64,000 bases of DNA from the NCBI GenBank assembly GCA_019055375.1, contig JAHQIW010007131.1, positions 558,001 to 622,000 of the forward strand, written 5' to 3'. The position numbers were made by a program, and so were the translations under genes. Under the pieces are notes generated by a model. That model made no database searches. It saw nothing but the letters and a program-made list of their open reading frames with translations, and was not told the DNA's origin. Shown here one piece after another: positions 1-64,000 of the stretch. Position 1 is the first letter of the stretch. Every line of letters begins with the position of its first letter. Source of the DNA: Parelaphostrongylus tenuis (taxonomy: Eukaryota; Nematoda; Chromadorea; Rhabditida; Metastrongylidae).

Positions 1-299
1 TCCAATATGGACTTTCCATCAAATGCTTTTCTTAATAGCAAGAACAAGCTGTGAAGTGAAGTTCACGTCGACATTTTTAGAGCATAAAAGAATCTTCAAG
101 CTGAATACCAAGCAGATATAGATATAGCTATATGAATAGATAAAAGCAGATGAATCTTCCGAGTCCGTGCGTTGACATTCGATTGAACTGACAAGCACTG
201 GCAAATCACAAAGAGGTATAGAGCTTGTCGTTGTACTACAACAACAGTCATCTATCTAACCTACAAGAGATCGCATCGTTCATTTCTCACCTTTTCAAG

Positions 300-477
300 C
301 GAAGCAGCGGCGCAGCTGGTAGAGAAACATCTGGGTTTTGGGCTTGACCTGCATCCATTAGGTAATGTGAATTGTGTGGAAATCAAACGTATCGGTGTGT
401 TATTCCTCGATGGTGAGGTGGCTGTATATCAACGCGGCTGTCAAAACCGGCTTTATTACCCTTGGAAATACAAATAG
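300..477 (+). CDS. possible terminal exon, unknown protein
   Basis: Following a pyrimidine-rich acceptor ending in AAG at 299, a frame stays open to a TAG at 475-477. The peptide looks globular, with EAAAQLVEKHLGFGLDLHP near the start and RIGVLFLDGEVAVYQ near the end. It could be the last exon of a gene lying to the left, or an exon read only as far as a GTAATG donor at 361. I do not recognise the family. It does not resemble a TOG repeat, so it cannot be assigned to the crescerin gene downstream. It rests on an open frame alone. Confidence 0.2.
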
Positions 478-961
478 CAGTGAGATATGATGGCGCTTCT
501 CGCTCAAAACTTGGCAGTACCTGAGGTATTCTCCACAAAATGCCTACAGTAGATAGTCGCTGAAGTCCGATTTTTCTTGCACTCTTCCAATACTGAGCTG
601 ATTTATATTTTTAGTGGAAAATACGGAATGGTCAATGAATAAACAATAGCACACAGTTTGAAGAAGAACAAAAAAATTTTCTTACAAGAGCACAATGATT
701 TAGTGCCTACGAAAGAGCAATGGTCACATGGTAATCTTTCATTTATACTACCACTTTTTAAGAAATCTTCCGACTTTTTTGAATACTTTTCGGTTTCAGT
801 CACAACGTTAATTTTACTATCGAACAGGGCAAAAGAACTGCAGCTGTTTTTCTTGAGTTTTTTGCATTGTTAAGTAAACGCACAATTTGAGAATGAATTC
901 CCACCAAACACGAACATCACAAAAAATTTCTTAACAAACCGACGAATAAAGAAGTATCAGT
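478..961. other. non-coding, nothing recognised
   Basis: AT-rich sequence with short open frames on both strands that have no splice context or family resemblance. It lies immediately left of the ribozyme-bearing insertion. Confidence 0.5.
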
Positions 962-973
962 CCAAATTAATAG
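962..973. repeat. left target-site duplication of the ribozyme element
   Basis: The 12-mer ccaaattaatag occurs here and identically at 1935-1946, bracketing the 961-bp hammerhead-bearing insertion. Perfect flanking direct repeats of this length are the usual footprint of target-primed retrotransposition. Confidence 0.85.
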
Positions 974-1057
974 TTCTGCTATCGACTGCTTTTTTACAGA
1001 CCCGCTCAAAATGATTTAATCTGATAAGGATATGACTTATTTTGAGCCATAGGTCTA

Positions 1058-1105
1058 GTGCTATATAGGCGCCTATTTCGTCCTATTGGGACTCATCAGT
1101 AGCAC
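1058..1105 (-). ncRNA. type I hammerhead ribozyme (copy 1, intact)
   Basis: On the minus strand the 48-nt motif has every conserved element. Stem I is GTGCTA with TAGCAC. The catalytic box is CTGATGA. Stem II is GTCC with GGAC around a 5-nt loop. The GAAA box follows. Stem III is ATAGG with CCTAT around a 2-nt loop, and the H17 residue is A. The very short, palindromic stem III is typical of retroelement hammerheads, which often cleave best as dimers or in tandem transcripts. Confidence 0.9.
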
Positions 1106-1341
1106 CCTCCCTCGGTTCCGTCGATCCCTTGAGGTTAAATAATCCTCTAAAGGAATCGGCGCCGAGTAAAAACTAATTACCCAAAGTCGGATGATGGTCT
1201 TACCTGACTTTGTGGTGACCGGCAGTCGAGCTTACGGCTTTTAAAATGAACTATACTTCTGCTATCGACTGCTTTTTTTACAGACCCGCTCAAAATGATT
1301 TAATCTGATAAGGATATGACTTATTTTGAGCCATAGGTCTA

Positions 1342-1383
1342 GTGCTATATAGGCGCCTATTTCGTCCTATTGGGACTCATCAG
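1342..1383 (-). ncRNA. hammerhead ribozyme copy 2, broken
   Basis: This has the same catalytic boxes, stem II and stem III as copy 1. A 14-nt deletion next to the CTGATGA box removes the 5' strand of stem I, so the TAGCAC strand has no partner. It should be inactive unless replacement pairing forms. Confidence 0.85.
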
Positions 1384-1570
1384 TGTTCCGTCGATCCCTT
1401 GAGGTTAAATAATCCTCTAAAGGAATCGGCGCCGAGTAAAAACTAATCACCCAAAGTCGGATGATGGTCTTACTTGACTTTGTGGTGACCGGCAGTCGAG
1501 CTTACGGCTTTTAAAATGAACTATACTTCTGCTATCGACTGCTTTTTTACAGACCCGGAACCGAGGGAGG

Positions 1571-1618
1571 GTGCTACTGATGAGTCCCAATAGGACGAAA
1601 TAGGCGCCTATATAGCAC
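1571..1618 (+). ncRNA. type I hammerhead ribozyme (copy 3, intact)
   Basis: Stem I pairs 1571-1576 with 1613-1618 (six perfect pairs). CTGATGA is at 1577-1583. Stem II pairs 1584-1587 with 1593-1596 around a 5-nt loop. GAAA is at 1597-1600. Stem III pairs 1600-1604 with 1607-1611. The predicted cleavage site is 3' of A1612. Every nucleotide known to be required for hammerhead catalysis is present. Confidence 0.92.
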
Positions 1619-1853
1619 TAGACCTATGGCTCAAAATAAGTCATATCCTTATCAGATTAAATCACTTTGAGCGGGTCTGTAAAAAAGCAGTCGATAGCAG
1701 AAGTATAGTTCATTTTAAAAGCCGTAAGCTCGACTGCCGGTCACCACAAAGTCAGGTAAGACCATCATCCGACTTTGGGTGATTAGTTTTTACTCGGCGC
1801 CGATTCCTTTAGAGGATTATTTAACCTCAAGGGATCGACGGAACCGAGGGAGG

Positions 1854-1901
1854 GTGCTACTGATGAGTCCCAATAGGACGAAATAGGCGCCTATATAGCA
1901 C
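1854..1901 (+). ncRNA. type I hammerhead ribozyme (copy 4, intact)
   Basis: Identical in all core and stem positions to the copy 283 nt upstream; predicted cleavage is after A1895. Cleavage at both sites on a plus-strand transcript would release a 283-nt monomer (1613-1895) with 5'-hydroxyl and 2',3'-cyclic phosphate ends, the substrate for circularisation in known retrozymes. Confidence 0.92.
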
Positions 1902-1934
1902 TAGACCTATGGCTCAAAATAAGTCATATCCTTA

Positions 1935-1946
1935 CCAAATTAATAG
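1935..1946. repeat. right target-site duplication of the ribozyme element
   Basis: Perfect copy of the 12-mer at 962-973. The plus-strand half of the element ends in aagtcatatcctta directly against it. Confidence 0.85.
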
Positions 1947-2006
1947 ATCAAATTTTTTGTTGAACAGATCAGCTTTTTTTTCTCAATGACACTAAGTAGA
2001 GTTGTA

Positions 2007-2305
2007 TAGCGTAGAGGACAAAGCTCTCGGCTCTGATCAATCCTTGCGTGATGCGCCATACACTCATCTTCAATTTTTAGCTTCGCTTGAGGTAATTTGA
2101 TGCATATCTGGCCTTTACAACGGCTCCCGGCGGTTTACAGGTGTATTAAGTAAGTTCTGCGATCCTCGCAGACAAATCTGATACCAATTGGACCTCAAAA
2201 GCAGGGAAGGCTTGGTGAATCTCAAGCGCGGGATCGAACCATCGACCATCAAATAATTGATCATTTTCAACGCACTCTACCTTTAACCACTGCTCCAGAC
2301 GCGTT
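2007..2305 (-). repeat. tRNA-headed SINE-like copy (family A)
   Basis: Reverse-oriented copy of the element seen best at 14,228-14,528. The 3' end lies at the left, next to gacaaagctctcggc and gatcaatccttgcgtg. The body contains gataccaattggacctc, and the tRNA-like head at the right contains gggatcgaaccatcgacc (B box) and taaccactgctccagacgcg (A box). It is moderately diverged. Confidence 0.7.
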
Positions 2306-2681
2306 CTTAACAAACGAAGAGTTATAAAATGTGTTTTTCTTTTATGTCATTCTAAGTAAATATGGAAAAGGTTAGGGGATTATTACGAAAAATGGGCAAA
2401 GTTGATAGGCGGGCATAGTAGGATGAATTGTGGTTAATTCACGAATTGCACATAATTATTTATTACAAGAAATGTATATATTAGTGCTCACAAAATCCTC
2501 CAGAACTTTATGTTACAATTTTCATTGCTGCAAGCAATATAATGAAATATGTATCAAATCTTTCATTAACGTTATGAGTGGTACGCTAATGAAAGAATGA
2601 AAGAAATCATAAAACAATAGGAGGGATTTTTTTTGGAAACGTCATCCGGTCAACGAACTAGCAAGAAAATGATTCATTTAG

Positions 2682-5600
2682 AAATCCGGTCCCATTCGGA
2701 AACAACAGAACGTGGTAAAGTCAGCAGCGTCTCCTTCTAAATCATCAGCTTTCAATAAATCGCATGCAATTCGTAGTGGATCAGCAGCAAGTAGTGGGCC
2801 GAAGACCGTAGCGAACGCACTAAAAAAGATCGAGAGCGAGGATTGGTAAGACTCATTTTGTTTTATATTTCTCCAATATATAGATTGAAACGATCGTAAA
2901 ATATAGAAATGTTCTTGTTCTTGGTGTTCATCAGTCACTGAGGACTACGCCATGCATTAAACTCCTTCAAATATTATTAGAGGTGATTAGGAGGATATTT
3001 GGCTTATATAGCCACTCTCGACAACCTACTGCTGTATCAGTGATGCTGCTATTCTCCCAAATCAGTCCAGCAGTAATTTGAGACCTGGAATAGACTGGAT
3101 GTTTGTTCAGTATTTTGCGTGGTGTCAAACCAACAACCACGTGTGAATCATGAGCCGCTTCTGTTCATTGTCTGAAATGATTTAGCGAATAGCAGAACAG
3201 GACGCGCAGAGCTTCTCAGAAAGAGATTTATTCGCTTTGATAGAAAGCCAAGATTTGCATTGAAGTCTTTTGATATATTCAACATGCCTAAACCCCTTCT
3301 AGATCTTTTATTTTAAGCAATTTCCCAATTCTATTATAACTTGTAATTTGGAATTTTACATCTTACATTTTTTCTACAATCTAGTTTGGTTCATTTTTCA
3401 GTGATATTTAGGAGTCAGAAAGTGGACGGTATCAATTTAATCACTGAGCTGTCTTCCACCAATCCAAAGGATGTTGCCGATCACATGCATGAGGTTTGTG
3501 GATACACGCACTTCGTGTTCGGTATCAAGGATTGATTGTGAGACAATAAGAGAGAAATTAAGACCACTTGCCAGTGAAAATAATTCTATAATTCAAGCTT
3601 AAAAGGCAAATTTCTGTGGAAGTACACGGTAACTGACAAAAATAGTGAGAAGTTCTTACTTAGACAATCTGCAGCTGACTGGATATGCCGTTACTGCAGT
3701 TACGTTTCAACAAATTTTCTCCAACATTTGATAGGTGGTGGTAGCAATTCTAAACGAGTGCAAAAATTTACGATCAAGCGTCTGCCGAGTTGCTCTTGTG
3801 TGCGCCGGAACGCTTACACAGAACATGAAAGGGAAGATGGACCAAGAGTTGGATAAGGTGAGTTTTGTTTAATTGAAATAATGATTCATATCGGCTTCGT
3901 TCTCGAGTGGCATACTAGAAGGAAATTTGATAGAAGAGCTAATTTAATAATCTTAGATACTGTAAGGTAATTTAACGCTTCAAACAGAAGTCCAGTTAAG
4001 AGTCAATGATACAGAAATCATTACCATCTTGCAACAACATATGCACTAACTGAGAAATAGTCAGACTCGAAGAAGTCTCTACGACGGTTTTTGAGGCCTA
4101 GAGAAAAGAGGACGTTATCTGTTGAAAATCAGACTTGTCATCACGATATCTAAAGAAAAGTCACTGAAGTAAGTAAGAATAGTGCCGCGAGATTTTGACT
4201 TGCTGTTTATTTCACATTTTATGTAAGATGAATTCATTGAGCAGAGGAATACAATTAGGTAGTAAATTCTCACCACCACAAATAAGAAGTATCCCCTTAG
4301 ACTTGTTCTCGCTTTCATTTCATTTCTCTGTATTTGTTGTCCATATCGAAAAGAGTGCTTGTGGTGCAGTGGTTAATGATACCAAGCAATTTGTCAAAGA
4401 ACGATCGTTTTTTAATTCAACGCTTTCGCCTTTCGAAGTTCTCCATGCACCCGTGCGCGAGGCCGTAGAATTTGTATCGGACTCTTCTGGGTGATGAAAA
4501 CATGCACTTCGTCTACCAACGAATCATCCAAGTCATTTCATAGGCCAACTATACAATTAGTCATCTGCGCATTTTTTGTTAACGTCGAACAGATGGAAAA
4601 TCCTTAGGGTATGCTTATCCGCCTGGCGCGGCGTCAGACGGTGGCTAGGTGCGATCGAGTGCAACCACGTGGCCACCGATTGCGGCAACACGTTGCTGGA
4701 TTGAAGGCGGTCCAAAAGGCGTATCGTTCGGAATGTCACGTGTTTGGTGCTACTGGTTCAGAAATTTGCGATTTTGCCGATATTTCTCGTGTGAGAACAT
4801 GCTCAATCAAGCTAAGTATAATAGCTCGAATTTGTGCGGGCAAGTCATATTTGTTCGCGCTAAAGCAAAATACCGATTAGAGCTAATTCCCGTTTCAGTT
4901 TCCTCGGGCGTTCCTCGGGCATGAGCCTTTTCGATTGTCGAATACGTGTGCATGCGCACTACTTGAACATGCACAAATCGTCTCGTGATACAAGCTTTTT
5001 TTACATGCTCATCACAGGGTTTTACGTTACGTGCTTCATCCTTTATACACACCATTCGGCTTTTATGTTATGTCCTTGCTTTGCACTAATCGTCTTTTAT
5101 TCCTCTCTATGTGCTCTACGTGGAAGCGCATGTTACATAGTGAATAGAGGTGCCCTGCGTCGCATACAAGGTCGAATGTTGAACTTGCACTTATGGCTCG
5201 CCAAGCCATCCATCCATCCTGGGTCGGTAAATTGGTGCCAGACTTGTCTGGGAGGATAAGCAGCACTGATTCAAGACAGCGGTAGGCAACTGCGAGTCAT
5301 TGTCTAGGCCAGATGTGCGTTAAATGAATTCAACGAAAACTGAAGGCGAGTGCATTGCGCAACCCTCACGAATTGATCAGCGCCGAGAGCTTTGTACTTT
5401 AGCTTTAGGTGTTCTACGTCAAACGCACCCCGTAGGGTTAATGAAACCTTTTTCCATAATTCCGCTTTTTTAGACCCTGAAAAAACTCGAACAAATTCGA
5501 GTGCGAATTCAATCATTTTTCGCTAGGGCAATGGAAAACAATAACTCGTATCTTGAATCCTTCGTATTATGTCCTTCCATGACTTTTGGTTTGTGCTCCT

Positions 5601-8600
5601 TTATGACTGCAAAGACGCTGATGACTGTGGCATGATAATTGAACATCGGAGATTCAATGTTTTCTCATTGCCCTCGCCGTCCTCTGTCACCATATACACT
5701 CGAGGGCTCCAGTGAGAATGCTCAGAACGCATTGTGATTCATAAATTCCTTTTTTAGAGTCATAAGACTTTGAGATGGCTTAGGTTTATTCTATGTGGCG
5801 TTGAAATTGCAAATGTCGATTTGTTCGTTGGGACACTAACCTACAATCGTAACAAAAACACCCAGCTTACTTTTCACGTCTCACTTCCATACCCCGACGC
5901 AGCCATATCAGTAAATTTTTACAGTGAGCCTAAAGAAGCTATTTATATTTCAGATATTTTGCTAGATAGCTTTCAAGCTTATTTTCCTTTTCTGCAAGTT
6001 ATAGACATTCAAGTTCAACATGATTTCTTTTGAAGTTTATCTAATCCATGAATATAGCATCTACGACATTGTGAGCCACGATAGTTTCTTTTCTTTGAAT
6101 TCACATTCTTTATCACTTCGAAATTCACATTACATAATTATGCAACTTACTTTTTGTTCGACCTAGTATCTGTTCCTTCTGCCCTTTCAATTAGTATCAA
6201 ACATAATCATCGAGGCGTTCCATCCAGCTCGCTGAATCTCTCAAAATTTACAATAATGTTGTTTAGAATCTCTTAATAACTTCTTTCCTTTGAAAAATAT
6301 TATACTACCAATGGCTTATGTTGCGTGAAATTACCATCATAATATCTTTAGTGTCTTAGGAGTTTGTCATGTCTTTTTTACTGAGACGGTTAAGTTGTGA
6401 GTACTCATGTAATTCGTGTTTTTTTCTGAGCGTGTGATTTTACGACGCTGGAAAATAACCAAGAGAAAGATGGGCGTTTCCAACAAATAAAATATCGTTT
6501 TACGACTGTTAAATTTCTTTTTATGTGGGTCAGTTTGACCACTTATAAACGTGCGCTTATAGTTGTGCATGATTCTCATCAACAAAGCTGGTGACGTCTC
6601 AAATGCGTTCATTCGTGAGGACGCTAGTGAGGCTCTGGACAAAGTGGTCAAGAATGCTTCGGCCGGGAAGGCACTTCAGGCCATCATCGCAGCTGGTTCC
6701 AAGTCAGGCAATTTACTTTTTTCAGTAACCTAAATGTTCTGTTCGGAGGCGACCCTAATGTTCAGAGATTTATGTGACTCGCGTTTATATATATTTTCAT
6801 AATTTGCTATTATACATCTGCTATGTCGGATCGCTGCACTTCTCAAATTTGACTCTTTTTCTCGCATTTCGCGTCCCACAAAGGTCTTCTAACTCTTTCA
6901 AGCTATTTTGGCCACTGTTCAAAAGTTTCGCCTACTTTATGAATGTTGAAAGATGGTGATCGAGTCGATCTATCTTCAAAATCCAAGAGGTAGCCGAGCT
7001 GAAGGCGTTTCACCGCAAGTTGCGGGAGAGCGATAAGGATGGCTTGTGCACTGCACCTTGTTTTCTGATAGCTTACATACTCAGCCATCACGCTAAATCG
7101 CCATATAATATATGATAATAAGAGCTAACAGGATAAAGCCCTTGGTGTTGATCAATCCTTGATGGATGGCCATGAATTCGTCTGTAATTTTAAGCTTCGT
7201 TTTAGGTAGTTGTATGCTTATCTGGCCGTTACAGTAACTCGCGGTGGCCCCGCGTGTATCGAGTCATTGCTACTTATCCTCCCAGACAGGTCTGAAACTA
7301 GTCTGGTACCAATTTACCAACCCCAGAGGGATGAATGGCTTGTTGAGCCATAACACGAGGTCGAACCATCGACCTTGTGTGTGACACAGAGCATTTCTAC
7401 TGCGCCATGTGCGCTTCTGTATGGTGGCATTGACTAGATATATTTCAAAAAAAGCAAGACGTTTTGTATAGCAATACTTGAGTGCAATACGTTAAGCCGT
7501 GGAAGGTTGGACTGGTGGAAGCTGGAGGGCAAAACAGGGCGTATGATCGAATCAAAGACATATTGTATCGCAGGCACCTCTAGTAACTACGCTCGAACGC
7601 ACCCGATTTGAGGAAGGTGTGCACAGTGATTCAGTTCGATGCCTTACACCTAGACAGCCATCCCATAAATCCATCACCATCAGCTCGTCTCACATGATTG
7701 CATCTGCTATAAGTTTATCCTCTTACCTGCCTCGTCGCGCGTACGCTCAAAAACCTCGGTTTCTCTATATAATGGAAGCCACAGATTGTTTGTAAATGCA
7801 ACCTAAAAGGCTGAAATTGTTCGAACATAATTTGAATCATTCAGATCCAAGAACAACACTGTTCGTGCATCGTGTGCCAGTTTTGTGGGCACACTTGTGT
7901 CACGCTTGGGAGTCAGCGCTGTGCTCTCATCTCCGGATACCTTAACGAAGCTGATTCCACAACTTATCGCCTTCAGTCGGGATCCAAACCCACATGTTCG
8001 AATGCACGGACGCCAAACGTTGCGTAGTCTGAGTGAGGTATGTCTTATATGAGAATCGAACTGATTCTAGGAAAAAAGCCTTAATTCTATTATGCTTTGC
8101 GCTCATATTGATATTTTGGATTTTGAATGAAAAACAGCCAGGAGATTGATTCAAAATGAAGAATCAGTTCCGTTCTTTCTCGTCAAGAGCTAATTGTTTG
8201 ATGAACACAATTTAAAGTATTTCTCCAACATGAGAGACTTTTCTGGGGGACAACTAGCTCTCACATCTTCAACTTTGAGTTTCTTGCTCATTATTTTGGA
8301 AAAATAAATCAAACATAGCTCATACATAGTTATTAAGATGGCGAACACCATTCCCTGTGTTTCTATCCTCATATTCTCGAATCAAATGTAAAGTGAACGG
8401 TTCCAGACCAAGTGACACATTGCTAAATCCCAACTGCGCCTTTGTCGTTTTAGCTACTCGAGGTACACATTCTCAGGTTTTGTTGTAGCAGTAAATTTGT
8501 CACTGAACGTATGGTGCTTTCAAAGCACATTTCTTTGAGCAATTACAATCTAAAAAAAGTATTTTTTCTATGTTTGGCTTTTATGTGGATATTTGGAAGT

Positions 8601-11600
8601 GTCCTATAGATATCAATATTGTCAGAGTTTTATCTAATCAAAGATTTCGGATTCGTTTCCACAGAAATATGAACGATACATTATTGAACATAACTGGTGA
8701 CATTCTCATCATTCTCCAGTAAGTCATGATGATGACATCCTCCGTGACCGTCCTTTTATTTTAGTTTGAAAGCTTATATAGTTCTGATTCTTCTGAAAGA
8801 AAAAACCTTCCGAGCACTAGAGGGCCAATTTTTTTATATTATGCAAGCATTTTCTTATCGGTACAGACCATTTGCACCTACGGGTAAGTTCAAGTAGTGA
8901 ACGAAAGGAAAATAATATAGTGTTCAGGACTCGAGCTTTGATCGTCAATTGAAGAAGAGCAGTAGTGATTCCGAATACCGTTCAGTCAAAGCAATTCTAG
9001 ATGAAATCAATAGGAAGGTTAGTAAACAATTAGAGCTTGAACACTCTCTATGTGGTAACACCTCAAAAAGTGTGCACATATTTGACTTAATGTATAAACA
9101 GATCAATTTTTAAAAGCAAATTTTGAAATCGATCTATAGATCTTATTGACTTTATCTTCTTTACTTTTGCTAACCTGGTGACGTACATAGCCGAGTGGTA
9201 AGAATGCCCTCAAACACAGGTGAGTTTGTTAGTTGAGCCTAAGTCGTGAGCTGACCATGCTTTTCATTATCCTTGGGCTCTACAACTGGTATTAAAATAG
9301 TCCCGGGATGTTTAAGATTTTAAGCTACTCACAAAGGTCTTCACAAATCAGTGTGTAAACTAAACATGCTTCCAGTCAACCTTGCGATAGTACGAGTAGA
9401 GCTGAATAGATGAAGCACTCCTAAGAGATAAATTGATGCTAAGCACGCCCTCGATTTGTTAGTTTCTTTCAGTAAAGCAGTTTAATAAAGTAAATCATCA
9501 GCATTGGTAGTGTTTGTGCAGATACGGTCAAGAATCTATGCTTCAGGGTGGCTTGGACTCATTGGACAACACATGTACATCGATGTCCAGTGGGTTGTCC
9601 AGAAGTGGTAGCATTCGTAAAACAGTACAGAGAAAACTTCCCGATAACGTTCAACTGGACTTGGATGAAAACAGAGCTGATCTAATGGCGGCCAGGTGAA
9701 TACTACGTCCACTTGATTCAATTTTTTGCATATTTTTTGAATATCGTGTTAAGCTTTCAAGTTTAAATACCCAGTTATACAAATAAATGGTTATTCAAGT
9801 TTTTTACTTGCGCTTTTTATCGTTCAAAAATATTTTTGCGAGAATTTCGTCGTTTTTAGCTGGGAACGTCGTCTGGGTGGTTTGAAGCGTTTCGAAGAGT
9901 TGTGTACTACATCGACTAAAGCCGTCGCCAGTGATACCAAGGTTCGTTCTTCTCCTTTGTTAGATTTTTTTCAACATAACTCTATTGATTATGATCCTTT
10001 ACATTACCTCGATCTCTTAGTGGACTCATTCGATTATATTCTGCTCGGATTAAAGAAGTCCTTATTCAGCTGATCGAAGCGTTTATTGGTCGTCTGAACG
10101 ATATAAACAGCAAAGTGTCGCTTGAAGGTCTCGACACATATCTGGTCACTTTGCCAGCTCTCAGCAAGTTTGTCCATTCAAATAATGATTGAGTTAATGA
10201 ATTTACGAGTAGAGAAAGGAAAATGGTGTAGTGCTATCTTCTGAGATTTGGGGCTAAACAAAATGTTGAAACGACTAGAATGAGGCGACAACAGAAATAG
10301 ATGGCATTTGTAAGCTTTCCCAAATTTGGTAGATATTTGTGAGCGGTGTGAAATTTTCGCCACTCTGAAGTTTCAACAAAGTTCATGATTGGCGATGTCC
10401 GTAAATTCAGTCTCTTGGATCCGTGCTGCTTGTGGCTTTTCATAGGTTCTGTATGCAAAATAAATTAACTCGAAGTCGCAAGCTTCCATCTTCTCTAAAT
10501 ACAAGGTTTTCCGATTTTTCTAAATCACATCGCCTTTATTGTATAAGACTTTCTAAAATCCCATTTGTATAGGATTCTCCGCCTTATCTTAATAACTGCT
10601 ACCATCTCTGTCTTATGATAAGAACCCATCTTTTTGAAGTACCTCCCCTCACATTTGAAGAATAGGAGTAGCATGAAACCATAGAATAATGGAGTGTACG
10701 GATAGGTGGCAACTCTCACAACTTTAATAACCCTTCATTGATCTAATATTTTACTGTTCACCGTGAATAAATGCTTCAGTGATTTCTAGGTTCTATTCGA
10801 CTGAGTCGCATCTGAAAGCGGTTCTGAATCAATTAGTGTTGGCACTGATGTCCCATTTATCGAGTAAAAGCGATGACCATCGAAACACAGCTCAGAAGTG
10901 CCTCGTCGAGACTGTCAAACGAATCGGTTAGAGTTTTTCTACTCTATATTTTCACAGATATGTTTAGTACATCTATGTTTTATTAGTCAAAAAAAATTCC
11001 GTCATTACATTGAATTCATGTGACAACCCTTCTAATTGCAGCGCGCACACGCTTCGTAAGCTGTCAGTTATTAGGCACCCTCCCTAACAGATTGATTTAT
11101 GAACATTTGTAGGTATTTTTTCACAAAGTGTCGCTTCTTAGTTCTTCTTTCTGAATCTCGCTGCAGCGACTGAAGATGCGCCTCAATACACACTGGATTG
11201 ATCAGAGCGTTCCATCCCACTTCTCTGAGTTTACGACGTCTCCTATCGCTCCGAGGGTCGGCATATTGATACCATACTGCTTGGAAGGATAGCGTCTTTG
11301 GCACCTAATACATCGTTAGGCCACTGTTAAGTGAGTGTACAGGTCATATATGCATTCAGTCAACTTAGACATTCATGATATAGGCGGATGCATAATGCAT
11401 CCTTTGAGAATTTATAACGCAGAACCAGTGATCCTTCTATCCCCTTATTTTTATTTCACAATAAGACCCATTTTTTTGCTTGGAATGACTGAGTATTCTG
11501 TGCTTCTCAAGCGCTCGAGGTATACAGCCTTTGTTGAGAGTTCAAAAGGTGGAGACGCTAAATAGTGTGTTGTTCTGTGGCTTCATTGACCAAGTCGAGT

Positions 11601-14600
11601 CCTTTATTAGAAGAATTTAGACCTGATCAGGTCAAACGAGAATAGTACATCAGTTCTACAGCTATAATGGACCAATTTTTGTGGTGTTGATAATCTTTAA
11701 CACAGCACGTGTCTTCTACTGACGTTGGCCTAATTTTCACTGCAGGAAGTACTATAAGTTATTATTTCAGATCCTGGTAGTCTCTCACCAGCCATGGCAG
11801 CAGCGACCCGTAAGGCCAACATCAAACAAAAGCCCTTCATGCTGGGCGTATTTAATCGTAAGTATGAATAGTTCTCATGGACCTTCTAGCTAAAAGTAGT
11901 CCTTGCCGAAATAATAATAGTTTTATCGATTTTTATCTTCCTTATATCATCTAACGTTGAACGGCGCTTCCAACTCGGTTTTTCGTGCTTTTTCCTCACT
12001 GTCTGTCTTTTTCCAAGGACCTTAATTTTTTTATTTTGGCATCATTGTATCTTTTTCCCTTTTTTCCGTTGGGTAGCACAGATTTTCATTTTTTACCAAG
12101 CCTATACCCTACGCTGGATATGAAGTTTTCATCAAGAATGCTAGTAATCGTCCGAAAGCTTATATCTGAAGTTTAGCGCTGTACGTAGCCGGTTTCCTGA
12201 AAAAACGTTTTAATATCGGTGAAAAATCAAAAATAAAGTTATGTTTCACATCGGCCACGCAATTCAACTACTACTTTGCTGAAAGCACAAAAAGCACGTG
12301 AACGTGTAGAAAAAAACTTCTAGTATCAGAGTCAGACGTCTAATCCGGAGTTTCTTCTAGAGCGGTGATACGATTCCTAATCAAATTTACCTCATTTAGG
12401 CGCCATCGATGGATGTTCGCGCCGACCCACTCTCTGCCCCACTCTACTGCCCATGAACTGACCAAAGAACACCCGCTCGCACATATAAAACAACCTTATT
12501 TTCCCCACTGCATTGCGGAGAAACGGTCTTTTTAAGATATGAGCACAGCGTTGGAATTGGTGATTTATACGCTATCGAATGATTTACAATAGTCTAAAGA
12601 AAGAGCTCTGTTTCGTTAAAAATTTGCGTCTGTGGAACATAATTTATTTTGAATTTCTCGGCATTGTAAAAGGGTTTTTTCAAAAGCCGGTCACGTGCAG
12701 CGCTAATTTGAGACTTGAGCTTTCGAACGATTACTAGCACTTTTTATCAAAACTTCTGTCCTGCGTAAGGGAAGGTTTGAAAATCTGTTTTGCCAAGCGG
12801 AAAAGTACCTTTTTCCTTTTCTTTCTCAATGGGAGACTCTTCTATTCTCTTTTCATATCTTTTTCTCAACCGTTGTTTTTGTTCGCGTTGGCGTAACAAA
12901 AACGGAGATAATGCAAAAGAACGAGTCCAGATATTGATGTCAGAGTATCTGGATAGGAAAATATTGATCGTCGTTGTCCACAAAAGATTCAGCTTCTTTT
13001 CGAAACCATAATAAAAGCCATTGGCGTGCGTTATATCATTTATTTACGTTCACCAATCCACATTTTATTCATTTTTGGTCCACTTTATGGACTTATCGCA
13101 TATTGTGCGCTTGCATTAGAAAATTATTTATAGCCAATGCTAGTTATTGTAGTAAAGAAGAATTTGTGCGAAACGAATAGGTTTTCTTTGCACAAATCGT
13201 TAAGTTCGGCATGAATCATTGAAAAGTTTTTTGTATTGTCTTTTAGGTGTGTTTTATTCAGGCTTGAACTCAAACCTATATCCGGTGAAACCGAAACAGG
13301 TGGAGGTGATGGCACTACCGATTCTTTGGGAGTGCTTGAGGGCAGGTGTTGCTGAGAGCGAAATGAGAAAGGCCGTCACTGAGTTCGCAAAAGGACTTGT
13401 GGAACTGGTAAATCATCATTGTCCATTTCAACTATCTAGTGTTATAATATGATCAGAGTATATCTCTGTTTTGACTGCAGAACAGAAAACGAACAATGTG
13501 GTGGTGTAATCATGCTCTATAAAGCGAGCAAGGAGTTGGCTAGAACTGGCTTTGGGTCAAACATGCATTCTGTCGCCGCCTGGCTGTAACTGGCTTGCGA
13601 TCCACCAAAAAGTGGAGAACTCTTTAGAATGAAAATCTAAACATTCTATAATACGGCTACCTGATTAGCAAAATAATTTACTCAACCAACAATCAAGAAC
13701 ATTTGCGAGAAAATGTGTCAAGTAGAGCCGAACCCGCACGCAGAAATCTGAAATTTTTTGTGATCGACGTTACGAAGGATCGAATTGAGTGCGACGATGT
13801 TGTGATTCGCACAGCATGTCAGGCCACTGTGAAAAAACTGCCGACAGACATCTACTAATAATAGTTATTAAAGCATGAAGGAAGGTCCGATGCATTCCCC
13901 TTAGATAAATCATGCACTTGAGTGGATTGGGCATTGTATAGGTAAATGAAAACATAAGTGGTCTGTGTAATTGCTCAAATAGGCTTACGAGTCTGCCAGA
14001 TGAACATCTTTACACCTGCACATCAGAATCTGACGTCAGTTTGCCTACACTGGAAGGAATGGAGGGTCCACTTAACTTAGGTCACGTGATCAAACCAGTA
14101 CACACATGCATCTCTGAACATTTCATAAATAAGCGATACTAATCTTCCCATCGAAGTTAAATGCTGTGCAGTAGGAAGTCTTGAATTAATAGACACTCTT
14201 TTGATTAAGTGACGATATTTGCATGTTAGAGCGCATGTGGCGCAGTGGTTAGAGGTGCTCTGCGTCGCACACGAGGTCAATGGCTCGATCTCTCGCTCAT
14301 GGCTCACCAAGCCATCCATCCCTCCAGGGTCGGTAAATTGGTACCAAACAGGTCTCAGACTTGTCTGGGAGGAGAAGCAGCACTGACTCGGTTCAGCGGG
14401 AGGCCACCGCGAGTCATTGTAAAGGCCAGATATGCATTTAATCACCTCAAACGAAATTAAAAATTGAAGTCGAATGCATGGCGCATCCCTCAGGGATTGA
14501 TCAACGCCGAGAGCTTTATCCTTTATCCTTTATTTGCATGTTCCATTTATTTAGAGCAAGTCCTATCATATTTTCATAAAATCCAATTCGCCCATCCTAA

Positions 14601-15731
14601 TGTATTATGACTGACCCTTCATTGAAGTGTGTTACTGAGGCGCGATTTTTATGTGATCGAACTTATGGTTCTTTTCCGTTATCCGGGAAGAAATAAAGAG
14701 ATGACCTCATTTGCCGTATAACAACTTCCATTGCACTTTTGGTGTTCATTCGAAAAACTTAAATCTCTGGCCATGCCCCATATAATCCTTTTTCAAAAAG
14801 ACCCATTTATAAAGCTTCAGCGAAGGAAAACATTTGTGTTTTACACACGCGTTCTTTTCGAAAGATAGAGCTCTTCACTTGGACTGTTAGAAAACATTCG
14901 ATAGCACAGGTTTCGATGATTGATTTTGTTGTTTTAATTTCTGGAAAAAGCGGCTTCATTGCAGTGTAGCAGCGAAAATAAGATCGAGCTTCATATATTC
15001 CGTAAGCTTGTTTAGCGACGAGCCCACGGACTGGGATGCGAGGCAATCGGTCGATGTCCCAACGGTTAAACACACGGGGTTAGTGTAACGCCTTTATGAA
15101 GAGCAATTGAATAGCTTATATCTTGCTATATGAGCGAGTGTTGTTCCCTTAAATTCTGAAGATATCTCTGTAGAGGCATCTTCACGTTGTTATCACTTGA
15201 TCTCACTGGCTTTTGTCTTTTTCTGTATGTGAGAAGTTTCGAACCGATTGAGTGATTTGTTTAATAGGCGTTGGAGACTAGAGGTGTCAGTATTCGCGAA
15301 TATAGGTCTTCATGCCGGATATTTGATAAAAACCTCAGCAGTTATAACTCTGTCGGATGGAGCACATTGGCTTATTGAGTAGATTCAACGATAAAATGAA
15401 AGCACTGGGCTTGTTGTTTTTACATTAATGTTGTTTATGATAAAAGAAAATGATCTACGTAACAGGGAAAGAAAAAGTACTCTTAATTTGCTTCCAGTAG
15501 AGAAGGTGGCACGCTCAGGGACCAGTAGCTTAGTTTTTTTCATTATTAGTATTTAGTGATTAGTTACCTGATGCTAATTTTTTTTAGATGGGCGAAAGAG
15601 CTGTGCTAGAACCATCGTCGATGGAGGTTGATCCATCAAAACGAAAAACTACTCGAGTCTTTGATACGGTAATTGTCGATCGATGTGAAGCCACCTCATT
15701 GTCACGGGTAGTGTTAAAATCACAAGTTTAG
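2682..15731 (+). CDS. che-12: crescerin/TOGARAM (CHE-12-like) TOG-domain protein, 3' half
   Basis: Crescerins bind tubulin through TOG domains and control axonemal microtubule growth in cilia; C. elegans che-12 acts in sensory cilia. Phase-consistent exons: 2682-2845, 3412-3493, 3735-3857, 6563-6702, 7845-8037, 8665-8696, 8921-9017, 9511-9695, 9860-9941, 10070-10167, 10790-10926, 11771-11857, 13247-13407, 15588-15731; 574 codons plus stop. The first ~44 residues are a Ser/Lys/Ala-rich linker. TOG one spans about 45-245 and carries CKNLRSSVCRVALVC, MDQELDK, NAFIREDASEALDKVV and DPNPHVRMHGRQTLRSL, matching the TOGARAM1 third TOG. A Ser-rich linker covers 250-335. TOG two spans about 338-545, opening with WERRLGGLKRFEELC and including RLNDINSKVSLEGLD. 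Exons for the N-terminal TOGs must lie upstream, probably beyond the window. The last exon is read through a possible GTAATT donor at 15669 to TAG at 15729-15731; an alternative 3' end is possible. A 9-nt microexon (8454-8462) may be missing from this model. Confidence 0.85.
3858..6562 (+). other. che-12: 2.7-kb intron of the crescerin gene
   Basis: The largest early intron of the gene, bounded by a GTGAGT donor at 3858 and an acceptor at 6561-6562. It holds a family A SINE-like copy (5122-5411). The remainder contains no recognisable coding sequence; the open frames on either strand lack splice context. Confidence 0.75.
5122..5411 (+). repeat. tRNA-headed SINE-like copy (family A), decayed head
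   Basis: Shares ccatccatcctgggtcggtaa, acttgtctgggaggataagc and gcgccgagagcttt with the other copies. The A-box region is damaged and the B-box region reads aaggtcgaatgttgaac. Confidence 0.7.
7126..7417 (-). repeat. tRNA-headed SINE-like copy (family A)
   Basis: Reverse orientation. The tail aggataaagccc and ttgatcaatccttga are at the left, cctcccagacaggtctg and ggtaccaatttaccaa in the middle, and gaggtcgaaccatcgacc plus ctgcgccatgtgcgc (the tRNA-like head) at the right. It lies inside the crescerin intron between 6702 and 7845. Confidence 0.75.
9183..9262 (+). repeat. weak tRNA-like sequence
   Basis: The string tagccgagtggtaagaatgc resembles the A box of a class II tRNA. There is no convincing B box and no acceptor pairing, so this is at best a decayed tRNA-derived fragment inside a crescerin intron. 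Confidence 0.25.
11130..11310 (+). repeat. diverged family A SINE-like fragment
   Basis: Contains gggtcggcatattgatacca and gcttggaaggatagc, recognisable as the body of family A but heavily diverged. The tRNA-like head and tail are not clear. Confidence 0.4.
11858..13246 (+). other. che-12: crescerin intron with a dispersed-repeat fragment
   Basis: Intron of about 1.4 kb. Positions 12,640-12,770 (caaaagccggtcacgtgcag, gagctttcgaacgattac) resemble 41,625-41,760 and more weakly 61,070-61,100, so a diverged interspersed repeat sits here. Nothing else is recognised. Confidence 0.5.
14228..14528 (+). repeat. tRNA-headed SINE-like copy (family A), best copy
   Basis: The most complete copy. The tRNA-like head begins gcgcatgtggcgcagtgg (A box, followed by ttagagg) and has cgaggtcaatggctcgatc in the B-box region. 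The body carries gggtcggtaaattggtacc and cttgtctgggaggagaagc. The 3' end has gggattgatcaacgccgaga followed by ctttatcctttatcctttat, a short tandem tail. No internal coding sequence is present, as expected of a SINE. It is inside the last large crescerin intron. Confidence 0.8.
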
Positions 15732-16603
15732 GCAAATTTTATGATGCTAAACGACGCACTTAATAATAACTAAAGAGGTTTAGTCAGTTTTTTTTCATTT
15801 ATGCATACCTGTCTGAACAAGTCTTTTACGAGTATTGCCCTACTTTTCTTGCCACAAAACGTAATAGCGACCATATTGCTTGGAATATGAAGATTTTTAT
15901 GTGGAGTGCTCATTAGCCGTTTTAATTTGAGTCACTGAATGTTCTTGAGTACTTTTCCGCAAACAGAAATTGCTTTCATATCTGAATTTTTGAACGCTTA
16001 CGGGCTAGAGAAATTCTCGCTGGTTTTCAAACTATAAATTTGCAAGAATAATGTCATGATATGTTTATTTTATGTATAAAGAATACATCTATACTCGTAT
16101 GCTATGCAGTTTGATGTTTGTATGGTAGAAATGGATAAAGCCGGTCATTTTTCCAAGTGAGCTTGCATGAAATCCGTACAATGCGCCAACAATGATGTAC
16201 TCGGACACGGCGAACAACTCATAAGCTAAACAATGACATTGCTATTTGCAAAAGCAGTTAAGGTTGTAATAAATTATTCTATTATCACGATTTGGAGTTC
16301 TTATATGTCCCCTGCTACAGAAAAAGGTTTTTTGTAAGTCCGAGTCGCGGTGACGATCGATATATATAGATCCCACACACACCAACATTGTTTTGAATAA
16401 GCGTCATCTTTTAAACACTTCAAAATTACTGTATATAACTAAAAGTTGACTGGCGACAGTGTTAGCAGTGATTCTATATATCTGTTAACAAAGCTTTTGG
16501 GCACTCTTTGATAACCGGAACATTTAGCTAAGAATTAGCCAGATTTTTATACGCCACATCGGTCCAGCGTAGCAAGCTCAGTTTTCAGCCTTTGATGACA
16601 GAC

Positions 16604-19600
16604 TCAAATCGCTTGGTGCTCGTAAAGAACGAAATCCTCCGGGCAATCACTGGGCGTATCGCCGTTATAGAAATTTCTGCCATTGAATAGGTGCTGAGTA
16701 CAAGTTATTCTCTTTCTTTTCTTTTCGTCTTCACACTCATATACTTCCAAAGACGAAGTTGAGGCTACGATTATAGTTCAAATTACCTTCTGTATAATTG
16801 CAGATTTGTAAACTATGAAGAATTGCAGTAGACATAAATGAGGAGTTGAATGGAATATGAGCTTACCTCCACGAACACAAAATGCGTTGTAGAGAATAAA
16901 AAACAGAAAAGAGAGTGGAGTGGTAAATGTGAATATGGAAAAGAAGATCAACTGCAGTTTTATTGCTGTTCGTCCCTAAATTGGCAAGATACGCAAGGGT
17001 CGCAAGTAACGAAAGAGTGAAGTTCACAATTTTTTTTGAAGAATCAACTGATCGGACAAGTGACTGAAAATTTTCGTAATCCATCTAAATCACTACTGAA
17101 CTGAAATTGTAAATTAAGTGAAGATAGAGTTTCTGGCGTTGATCAATCTCCGATAGATATATCATACTTTCAACTTCATCAAGTATCTTACGGGTATATA
17201 TGTGTGTGGGCCTACACAATCACTATCGGTGGCTTATATCAAGTTAATGTTATTGTCCTCAGACTAATGTTGTCCCAATTTGCTGACCTTAGAGCAATGG
17301 AAACGGATGGCTTGGTGGGCCCGAGGTTCGGGATCGAAGAAGCGAATGAACCAGTTTGTATTACAAGGTAGCCAAAAGCACTGCGCTGCACGCTTCGTGT
17401 GTGCTTGCCATTATTATCATTGTCAGTATTGTTATTAGTGCTGTTATTAACATTTGCGCCGTCTTTTGAATCAGTTACGGTTTGTATGAAACAAAACCAA
17501 CCGATTCGGATCCGTCGTTTGTCCATCTAGTCAACAGATGAAGAACGCAAAAATAAAAATACGAAAAAACGATGAATAAACTGAACAATACAACATGAGC
17601 ACCTGAAAAGCAAAATTTTACCGGTGATTTTTGATGCTTTCTCTTCCCCTCGTTTCTCTTTCTTTCTCCCTCTTTTCAATCTCGCGTTAGTCAAATCCTG
17701 GTCAAACATGGTTTATAGTCGTGCATTGTGAGCCATGTATGACCATCTGGAATATTTGTGACACTTTACTCCACACCAGCTGATTATGGATGGATGGTAG
17801 GTGACCCATGAAACAGAAATTCATGAGTTATGTCGGTTTTTTGTGAACAATTTTCTTCCAAATATCACATATTAAATAAGAAACCTTTCCAATTTTAGAA
17901 ATGCCTAAGCGGTAATAAGAATTATAATTGATTTTCTTTCTCAATAGATCTCATGTTAGCATTCTCACAACAGTAATCCCTTGAAGTATAATAATTTAAA
18001 TCACTAGAATGAAATATTATCCATTTACATTGTTCAGTTTATAACACCTTTGAGGGACAAAGTATAATAAGGAGAAAGGATAATACTGACTTTTGAATAG
18101 ATGAATCGTTTCAATCATCATCACCATAACATCTCGAAAATCAGTAAGAACATAAGAACTCTTGGAATTATGTAAGTACGATGGCTATCAGTTGAACTGG
18201 GTTTATAGAGCGATATTGCTTACCTCACCAAAAGTTGTTATGGTTGGTGGCTGGAAGCTATTATAGAGAAAAATCAAAACATGAGTAGTGAGTAAGTGGT
18301 GGTTTCTGTGATGTAGTGGTAGAATGGGTCCTCGGTATGGATGAAATGCGGGTTCAATCCGCATCCGAGAGCTATTTTTGTTTGCCACTGATTTGTCTTG
18401 GGCATATTTGTAGCATCATAACACTGCGAAAAAGCAGTAAAAACATAAGAAACTCTCAAATGAATGGTGCTGATTTATTCCTTAGTGCATTCAGACACAT
18501 AATGATGGACTAATCTGATATAGAAGTAGTTCATTACTATCCTTATGAAATGAATTATGAATAATGAACTAATTGAATTGAATGACTGCTTAGTGGTTGT
18601 TCTTTTAACATAGCAGTGTACGATGCGAATAATAAGAATGCGAGATATGAGCAAAATTCAAAACATTTGTCGGGCTCTAAACCTTGGAATACACTTACTG
18701 GACATTAAGTGTTATCCACTACACCAGCAATGCTATTGATTTGCTTTCTCTCAACCATATTTCTATTCTTGTAGCACTATCGCGAATCATCCGTGACCCC
18801 GGAAATGGCAGTCGCACGTTGTAAGCCCACCTGCTGTTACCGAGTTCTGCTTATAGCTCAGCATCGTTGTAAATGAAGTGGATTTTGGAAAAAAGACTTA
18901 GAAGGATCCCTCCTAGAGAGGTGATTGGATAATATAAGAAAGAGATTTTTGACTAACTTCCATTTTCTCGTTCACCAATAACGGAGAGTAAGGTGAGAAA
19001 CAACACTTCACTTCCACCAAAGACTAATAGCAAGTGTCTAGTGACGGTGAACAATTGTGTCGACGAATTCACGACGCAAAACCGCAACCCTGGAAAAAAG
19101 AGTAGATAAACAAAGCACGAAAGGTGATCACTTTGCTTTTGGAAGAGTACGTGCTTGCCTTTTCAGACAAGTGTAGCAGAAATTTTCAATCTACTACCAG
19201 AAATCTCAGAATCCGCGCGGGATTTCGATTGTAAGCCGATGAGAGTCCTAGCTGCTTGAATTCAAAGTTCTATTAGGGAGCAAACCTCAAACTAGAGAGG
19301 CACGACGGTACTTTCGAACTTTTGATATCTAAGTTCCTTTACTGTTTCGCGTATAAAAACCAGTTAGTATATAAATAAAAATTTGACAAAACGGACTGAG
19401 ACACTCAGTTTCAAAGTTATTTTTATGATCAGACGAACGAAAGACTTTGTTCTATATGGTAACAGCCACACAATTGAAAAAAGAGGCGGCGCAGCTCTTG
19501 AGATTTCTCTTGGGACATTCTGAAGTATGCTCCCACTTTGCTACTCTTGGCTTGGAATGAGTCATGTGGTACTGATGAGACGCGAAACCGTCGAAACGTA

Positions 19601-20063
19601 ACTATAACACTGATGTGTGATAATACTAAATTTTGAGAAAGACTTGATCAAAAGTCTGTGGACACATATGTCTAAGCACGAGGTGTCGAAAGGTCAGTCG
19701 AATGAAAGGCAAAAACTTACATTGCTGCAACAGCACTATTAGCCTCAAAGGGACTGAGTATAGAATAAGAAGCTGAAAAATTGTTCGTTCCAATGGCTTG
19801 TTTATTACACGTGAGATTGACGGTAGATGGACAATCTGAAAGAAAAATGCTTGACATTTTCGAATGAAAAAGTGAAATGTCAGACCTACACCACAAGTCC
19901 AGCTATAGTTATAAAAATCGTCCGGATGAGAAACGGATCCGAGGAGAAACGAAATTGCTAGAGCAAGCACCGGGTAAACCATACACTGTATAAAAATTGA
20001 TCGAATGGAAAACGTCAAGAGCAACTTCGGTCCTCGACATCTTCGAAATCGCATCGATCTCAT
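16604..20063 (-). CDS. Frag1/DRAM/Sfk1-family (PGAP2-like) multi-pass membrane protein
   Basis: Seven exons join in phase: 20063-19890, 19835-19721, 19089-18958, 17602-17502, 16951-16867, 16812-16787 and 16693-16604, giving 240 residues, the usual family size. A TTTCAG acceptor at 20070-20069, five bases before the ATG, could receive a spliced leader. Exon 1 has a membrane segment (YPVLALAISFLLGSV) and then HPDDFYNYSWTCG. Exon 2 opens IVHLPSISRVINKPLERTIF, the family's PSIS/PLER signature, followed by LILYSVPLRL. Exon 3 ends with a membrane segment and GEREN. Exon 4 (SAHVVLFSLFIVFSYFYF) matches the conserved His-Phe helix. Exon 5 is another helix ending YNAFCVRG. In human PGAP2 this fold acts in Golgi GPI-anchor lipid remodelling; other members differ, so the exact role is inferred only. 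Exons 1-4 are firm. Exons 5-7, including a 26-nt exon, rest on phase and splice sites, and the last conserved helix is not obvious. Convergent with the crescerin gene. Confidence 0.7.
17116..17400 (-). repeat. diverged family A SINE-like copy
   Basis: Reverse copy lying inside the intron between exons 4 and 5 of the Frag1-like gene. It has ggcgttgatcaatctccgat at the 3' end, gatggcttggtgggcccgag in the body, and gttcgggatcgaag in the B-box region. Confidence 0.55.
18302..18373 (+). repeat. tRNA-like pseudogene or SINE head
   Basis: Has an A-box-like gatgtagtggtagaatgg and a strong B-box/T-arm gcgggttcaatccgc, followed downstream by a T-run. The ends do not form a 7-bp acceptor stem, so this is a tRNA-derived pseudogene or SINE head, not a functional tRNA. 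It lies antisense in an intron of the Frag1-like gene. Confidence 0.45.
18668..18733 (-). repeat. tRNA-like pseudogene
   Basis: On the minus strand gctggtgtagtggataacac resembles an A box, and aaggtttagagcccg a decayed B box about 45 nt later. Acceptor pairing is poor. It is intronic in the Frag1-like gene. Confidence 0.4.
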
Positions 20064-20133
20064 GATGACTGAAATGATAACGTGAAATGAAGGTTCTGCT
20101 ACTACAACTGAGATACGAAGAAAACACAATCAT

Positions 20134-20907
20134 GCTGACAAGTGTAACGATGTCACTGTGTGTTCATTGATAATTTCACTTGACATACAGTGTAAAATGT
20201 TCCTCATCGTCTACTCAGTATAGGGGAATGAGCGCTCCGAAAGGATTGGCCAACGACGAAGGGTACCGCTCGACTGATCAGACCTTCAAGGTCAAAACAC
20301 GTATATTGGGCTCTATAAGTCAGCCCATTTGACAGACCACATGACGTGTTGGCTCCAATAATAATTACGAAATATATTAACAAGATTTTTTACTCTTTCT
20401 ATTCTGTGGTGTCTTGCTCCGCAATCACGAAAGCTCTTAGATTTGCGTGTAGATTCAATTCCTGCTCTAAGATTTTTTTATTCAAATGTCGACCGAGCAA
20501 CTCTAGTCGAAGGCTCTTAAATGCCTGCACGTTCCCACACACAGTGAATGACTGGTTTGCGCAAACCTCAGCGAGCTTTTTACAGGAAGGTTTGGTGATT
20601 TTCCGAAATCTGATGACCTGAGGAAATCGATTAGCAAGTGAAAAAATAAACCGAGTCCATTCGTGCCTTTTATGGCACTCAAGTTACTAGTTATTTGGGC
20701 CATTGTGATGTACTAAGTTGTCATTAGAGTTCGCTCAGGTACGAGTAGATCACGAAGTGCTAATGTTGATGAAATGAGCATAGGTTTTCTACAAAATCAA
20801 ACGTCATTTCAGGTAAACAACACGAGTACTCTCACCTTCAAAATGGCGAGTGGCCTTTTACAAGTTTTGATGATTAATACAGCAGAATATCAGTAGTGCT
20901 ATAGCAA
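20134..20907. other. gene-free stretch with a dispersed-repeat end
   Basis: No coding sequence was recognised. Positions 20,260-20,375 share ccacatgac-gttggctc and flanking strings with 32,790-32,880. They also carry a decayed hammerhead-like core (CTGATCA, then GACC/GGTC, then AAAA). Confidence 0.5.
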
Positions 20908-21192
20908 GTAAAGTACAAAGCTCTCGCCGTTGATAAGTTCCTGAAAAAAAATGCCGTGCATTCGACTACATCACGTATTGTAGAGGTGACTGAATGCATA
21001 TTTAGCCAATATAATTACTGCAGTGGCCTGCCGATGTATCACGCCAGTGCTGTCATCCTCCCTAAGATGTCTGGTACCAATCTGCCTACATCAGAAAGAT
21101 GAAGGGCTCCGTGAGCCTGGGTTGCGGAACGAACCAGCGACCACATGTACGTTTTAGGGCCCACTGACCATTGCGCACTGGCGCCTGTGCGC
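20908..21192 (-). repeat. family A SINE-like copy
   Basis: Reverse copy: acaaagctctcgccgttgat at the left (3' end), gtctggtaccaatctgcc in the body, and gaacgaaccagcgaccacat plus attgcgcactggcgcctgtg at the tRNA-like right end. Confidence 0.6.
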
Positions 21193-21199
21193 AGTAAAC

Positions 21200-22890
21200 A
21201 TTCCACTAAATCATATTCACTGAGTATGTACAGGTTCTGAAGAAGGCAAGCCCCCTGAACGTCAGCAGTCGAACTACAGCGACGAATAAAAAAGAACAAC
21301 GGCAATAACGGGGATAAACTGGTAGCTAGCTTGTCTTAATACATAAACGATGACGTCTCGTCCACAAAAGCAACACTATTGGGATGATCTTCTTTAATGC
21401 ATAAAATTACTTTCGTTGAGTGCTTTGAATGACTCGGTAGTTTGACTTATGGAGGTGCTTCCACAGGATTATATTATTCTTCCTCGTAGTTTTTTTCGGT
21501 CAGTTGAAGATTTTGATTTGCGTCCTTTAAACTATCGGTAAAATACATAAATCCGAAAAAATCTTGTGCACCGAAACGAACCGTTGCAAAAGATAAGGCT
21601 CACAGTGGACCCGGTTAGTCTTCCATGCGTCAAGATTAACATACACTAGTACAAATTCTAAGGTTTATAGAGAGTGTGCCTTTTGAAGTGTCATAAAAAG
21701 ATCCATATATTTATAAAATAACAGGTGCATATAGGAATATGTTGATAGTAGTGGCTCTGCAAATAGTCGTTTCCGATGGATAGAATAACGGCTCTCCTCG
21801 GGATGTGTCTAGAGGAAATAACGCACCCTAAAAGCGATATTTCTACTGAAGGCAAGCTCTAGTCTACCCTGTTCCTTTCTCTTGAAACGAAATAAGTGTA
21901 AGCAACCACTTGTAGGACCGTTTACGTACACCATATGAAAGCACGTTACTCCCCATGGTATAGATGGTGATTGTATGGGCGCGGGTGCTGTTCAAATAAT
22001 CTCTCATAAGGCGTGCGGCGGCAAACACAACGGCGAAACCGGTAGGACATTCTGTGTCCATAAGAATGAACACCTAGCCGACAATTTGAAGCTGAACTGG
22101 GTACCTCACTATGTCCGCTTAGGACACAGACTCAAACAGGGCTAATTCTAAAGTAGAAGTCACCATCCTCCATAGGTAAATATAACTCAAGCGTGAAAGA
22201 TTCTCAGAGTCAAGGAATCCAAACATGAACAGCAGAGGAAAATGCTTTGTTATCATGCATCATTTGATACAATAAATAACACTATTATTACATGATAATT
22301 GGATTGGCAGTCCATGTGAAATTTGTACAGTTGATCTACACTCAAACTCAGTGAAAGACTCATAAAAGCGGTGAATGTGTAAAAAGTTCTTTAGCGCTTT
22401 ATGCGATTGAAATCTAGGTTCAATGGTTCAATGATTCTTTTTGTTGGAGTAAAAGAGGTGCTTAGCCGACGGATTGTGGACAACCAAATCTTTCTAGGCT
22501 CTGAAGAACTCGAAAACACCGAAACATCAGTTGTTCTAATGAAATGTATAATATGATAACGACCTCGAATCTGGCTTACAAAAAAAAAATCCGCTAATCA
22601 TGTTGCTATAAGTTGTTATGGTGAGTCGATTTGTGGCATATGCCATAGAACAATTCGACGCATGGAAACATATTGAGAAACTCGGAAGATAAAAGATCAC
22701 AAAAAGCTACTAAATATAGCAGTAAAACTCTATGATATAAGGTCTTTTGGTGTGAAATCCCATGAACTAAGAAATCCAGCTATAACGCAAGCGAACAAAC
22801 TCGTGAAACGAAGAGATACAGAGTGATGATCAAGTCTTCAACGATGGCGACTTCTTCAGTGATGATCAACTGACTAACCTCTCCATGTAC
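21200..22890. other. gene-free stretch
   Basis: No gene recognised. At 22,500-22,540 there is a CTGAAGA box followed at short distance by a GAAAC box, resembling a decayed hammerhead core or retroelement end. The rest is unremarkable. Confidence 0.45.
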
Positions 22891-22894
22891 CATT

Positions 22895-23112
22895 GTAGAG
22901 GTGATTGTGTGGAATACTTGTTCTATACAAACGAATGATTATATACACTTTCCGCTGTATTGAGTTAGAGTCTTTTTCAACACTCCAAGATAGGTCTATA
23001 ACCAATTCACCGAGAGGGTCGGAGAGCGTAGCATGGTGTGATAAAGGCGCCAGGTCAAGCCAGCATTAAAGTTTGTAATGTGTAAGAGGAGACCTCTAAC
23101 CATTGTGTGACA
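22895..23112 (-). repeat. heavily diverged family A SINE-like copy
   Basis: Contains ccattgtagaggtgattg, ccaattcaccgagagggtcg and aggcgccaggtcaagcc in the order and orientation of other reverse copies. Confidence 0.4.
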
Positions 23113-24241
23113 CAGTGGTAAAAATTTTCAAGTAAATGTAGGCATCTTCATAGATATGTGTTAAGAATTTCCATTCGAGAGTTGGGTTGATACGCAAAAT
23201 AACTAAGTATGACACAAATATATTCGACCTTCACGTCTTATCTCTCCAAGTCTCGTTGATTGGTGTGTGGTGCGATTTAGCGCTGTAATAGTCTCTTTTC
23301 GCTTTTGTATGGAGCCTGAGAAGTTAAATTACTTCCGATGTTTGATGCTGTTTAGAAGAATGTCATTACATTTTTTTTTGTTAGTTTGGAGTTTGATCAA
23401 AGAAACTTTGTCTTCGGAAGAGGAATTTCGAATCATCTTCTAATTCCGGTTTGCATAAAAACTTTAGAAGCTCTTCGAACATCGCCGCAAAGGGAAACCC
23501 ATGCAGTGGGGTAATTTTTTACTACAGGAGACCTGATATGAGAAAAAATTACGTGGATTAAATTAACAATATCCCAACTCACTCGTTGTATACTTAAACT
23601 GCCAAATCAGTGATTTCTTGCGAAGAAGTCTTGAGTCCTTCCGCTCCTTATGGCTTTGCTTTTACGGTAGCTTTGTTAAGCACACTGTGGATGCGCGATG
23701 ATTATGAAGAAATTCAAGAATAGTCAAAAGAGAAAATGAGCGATGTGAGAAGGTATAGCGTCAAAGAAAATTGTAAGTGGAATCTGAAATACTCCGATCT
23801 AAACAGCGCATTGTTACGTGTATCGGTGACAAATAAATAATTTACAAAGTCTGCAAGCGTAGTGAAAAAATCCTCGTGAATACTATTTATGTGAGGTTTT
23901 GAGGCAAAAGACTATTATATATCATATCAATGACTCAAGAGCGAGTGGTTGTCGAGATGGAAAGCTCGCTATATTACGAAAGGATGACTCGACAAGGTCA
24001 CCCAGAAAACCTGTCGTAATGGTATAGCCGTAAACATAACAAGTGACATTTGCTCTGAAGAAACGAACTGTCTAGACACCATTTGGCGTTAGTGTGACTG
24101 CAACTAAGCTATTGGTGACTAATCAGCACCGAGTGACATGTTCAGTGATGAAAACGGCTTTCTCATGTTTCAGTCGCAAGATATCTCACTAATTGGCGAG
24201 CGAGTATTGACTGTGCATCGTTTACTTTACACTTTGATACT
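23113..24241. other. gene-free stretch
   Basis: No coding exon or named repeat recognised in about 1.1 kb of AT-rich sequence. Confidence 0.45.
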
Positions 24242-24483
24242 TTATTGATCCGTCTTCACGGTACTTTCTTCATTGTGCGGATCCCAGTACTTGTAGAACG
24301 CAGTTCGTTTGATCGTCTTCTTGTGGAATGTGGTAGAATGCTGATTGAATGAGTCCCTTTGTTATCTCGAGGATAGCTTGGCTGTGGCGTTCCATAAAGC
24401 GTTGTCGCTGACTGCCGGAGAGAGTTGGGGAAGAGGGTGGGAGGGTGGAGCCCGGCTTCAAGTTCGCCGCGATGAACATCACA
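24242..24483 (-). CDS. possible coding segment, unknown family
   Basis: Two overlapping minus-strand frames look protein-like. One runs VVVMFIAANLKPGSTLPP and on through SQRQRFMERHSQAILEITKG. The other ends FYKYWDPHNEESTVKTDQ at TAA 24244-24242. The second follows the first across a possible frameshift or an unseen short intron. An AATAAA string overlaps the stop. The stretch is more GC-rich than its surroundings. It may be a decayed gene or transposon fragment; I do not recognise the family. Confidence 0.25.
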
Positions 24484-24595
24484 ACTACTCGGTCACGGTG
24501 CTTCGATTGTGCATCATTTTAAGATATTATTCAAGAAATAATCATATCATTAGTAGTAACAATAACGATAATAGCATCAAAGATAGTGGATAAAG

Positions 24596-24890
24596 AATAA
24601 AAGGATAATACTCTTGGAGATGATTAATTCCTGGAAGATGAGCGATGCATTCTTCTCAAATTTTTTGCGTCGTATGAGGTGAGTGAATGGACATCTGGCA
24701 TTGGCAATGACTTTGGTGGCTACTCATGTAGCAAGTCAGTGTTGGCATCCATCTAGGCAAGTCTGGTATCAATTTATAGACCACGGAGTAATGGAAGGTT
24801 TAGTGGAACTTGAGCGCGGTATCAAACTGACAACCATCGAATGATCCATCATGCGTCGCCGTACAATTAAGCCATTGCGTCACCAGAGCT
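24596..24890 (-). repeat. family A SINE-like copy
   Basis: Reverse copy with the tail aataaaaggataatactc at the left, gtctggtatcaatttataga in the body, and taagccattgcgtcaccag at the tRNA-like end. Confidence 0.6.
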
Positions 24891-25251
24891 CTTTGAATGA
24901 ATAGAGGTATAACAATGGAACATGACCAGATTACAAATTGAAGAGCGGAAAGAGACAAAGAAGAGACTATCCATTTTTCAACTTTCCTTAGAACAGGCAA
25001 CTATAATAAATGCGTGCTATATATGTTTAGTCATTGAAAAAACCTCGTTTCTGATTCAACATAGGAGTAACGTTTCTCATCAAATTTACAGTGTTACATC
25101 AAGTAGACTACTTGAGTAGTTAGATATTTCAAAGATAGCCTTCATAGCTCATAGGTGTGGCAACTTTCATCTACAAGAGTAGTCCGATTTGAGAATTCGG
25201 TAGCAGCTTGATTACCAGTCACTCGTCTTTGTTGAAGCTATGGTTGGAAAC

Positions 25252-25790
25252 GACGTTCTGGGAAATCTGTAAAAATTGAAAATTTACGCATGAAATTCCA
25301 TAACAAATGCGATAGCACCTATTCTTGAAAATAAATGCCATTGTTTTTTACGACTTTCTGCCATTGGTCGCCAAGTTTTAGATTCTAGTCCCGACTTAGG
25401 TCAATCGAAAGCGCGTTTTGATCGCAGCAAGACAATGCCATTACGCGCACTGCCAAAAAGATCAAAGACAAGTCTGATAAAATGAGCAAATCACGGTTCT
25501 GCCGCATGCCGCTTATAGTCCAAATTTCACTCCATCCGACTTCGGCCTTTTCCCCATCATAGCACTTTTCAAAGGGTCGAGATTTGAATTGTTCAATAAA
25601 GTTGAAGAAGCATGTCACGAGTTCTTTGACTCGAAGTTGAAGGAATAGTACTTCGACCAGATGCGAAACTTGGCGAATCGGTGGCACAAAGTCGAAGAAA
25701 ACGATGGTCTTTATTTTGAAGACTGGCTGCTACTGCTTTTGTTGAAAATCATGCAAAATTTTCAATTTTTCACAAGTACTCAGATCTTTC
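25252..25790 (+). mobile_element. degenerate mariner-like element with inverted terminal repeats
   Basis: The ends form an imperfect inverted repeat: gtaaaaattgaaaattt near 25,269-25,285 against aaaattttcaatttttcac near 25,755-25,773, with weaker matching outward. Between them a plus-strand frame (25,530-25,725) gives FTPSDFGLFPI, RFELFNKVEEACHEFFDSKL and MRNLANRWHKV, the C-terminal third of a mariner transposase including the SDF...LF block. A TAG interrupts it, so it is inactive, and the N-terminal part is gone. Confidence 0.7.
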
Positions 25791-26327
25791 TTTCCAGGTC
25801 TAAAATCTGAACTCTGCTCAGGTGTAGCACTCTTCAAAGTCTCGAAGTTGCCTTGGTGGAACGTCCGTCATTCTTCACACTTGCTGAGTTCTGGCTCATA
25901 TGAGTGATGTGAATGTGGATATCAAGAAGGCTTGTTTCCTTGCTGATGTCATTCCACCGCGATGACTGCAGCTTCTGAAAAACAGCGAAATCTGCTGCAA
26001 GTTAATCTTACTCCTGGAAGCCTACGTGTGGCCATGCGGGTCACAAGTGACATGACAAAAAACCGCGTCATTTGCTTCAATTATCTATTGATTTCGTTAT
26101 AAGGAGTACGTGGTGCAGAATTTCTAGTTGATAGTGCTTTCCTCCTCATGGCAACGACGCCACTTCGACTTCACCTCGAGCTCACCAAATCTTCCACCTC
26201 ATTGGCGTTGAGGAATTTACTTGACTCGGATTAGTTTACTCTACTTCTCCTGGCCACTTGGAAGCATGCAACACAATAATCAACATCTTCTAGCAGAGTC
26301 AGTTCGACCAGCATTTAACGATGCACT

Positions 26328-26701
26328 TAATGATGTAGAGTGGTGTGCAAAAACGTTTGCGTCAGCTGGGATTCAAACCCAGGTCTCACTCTTTCCGGGA
26401 GCGCGTGCTGAACCGTTGCACTACCGATGCCCACTTCGCACACCATTCTTTTTACGCTACAATGCGTTATCTGTCAGTAGCCAACCTCAACATCTGTTAA
26501 CGTAAGTGGGTTGCCTATAGCGGCTACCCAGTCAGACCGTCGACGGTTGACTATTGACAGATAACGCGTTGTAGCGTAGAAAAAAATGGTGTGCGAAACG
26601 AGCGTCGCAAGTGCAACGGTTCAGCACGCGCTCCCGTGAAGAGTGAGATCTGAGTTCGAATCTCAGCTGATGCAAACACTTTTGCAGACCACTCTACATC
26701 A
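26328..26701. repeat. palindromic foldback element with tRNA-like arms (family B, full copy)
   Basis: A near-perfect palindrome. The left end tgatgtagagtggt at 26,331 is mirrored by accactctacatca ending at 26,701. The inner arms mirror each other through gcgttatctgtca and tgacagataacgc. Each arm contains a tRNA-like module: in the right arm gtgcaacggttcagcacgcg (A-box region) and gagttcgaatctcagctgat (B box/T arm). It has no coding capacity. The loop is about 55 bp. Confidence 0.8.
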
Positions 26702-27556
26702 CCGGATATATTGCAATATCACACCGCAGAGACGGTCAATGAAAAGAATTCCAACCAACGATATTCGCGAAAAAAAATGACAATCCTCGCGCAAAAGCTG
26801 GATAGACAGGCAAGAAGTTAGAAAACGTCCGTGAATGAGTGGGAATGTAGTAATTACTATCTGTAGTAGATGAAAGATCGGTAGTGGGAAGCAGAAAAAT
26901 TTGATCGATTATGATGTCAGGTTACATAAATAACATTATAAAAAGAGTTACTAGGTAAAAAATTGATCTTGGCCTTCATTATAGATTTAGTAGACCCAAA
27001 CCACAATAATTACTTGGAAAAACAACTTCGACGCTCCAGAAAGCAAAGACTGAAGGAAGCTCTTAAAAATGCTGTACAAAACCTGCTGAGACTGCGAATA
27101 TTTCACAAACATACAAACGTTACAAACATACAAACTCAATCCAACAAAAAAATCGACTAAAATTGCATGTAACTCTCAAGAAATCAATACTGTGACATTA
27201 GGTTATGAAAAAACTCTTTAAGATCGTAGCCCACTGTTTTACGCTCCCAATAGTTTTACATTCATGATGCCATTGAACATGCTGAGTAGAGTGGCGGAGG
27301 ACTCATGATCAAAACAAACTCGAGATCCATATCAGAAAGCTCACTCGTAAACCATGAATGCATCGATTAAAGGTGAAAAGCTATCAGAAGTTGCCTAACC
27401 TACAGACGCAGTTGATATAGTCACAATAGAAATAAAAAGTGTTTAAGAGAACACAGGATTGTACCATATGCTTGATCAATAAAGAAAATATGATTGATTG
27501 GCTGCTCTGAGGTTAGACGAATGTTCACAATGAAACAAAATCCCATTTGCACCCAA

Positions 27557-27700
27557 TGATGTAGAATGATGTGCAAAATTCTGCGTCAGGCGGGACTCCA
27601 ATCTGCATTCCACCATAGCCGCGGGCGTGTGCTCTAACCTGTTGCACTAGCGACGCCTGTTTTGGCACCACTCCTCCTACGCTACAGCTCAAAATCTCAT
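27557..27700 (-). repeat. partial family B foldback arm
   Basis: Left-arm-type sequence: atgtagaatgatgtgcaaaa, gtcaggcgggactccaatc and ctgttgcactagcgacgcc. The matching right arm is missing. Confidence 0.6.
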
Positions 27701-27957
27701 TTAGGAAGTTTGATTTTGCTGTAGACCGAAGTAAGCAGGAACCACAGAGCCACTCTAAATTGTTAAGGAAACGAATAAAGAACTTACATCTACCCATTTG
27801 AATCAATGGAAGATTAACAGGATTGTAGATAAAATTGCTAGTCCAGTTCAACACTCACAAACCTTTCCTGTGTAAATGTGAGAACTGAGACGGGACTTTG
27901 ACACTAACCGTTTAGAAAAATATACATTTTCAACAAAACTGTATCGACACAGGCATC

Positions 27958-28140
27958 CACACATACGTACATACATTTCTACATTTATATATACACACAT
28001 ACATATACATATATGCATATATACGTAAGTACATACACACTTGCTTGCATACATGCAAACATACCACATGCATGCATGCATTCATATCTACGTATATACA
28101 TACATAGACATACATAAATACGGACGTTGCACATATGTAT
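27958..28140. repeat. CATA/CATATA-rich microsatellite region
   Basis: Imperfect tetranucleotide-type repeats (acatacat, atatacat, catgcatgcatgca). The long cysteine/tyrosine-rich translations here are artefacts of the repeat. Confidence 0.8.
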
Positions 28141-28626
28141 ACACAGATATGCACACAAATCGGCTCACAGTTGAGATCATCGGCAAATATCGAGAGTTCA
28201 AGTTCTGACATAATGTACGTTCTTGTCTGAGTCTGACATTGTGCTTGAGCACGTTTCCCTCGACTGACTACCATATGAAGAACATGTTGCATATGTAACA
28301 GAACAAATCATTTGCATGGAAATGTGACGGTCTTCACGAAAGATAGGATAAATAGGACAAAAACCATGCTAATGCTTCAACGAATCACACTTGGCATTAT
28401 CTCAGCAAAAATGGCACGTGTTTTCACTAATTACCTGCTTTTTCCTTGATGCCATTTTTTGATTCTAACAGAGAGCCACGGTGATTCAGAGGTAGTGACA
28501 GATTACGCCAAAGATCCTGATCTGAAGTAAGATTAGATCAATGAAGCTCACAATCATTGAGGGTTAAAAAAGTGACACCGACTTATCCGGTAATAAGTTG
28601 TTTCTCCAATCTATAACATATGGCGA
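28141..28626. other. gene-free stretch
   Basis: No coding sequence or named repeat recognised between the microsatellite region and the possible exon at 28,627. Confidence 0.4.
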
Positions 28627-28827
28627 ATGCCTGCGAAAAACCTGGAAATTTCTCGACATGAAGATCTTAAGAGTCGAAGGACAGTTGTCTCGACAATCAA
28701 TTCAGAAAATATTCAGAGTGCCGAAATCTTCAAGCCAGCTGCCGTGTCCACCCAAAATCAGAAGGATTCCATGGATAACGGATGTGTAAAGAAGTCGGAT
28801 GCAGGGGCTTTTGAGGTCCGCCCAATA
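28627..28827 (+). CDS. possible exon, unknown protein
   Basis: From an ATG at 28,627 a hydrophilic frame runs through AKNLEISRHEDLKSRR, EIFKPAAVSTQNQKD and CVKKSDAGAF and stays open beyond. Its composition looks more like a disordered protein segment than random AT-rich sequence, but there is no flanking exon or family match. Confidence 0.25.
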
Positions 28828-28999
28828 TATGTTGTCCCATCAAATATCCCTGCCATCTTAGTCCGCTCGGTCACACACATGTGTTACAATGTAATCAATG
28901 TAATTGGATGTCGGTGTTGTGATTTACGGGCAAGTGAAGCATTTATGAGTCAGTTGCATTTTCTTTTCTGATCGAAGCCATTTGAACATCTTGTACTAT

Positions 29000-31900
29000 C
29001 ACTTTAACGCTGATCCGAACCTGCTGACAATAATTCCCATGCAGCCATTTTGTAGTTGATTAACAGCACTTTGACTGCACTACTGGAAAAACTATGCGCA
29101 TAATTTTCTCACATACTTTTGCGCGAATTCCTCCAGCTTGCATTACTTATCATTTATAGACCCTGTGACGGGCTCTGGTAGGATTCCAACGTTTTTGGGC
29201 CTTAAGATGAAAAAGGTCGCTTCCCATCTTCGTCACCTCTCCTTCTCCGAAAAAACTAGCGCTCCAAATTTTTTTTAGGCCAGCGGAAGTGATATAACCA
29301 ATAATCTTGGTTAGGATAGTGAGGTAAATGGTTGCGAAGCAACATCTCGAAAAAAAATTTGCTTCGTCCACCGTCGGGTGATGTGGATGAAACAAAATCT
29401 GCTCAATATATCCCCAGTGCTCGATAAGTTCAGTTTTATACTGATCACATAAGATAAAGATAGGTTGGCGTGAAAGAGATGCGATAGATCCTTTGTGGGT
29501 AAGGAGAGTGTTCGTTTATGTGGAATAGCGTTCTTGTTCTCAAACGAAGTTGCTGACCAGTACTGCCATCGGTGATTGACCATCATATAGAAATGTGATA
29601 TGTTCACAAACTCGTCCACCTCGTCCACCAAATCATTCGCTGTCTTAATCCTTTCGCTTGTTCATCACACTCTTCTTTTTTCGCCTTGGTAGGAAGAATC
29701 TTCAATTCATTGGAATATTCGGCTATGTCACTAATTCAAAGTCATCTTTATTACACGCACTCAATATCAAGTTATCAAAGGATTTCAGCCAATACTAAAG
29801 TTAAATCCTTTGAATGTTGCAATGGCACAAATTAGTTATGAGTTCCACTCTCTTCACAAAAAAGAAGACATCGCGGTTTTCTCCAGCCAAACATTGCTCA
29901 ATGAGAAGTTTTGTATCACGCTGGTGGCTTTTTGTTGTAAAACCTAGTTTCATGAACTATGAACGTTCGTTTCGCCAAGGTGATTTGCTTTAAAATGCTC
30001 ACCGTACAAAGTAAAATGGTTCTTGACTTTTTGATATAGGCAGCAGCGTTTATGCAGTTCTGGGACAACGGGTGTTCTCTCGCATTTACATGAAATTGGA
30101 TACTCAAAGTATCATTGTAATGCTGCTGCGTTCGAAAACGCTGTTTTATCGCGTTTAACAACCTAGTGATTCATGACGCACATGCGTTAAAACAGAGCGA
30201 TTACAATTCATGATCAAGTGTGATCTGTGACACACATGACCCTTATTTAGTTCAGTCTTGTATCCACAATCAAACGATGCAATCTAAGTCTCGGAGGTCG
30301 GCAGATAGGCCCAGACTGGTCTGAGAGTTAACATTAATTTGATACTTCTGGAAATACACATTCATTGTTTGCTCAGTGTCGCTTGAACAATCTCCACTTT
30401 GTTGCAATCAGATCGGCTAACTATGATCGTGTCTATAAAAGTCGATTTCTCTTGAACATTGTTTTTACTATAATCTGACTGACTAATCTTTCCAAACAGG
30501 TCTTGATAGCTGACGCGAGGTGGTAATAGCCGAACTTACGACTAATTATCTCAACAGTCGTCAAACGGTCATTCTGCTTTTATTTTTTCGGTCTGGAACA
30601 GCAATTGCTTGTGCTTTATTTTTGTGATTGGCTAACGACCGCAGAATAGTCTACGCCAACTTCTACAGCATTTCGTACAGTCCCACCGATCAACTTCGAT
30701 GATTGCTCTCACTGATTGTTGTCAACTTCCCATGACCGTTCCTTTATGCTGCTTATCTTCAAAGCTCTCGTCTCTCTACAAAACTTTCTGAACGCTACTA
30801 CGCTGTACTTTCTTTCTTAGCAGTCCCAGGGCCAAATGCGCTGACAATGCTACGAGTTGTCCCACTATGAATACATTTCAATTACAAACGGCGCATTTCA
30901 ACAATGCAGAAGGCGCAATTCTATCGCCACCTACCTGATAGCGAAAGAATTTCTTACCTCGTTGAAAACGAGGTTATTAATCTAGTTCAAAATGGTTGTT
31001 ATTGGCTTGATTATCTGAAAGGGCTTATGTAATTTGTTGCCTAAGCTCATCGTGTCTTGAGTAGGGCTGTATTGATTTCATAAACTTCCAGTCATTTTGT
31101 CGCAATAGAATTTCAGAAGTTTATCATGTCGTGTATATAGCGATATGGAGGTGGCAGCTAACTTTCTCGGAATCTTAATTACTCACATGACGTAGCGTCG
31201 ATTGATGCCCTATTAACCCGCAATTTTGGTGCATGATAAGTGCAGCGCAGCAGTAAGAGCCATCGTGGTCTTTGATTCAGTCGGGTGTTCCGAGCTTAGC
31301 AAACCCCTCATCTTAACGGGGTCAAAAATTTCACGTAACCTCACTCTGTGGATAGCAGCAGTGGCATCTATCGGTTGCTGGAAGTCATTGCATAAGTCAA
31401 ATAACCATTTGATTAACTTTACGATACGTGCTGAGGGAAAGTGCTCGGTACACCTTTCAGGAATTGGTCAACGCCTCAGCTTTCTCATCTTTCAACTCAT
31501 GCCATATGTCTCGCTTATTGTACGACATTGGCCTTTCTGTCGTTTATGAACTCTTTGACCAATTAAATATCGATAGAGGTTGGGCTGCGTGAACAGAGAC
31601 CAGAGGAATCCTGATAGCCGAGTCTAATAAATCGTAATGAGGTGTTGCACTACTATTTTTGCGCAAAATGACATCTTGCAGTTTGAAAGAGAAAGCTGCA
31701 GTGATAGCATAAGCATCCTCTCTGATGATCAGTGAGTTGTAGCAGACGTGGCTGTACAAGAGGTGGTATTTAAAATTCGATGTCTTTTTCTAGCGCCTCT
31801 AGGAAAGAATGTAACGCGTAGCAAAGAATGCCTATTTTGTGCTTCTGATTGGCCCATGTAGACTTTGCAAACCCATTTTCAGTTCTAGCAGCTTTACTCA

Positions 31901-32160
31901 GTACCGCTGTCCTTCTAAAAATTCTCGCTTTGCGATGGTTTGAAGTTCAGTTCTCGCTGTAGCCGCTTGCAACTCATGCAGCCTCAACATTTCGGCTCTT
32001 TGTAGTCCAAGTGGACATATGCTTATTGGTGAGATCAAAGCTTAATCTTGCAGTCTCCGTGAATCAAATCTTTTGGTGATATTTTCCATTTCGATTAGTG
32101 TTGAAAGATCCTCTATAGATGTGAGTGCAGCAAAAAAAAAAAAGAGTTCGGTTGTTATAA
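29000..32160. other. 3-kb gene-free stretch with transposon-like debris
   Basis: No intact gene. Minus-strand frames at 29,150-29,640 and 31,230-31,550 read as short protein-like pieces (for instance KLIKWLFDLCNDFQQPID near 31,400) with frequent stops, suggesting decayed retroelement fragments. I could not assign them to a family. Confidence 0.35.
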
Positions 32161-32405
32161 AATCCGTTACCTTTTGATACGAAGCGTGAGTCCATGCGGC
32201 AACTGCAGAACCAACGAACAGGTTCTGCAAAACTGGCTGCATCTGCTCCTATACGACTTTTTCAAAAAGTCGTGCACTGTAGAAAATGTGACTTTGTATC
32301 CAACTTTTGCAACATCGTTGAACGAAATGCAAAAAAAGTTGGATGCTGGATGCGCGTTGATATCTCGTGCACCTACGCTTCGTATCAAAAAGTATCGTAA
32401 CTCGT
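32161..32405. repeat. compact foldback element with nested hairpins
   Basis: The ends are inverted: ttttgatacgaagcgt at about 32,172 against acgcttcgtatcaaaa at about 32,375. Inside are three further hairpins: tgcagaacc (32,204-32,212) with ggttctgca (32,221-32,229); a perfect 10-bp stem at 32,253-32,273 with a 1-nt centre; and tccaacttttgca (32,299-32,311) with tgcaaaaaaagttgga (32,328-32,343). There is no coding potential. Confidence 0.75.
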
Positions 32406-34796
32406 TAGACAACTTAGCGTTTCTTTTGCTATGATAATAGGTCTATAGAAGAACGTTCGCTACTAATCGACACCAGAAAATAGCATCAAAGAATCTGCTG
32501 TGGAGCATCGTGGTGAAGATCAGACCGGAGACCTTTTTCTCGGTGGCATGCTCATAAAACACTACTACGGGCTGCTCACCGAGCGCGGCGAGGCGGGCCT
32601 ATCGCGTATCCCTATGTTACTCAAAGTGTTAACAACGATCCCATACTGTATACAGCACTGAAGAATCAGGCGTGGTGACACCTCACTGGTACAGCTCACT
32701 GATCCATCATGTCATCATGTCATAGATGTAATTGTTGATGACATTCATATTGATGAAAAAGACAGCAGTTTGCAATATATATCATTTTGACGTGTCTGTA
32801 AGGACGAAACACTTGTATCGGGCTGTACAAGAGCCCTTACCAGACCACATGACAAGTTGGCTCAAATATTAATGAAAGGATATATCATTTTGGATATCAT
32901 TTGGTAGTAATCAGCTGTTAAATTACATGAATAATCCACAGTAAGAGTAATCGGCCAGGATGTCTTTTAGAGAGTAGAGATATAGAGTAAAAGGAGACTC
33001 GTGTTAGTCCTCATATCCTATTGGTGATTTCTTATATTATTATTTTACTGTCTTCTCTTAATTCGACGCAAGAATATCTTATGAGAACCAACAAATACAT
33101 CCACGAAGACCTTTTCCATGATATTATCTTGAAAAGAGATCGTACTTATGGTAACGTAGATATTATCCATAAAGCATTCTTTCACGGAAAAAGATTTTCA
33201 TGTAATTCTTTTGAAATTGTACCAAATCTGACCACTATTCGTTGTGACTATAGCCATCTTAGAGAGATTATAGAGTGACTAATTTTTTTTGGGCATTTTG
33301 ATTCTTAACAGATGTTCTCTTTTCCGTCCTGCTCACGCGGCAAAACTTTGAGGTCATTAGTGAAAACCTTGTCAGATGCGATTACAATGATTTCTCAGAA
33401 GTTTGCCTTCGATATGCTATATGTGCTCATTGTTCTCGCTTTTTCCCAGTATTACCGCCAGAAATGTAAAGGTAAACGTCTTTTGCTTCGCTTCTACAAG
33501 TCTTCATAGTAAATACAATCAATCTAGGTATTCTAAAGCAGTGACTTTTACCTATCCTTTTCCTCATGTGGCTTGATGGTAACAGTTATCCTTGTCGATG
33601 ACTGAATAATGTTGCTTCACCAGTCTCTGTAACCTTCTATCGATTAAAAAAATACTCAATTTAGTCATTATAAGTAGCATGAAGCAAATTGTTTACGCTT
33701 GTAAATAAACGAAAAAGCGTAAACCACAGCTCTAACATAAATCTAATTTTTCAATCAATGCCAATTTCTATTTCCCATGGTAGAATATGATTTGAAATAT
33801 GGCTACATGAATACCCAAAGAGGTATAGTGACGATTGGAGTCCATGTCACAAAAATATCAGCCTTCAAATTTTGCTCGCATCACAGCATTCTTGTGACTG
33901 TCTCATTCTTTTTTTCACTCTGTTCCCTCTTCCTTCGTATTTTTCACAACGCCGTCTTCTTAACGTAGTTCTTTCTCAATATTTTCTTGTTTTTCTCACC
34001 CTGCTCTCATTTCTTCCTCTTCTTCCATATTTTTTTTGTCTACTGTGGCCAATGCTCTCAAACTATCGCATGTTATTGACTGTTTTTGCCAAACGGCAGT
34101 ATTTGTCCTACAGTGCTATTTATGAAATTCTACTATGTGTACGTTAATAAGTGGTTTTCATATCACAAGCGTTTTCATCTTTCAACGAATATTTTTCGAC
34201 TCTAGTACTACTTCTGTGCTAACATATTTCATTGGGAGTTTCAATGAGTACTTCACAAAATTTATGAAAACTTCTCAGAAGTAGATCCGAACTTCAAAGG
34301 TGTATTAGGTGGATCCTGGGAAACTTGTAAGCCATAAGCAAAAGAGTACACATTCCCAAGAAGCTGCGCGACTCGATCACCGGTATAATCAGGCGAATGC
34401 CGTCAAACCCTCCACTACATCAACCATTGGTCGCTTTCCATTCAACAATAGCAGGTTATAGATAGGACGAGTTTTCCAATTCAGACCCTTTATTCAAGCC
34501 CACATGCGATTAACACCTACATACAACTAAACGCTTAACCATACTAGTAAGCAACCATAGACCATATTGGCACTTTATTTCGCACACTAAGTACAGTCCC
34601 TCCACATTTCGATTGCAATAAACTTTCGTTGAGTGCAATCTCTCGTTACACTTACATGATCTCGAATACCTTTTTCCTTACTTCAATGAGTGAAACTAAC
34701 TAAAATACTAGATTGACTATTGTTAGCTCCTTCAATTTTTTGCACAGCTACAAGGTGAACAATATTTTCGCCTATCGATCCATGGAAGCAAAGTTA
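32406..34796. other. gene-free stretch
   Basis: AT-rich. Positions 32,790-32,880 are a diverged copy of the repeat end at 20,260-20,375. Short open frames (for instance 33,021-33,278) have no splice or family support. Confidence 0.4.
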
Positions 34797-35359
34797 CTAG
34801 GGTTGAGGAAAAAGTTCCCTAACATCCGCTGAAAACTAAAGTTTATACATGAATTCAATTAGAACAGCAACAAGTGTTCTTCAAAATAAAGGCCATCATC
34901 ATCCACCGTCTTCTGCCAACGATCTGCAAGCTTCCAAATCTGCTCATACCATTCTTTGGGCTTTGACTCAAAGACCGCTGTTATGCTTATTCAACTTTAT
35001 CAAATGTCTCTAATCGGTGTCAACGCAGAAAATGTTCCATTGAGCAGGAGTGGACCTCAAATCGGAGGACCCATCGTCTGTACTGAAGACTAGATGCGCC
35101 GACTCTCTCCAGTTCATCATGAGTTCATCAAACGTTTCCTTAGTTTTCTTCACGGTGAGAGGTTTGACATTTTCTTGCTAAAACAGCACGCACTTTCGCC
35201 GAATCAATGGCGTATAGTATTTTTATTCGTGGTATATTCTTGAGTGTGTGGGGCTATATTCCTGGGATATTCCCATGAATTCACAATAGCCGATACTGTG
35301 TGAGACAAACATGAAATTTGAATTTTTCGCGAGAATAAGGAACTTTTTCCTCAACCTCG
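34797..35359 (-). mobile_element. deleted mariner element with TA duplication
   Basis: The terminal inverted repeats are ggttgaggaaaaagttcc (34,801-34,818) and its exact complement at 35,339-35,356, extended outward to ctag and ctcg. Both ends are flanked by TA (34,795-34,796 and 35,360-35,361), the mariner target duplication. Inside, the minus strand has WKLADRWQKTVDDDGLYFEE and, upstream in another frame, TFDKVE: the C-terminal end of a mariner transposase with frameshifts and stops. At 563 bp it is far below a full mariner (about 1.3 kb), so it is an internal-deletion derivative. Confidence 0.85.
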
Positions 35360-35644
35360 TATTCCATCACCGACTATTGATTTATTTCGACATTGATCAG
35401 ATAATTCCGTCTTTTTGCCGCTCAGAAAACACGGGGTTGCTGACAGACAATTTATTGAGTGCAATATTGACAGCTCCAGTAGCTTACTTTTTGGAGGTTT
35501 TCACTTATTCAGAGCATAGGAATCAAACCGTTGTGGAGCTCAGTTAAATAGTTGCATAACCACGTTAGATGAAACTCGGTACGTGAGTGTTAACTTCCAT
35601 GAAAATCATCCTGTATTGGATACAGCCGTTTTTGCATTTTTCGG

Positions 35645-35995
35645 TTCGCTAGTTGATATATAAACAAGCTGCAGCGAGTCTTACAATGGTGAGGTATGTG
35701 CCTGGCTCAGAACCACAAAAATGGATTTGATACTTGTCGGGAAATCGCCACTGATGACGAGCCACTCATCATTACAATTTATATTTGTATTTTTGATATT
35801 AACCCTAGCATTAAGAATTCTGTGCGGTGACATTTTACGCTCTTGTGCAAGAATGGCTATTTTTTCTTCAAAGTCTACTCTCTTATGGGTCTGTGCCGTG
35901 TGCATATTTAGTAAGGTATTTGATCTAGCTTTAGCTTTGCCATCTATTTATACATTTTTCAATTTTATTAGCAAAATCATTATTTTTTTCGAAGT
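35645..35995 (+). repeat. dispersed repeat, copy 1
   Basis: Shares with 42,875-43,215, in the same order and orientation, ctagttgat, ggtatgtgcctggc, cagaaccacaaaa, actcatc, and a final tcaattttattagc/aaatcat-type block. The open frame inside it is AT-rich and hydrophobic and probably not a gene. Confidence 0.55.
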
Positions 35996-35999
35996 TTAA

Positions 36000-36729
36000 A
36001 ACATTTTGATATCTAGTAAAATCAAAAGAAAAATGAACCAAATTGGCGATAAAGAACGGACTAATCTGAAATACTGAGGTACTCCCGACTCAAATTGAAA
36101 TCCACTCTTGATTCTTCGCTTATCCATGGCATCTCCCTCTTTGTATTTTTTTCATTTTCCAGAAGAATTTCTAAGATCTAAAGGTATCCAATTAAAGTAA
36201 TTTATACCGTTGATAACAATTTACTAGAATAATTCTACGTTTCTAGCAATGCACTTTTTGTTTTCAATTTTGTTTCTATATTTTACTTCAGTCTAAAATA
36301 TTTACCTTTTACTCTTCTTTGTTCTCTCTTCAGCTTTCACTAATTAGAGTTTTTTATTCATACCTTTTCTTTATAGTCGTTCCAGTACTTTATTATCGTA
36401 TCAATGAAAGACTTGCTACAGACTTTCACAAAGATGATACTTTGAGATATTCTCAATTATTGAAGTTTCTATAGTTTTTACGAGAACACACTAACCGGAA
36501 ACCAGATCACTCCCAGCTTGAATAACAGTAATCGATTGTATCAATCGCCCGATTAATCCGAAAGTCCCGTTGTAGTGTTTTTTCCCGTTTCATATTTCTT
36601 CAGCTTCTCTTTTCGTTCAAACAATCGTCGTGATGAGAAATGAAGAAGTCTTCATCACACAAGCTGCGCTGCGGGTTAGCCTATAAGATGACGCAGAACT
36701 TTTTTTGTGATTCGTTGAAATAATAGAGT
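36000..36729. other. gene-free AT-rich stretch
   Basis: No gene, repeat or RNA recognised between the dispersed repeat and the start of the minisatellite. Confidence 0.5.
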
Positions 36730-37555
36730 TTCAAAATACTTCGCAGAACCACGTTAATGTCCACATGCGAGCAAAACCTGGGACTTGATGCGACTTCAAA
36801 CGCGAAATCACTTCTTCCAGAAGAACTTTTGGATTTGAACCAATGTGCACTACTTTGAAGGTGAGGCTGCCCTTTTCTAATCTCCCCTGAGATAAAAGTG
36901 TCGCCGTGTTCAAGTTAATTTCCGAGATGTGGCTGCGGTATTTCAACGATTTTGTTAAGTGAGAATGCCGTGTTTTGAATCTACCTTTAAAAGGAAGCTG
37001 CCACATTTTACTATGCGTCTAGGGTGGCGATGCCGTGTTTCAGTCTACTTTTGAGGTGAAGCTGGCGCGCTTTAGCCAATCTGAAGCAAAGCTTTCGTTT
37101 CCCAGTCTGTCTTTGATATGAGCCTGACTTAATCTAATTATCTTTAAGATGAAGCTGCCATACTCTAGTCTTCTTCTAAATGACGGTGCACTCTCTTAGT
37201 CTGCCTCTGGAGTGAGGCTGCCGTGTCTTAGTTTGCTTCGGGAGTGAAGCCGTCATATTCTAGTCTACCTTAGGGGTGCGGATGCCGTGTTACAGTCTAC
37301 TTCCGAGATAAGGAACCATGCATAAATCTGGCCTTAAAGTGAAGCTGCAGTGTTCCATCTAGCTTCCAGATTGAGGTTCCCGCGTCCTGATTCTAAACTA
37401 AGGTTGCCGCGCTTCAGTTCAATTCCTAAGTGAGGCAACTTTGTTTTCAACACTTCTGAGATGAGAACGTCGCATACTCGTCTGTTTCTGAAATGAAGCC
37501 GCTCAGCTTCAGTCTACTTTCGAAATTAGGCTGCCGTTTTCTAGTCGGCCTTTCA
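36730..37555. repeat. degenerate edge of the 97-bp minisatellite
   Basis: Recurrent motifs gaagctgcc/gaggctgccgtgtt and agtctacttc/agtctgcctc at 30-40 bp intervals, more diverged than in the main block at 38,270-41,420. Confidence 0.75.
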
Positions 37556-38269
37556 ACACGTTGACAACAATCTGGGCTGTCATCAGCTCGGACCGCACGC
37601 CACATGTGCGGCGGCGCAAAGCGGCGCGGCGAAAGTTTTTATTATAACGCCTTGCAGTGGAAATATGGGAATTTGTTTGGTAATGTGAGGTACTGAGAAG
37701 ATATTATCAGAATCAAATAATCAAATATTGCAGAAGAGACTTCTACAAAAACTTTTATTGTCAAGAAGATGCCCACGCATAGAAAAAATATCTACGTTTA
37801 GACGGCAAAAACACATTGTTGTGAAAGGGAACGTATTTTCAGCTAGTATGTAACTTCGCTTCTTTCTTCTTCATTCATGTTTTTGTAGTCATCCGATAGC
37901 TTGTAAAATGCCTATTCTCCCACTAAGTTTACTTTATAAAATGACTTTTAGCACGTTCTACAAACGGAAAAAAACGATAACGTTTGAAATCAGAGCTCAC
38001 GTTTTCGTTGCTATATATCTTTTTATTTGGAGCATGGGTTTTAGAAGGACGCATAGCCATTGTTTCTGCTACAGATAGCTTTACCAATATCTCTCTTATC
38101 ACATTTTACCATTTACTGGTGACGAAAATCCCCTTAGTGACGACAAATTCCACATTTCATTAGAAAATTACCACGATGTGATTGCCGTGTGTTCGCCGCG
38201 GGGCAACACATGCCGTGCAGGTTTCAATGCTGTGGTCAGCGTGTTAAGCGAGGTCACTGTATTCTACCC
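37556..38269. other. non-repetitive segment inside the minisatellite
   Basis: About 0.7 kb lacking the repeat motif, with a GC-rich patch at 37,590-37,640 (gcggcggcgcaaagcggcgc) and cgccgcggggcaaca near 38,198. The string ccgcggggca recurs at 41,458, just past the right end of the array, so it may be an insertion or an unrepeated spacer. No coding sequence recognised. Confidence 0.45.
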
Positions 38270-41200
38270 CATCTTCGGTAGAGCTACAGTGCTGCACTCT
38301 GCCTCTGGAATAAGACTATCGTGTCTCAGTCAGCTTCTAAAATGAGGCTGCCGTGTTTCAGTCTACTTTTGAGGTGCCGCGTTTTATCTATCTTCTAAAG
38401 TGAGGCTGCCGTGTGCGGATCACCCTCCGACGTGCCAATGTCGCGTTTCAGTCTACTTCAGAGTTGTGGTTGCCATGTTCTATCCAACTTCTAAACTGAG
38501 GCTGTCTTCTCCAAGTCTGCCTCTGAAGTGCCGCGCTGTAGTCTACATCTGAAGTGAGGTTGCTGTATTCTTAGTCTGCCTCAGAGATGAGGCTGTCTTG
38601 CCCTAGTCCGCCCACAAAGTGCCGCTGTCGCTCTGTAGTCTATTTCTGAGGTGAGGCCGCCTTTTTTTATCTAGCTTCTAAGTTGGGGCTGTCTTGTCTT
38701 AGTCTGCCTCTAGATTACCGTTGCCACATTGCTACTTTTTAGGTGAGGCTGCCGCGCGCTTTATATAGCCTCTAAAGTGATGCTTTCCTTATTCTAATCT
38801 GCCTCTGAAGTGCCGTGGCCGCGTTGTAGTCTACTATTAAGGTGAGGCTGCCGCGTATTTTCTGTTCTAAAGTTAAGCTAACTTATCCTAGTCCGTGTCT
38901 GAAGTGCCGTGGCCGCGCTGTAGTCTGCTTCTAAGATGCGGCTGCCGCGTTTTATCTGGCTTCTAAAGTGACGCTGTCTTATCCTAGTTTGCCTCAGGAG
39001 TGCCGTTTCTGCGCTGTAGTCTACTTTTGAGGTGAGGCTGCCGTCTTTTATCTTGCTTCTAAAGCGCGTCTGTCTTATCCTTGACTGCCTCAGAAGTGCC
39101 GTTTCCGCGCTGTAGTCTACTTTTGAGGTGAGGCTCCCGCGTTTTTTCTGGCTTCTCAAGTTAGATTGTCTTGTCCTAGTTTGCCTCTGATGTACCGTCG
39201 CCGTGTTGCAGTCTACTTCTGAGGTGAGGCTGCCGTGTTTTATCAAGCATCTACAGTGAAACTGTTATATCTTAGTCTACCTCTGAAGTGCCGTTGCCTC
39301 TCGTTATAGTCTACTTCTGGGTGGGGCTGCCGTCTTTTATATTGCTTTCAAAGTGAAGCTGTCCTATCCTAGTCTGCGTCTTTAGTGCCGTTGCTGCGCT
39401 GTAGTCTACTTCTGAGGTAAAGCCACCGTGTTTTATCTAGCTTATAAGGTAAGGCTGTCTTTCCTAGTCTGTGTCTGAAGTGCCGTTGCCGCGTTGAAGT
39501 CTACCTCTGAGGTGACGCCGCCGTGTTTTATCTAGCTTCTAAAGTAAAACTGTCTTGTTTTATTCTGCCTCTGAAATGCCATTGCCGCTCCGTAGTCTCC
39601 TTCTGAGGTGAGGCTGCCGCGTTTTATAAAGCATCTAAGGTGGAACTGCCATATTTTAGTCCGCCTCTGAAAGGCCGTTGCCTCTCGTTATAGTCTACTT
39701 CTAAGGTAAGGCCGAAGTGTTTTATCTAGCTTCTAAAGTGAAGCTCTTGTCCTAGTCTGCTCCTGAATTACCGCGCCGTGGTCTACTTCCGAGGTGAAGC
39801 TGTTTGTTCATAGTCTGCCTCTCAGATGTGGCTGTCTTGTCCTGGTCTGCCTCTGAAGTGCCGTTGCCGTGTTGTATTCTACTTCTGAGGTGCGGTTGCC
39901 GCGTTTTATCTAGCTTCTAAAATGATGCTGTTTAAATCAAAGTCTGCCTCTAAAGTGCCGTTGCCCCGCTGTAGTCTACTTTTGTGGTGAGGCTGCCGCG
40001 TTTTTCTTTATTCTAAAGTTAAGTTCTCTTGTCCTAGTCGGTGTCTGAAGTGCCGTTGCCGCGGTGTAATTGACTTCTGAGGTGAGGCCGCCGTGCTTTA
40101 TCTTGCTTCTAAAGCGCGTCCGTCTTATCCAAGCCTTCGTCCGAAGTGCCGCTGCCGTGTTGCCGTCTACTTCTGAGGTGCGGCTGCCGCGTTTTATCTG
40201 GCTCCTAAAGTGATGCTGTCTTAACCTAGTCTGCGTCTGAAGTGCCGTTGCTGCGCTGTAGTCTGCTTCTGAGGTAAGACCGCCATGTTTCATCTCGCTT
40301 CTGAAGTGAGGCTGTCTTGTCTTGATTTGCCTCTGGAGTGCCTTTGCCACGTTGTCGTCTACTTCTGAGATGAGGCCGCCGTGCTTCACCTGGCTTCCAG
40401 GGTGATGCTTTCTTATCCTAGTCTGCCTTTAGAGTGCCGTTGCCACGTTGTAGTCTACTTCTGAGGTGCGGCTGCCGCGTTTTATCTAGTCTCTAGAGTG
40501 GTACTGTCTAATCTCAATCTGCCTCTGAAGTGCCGTTGCCTCTCGTTATAGTCTCCTTCTAAGGTGAGGCCGAAGTGTTTTATCTTGCTTCTAAAGCGCG
40601 TCTGTCTTATCCTAGTCTGCTTCTGAAGTGCCGTTGCCGCGCTGTAGTCTATTTCTGAGGTGCGGCTGCCGCGTTTTATCTAGTCTCTAGAGTGGTACTG
40701 TCTAATCTTAATCTGCCTCTGAAGTGCCGTTGCCTCTCGTTATAGTCTACTTCTAAGGTGAGGCCGAAGTGTTTTATCTTGCTTCTAAAGCGCGTCTGTC
40801 TTATCCTAGTCTGCTTCTGAAGTGCCGTTGCCGCGCTGTAGTCTATTTCTGAGGTGCGGCTGCCGCGTTTTATCTGCCTTCTAAAGTGATGCTGTCTTAT
40901 CATTGGCTGCCTCAGAAGTGCCGTTTCCGCGCTGTAGTCTACTTTTGAGGCGAGGCTCCCGCGTTTTTTCTGGTTTCTCAAGTTAGACTGTTTTGTCCTA
41001 GTCTGCTTCTGATGTGCCGTTGCCGTGTTGCAGTCTACTTCTGAGGTGGGGCTGCCGTCTTTTATCTTGTTTCTAAAGCGAGGTTGTCTTATCTTATTCT
41101 GCCTCTGAAGTGGCGTTGCCGCGGTGTCGTCTATCTCTGAGTTAGGGCTTCCGTGTTTCATCTATCTTCTGAAGTGAGGCAGTCTTGTCCCAGTCTGCCT

Positions 41201-41420
41201 CTGAAGTGCCATTGCCGCGCTGTAGTCTGCTTCTGAGGTGAGGCTGCCGTGTTTTGTCTAGCTTCTAAAGTGAAGCTGTCATGTCCTAGTCTGCGTCTGA
41301 AGTGCCGTTGCCGTGCTGTAGCCTACTTCTGAGATGAGGTTGGTGTGTTCTTAGTTAGCCTCTGAGATGAGGCTGTCTTGTCCTAGTCTCCCTCTGAGGT
41401 GCCATTGCAGCGCTATGGAT
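38270..41420. repeat. minisatellite with ~32-bp subunits in ~97-bp higher-order units
   Basis: Each subunit is a variant of tctrcytctgaagtg...gctgccg. Three subunit types alternate, keyed by ctgtagtctacttctgagg, gttttatctagcttctaaag and cttatcctagtctgcctctg, giving a ~97-bp higher-order unit. At 40,440-40,680 and 40,634-40,875 a two-unit block is duplicated with an offset of 194 bp and very few differences, showing recent unequal exchange. Minus-strand frames are open for long runs (K/R/S/T-rich, ~32-residue period), but they end at array irregularities and the 194-bp step is not a multiple of three. Confidence 0.9.
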
Positions 41421-41950
41421 GTGGCCGTTTTAACCCGCTGGTCTATTGATTGGCCCTTCCGCGGGGCATTAGAAAGTGCGATTTTTGTATTCACTTTGTA
41501 ATTGCTTCGCCGCTTTGGAAGAAACTCTAGATTATGACACTAATACTGAAAGATTTTCTCTACATGTTCATGAGCTTTTGGTGTTTAACGAAATAACAGT
41601 TGGACTGCGCGGTCGATGTAAACAATAGTTTTATTTTGAGTCTGGCTGCGTTTTTAAAAAAGGTGTTTTGAAAGCCGACTACGTGCTGCAATGGCCAGAG
41701 CTTAAAGCTTTCGAATGATGACTAACACCTTTTTGAAGAGTTCTTCCCCAGCGAATGGGTTAGGTATTTACTTGTCTCCGAATAACCGAAAAGAACCTAT
41801 GATGGCTTTTATAAGACTTTGAACATGACGACTTCCGTACCCGAAAAACGCTAATTGTGGGAATCTTACTCTGCTCTTTCATTAACTAAAAGCAATGACA
41901 TTGCTTGATTTTGTTATCGTTAAAGTGCACATTTTTTTGCGAGCATTTCG
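41421..41950. other. gene-free stretch with dispersed-repeat fragment
   Basis: Positions 41,625-41,760 (gtgttttgaaagccgacta, agctttcgaatgatgac) match 12,640-12,770. No coding sequence recognised. Confidence 0.45.
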
Positions 41951-41954
41951 CTAT

Positions 41955-42105
41955 ACAACTAGCCTAGCTTGCTTTGAGATGGAGCTGTTGTGGGAACAAA
42001 TTCGCTTGCTACTCATGCGCTAATGGAGCGTAAGGTAAGATGCTAGTGAAGCGACGCACAAAAGTATTAGAGTATGGTGCGAGCTTCATCTCAAAGCAGG
42101 TACAG
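41955..42105. repeat. short foldback element
   Basis: gcttgctttgagatggagct at about 41,968 is inverted as gagcttcatctcaaagcagg at about 42,082, with an ~85-bp spacer. Confidence 0.6.
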
Positions 42106-42870
42106 GTAACTTATATATCAAAATGATCGCAAGATGCGCAGCTGAGCAATACCAAGGTCACGCAGTTTAATGCAAAAACCGTTTTATAAAACCAGAGCAC
42201 CATGAACTTTGAATTTTCTGCAGGATAACTCTCGACTTCATGTTGCAAAATCGGTGAAAAACCCGTGAAATAGTTGACTTTGGTAGTTTTAGAAAGTCTT
42301 ACCTTGTACTTTTTTACTACTCTATATTGTGCAGTCAGGTTATCACTTGAAAATACCAAACTCAAATTACAAATTGGAAATTTCAAAAAAATATCTTCTC
42401 CGGGCACAAAACTTGTCATTTTCAAAATCCTATACCATCACGTGAAATATCTTGTGTGTATACAACATATAAATAAGAGGATCTCTCAAAATACTTTCAA
42501 ACAAGAAGGAATTTGCATATCTTCATTCTTACTAATATTACAGCAAAAAGAAAAGCGGCGGAGTCATATTTGCATATTTAATAAATGCATACTCAGACTA
42601 AATAGTACAACACTCTGTCTATCGAATCGTCAATATTTTTGTTATTTCTTGTCTACTGGACTCGAGTTTGTTGGTGCACGATTTCTTTAGTGCATTATGT
42701 ACAGTTGCAATACCTTATATTCTGACGATTTTCTTCAGAACCTGAAGAAGTCAAGCTGATGCACAATTTGCTAAGCCGAAAATTTTCATAACCAGAGCAA
42801 ATGAAACTCAATAAGTAAATCGCTTAGTAATTTAACTCTATTGAGTAGTCACCGCCTCGCTGTTTATTGG
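42106..42870. other. gene-free stretch
   Basis: Overlapping open frames on both strands (42,111-42,690) are AT-rich with no splice sites of quality and no family match; judged non-coding. Confidence 0.4.
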
Positions 42871-42874
42871 CCCA

Positions 42875-43215
42875 CTAGTTGATGTGTAGACCATCAGCAC
42901 TGAGTCTTGCATGGTGAGGGGTATGTGCCTGGCACAGAACCACAAAACTCGATTGAAGATATGTGCGAATCACACGTGATGACGAAGGACTCATCTTTGC
43001 AATACATATTTGGACTCTTGGTCTAGATTGATAGGTCTCCATAAATCTTCACCGCTGAGGTTTACGCACCTGTGCGAAGGTGGTCATTTCTACTTTGAGG
43101 TTTGTCTCGTTATATGTCTATATCCTGTGATTGACTAGTGGAGTAATTGATTCATCTTCAGCATTACTGGTCAATTATCAATTTTTTCAAATTTTATCAG
43201 CGAAATCAGGTTTTT
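42875..43215 (+). repeat. dispersed repeat, copy 2
   Basis: Second copy of the repeat at 35,645-35,995, with ggtatgtgcctggcacagaa and, at its right end, tttatcagcgaaatca. Confidence 0.55.
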
Positions 43216-43825
43216 TTTTATTATCGGGGAAAAAGTGAAAAATCGACTCCATTCGCTGGCGTAGAAGTTTTTATAAGAATATTAGTAACCATTGGAAAGC
43301 TTAGATTTCCGACCACAGCCCCACTTCGCCTGTTTTCAAGAAGACCCTCTTATGACGCTGTAAAGTCTACGCAAAACTATGTCTCAGACGCGCATATCTC
43401 TCGCCGGACAAAGTTCTTCCCTTGGACTTTGGTAATTATACGATAGCGTAATCGTTTTCATTCCAACGCTGTGCTTATATCCTGAAAGGACCGTTTCTCT
43501 GAAACGCAGCGGGTGAGATAAAATGAATTCCCTTCTGCGATCAAGGTGGCCTTTGGCCAGCACACGTGCGGGTGACTGAGGCAATTACCATAATTACCAC
43601 ATGGAAATAGACTTGCTAACAACTTTTGCAAGCGTGATTCCAAATGATCTAAATATGGCATTGCATTTTTCCCATTTCATCTTTCTCATGCTTCTTCAAA
43701 TTCAAGCACATCTTGGGCTTGGTCGGAAATTATACGTCGATTTATGTCTTCCTGGTCAAAACGTTGAGGATGATTGGTGACGGCCACCGATTAGGTTCAA
43801 ACATGCTCACAGAGGTGCAGAACGA

Positions 43826-43990
43826 GGTCTCAATGGTGTAATGGATAACTTTATGAGTACTTTGAAAGGCTAATCGCGTGTTCCAAACCACCTCAGGCTC
43901 TAAGCTTTGCCAGCACTCTTGCAGTTAGAGTTCGCAAAGTACTCTGCCGTCAAAAAAGATTAGGCAGCGAATAAAGAGCTCAAACTGTCA
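43826..43990 (+). repeat. tRNA-headed SINE-like copy (family C), copy 1
   Basis: The head tctcaatggtgtaatggata (A box) is followed about 40 nt later by cgcgtgttccaaaccacc (decayed B box). Downstream gctttgccagcactcttgca and gttcgcaaagtactctg match the family member at 56,163. Confidence 0.5.
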
Positions 43991-45890
43991 CTTCGAAAAG
44001 CCTTTGAAACGAAAAAGCGTTTGCGAAAGCTAGGATTTTTGAACTCTAGATATCTTTTATCCATTGCTGGATTGCTTAAGCGTAAAGACTTGGGGAGGTT
44101 TCAAGTGGGAAGATTCATCAAAGGAATATAAGGATATGTATATACTCTTTTAAAGCATTATTTTCTCTCCCTAAATCCTTCTGAAATGACATCTAAAAGT
44201 TTTCAGTGAGGTAAAAATTCCACTGGTCATCAACATCGCTAATCCACAAATGCTGCTGTGTCCTATTATTGAAAGAACCGAAATCGGATCGACAAAACGT
44301 AAAAGTACTTGTAAACATGAGAAGAAAGAATCGGTGAAATAAAGTGAAGTGTTTTTTCACGAGAAAAGGCCCTGCAGATTTCGAAAGGTTTTTTTTCACT
44401 TTTCATTTTCGTTTTTATTTGCCTTCCAGTCATTTTAATTATCTTTCAATGTTTTCATTGATAGTTTCTTCTGCATTTATTAACTTATACTATGGGTTGA
44501 AATGAAAGTACATAAAATTCAGCAGATGGAATTCCTTCGGATATGTTTTAGTTAAAATCATAACATCTTATTGAGAATGCGATATATGAAGAATATTAAA
44601 CTGAAACAAGAATAGGAGCTCATTGATTTGGTCTTGCGTTCATGGTTTTTTGTTGGTAATTTGTAAATGAAAACTTGTAATATTGTTAATTGCCACAAAA
44701 GTGTAATTCCTCTTTTTCTGAGAAAGCAGGTGTATGGCCATCGCTATCCAAAGCACTCTGAAAACTCTGACACAAACACAGATCAGGAGTCTTCAGTTCA
44801 TTTGTGGAAACCGATCTAAGAGGGTATTTACATTTCGGCGTTTCAGGAATTGTTATCATTTTTGTGTTTTGCCTTCGTATCATTACGCTCTGAAGTGCAC
44901 ATGGCGCAATGCAAACAAATACTTTTCTTACATATAATACACATGTTGGAATTCCATGTGGGCCCGTAAAAGCTCTCTGCGAAAAGCGTCAATCGGTACT
45001 AAAATTGTTTTGAACCAATCAGGCCACAACGCAATGATCGGCATTGATTATTATTTTGGAGGTGACCGATCCATTATACTTATCAATGGATCTTAAAAGT
45101 CATTGAATGCCTATTAATTTGAGCCCTAACTTTCTGTGACCAACGGATATGCGTATAATTGGTGTTTTTCGTCTTCCTAAAAAGTTTGGTACTGACATCG
45201 CGAGTCTGAAACGATGAAGCGCTTAGTTTGTCGGAAAGTGTTACCAAAACAGTTAACGTTGGCTCTGAGGAAGACGAGGACGTCGAAAAGTTAACCGAAT
45301 AAATATTGTCGCTTACCTTATCTAAGTAGAAAAAACTTCGAATAATATATTGATTAATTACGCCGAAGTTGATTAGTGGTCGGTTTCTGCAATACGCCGC
45401 TTGTACTTTGAGACCAAAATATAGATCAGACGATCGTCACTATCATGGTTCCACTGTCTCTTTGAACGGTTTAGAGAACTAATCATCATCATTTGTCTTT
45501 CAGCGCCATCGCGTGTCAGCGTAGCTCTATGGGTTCAAGTGACTTCAAAAACAACATCAGTAAAACGTTTTATTTGCACTGCTCTTGTTTGCAGGACATA
45601 GTTGATTGGTTAACGTGCTGAGTGTACTTGTCTGCCGTGATATCGCTCTGCACAAAGCTTATTTGTTAAAGATGACCTAATAGCGTTTCCTATATTAATC
45701 GTTCGATGACTCTTCCAGGATCTTAGCCGATCGACCGGCAGAAAACAATCCTCTACTCGCAAATATTTTCAGAAACATCTCGCGGCAAACTACGCTCCAT
45801 TCGTACCAGCTAATAAAGACCTCTCATAAAATGATAAGTGTTAACCGGATTACTTATAATCGGTTAGCCTTCACAAACCATTGCAGAAAG
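43991..45890. other. 1.9-kb gene-free stretch
   Basis: No exon recognised. A hammerhead-core-like pattern sits at 45,244-45,277 (CTGAGGA, GACG/CGTC, GAAA) without the other stems. Confidence 0.45.
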
Positions 45891-46020
45891 CAAGATGTGC
45901 AAAGTCATCTCCATAATACTTATAAAGTCGAATGCATGGGGCACCTCTAATGAAATGGCCCACATCGAGTGTCTTATGGTTTCTCACTTTCAAAATAATT
46001 CCAAAAAAAATGTGGGGCGG

Positions 46021-46069
46021 GGGTCACTGACGAGGAGGCCGAAACCTCCGAAACACCGGTGTATGACCC
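46021..46069 (+). ncRNA. type I hammerhead ribozyme, second family
   Basis: All core elements are present and fully paired. Stem I pairs GGGTCA (46,021-46,026) with TGACCC (46,064-46,069). CTGACGA is at 46,027-46,033. Stem II pairs GGAGG (46,034-46,038) with CCTCC (46,045-46,049) around a 6-nt loop. GAAA is at 46,050-46,053. Stem III is the loop-less palindrome ACACC/GGTGT (46,053-46,062), and H17 is A46063, the predicted cleavage site. Its stems are unrelated in sequence to the ribozymes at 1-2 kb. The zero-loop stem III implies dimeric action, as in PLE or retrozyme hammerheads. No second copy lies nearby, so it is a solo unit. Upstream, 45,918-45,950 resembles a family A SINE tail. Confidence 0.88.
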
Positions 46070-46199
46070 TGGCGTACCAACGTCGTTTAGGCTCGAAACA
46101 TTCTTTTTTTTTTATTATTCTGAATGTTTATCACGAGGTTTCAAAAACAGTCGATCATATGGATTAGTTTCTCACTTTATCCATCTTTCTAAAAATCTC

Positions 46200-47319
46200 A
46201 TGAAATTAAGCATTGTCGGCAAACATTCCATGGTTTAACTTTTGTGAGGTTGATAAAAGTAGCTGTCATATTGCTTAACTTCTAGTACATCATGAGTTTC
46301 TACAATGAAGGCGTCGCGTAGTTTCGGGTAACTAACCACTTCTCGACACTAATCGCTCGTAAAGTAAACATTGCAACTTGTAAACGAGAGACACCTAGAG
46401 ACGACAGTTTAGTTTCGAGACCAACCAGCTTGTCGATTGCCAGCCCAATCGTCGTCTCCATTCTGCCGTGTTATGGCAATGGATGGTGGTGGTGATCGGT
46501 GGTGTTCTTGCTTTGTCTCTGCCCATCAGTCATAATCCACAAGTCGACATTTTCCCATTCTCATTCAATAAATAATATTTATGGATCCTAATACCCAACT
46601 AATAATATCCGCTCATAATGCGCGTTTACCATTCGCCGCTTAGATGTTTTATCGTTTATTTATTTTTATTGATTTCTATTCTATCACAATATGCGTACGC
46701 ATAATCCCTATTGCTATCATGATGGCTTGAAGATTTCTTTTTATAACTATCTTAGAGTTTTCCTGGAACAAAAAGAGGCAGTAGCTGCAGAAGATGGAAA
46801 TCTTTCAACGCTTTCTCTTCAAAAGTGCTTTCGTAAAAGTTTCCTCTCAATCATTTTTTCTTCCTTTAGCAAAATGTCATGTAGGATGCTCTCGAAAAAG
46901 AAACTTCGTCACCGATGGAAATACAATAGTGAAGCTTAAGAAATGTTCAGAAAGGCAGCTCTCCTTTTTGTTTTCTTTTTCTCAGACTATGCTTTCATAA
47001 TCCAATAAATCATATTATCTGTATGAGAACAGTGAACTGCAGCGAGTTCCATTCACTGCCACTGTCTACACCAAGGGTTTTGGACATATTAAGATGTTCA
47101 AACATTAGAAGATCTCAGATACTGCAAGATTTCAGAGCGCTCCGAGGTTACTGGATTTTCTAAATGAATAGAAAGTGAGCGAAATGCCGTAGTGAAATAG
47201 TCGTTCTTCTTTAGAAGCAACATGTCACACCAGCACCAGTTATTACAAAATGATGGGATTTGGGAAAAAACAAATTAAAGTACAAACAGTGAATGTGTTT
47301 TTGTTAAATTGAACTCTGT
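46200..47319. other. gene-free stretch
   Basis: No exon or repeat recognised; open frames at 46,691-47,000 lack splice or family support. Confidence 0.4.
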
Positions 47320-47682
47320 ACGAGGTTGGTACTTCTTTTTCCCTAAAATTTGATGGCTAATGTTTCGACGGCAACACCTTCTCAGAGTCCAGACATACAT
47401 ATCATACCATATCTGATTACTCAGATAACACTTCGTATGCATCAAGAATTCAGTAGAAAACAAATCAGCAGTCCAGTCATTCTGAAAAAACACCACATTG
47501 TCTACGGTTATGTGGGAGAGGTCACTGGTCTTGTGTGACACAGTTTGAAAAACCTCTCTCTTTCATCTATTAATCGAGTAATCAGGTATGGTATGATGAT
47601 ATGTACGTCTAGGCTCTGGCGAAGGCGTTGCCGTCGAAGCGTTTGCCATCAGATTTTGAGGAAAAGAAGTACCAACCTCGTG
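47320..47682. repeat. foldback (MITE-like) element with ~100-bp inverted arms
   Basis: The left arm (47,320-47,421: cgaggttggtacttcttttt, gtttcgacggcaacaccttc, cataccatatctgattactc) is complementary, with scattered differences, to the right arm (47,576-47,680). The spacer is about 150 bp. The arms carry a CTGGCGA...GAAGC pattern resembling a mutated hammerhead or retroelement end. Confidence 0.8.
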
Positions 47683-47895
47683 CATGTTTTGAATAAGGAA
47701 AAGGACAGTTAGTAAAAATCTTGCATTTCATGCCGAGGTTTAGAGATAGCCGGACTCTTGTGCTAAACAATGAATATTTTAGCATACCACATAAACATTG
47801 ATCTTGTTGATCTCATGGCAGGAGAGTTCTGGCGGCTTGATTGATATCTTTTCTGTCTGATCAATACCTTCAGAACTTCGAGGTGTACAATAATG

Positions 47896-47950
47896 TATAG
47901 AGGATAAAGCTCTTTGTGTTGATCATTCTCTAAGGAGCAATGCAATCGAC
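47896..47950 (-). repeat. family A SINE 3'-end fragment
   Basis: A second, truncated tail (gaggataaagctctttgtgt, ttgatcattctctaagg) directly beside the longer copy at 47,962, in the same orientation. Confidence 0.6.
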
Positions 47951-47961
47951 TGCAAAGAAGG

Positions 47962-48270
47962 ATAAAGCATAAAGAATGAAGCTCTCGACGTTGACCATTC
48001 CTTGAGGGATGCGCCATGCATTCGTCTTCAATTTTTTAACTACATTTGAGGTAACTGAATGCATATGCGACCTTTACAGTAACTCACGGTGGCGCCGCTG
48101 TATCGAGTCAGTGTTGCTTATCCTCCCAGACAAGTCTACGACTAGTCCGTACCAATTTACCGGCCCCGGATGGATGGATGGTTTGGTGAGCCATGAGCGC
48201 GAGATCCAACCAGCGACGTAGTGTACTACTTAGAGTGCCTCTAACCACTGCGCCACATGCGCCCCTGTGA
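47962..48270 (-). repeat. tRNA-headed SINE-like copy (family A), well preserved
   Basis: Reverse copy. The tail aggataaagcataaagaatg is followed by ttgaccattccttgaggga. The body has tcctcccagacaagtctac and gtaccaatttaccggcccc. The tRNA-like head is ctctaaccactgcgccacat. One of the least diverged copies in the window. Confidence 0.75.
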
Positions 48271-48279
48271 AAAAGGGCT

Positions 48280-49915
48280 ACGAAATTTGTCCAACTCAAT
48301 TGCTTTTCAACCGCATGTTATCATTCCACCCTCATATGTAATTAAATGAGGAATCTGTTTATATGGGTTTCAATTATGCCGCTTTGTGCCTTCGGCTTTC
48401 CAAAAGACTATTTTGAATTTCTTGATGAACGCTGCAATGTTAGCTCTGATTCGAGTATAACAGAATCTACTCAAGGGAGATGTTTGGTTATCTTCTTGCT
48501 ACAGTGCCTTCCCCTTCATTGAAGTGCTTTGTTGACGCTAATCTAGGCAACACAAGTAAAATTTCTCAGTGCCAATATGTTGAGTGATCTCGCATTTTGA
48601 ATGATTGAAGGCCATCAAATTCCGCAAAAATTGTAAAGTTGTAAAGCTCAAGTCGTTATTGAGTTTTGCATCGGCATATTTATGATTCACATGGGACAGA
48701 TCTTAAAGTCGATAAAGCGACAGACTTCCGGCATTGCCGCCAGTAAACGAATGTTTTGTCGAAAATGACATGTCTGTTGTCATCAGATTGACCTGACCTC
48801 GGCGACAGATGGATGTTTGGATTAGACAAGGAGAAGAAAAACCGCTGACGTTCACACGAGTTACTTACAATTATACTAAAGTATTTTTTCTTCAAAATTT
48901 GATAAAAAATCGGTTTACAATAGATTGTTTGACTGTTGATTCGCGCAAATTGTCTGACAAATCATCTTCTGCTGTTGTCCGGAGAGAAAAAAGTGGTAAA
49001 GCGAAGAGTTCACACATGGAGAAAAGCACATTAAGATTGTTTGTTTTTGCTTCGGTAAGATCTCTGTAATTTTTCTTATATCTACTTATAAAATTCGACA
49101 TTGTGTTCACACTGACACTCCTCACTTCAATATCGTTTCCCTAACTTCATCATTTTTTAGAATCTTCAGAATTTCGAAATGATTGAGATCCTCCCCAAGA
49201 ATATTCTCCTTCCATGAGCGGTGTGGTTGAAGTGTAGTCAAATTAATCTCCGTGGAATCCTCTGGTAACTGCACTTGAGTGTTGTCGAGGTTTTACAAAA
49301 AGCAGTGGTCAACTTTTTTGAATCGAAGAGAGCTTTCCCTGCGAGAATGCAGCACGATCTCAAAACTCTGGAAGTGTGAGAATCTTAATTGATTTGTGCT
49401 GCACTAAAACATTGGCCATACGTTTTGCACGGCATCTTTACCCACTGCTTTCCTCTTTACTGAGGAAAAGATATATAATGGAAAGTGTTTCGATTATTTC
49501 ATTTCGATTTCCATAGCTTATACGTTTTCATCCGCTTTTTCACTACTCTTTTCTTCAATGGCAAGGTACTTTACTCTCCCGACGAATAAACGATTGGTGC
49601 TATCTTTCTCCAATAAATTTATGGATATGAAGACTTCAATTTTCTTGATGATCTTAATGCGAGCCCACGAGTTGGCAAATCAAGTCTTAATACTACCCCC
49701 ATCATTTTCGATGGCCCATTGTGAGTGGTCAAAGTTAGTGCCTGCTTGGTACCAGTTCGATGTCTGGGCGTGCCCATTCTGCTCTGTCCATTGTTATTGC
49801 AATATGTGTTTGCTTTGATGTTTGTAATTGAATCCTGGTTGCGACCGGCTGCTGTCAATGATTCCACTCAGGCAATAAGGTAGAGTCTGATTGCAAAACA
49901 ACTTTTTTGTTGTGC
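48280..49915. other. 1.6-kb gene-free stretch
   Basis: A plus-strand frame at 48,809-49,069 (with DSRKLSDKSSSAVVRREKSG) is mildly protein-like but has no splice or family support. Nothing else recognised. Confidence 0.4.
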
Positions 49916-49919
49916 TTCT

Positions 49920-50032
49920 AAATACATATGTGTGTACATATGTATATGCTTAAATATACATATATGCAGACATAGACATGTGTACATGTATACACATATT
50001 TGTATGTACATGCATGTTATATATGCATATCA
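49920..50032. repeat. ATAC/ACAT microsatellite
   Basis: Imperfect acatatgtgtac- and atatacat-type repeats. Confidence 0.75.
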
Positions 50033-50039
50033 CAATATT

Positions 50040-50900
50040 TTTGCCAAACTTTTTGTGTTTATTTTTTGGTATATGGGTGAATTGGTGTGAATTTATATTA
50101 TATGTTTGTTTCTTGGATGCGTTTTCTGTAGAAACTTTATTTGCAAAATGAACCGGAAGAAAATTCAATTCTCGGGCAATCTCTTGTAAAAGTTTCATAA
50201 AACCCAGTGTTATTGGAGCGCGATCTCATGGAATTAATGAGGTACGATCCGTGAACTGCGTTGAAAGGCCAAGCGCACAGGTTTCCAGAAATTACCGTTC
50301 TGTTGCTTGGCTCTCCTCCAATATTTCGCTTGTGTCCTCAACTACTCTGCAACCGCTACGTTCTTGTGCGCATCGTTCCAATTCCTTGAAGACTTCTTAT
50401 GTGACGTGATGGAAAAAAAAATCATCTTGTCTATCCACTGAATTACTAGTTTTCTGCATGGTTTGCATCATAGCTCAAGCATACTACAGAGCATAGAGAA
50501 TGCCTATCCATAGACCGGCCTCTGTGTAAAATCTATGTTTTATTAGCGATGGATTGATCGAAAATCTGGCGAAAATTTTCGTGCGGAGAAATTGTCCACA
50601 AAATGGCAGCACACTGAAATCAGGTTGGATGACATGAAACGTGCAGTAGCGTAAATGCCGAACTTAACGCATTTGCTCACCACTGGCTAAGAAGCAGGGA
50701 CTGCTTTCTCAGTCACATTGTACCAGTGAGTGTATGTTGCGAACGAATCCCATTCTTCTACACAACATTCTTCGGCTTCTGTGCAATGTCATCAAACTGT
50801 GGCAGTGACAAAACAACCGTTGTAATGTGTACTAGTATTGATAATGTCTCAACAATCCATTGAAAATACCGGTCTGATTCAGGTTCTATGATCTTCTACT
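50040..50900. other. gene-free stretch
   Basis: No coding sequence or named repeat recognised between the two microsatellites. Confidence 0.4.
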
Positions 50901-50904
50901 GCCT

Positions 50905-51500
50905 GAACACATACGCGCACACAAATATACATGAAGATACGCCCATACTTTTATACGTGCATACATACATACATGCACATGCATGTACATACATGCATTC
51001 ATGCAGACGTACATGCGTGCATACACACATACACGAATACATATACATCCATGCATACATGCATGCATACAAACATACGCACATTCATACATACATACAT
51101 ACATACATACATGTATACATAGATACACATACATGCATACACACGCATGTACACACATGCATACATACATACGTACATACGTACTTACATACATACACTT
51201 ACATACATAGATACATGCATACATACATACATACATACATAAATACTACATACATACTTTACATACATACAAACAAACATACATACATGCATACATACAT
51301 AGATAATACATACATGCATAAATACTACATGCATACATCACGTACATACATACATAAATTCTACATACATACAAACATACATACATACATACATACATAC
51401 ATACATACATACATACATACATACATACATACATACATACATACATACATAAATTCATACATACATACATACATACATATACATACGTACATACTACATG
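50905..51500. repeat. (CATA)n microsatellite, ~600 bp
   Basis: Long tetranucleotide array, nearly pure at 51,370-51,450 and interrupted elsewhere by catg, cgta and aaac variants. It makes long His/Thr/Tyr-rich frames on one strand and Cys/Met/Tyr-rich frames on the other, none of them genes. Confidence 0.95.
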
Positions 51501-52239
51501 ATAAACACATGAACTTTCTTATATCTTTTGTTAAGTTTCTAATTTTTTTATGGTGAAGAGCGATTTCTGATCCTGCATCATTTCATTCAAACTCATTTCA
51601 TTGGATTGAAATTAGTGAATTTCTAATCGCTCCAATTACTGATGCCATCATTGTCGGTGAAGTCTTATTCTTTGATAAGCATATAGTTTTGTATTTTAAA
51701 ACATGATAGTAATTTCTTCACCACATTCTTTGGAATTCATCGAAGAGCATGTCATTAGGCTAGAAGAACGAATTCGTGCAATACTCGCAACTGTTGTGCA
51801 AAGCTTTAACGCTCACCAGCTTTTCTTCAACTTTGCAAATTTTAGTTGAATGAGGAAACTGCTTATTTCATTAAAGGAGGAACTACATCTTGGTTATGAA
51901 CGCGATCGATAACCATTCAATTTATTCTAATCACTCACATCATTTGTCTAGGCGTAGCTCGATCACTTGTTGATCAAGTGAGTTAACTGAGTAGACATAT
52001 GTGAAAGCAATGAAGAATGTTGCATATAAATACACATTATCACTTTCATTTGTGGCTTGAAATTAGGTGTCATGTCTCCAATTCATATCTGAAATAAAGT
52101 TGGAAACTATGGATTTCTTCTCCAATTTCCAACGACACTGTGACAATGACTGTGACATTTTTGAGTGAAAACTATTATCTCCTTTTAGAATTCTTTCAAT
52201 CTAATCACTTCAAGCGGTGGTATGCTGTTATAGACATAC
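51501..52239. other. gene-free stretch
   Basis: AT-rich, no exon or repeat recognised. Confidence 0.45.
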
Positions 52240-52450
52240 CTATTGATGTAGAGTAATGTGCAAAATTTGAGTCAGCTGGGACTCGAATACACATTCCACC
52301 CTATCCATGGGCGCGTGCTCGAAACGTTGCGCCACAAGCGCCTGTTTTGACAGCTCTCATCCTACGTTGGAACGCATCTATCTGTTAGCAACGAACCGTC
52401 AACGATATGGCACGGGTAGTCGCTATCGACATTTAACCCAGTCGTGCTGG
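52240..52450 (-). repeat. partial family B foldback arm
   Basis: tgatgtagagtaatgtgcaa, cagctgggactcgaatacac and gcgcgtgctcgaaacgttgc correspond to the left arm of 26,328-26,701, with part of the centre (atctgttagcaacgaacc). Confidence 0.6.
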
Positions 52451-52529
52451 CAGATACTGAATATTAGATAATCAAACATAATTTCTTTTTATTTTACCAC
52501 TTCTAAAGATGTTATGATGTTGTAAATTT

Positions 52530-52765
52530 ACCCATTGATGTAGGGTAATGTGCAAAACTTTTTGCGTCAGTTGGGACACGAGCCCACATTTTCCCCTATC
52601 CGGCGGATCCGGATAGATGCGTTGTAGCACAGAAAGAATGATGTCCAAGCAGGCGACGCTAATGCAACGTTTCGAAGACGCGTCCCCGGCTAATGTGAAA
52701 TATGGGTTCAAGTCCCAACTAACGCAAAAAATCTTGCACATCACTCTACTCATTGTCGATAGCGA
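52530..52765. repeat. family B foldback element, internally deleted
   Basis: The left end ttgatgtagggtaatgtgca and right end tgcacatcactctactcatt are inverted. The tRNA-like module in the right arm reads gctaatgcaacgtttcgaag and gggttcaagtcccaactaac. The centre is much shorter than in the full copy at 26,328. Confidence 0.7.
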
Positions 52766-52769
52766 CTAC

Positions 52770-53940
52770 TCGTATCATTTCGATTTATGCCCATCAGTGT
52801 AAGAAGATGTTGTCGAACTGCCAGCTCGAATAGTAAGCACTATTCAGTATCAAATGCTTAATAATTGTAATGCGCTTACTACCTTTATTTTTCTTATGTT
52901 ATGCGACCCATTTTCCACATCTGTTGCGCAGGTAACAACATTTCGTCCATTTGTTTCATTTGTCCGCATTCATCAACCGCGATGGCCTTCCAAATTTTCC
53001 GCGTATTATCGCCTGCAAATTGGGAATTTTCTTTTCGTGCGGGTTCAGTCTATTCTTTGAAGTCCTGAGATAGAAAGGTTCAAACTTATTCACTTTGAAT
53101 GTAGAAAGTGCACTTTCGCTTATAATCTTGCTCCGTTACGCGATTCCAGAGTAATGAAAGCTGTGATAAACTCAGTGCGGCTTCAAACAACCACGGGGTC
53201 CGAAACCATTGACATCGTTCAGCAATGGGCTACCCAGCCCTTTGCGTGTTAATTGCAAAACTCTGAATTACACTAATTTTCGTTTGAATTCAAAAAATTC
53301 ATCCGATTAGCAGTCCTTGGTTGCAAATGATTTCTTCCGTTAATATTTGCTCTCTTTGCTTTTGTAAATCAGATGTAAACTTTTCTGTGATTCTTTTTTG
53401 CTTTGCTCTAATCAATTTGAATTTTTATGAAAATTGATGATCAGCATGACGTTTACGGTTTACTAATACCATATTATTACACGTCTGATTTTACCTTAAT
53501 CGATTTTCCTCCTATACAATCTGAAAGTGAGAGTTTCTAATCCTTCTCTTCTTTGTTTCTTCTCATCGTTGACAGAATGTCCATTCTTTTCGACATTAAC
53601 GTTTCATTTTCACGTTTTCTTGTGTTGACATCAGCAATAAATTTCGAATTAATCAAGTTTAACAAGAATATCGATCAGTGACAAAAGTGATGAAACGTGT
53701 CTTTTTCAGTTTTTTTTTTCAAATGGTTAGCAATGAATGATACTTCTACACTTGGAATTTTTGAAAAAACAAGCAAAAATGCTCGAATCACTATGTCCTT
53801 GGCCTTGTAATAGCTTTGCAAAAGTTAAACCGTTTAGCGTTTAGCAGTCCAATATTTTTTTAGACAGGTTAATTTTGAATAGAATACGTCATACATTCGA
53901 CTTGATTATCGTGGATCAGTGCATAGCATATCGGTCTACA
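52770..53940. other. gene-free AT-rich stretch
   Basis: No exon recognised. A TTTTTTTAGACAG acceptor-like string ends at about 53,869, just ahead of the possible first exon at 53,943. Confidence 0.4.
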
Positions 53941-53942
53941 TA

Positions 53943-54067
53943 ATGACTTGCAGTAGCCCACCGATGAATCAAGAGAATGTTCTGATCCTTCTAGACAATC
54001 TGCAACAACGACTTGCGCCTGAGAGGGACTCTCTAGCCACTGCGCAGCTTGATCCTTTCGCTTCTTG
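53943..54067 (+). CDS. possible first coding exon, unknown protein
   Basis: From ATG 53,943 a frame reads MTCSSPPMNQENVLILL, then DNLQQRLAPERDSLATAQLD, up to a GTTTTT donor at 54,068. Composition is helical and charged, unlike its AT-rich surroundings. Downstream acceptors at 54,219 and 54,340 exist, but no convincing continuation was found. The family is not recognised. Confidence 0.3.
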
Positions 54068-54621
54068 GTTTTTGTTCAAACTAGTTTCTTTATTAATTAC
54101 CTGCATAATATATGGACAAGGCTGTTTTTCAAAAAAAAATTTTTCATTGGTTGAACATTTTATCATTGTTTCTTTTCTTTTAATCGTCTATATGAATTCT
54201 CCACGCTTTTCCACAGCGGCTGGATCTCGAATAATCAGTGGCAGCCTTGTGCACCCTCTTAATTCACTTTTCATTGCTTGACTGGCGCTAGGGCTGGGTT
54301 GTCGTCGATTTCTGAATTGGCGGCGTCCTTTCAGTGGCGATCGCCATTATTCCTGCTCATTCTCATGCAAATCGTCTAAACTGGCTTGCACTGTATTCTG
54401 ACGTTTCGATCAACGCCTTAGCATTAGTTCATCCTCATTCTTGATCAATCAGGCGCTGCTAATCGAAACTTTTTTCTGGTGCCCTCAAACTTCTTTCTTC
54501 TTTTATCGAAAAAAAGCTGTATGGAGAAAAAATGAAAAAGCATAGATAGTAGCAATTCAATGATAGTCACATTTTGTTACGAATGCCAATGTTTTATGCT
54601 ATTTAACGCTTACTCAAACGT

Positions 54622-54666
54622 GCTACCGTAACCTTCAAACCAATGCTCCAAAACAGTTACGGTAGC
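54622..54666. other. perfect 11-bp stem hairpin
   Basis: gctaccgtaac (54,622-54,632) and its exact complement gttacggtagc (54,656-54,666) enclose a 23-nt loop. It is not followed by a T-run and lies in gene-free sequence; role unknown. Confidence 0.6.
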
Positions 54667-54699
54667 CTTCATATCTCAGGAACGTGCTGGTGCCTATTT

Positions 54700-56160
54700 T
54701 ACGTAGTCATTGTTATCTCGAATGTAGGAGTGCTTTAGCACTTCTTTCCATTTTCTGCGAAAATTCCACGACTTCATGATTTTCCAGAGAGTATTTTTTC
54801 ATGTAGCTGAGTTTGTCGGGTAACGAATATTGAGAGAGCGAATGCCCCATGACGCCTGACATGTACACTATAGTGTCCGTGATTGCTCAATCTGTCGCTC
54901 TAGAACTATGCTTGGATAAGAAGTGGTGTCATTTTTTCTCTGAAAATCTATCATAAACTTACTAGAGCTAAAATTACATTATATTCTGTGGAAACAACTG
55001 ATAATTGTGAGCTTCTCTAAGCAGGGCATGTTTTCGACGTCTTACCGTCTTCTTATAAACGGTGAAGACTTCGAGAATTTAACTGAATTAGCAGTTCACA
55101 TGGAAAGTCCTTCTAATAAATATCTGGCATCTCGGTTTTGACTCAGCCTTAATGTTGCATTATCATGTGCCTGACAGTGCTTCTCAAAAGTCCCGTCACT
55201 CCACGATCCCTATCGCTCATAGACCGAACTCAGAGCTTCACCTAAGCTTCCATCCCTTAATTGGGCACACGACTCTCAAGTTTTCGTTAACTTCCCCTAC
55301 CACATTATGGCCAAAAACTGGCATTTATATAATAATTATTGGTGTTTAACACGTCCTATTTCGGTTTTTCCATACTTTGTATCATTTTTCCACTTTTTTC
55401 CATTAGTAATGAAATTATGTTATCAATGAACATCATTTAGACTCAATTGAACCACTATAGACCACGCGATTGTCAAGATTCCTCATGAAATTCTTTTAAT
55501 CTTTGATAGGATTCAATGTTCTTCTAGTGGCTTACATTTTCGGTACATACACCTCCGTCATGGCCATTGAAAGAGAAAGCCCAATATTTTAACTGTATGT
55601 ACGAAATCAATCAAATTGGTCATTTTTTCCTTGAATTTTTCGTTATTGACATGGAACCGTATAAATATTATCAAGTATAGATCTACAACTGTGCGATGAT
55701 CCATAATCTTGGACACATATGAAAACAGAATGTAAATTTGAAAAACAAAGCAAAAAGTAGGCATGATCCAGAATTTGTTGTCGTCATGTAATTCATCATT
55801 TCCTTTACGCTCGAATGTCAAAGTGAAAAAATGTGACAGATTTCTTCTCGTGCGTGTCGAAATCTCTGCACGTTCGCCGTTTTCACTCTAATGCATCAAT
55901 TTATCATTTAATTTCCGCATGATTTTCAATGTTTTGACTACGAAGATGTTTAGACTCCTTGACATTTGCGCGCTCTAAAGACTTCTCGTTACAGATCTTT
56001 TTTGATCGCCGTCAGAGTTTTTCACATAATTATTCATTGGCACGTATCACTCCTCTTACCAAATGTTGATGTGAGGTTCACTGCGACCAACTGATTGTAG
56101 GTAAGCTTTTCATCAAGCTTTCACCTTACCATCAAATCAATAATCTGGTAGAAGAAAGAC
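54700..56160. other. 1.4-kb gene-free stretch
   Basis: No exon or named repeat recognised. Confidence 0.4.
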
Positions 56161-56162
56161 GG

Positions 56163-56335
56163 AGCAAGGGCCTCAATGGTGCAATGAATAATACGTGAAC
56201 GTGCAAAAAGGTAATCGCGGGTTCGAAGCCATTACAAGTTTCGAGCTTTGGTCGTACTCAGCACTGTTATAGTTACAAAGAGTAGGCTTTGAGTAAAAAA
56301 TGTGATTCTGATTTCAAGACTTCTCACAAATCAGG
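56163..56335 (+). repeat. tRNA-headed SINE-like copy (family C), copy 2
   Basis: The head cctcaatggtgcaatgaata (A box) is followed by taatcgcgggttcgaagcc, a good B box. Downstream gagctttggtcgtactcagc and ttacaaagagtaggctttg parallel the copy at 43,826. Confidence 0.55.
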
Positions 56336-57129
56336 ATGTGCCATATCAACAATAAGATAAGTGTGTTCTCTCCGAAATCCGAATGCGATTTAGAGAATGG
56401 GAAAAGGCCAAAAATGAAAACAAAAATACTATATTTCTCCGACGGTGACCTCATAGTGTTAAAAATTGAAACAGCTTAGTCAGATGGATATCTGAATGGT
56501 TTGCTATGGACTTCACTTTGATTTTTCAGCCGCCATGTCAACTTAACCTATACGAGCCGCTATAAATGGTCATAATGGGTTTCTTTTCCCGAGTCTCGCT
56601 TCTTTGAGTTACCCATGTTCACGACTGACTTTAAGTTAGCCAGTCGTTGGCTTGCTGACCGTCGGCGACGACTCGTTTATGTTCAAACATTAGAAGAAAA
56701 AGCCCTTATGTAGGCATTCCCGCTTTGGATCTTGCAGGTGCTTTTTCGCATCAACGAGGAAGAAAAATCTTTAAAGAATTGGGAGTCATTCAAAGTATAT
56801 TGGAGGAGGCAAAAAAGTTAAATAGCCCATAAAGACTAAGCGAACCACATTGCCGCATCAAGATCAAGATTGATTTAGTAATCAATAATCAGAATTGACG
56901 AGGCGAACTGATTTCTTGAGATCAACGCTCTATCATTCGGTTCACAAAATGGGAATAGAGCCCAAAAAACTTAGAGAGCTTTATGATAGCTCTAAATGTA
57001 TCGTCGATTATCGATAGAGGTCAGATTATTGTATCTGCTCAAAGTCTACGTCCCATGCGTTATCCAAAATGAAGATTTTTTTGAGCAGTTCGGTCATTAC
57101 AGTACTTCGCTGATGGTCGTACCTGTCAG

Positions 57130-58205
57130 TGTGCGATGCGCTATTCCCCCCTACCGGCACTAATTTTCAACCCCTTGTCAAAATTGCATTTTTTACTTTT
57201 TTCGAAAGTCCTAGTGACCATTCGACAACTCAGATCTTGAGAATTCCAGCTGTATTTTTATTTCCTGAATAGCTTCATATTTCGCCGTAATAATAAAAAT
57301 AATATTACATAATACAATGGGAAATCAGAAAAACAATCCAAGTATTTTTCGCTGAAGAAAGCTTTCCTATCAAAAATTTTTTAACCATTCTATAGCTCAG
57401 ATTTTGGTAATTTCAATGGTACACTTCGTTTTCTAAAAGACTTCAAAGCACTGCAGCACTAAAATTAAGATTGCATTTCACACGCGATGTGCAAACTATG
57501 CACCGATGTGTGAATGGATTTTGTAACACTGATTTCAGGCCATCGCACTTTCAATAACCATTCGATAGCGCCAATGTCCGAAATTTTAACGATGTATTCT
57601 ATTTTTCAGATAGCCTCTACATTACGCTTCAATAGTAAAAAAATTTGATTTCACTGTCAAGCATTTTTTCTGGACAAGGCTTTTCATCTAGAAATCCATT
57701 TCTTAATTGATAGCTCAAATCTCAGCAGTTTCACGGTGTACTTGGTTTTAAAAAAACAGTTCTATTACGCTGCAACACTGAAATTGAGATTGCTATTCAG
57801 CGCTCACATGTTAATTCCGCTGCGCGAACGATACTCGCTCCTCCCACACCCTAATTGACAAGAAATGCGCTCCGAATGCAAAACCAATATTCTTTCGGGT
57901 GTAACAACGCACTGAGAAGCTCTTTTCAGAAACTAAGCAGTTTGTTTAGATCGTTGAGATTTGTGCTATCGAATGGTTATTGAAAGTTTGAAAGAGAAGC
58001 TTTTTCCAGTGAGAAGTGCTTGAGCGTAAACAAAATCTTTTTTTTGATATTACAGCGTAATGCAAGCATCATTTGCAAAATAAAATGCACCATTGAAATT
58101 TTGAGAGCTATGCTGTGGATTGACTGCTAGATCGTCAAAAAAGCAGAAAATCGTCTTCTCACAAGGGGCTGGAAATGAATGCGGGTAGGGAAGAAGTACC
58201 CGCGA
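57130..58205. repeat. ~1.1-kb foldback element with long diverged arms and internal repeats
   Basis: The outer ends mirror each other: gatgcgctattcccccctac and caaccccttgtcaaaatt at the left, against aggggctggaaatgaatg and gtacccgcgatgcat at the right. Further in, blocks built on gctcagat-tt...atttcaatggt and tttcgccgtaat or ttacagcgtaat recur in both orientations several times (57,240; 57,400; 57,570; 57,715; 58,050). No protein is encoded. Confidence 0.7.
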
Positions 58206-58209
58206 TGCA

Positions 58210-59225
58210 TATCTTCAAGATTATGAATTCCGATTGTGATGGATTTTTACAAAGCCATCAAAACGTGTAAGTTGTTAGTCTTCTGACTCTCAATGTCCGA
58301 CTCAATGCACCAATGAGTATATGTCTTTCCATGTGCTATTCTAACCTCAAACAATCCCATCTGTTATTTATCAGAATCCGTCTATTGTCCTGATCATCGT
58401 TTCCTCCAAAACTTTGCCTTCCATTTCCTTTGTGGGAAATCAGAAAAACAACACAACGAATTAATCGCCGGAGCATCAACGGTATCGTCAGATGAGGAAT
58501 GGATCCGGTTTCAGGCCCCAATGCCTTTGACATTAAAAGACATTCGATCAATTTTCCCTAAGAATCAAAATTCATATTAGAATCTACATAAATCTTATAA
58601 AACATTATACCACCATCTAATTGATATTTTTCCATAGCATCTCCTCATGAACGCAGTGACACTGACGTTTCTGGAGCATTCCAAAGAAATTCCATCACAA
58701 TGTGTATGAACGTTTCTCCGATTTTGTCATGATCGTATGAATTTCTTTTCAGAAGATTTTTCCATAGCACATTTATACTAACGAGTTGTTCCATAAATTT
58801 CCACCTGTTTTATGAAATCCTTATTCCTCTCTAAACTGCAACTCGTAGTTTTTAGATTTTTCAGTTCCATGCGAATTTAAAAAGACAAAAAAGTAGCATT
58901 TTTTCAGTAATCTTTCGCGAATTATGAGACTCCTGGAAAAATTTCAGTTTGCAGAATCCAATCAGATTTCATGTCACCTAAAATTTGCTGAACGTCACAA
59001 TAATCACCTTCACAACGTTCAAAATCATGAGATTTTGATTGATTGTTTGTTAAAAGAAAGAGAAAAACAATAATAGACTATTATGAAGTCTCATAAATGA
59101 GATTTCGAATAACTCTAGATGAAATCAAGCACAGCACACCATTAATGAGGGGATGAGCACGTGAACGGTCCTTCCCGCCATGTTATGCAGAGTTCAAAAA
59201 TGGGAGTTTTTTGTGCTTCTCATGA
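58210..59225. other. gene-free stretch
   Basis: AT-rich; no exon or repeat recognised. Confidence 0.4.
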
Positions 59226-59241
59226 GCATGCCTGTTAACAG

Positions 59242-59700
59242 ATAGGTTGAGACAGAACATTTTGGCGTGCAACGTGTCGATGATTGATGTGTTAAACACA
59301 TTTTCGAAAGATATAGTTGAGTTATACAAACTTGATCAATATGTGAGCGAAGAAGAACCACATGCATATTGCAAGACGCCACTAATCACTGCTCTAAACG
59401 TGACCGAAAATACTCCAGATTTCAAAATCGTCAGAGTGGTTGGTGATGCAGTCCAGCAGAAGCGGGCTGCTACTTTGAACCCCTTTCCGAACGCCTTCTT
59501 GCATTCTCATGTTGAACCTGCTGGGCTATCTCCAAAATTGCAACAAGAGTCGCGTCTACTAGCGTCGTACGACATTCTAGTAGAAGGCGAAATCCTTGAG
59601 TAGCTGTGGAAACAACTTGCAAAATGTCCGACGACTTTGGTGGACACTGAATGCGAGGAAACGAATCGAATGCAAGAAGTTCTGATCTGGTGGCGAGTTG
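59242..59700 (+). pseudogene. gene fragment with in-frame TAG, unknown family
   Basis: After an aacag acceptor at 59,237-59,241 a plus frame gives NVSMIDVLNTFSKDIVELY, DFKIVRVVGDAVQQKRAATL and ASYDILVEGEILE. It meets TAG at 59,601-59,603 and continues in the same frame as LWKQLAKCP, then TECEETNRMQEVL. The downstream part aligns without gaps to the fragment on the opposite strand at 60,066-60,218 (both have YDI at the start and QEVL 36 residues later). The family is not recognised. It could still be a working exon ending at the TAG. Confidence 0.4.
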
Positions 59701-60065
59701 TATGTAATTTTAGAAATTTAGAAAATATTAGAATTTCTGCACATCTCCCAATAAGTTGCGCGTATTTTTATTGGGGAAATTCCATCTTTCCAAAGACTGC
59801 ATAGTTTTTCTCCTCGTTTCTTTTTTTCCTTCTCGAGGCTCTCACTTATAACTTGAAGCGGTTGGACACGACACATATTGTCATCGAGTAGGAAACGATG
59901 GTATCGTCCATTTTGTCCGTTTATGATGGAGTGCTGCGCTTCCGATTCAATATGAGGAATAATACTCTAGAAATCCTACACATTTTCTTGTATATAGGCA
60001 GACTTATTTGATAATTTTTTCCACATGTCCGTTAATTACGAAGCACTATTTTGTACACAACGTCA

Positions 60066-60218
60066 TCACAATTTACGCGCTGATTCCAGCACTTCTTGCA
60101 CTTGATTCGTTTCATCGCATTCGTCCTTCACAAAGGTCTCCAAACATTCAACTTGTTTCTTCGCCTTCTGCTTGGTGATTTTGTCTTCTCGATGTATGTC
60201 GTAGAATGATGGTCGAGA
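60066..60218 (-). pseudogene. paralogous gene fragment in inverted orientation
   Basis: The minus frame reads SFYDIHREDKITKQKAKK, QVECLETFVKDECDETNQVQ and EVLESARKL, then TGA at 60,068-60,066. It is homologous to 59,560-59,680 on the other strand. Upstream homology at the DNA level continues to about 60,260 but is broken by a frameshift and a stop. It has Q(CAG) where the other copy has TAG. Family unknown. Confidence 0.4.
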
Positions 60219-60803
60219 CGATCATCTTTGCAAAATTCTGGGGCCAGTCGGGCTAAGGCGTTTGTTGATTAGTTGCAAGACAATGTAGGGGTAGGAAATC
60301 AAAACAATGTCTTACTTATCACCTTCCTTCCTCATACACTGCACCATTGTTCACTGCCTGCCTCGCGTTCAAAGTGCTATAATTTCGAGAAATCTCTAAT
60401 CACGGCGAATATATATGTGAGAAACCCTCCCGAGTTTTCTATAAAAACATTCGCTCTTTGATTTTTGCCGTAACTGCCTGTTGATTTGGCACTTTTTTCA
60501 TTGAAGGACCACAGCGATCATCCTACTCACTATTGAAAAGTCTCAAGGAGCTTCACGCCGCGCTGTGGTCTCAGAGAATTCGCAGGTTTTGAATGTTCAT
60601 GATTTTTGGCATATTTAAAAAGTATCAGTCTCGACGATAGTTCGGTTGCAAAAAAGTTTTGATTTCATCAGCAATGTAACTCAGTTTGGCTACCTGGCCT
60701 CCTTGGAGCAGGAGGAAAAGCACAATTCTAAAGAATGTATGACAATGAAATCCAATGATAATTCGGCTTCATTAAGAAATAGAAGTGATTTTTTTCTTTA
60801 CAG

Positions 60804-60874
60804 CTCAAAACTTTGAAGAAGATATAGATGTTGAACTTCGATTCCTGAAGATTGACGGCGAGAACAAAGCTTGA
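60804..60874 (+). CDS. possible terminal exon, unknown protein
   Basis: A strong ttctttacag acceptor at 60,794-60,803 is followed by a frame QNFEEDIDVELRFLKIDGEN ending KA and TGA (60,872-60,874). Short but protein-like and with good splice context. No partner exon established. Confidence 0.25.
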
Positions 60875-63740
60875 AACTCAGGTGTATTCTAATGCGCGAT
60901 TACTTTTTCCGCGAGCTCACGTGCTACGCACCATCGAGGCCCTTGTTATATCCTTTTGGGATTGAGCAGTGAATAGATTTTTGAAAAGTCCATGTAGTTT
61001 TTCTTGGATTTTTCAAATGACAGATGTAAAGAGCAAAATTCACACTACAATTAATTTTTACTAAATTGTTTTTTTCAAAGCCGGTCAGTTTTCCTTGGCG
61101 TACTTCATATCTTTCCTGTTACTTGAGGGATTCGTACGGGAATGTTAATGATATATTACTATTTTTTACGCGGAAGCCCTGGAGCATCACTTTAATTTGA
61201 AAAGGCCAAATGTCCTATCTTGTACTGCTTGAAGTTCTGCCTAGAAGATCATGCGATAGATTTTTCATTGAAAAAGTTTCTGACACCTTCAGTACATTTC
61301 CTTCAAAGAAATGATGTGAAAAAGAGAAATATGGATTGTTAATAGAAATATGTGAATCTTGATGATAACGTTAAGAATGTATCACATGAATATGTAAATC
61401 TTTCGTCATGAGTCATCTTATCATGTTCAATACTCGCTTTTCTCATCCATCACTCAAACATGATGAGAAAACGAGAAATAAGCCTCTGCTTCTTTTTAGT
61501 CTCGTCCTGACAGATCTTGTAATCGTAGCTTAGCTCTGTTCTCTATCATATCAGCGTCGAATTATTTTATTTCCATTGTATCTTTTGTAACATTTTGTTC
61601 TCTTTAACAACATAGCATTTTTAATAGAGGGGAACTTAACTTAGGCCTCAGCATGTTCTGCCTGACACATCCGTTCGATTGAAGTACGATATCACGAGCA
61701 TTCGTTTTCAATATATATTTCCCGTGGGACCCCGAAAGAGGCCCGATGAACTAGTTGTAGAGACGGTCGCTCTACTGTTCGCTTCTCAGATAAGAAAGAA
61801 GTAAATAAACACGATATTACGGGCAAAAAAGGAGGCCGTTGATTGACGTATTTCGAAGATTGTCTAATTGGGCATAAACACTGATAACATACACTAAAAT
61901 TTGTAACTTTCTACAATTTCACGAAAAATGCTTATTACGAATTATTATTAAAAATTGTGTATATATTGATTGTGAAAATATGGAATTTATTTTGAAGAAA
62001 AAAAATCTATGAGGAATATAATAAGATCTCCGTATGCAGTCATTTTTCTGAACGTGCTTCCCTTAGTGCAAACATCTGGTGAAGTTCGTCATTATAGATA
62101 TCTTGGGAAATAAACACGTTGAGACGTCTGAAATATTATATCCAAGAGAAAACGACTCGGAAAAGATGATCCAGTATTTGCTTTTACTTAGTTCGTGCCG
62201 TCATCTGAAATGAAGTACTATTGTACTTTCGCCGAGAACACTGAGGAAAAATGAGCATTTTTGGCTCTTCCCAGGCTAACTAATTTCAGTTCAATTTTTC
62301 AAAGGTTTAAATTGTTCTGCTAATAAGTTAATCTTTTCTCTTCAGTTTCTGCCTTACATTCATAGAGAACGCTAGCCAATACTGTCCTTTATTAGGGTAG
62401 TGAAGTCTGATAAGGGACTTTATTCAGCAGCATTCAGTTTATTCTCGGCTTCGATTCCCTTTGTCCAGTCTCTGTTTTGCACTTACAATAATTCTAACCA
62501 TATCAAACGATTTATGAAAAATAGAGTTCCTCACAAGTTTTGGAGGATGTTCTATTTCGGCTGAGATGTTTTCTCCTTTTTTTGTTTGTTTTTCTTCTCC
62601 TTATGACATCATTAGAGACGTGTCGACGAGCATTTGCATGTGAGCGCAAGCGTATTTGTGAAAACAAAGTCATTCCCGAAGGATTGCGGACATTGAGAGT
62701 TGCTTATTTTCTCCATGAAACCTCCCTGACAATCCCTTGTTTTTTCCGTGCTCTTTAGAGCTGAGATATATTTCGTCACTGCTTGTTTTCCTCTTGGAGT
62801 CTGGATTGGAAATGTCTGTCAGTCACCTCTCCATGGAGCCTGGAGTTGTGTTGTTCATCACCGCTGATTGTTTCCTCCTTGGCGCTTGGTGAATTACTAG
62901 GATGTTGATGGTTGAACATATTTCTCGAGCAAACGTATTATGTACTTTTTTTATAACATTACTACTCATTGCTTAACACTTGTTCAGCATATTTCATGTA
63001 CTCTCGACGTCTCAGATTTGCTCGTTCCGAACGCGTAAGCGTTTCCATCGCTTCTCTTATCAAGACAATTGTATGACCGTGAAAAACAGATATATAGTGT
63101 GGTTATGAGGGGACAATAGCGCCTATTTTTACTTCAAGTGTTGTTGATATTCCCGCTTTTGTGTTAGGCATATCCATAGAATATTTTGAATAATGTTCCT
63201 ATAGGCGAGCAGGGAGAATACTTTTTAGCAACGTTTAACGACTACTTTGATACACAAACGGTCCCTAATAAAATATCATTCCGCCTCCAGCACTTTTTCC
63301 ACTCACTTTAATGCACTGTGATCGTCATTACATGGATGTGGCCAGATTTATGTATGAGTTCCGTCGTGACTTGATGGTTATCTCACTAACAAAAATTGAT
63401 TAAAGACAGCTTTCGATGGAACTCTAAGGTAGCACGTCGAAAGATTTTTTGGTTCTCTGATAAGGGGTCGTTAGGGCTTCTCAAACGAAAAAGTCATGAT
63501 GCTTCTTGAGACTAGAGTTGTTTTAGAACGAAAGCGGTTGTCCTACTCGATTGCCTTTTATCGATTGAGAATTATCAAATTGATAATGTAGGATTAGGTT
63601 AGCACAGAGTTTCAAGACTTTTTTGAAAATTTGATTTTTCGACATTTTTGTGTCATTTTTATTGATAATTTTGCATCTATTGATCTATCGAGATTCATTT
63701 TTATTTGACCGTCTCTTGCGGTGGTACGATCTTGAACATA
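60875..63740. other. 2.9-kb gene-free stretch
   Basis: AT-rich. A trace of the 12.6/41.6-kb dispersed repeat (tttttcaaagccggtcag) is at 61,071. A plus frame at 62,540-62,758 with a hydrophobic start and CRRAFACERKRICENK has no splice support. Nothing else recognised. Confidence 0.4.
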
Positions 63741-63747
63741 CCCAGAA

Positions 63748-63838
63748 AATGTAGAGTGCTGTGCAAAAACATTTGTGGCAGCCAAGATTCGAACCCAGAT
63801 CTCACTCTATCCGGGAGCGTGTGCTGAACCGTTGCACA
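63748..63838 (-). repeat. partial family B foldback arm
   Basis: aatgtagagtgctgtgcaaa, gattcgaacccagatctcac and gtgctgaaccgttgcac correspond closely to the left arm of 26,328-26,701. Confidence 0.65.
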
Positions 63839-63949
63839 GTCATTTATTAATCTAGTTCACTAACTTCAGCTCCAAAAAGCCTATTGAATAGTATGATTTA
63901 CGTGTGTTGATCCGCCATCATTGAAGAAAAGATTTAACGATTCTTAAAG

Positions 63950-64000
63950 GTGTCGATGAGACTAATGAGGATGAAAGTGGAGGTACGGCGACAAAATCGG
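63950..64000 (+). CDS. possible exon running off the window
   Basis: After a ttcttaaag acceptor, one frame reads VDETNEDESGGTATKS to the window end with no stop. The acidic, Ser/Thr-rich composition is typical of nematode linker exons. Too short to identify. Confidence 0.2.
   Translation, partial: MSMRLMRMKVEVRRQNR

What the first reader, a model, noticed from the sequence alone, without database searches (positions are those of the whole stretch)
974..1934. Retrozyme-like array of hammerhead ribozymes in a nematode genome
Four hammerhead motifs occur in one 961-bp insertion, three of them with every catalytic nucleotide and all stems intact. Two plus-strand copies lie exactly 283 nt apart, so a transcript could self-cleave into a 283-nt monomer (1613-1895). 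This is the architecture of animal retrozymes and PLE-linked hammerhead repeats; stem III is the short palindromic type. I do not know of this particular repeat having been described.
Basis: partly seen in the sequence, partly recalled or inferred. Interest (0 to 1): 0.93.

Follow-up and report, generated by a model that had tools for sequence, protein, structure and literature searches.

The report
Hammerhead retrozyme with Penelope-style insertion ends
A worm genome carries over a thousand copies of a tiny self-cutting RNA element, and the way its copies sit in the DNA matches the insertion pattern of a larger jumping gene (a Penelope-like element) in the same genome, which suggests that the larger element moves it.

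Summary
Window 974-1934 is a 961-bp insertion with a 12-bp target-site duplication and four type I hammerhead cores. Three are complete; one lost a stem I strand through a 14-nt deletion. The genome holds 1,167 exact copies of the 42-nt core (reversed-pattern control 0). It is a 283-nt non-coding retrozyme in a strongylid-like nematode.

Of 35 distinct insertions examined, 25 are divergent: minus-strand units left, plus-strand units right, 3' ends outward. Outer ends fall at two unit positions, A (35-50) and B (86-105). In 23 of the 25, one end is A and the other B. All 12 divergent Penelope-like element (PLE) pairs examined in this genome obey the same rule. A PLE enzyme was shown in vitro to extend both DNA strands from two adjacent internal RNA sites (PMC11167929).

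Best explanation: PLE protein cuts both strands and starts at A on one and B on the other, copying retrozyme RNA that is probably circular. This is genomic evidence for the published but untested idea that PLEs mobilise animal retrozymes. RNA cleavage, circles and trans-mobilisation are inferred. Retrozyme and PLE share start-site layout, not significant overall sequence.

The parts
962..973 (.). left target-site duplication CCAAATTAATAG
974..1557 (-). left arm: minus-strand retrozyme units, outer 3' end at site B (unit position 90)
1556..1934 (+). right arm: plus-strand retrozyme units, outer 3' end at site A (unit position 39); the arms overlap by 2 nt at the centre
1935..1946 (.). right target-site duplication CCAAATTAATAG
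1058..1105 (-). type I hammerhead, complete
1342..1383 (-). hammerhead core without the 5' strand of stem I (14-nt deletion at 1384/1385)
1571..1618 (+). type I hammerhead, complete; predicted cut after 1612
1854..1901 (+). type I hammerhead, complete; predicted cut after 1895
1613..1895 (+). 283-nt monomer between the two plus-strand cut sites
   Evidence: GC 0.442, no long frame
1619..1679 (+). predicted hairpin after the ribozyme cut; site A lies in its loop
1688..1693 (+). CAGTCG, 5-24 nt upstream of the observed B ends (unit positions 76-81)
983..988 (-). CAGTCG next to the actual B end of this insertion
   Evidence: by reading

Best explanation
The insertion is one copy of a non-autonomous, non-coding 283-nt retrozyme. 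Tandem copies are transcribed and the hammerheads cut the RNA into 283-nt monomers, which are probably ligated into circles (inferred). A Penelope-like RT/GIY-YIG protein encoded elsewhere in the genome acts on this RNA in trans (inferred from the matching footprint). It cuts both target strands about 12 nt apart in AT-rich DNA. On one strand it starts reverse transcription at site A, in the loop of a hairpin just after the ribozyme cut. On the other strand it starts at site B, about 50 nt further on, just after a CAGTCG motif. Each cDNA runs around the template for a fraction of a unit up to about 14 units. The two cDNA ends are then joined in the middle, and gap filling makes the duplication. 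Shown by sequence: ribozyme cores, copy number, divergent arms, A/B ends, duplications, similarity of the two arms, and the same rule in resident PLEs. Inferred: transcription, cleavage, circularisation and use of the PLE enzyme.
For: Of 35 distinct insertions (40 examined, 5 duplicates dropped) 25 are divergent and 10 single-arm. 23 of the 25 have one A end and one B end; one is unclassifiable, one an exception. Single-arm: 8 A, 2 B. A duplication was found in 32 of 35; 15 of these are exactly 12 nt; AT 0.75 against 0.60 for the window. All 20 mixed-strand clusters that I counted by eye in the 100 listed exact matches (of 1,167) run minus then plus. The genome has 1,723 GIY-YIG candidates, 150 scored, all 150 above the Pfam cut-off. 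12 of 12 divergent PLE pairs examined, of 20 that I picked out, have one A end (52-66 nt past their own hammerhead cut) and one B end; duplications found by script in 10 of 12. If each end chose A or B independently at equal odds, 23 of 24 classifiable retrozymes has p 1.5e-6 and 12 of 12 PLEs 2.4e-4. Both arms carry the same major-subfamily markers in 24 of 24 insertions with data. Units differ by 0.7-1.1 substitutions within an insertion against 9.0 between insertions. An Anolis PLE protein cuts and extends both strands from two adjacent internal RNA sites in vitro (PMC11167929).
Against: No RNA data: cleavage, circles and expression are untested. Retrozyme family 1 has no significant sequence similarity to the PLE start region (p 0.34-0.94), so recognition would rest on structure and a 6-nt motif that I noticed after the fact. 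Arm concordance could reflect subfamilies active at different times; 3 of the 24 rest on one marker site and 3 on two. At finer resolution another insertion was closer than the opposite arm in 11 of 22 comparable insertions, the window included; the opposite arm was the single nearest in only 4 (each indel base counted). L040 breaks the rule (A 41 / position 26) and L014 could not be classified. The A and B ranges were set after seeing the data. The published PLE assay saw no difference in start site between the two strands (PMC11167929). The PLE pairs were picked for their minus/plus order, so they test the A/B rule but not divergence itself, and the retrozyme sample is the 40 best-scored of 2,602 candidates for a divergent query.
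Confidence: 0.78

Rival explanations
1. Same mobilisation, but the template is an uncleaved multimeric transcript and not a circle; the ribozyme plays no part in transposition.
For: In vitro PLE insertion did not need hammerhead cleavage (PMC11167929). The PLE arms here also run across their own hammerhead site. Tandem arrays of up to about 14 units per arm exist and could be transcribed.
Against: The ribozyme is kept: 133 of 163 ribozyme-spanning units are identical over the ribozyme, and one unit has a compensatory stem II change. Units within an insertion are nearly identical, which fits a circle, though copying from a homogeneous array would look the same.
Confidence: 0.3
2. The inverted arms arise by self-priming: a cDNA folds back on itself (the reading given for rotifer PLEs in PMC3846280).
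For: Self-priming gives head-to-head inverted repeats; 3 of 25 centres are near-symmetric, within 12 nt (L015, L029, L034).
Against: Fold-back copies the first arm back to its own start, so both ends should be A/A or B/B; 23 of 25 are A/B. The centre positions of the two arms differ widely in 22 of 25.
Confidence: 0.06
3. The units are pLTR pieces of a PLE family that I did not sample, so this is debris of an autonomous element and not a separate retrozyme.
For: Same footprint; retrozyme family 2 has weak similarity to the PLE start region (local p 0.006-0.027, uncorrected).
Against: In all 35 insertions the body is 283-nt units only. No PLE coding sequence is joined to them; PLE fragments in 5 of the 20 10-kb loci are separate or are interrupted by the insertion. 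Family 1 does not resemble the two PLE subfamilies seen.
Confidence: 0.1
4. An ordinary satellite spread by DNA recombination, the hammerhead being incidental.
For: Tandem arrays; arrays can change length by unequal exchange.
Against: Dispersed short copies with target-site duplications in 32 of 35 and defined ends; the ribozyme is kept.
Confidence: 0.03

Closest known systems
Metazoan non-LTR retrozymes (Cervera and de la Pena 2020, PMC7229834; parts 1-4 of 6 read, plus a word search)
   Same: Type I hammerhead, tandem non-coding units of 170-400 nt, GC below 50%, duplications longer than 4 bp, many copies, PLEs in the same genome.
   Different: Here the arms are divergent with two defined ends. 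The words inverted, head-to-head, nematod and roundworm do not occur in that paper's main text. Expression and circles were shown there, not here.
Penelope-like elements with GIY-YIG endonuclease and the tail signature (PMC11167929, parts 1-2 of 4 read; PMC3846280, passages)
   Same: Inverted arms, a tail on one of the two inverted ends (31 bp in rotifers, 30-40 bp quoted for Drosophila; about 40-65 nt here), target-site duplications, AT-rich targets, hammerhead upstream of the start sites. By my subtraction the main Anolis start site lies 85-92 nt past the hammerhead cut; retrozyme B lies at 86-105.
   Different: The retrozyme has no ORF and a hammerhead with a stem III, and is not detectably homologous to the PLEs sampled here. 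The earlier papers call the tail optional and do not, in what I read, state that each insertion uses one site per end.
Plant LTR retrozymes (PMC4918200, search listing and start of abstract; described in PMC7229834 and PMC7761336)
   Same: Non-autonomous hammerhead retroelement with tandem or dimeric ribozymes.
   Different: LTRs, type III hammerhead, 4-bp duplications, likely mobilised by Gypsy elements.

Membership tests
Metazoan non-LTR retrozyme | Type I hammerhead in each unit | tested here: met
   RF00163 29.5 bits, E 5.9e-5, below the gathering score of 34; 133 of 163 ribozyme-spanning units identical over the ribozyme
Metazoan non-LTR retrozyme | Head-to-tail units of 170-400 nt, dimers to multimers | tested here: met
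   283-nt units, up to 16 near-full units in one insertion
Metazoan non-LTR retrozyme | GC below 50%, no protein-coding frame | tested here: met
   GC 0.442; longest stop-free run on the circle 62 aa
Metazoan non-LTR retrozyme | Dispersed copies with duplications longer than 4 bp | tested here: met
   32 of 35 insertions, commonest length 12 nt; no shuffle control was run for the shortest ones
Metazoan non-LTR retrozyme | Ribozyme self-cleaves; linear and circular monomer RNA | not testable with these tools
   no RNA reads or assay available
Autonomous Penelope-like element | RT plus GIY-YIG reading frame in the element | tested here: not met
   no long frame in the unit; two resident PLE copies carry RVT_1 and GIY-YIG
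PLE-type integration (works like) | Two start sites, one at each end of divergent arms | tested here: met
   23 of 25 retrozyme insertions; 12 of 12 PLE pairs examined
PLE-type integration (works like) | Sequence similarity between the retrozyme and PLE start regions | tested here: not met
   family 1 p 0.34-0.94; family 2 local p 0.006-0.027 and global p 0.007-0.17, uncorrected

The most novel reading that the evidence does not exclude
Each PLE-type integration is made by a two-enzyme complex on one small RNA: one enzyme starts at site A from one target strand and the other at site B from the other strand, so both ends of an insertion are read from one RNA circle. Several unrelated hammerhead RNAs have independently acquired the same start platform (ribozyme, hairpin with A in the loop, CAGTCG, then B) and so use this complex.
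Probability: 0.42. Interest if true: 0.87.

Novelty: new variant of a known kind. Interest (0 to 1): 0.73.

Why it matters
How animal retrozymes move is an open question: PMC7229834 and PMC7761336 name PLEs only as strong or likely candidates. Here a retrozyme and the PLEs of one genome leave the same specific footprint (divergent arms, about 12-nt duplications, one end at each of two start sites), so the idea becomes directly testable. The rule also bears on how PLEs integrate, since two start sites used in complementary fashion argue against self-priming. My library searches listed no paper that reports a nematode retrozyme; the library lacks most subscription papers, including the two main PLE-hammerhead papers.

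Tried and rejected
Rejected: self-priming as the source of the inverted arms (predicts A/A or B/B); PLE debris (no PLE sequence in the units); chance ribozyme motif. Whether A arms are longer than B arms: no, 11 of 23. A fine-scale test that both arms come from one molecule was inconclusive (the opposite arm was unbeaten in 11 of 22 and the single nearest in 4; 24 of 24 share the major subfamily). Overall sequence homology between retrozyme family 1 and the PLE: none. Pfam scan of four window frames: no family. Viral-contig scan for the ribozyme: 0. Rfam did not see the family-2 ribozyme or the minimal PLE ribozyme. An nhmmer search returned nothing and BLAST was used instead.

Full report
What is there. 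The window carries a 961-bp insertion at 974-1934 flanked by CCAAATTAATAG (962-973, 1935-1946). It consists of a left arm of minus-strand units (974-1557) and a right arm of plus-strand units (1556-1934), so that the 3' ends of both arms point outward. Four hammerhead cores are present. Three match Rfam RF00163 at 29.5 bits, below the gathering score but at E 5.9e-5 in a short scan; the fourth lacks one strand of stem I. The unit is 283 nt, GC 0.442, without a long reading frame.

Copies. The genome (481 Mb, 5,105 contigs) has 2,602 first-look candidates for the insertion, of which 40 were scored, and 1,167 exact matches to the 42-nt core against 0 for the reversed pattern. I examined 40 stretches (the window and L009-L047, extended where cut off), dropped five duplicates of other insertions (L021, L041 and three copies of one insertion), and mapped 35. 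Over the ribozyme, 133 of 163 units are identical, and one unit has a compensatory change in stem II.

The end rule. Of the 35, 25 are divergent and 10 single-arm. The outer 3' ends fall in two places: A, unit positions 35-50, and B, 86-105, counted from the ribozyme cut. In 23 of 25 divergent insertions one end is A and the other B. L014 ends in a diverged unit and could not be classified; L040 has A 41 and an end at 26. The A and B ranges were set after seeing the data. Single-arm insertions end at A in 8 and B in 2. Duplications were found in 32 of 35, 15 of them exactly 12 nt, with AT 0.75. The centre positions differ widely between arms: 3 of 25 are near-symmetric, 12 overlap (11 by 1-6 nt, one by 41) and 13 have 1-31 extra nt. 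The 35 come from the 40 best-scored candidates to a divergent query, so the share of divergent insertions may be inflated; the A/B rule should be less affected. An independent look at orientation: in the 100 listed exact ribozyme matches, all 20 mixed-strand clusters run minus then plus (counted by eye).

The resident PLEs. A GIY-YIG search gave 1,723 candidates; all 150 scored passed the Pfam cut-off, many as minus/plus neighbours. L055 and L056 encode RVT_1 and GIY-YIG domains and carry a minimal hammerhead-like motif downstream of the endonuclease (recognised by the core pattern, not by Rfam). All 12 pairs have one end 52-66 nt and the other 101-120 nt past that cut. Duplications of 12-14 nt were found by script in 10; the ends of L057/L058 and L075/L076 were read by eye. 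The PLE start codon lies between its A and B sites. The pairs were chosen for their orientation, so only the A/B rule was tested.

Published background. PMC11167929 (parts 1-2 of 4 read) shows an Anolis PLE protein cutting and extending both strands and starting at two adjacent internal RNA sites, with the genomic tail between them; it saw no strand difference in start site. PMC3846280 (passages) describes the tail as optional on one of the inverted pLTRs and explains the head-to-head repeats by self-priming. PMC7229834 (parts 1-4 of 6 read) and PMC7761336 (passages) propose PLEs as candidates for moving animal retrozymes.

Inference. Two-sided target-primed reverse transcription with one start site per strand explains the divergent arms, the two ends, the duplications and the variable centre. 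Self-priming would give two ends of one type. Under independent choice the observed counts have p 1.5e-6 (23 of 24) and 2.4e-4 (12 of 12). Both arms carry the same major subfamily in 24 of 24 insertions with data, although 3 of these rest on one marker site and 3 on two; finer markers are mixed, and in 11 of 22 insertions, the window among them, another insertion is closer than the opposite arm. One template molecule per insertion is therefore likely but not shown. Circle versus uncleaved multimer is unresolved.

Start platform. Retrozyme family 1, family 2 and both PLE subfamilies fold after the ribozyme cut into a hairpin with A in or next to the loop, followed by CAGTCG and then B. CAGTCG occurs at 76-81 (family 1), 89-94 and 90-95 (PLEs). 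Overall sequence similarity between family 1 and PLE is absent (p 0.34-0.94); family 2 resembles the PLE weakly (local p 0.006-0.027, global 0.007-0.17), and family 1 resembles family 2 (local p 0.001-0.015), all uncorrected. The motif was noticed after the fact.

Other families. A descriptor scan of 23 stretches (275,909 bases) found 97 family-1 ribozymes and 6 others, against 0 in one mononucleotide shuffle. Family 2 has 2,495 first-look candidates and tandem units of about 270 bp; its L023 copy is divergent, has a 13-nt duplication and ends of two types. Rfam does not detect the family-2 ribozyme in the window but passes the family-3 ribozyme in L024 at 34.9 bits. Family 3 did not show CAGTCG in a B-like place.

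Verdict. The finding is a genuine nematode retrozyme, of a known kind, with an unreported (in my searches) insertion structure that ties it to PLE integration.

Noticed in passing
window 45991-46166 (+): A second retrozyme family: single-arm copy with a hammerhead descriptor match (core at 46027) and a 12-nt duplication GTTTCTCACTTT at 45979-45990 and 46167-46178; CAGTCG near its end. Not detected by Rfam.
   Followed up: partly
window 20154-20375 and 32788-32884: Relics similar to a third hammerhead family (L013, L024), whose ribozyme in L024 passes the Rfam gathering score.
   Followed up: partly
window 21945-22097 (+) and 35717-35926 (-): Fragments of PLE protein, 53% and 45% identical to the L055 frame.
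   Followed up: no
L023 4639-5884: A family-1 retrozyme array sits between two parts of a PLE RT sequence, apparently inserted into a PLE copy.
   Followed up: no
L028 7554-7570 (+): A sequence like the nematode spliced leader SL1 (recalled), TTTACCCAAGTTTGAG, directly beside the large retrozyme array.
   Followed up: no
window 38878-41161 (-): Open frames with an irregular repeat of the kind VDYSAETALLRQTRIRQ, as in a long minisatellite.
   Followed up: no
window 26358-26430 (-): tRNA-Ser (GGA), the one tRNA found.
   Followed up: no
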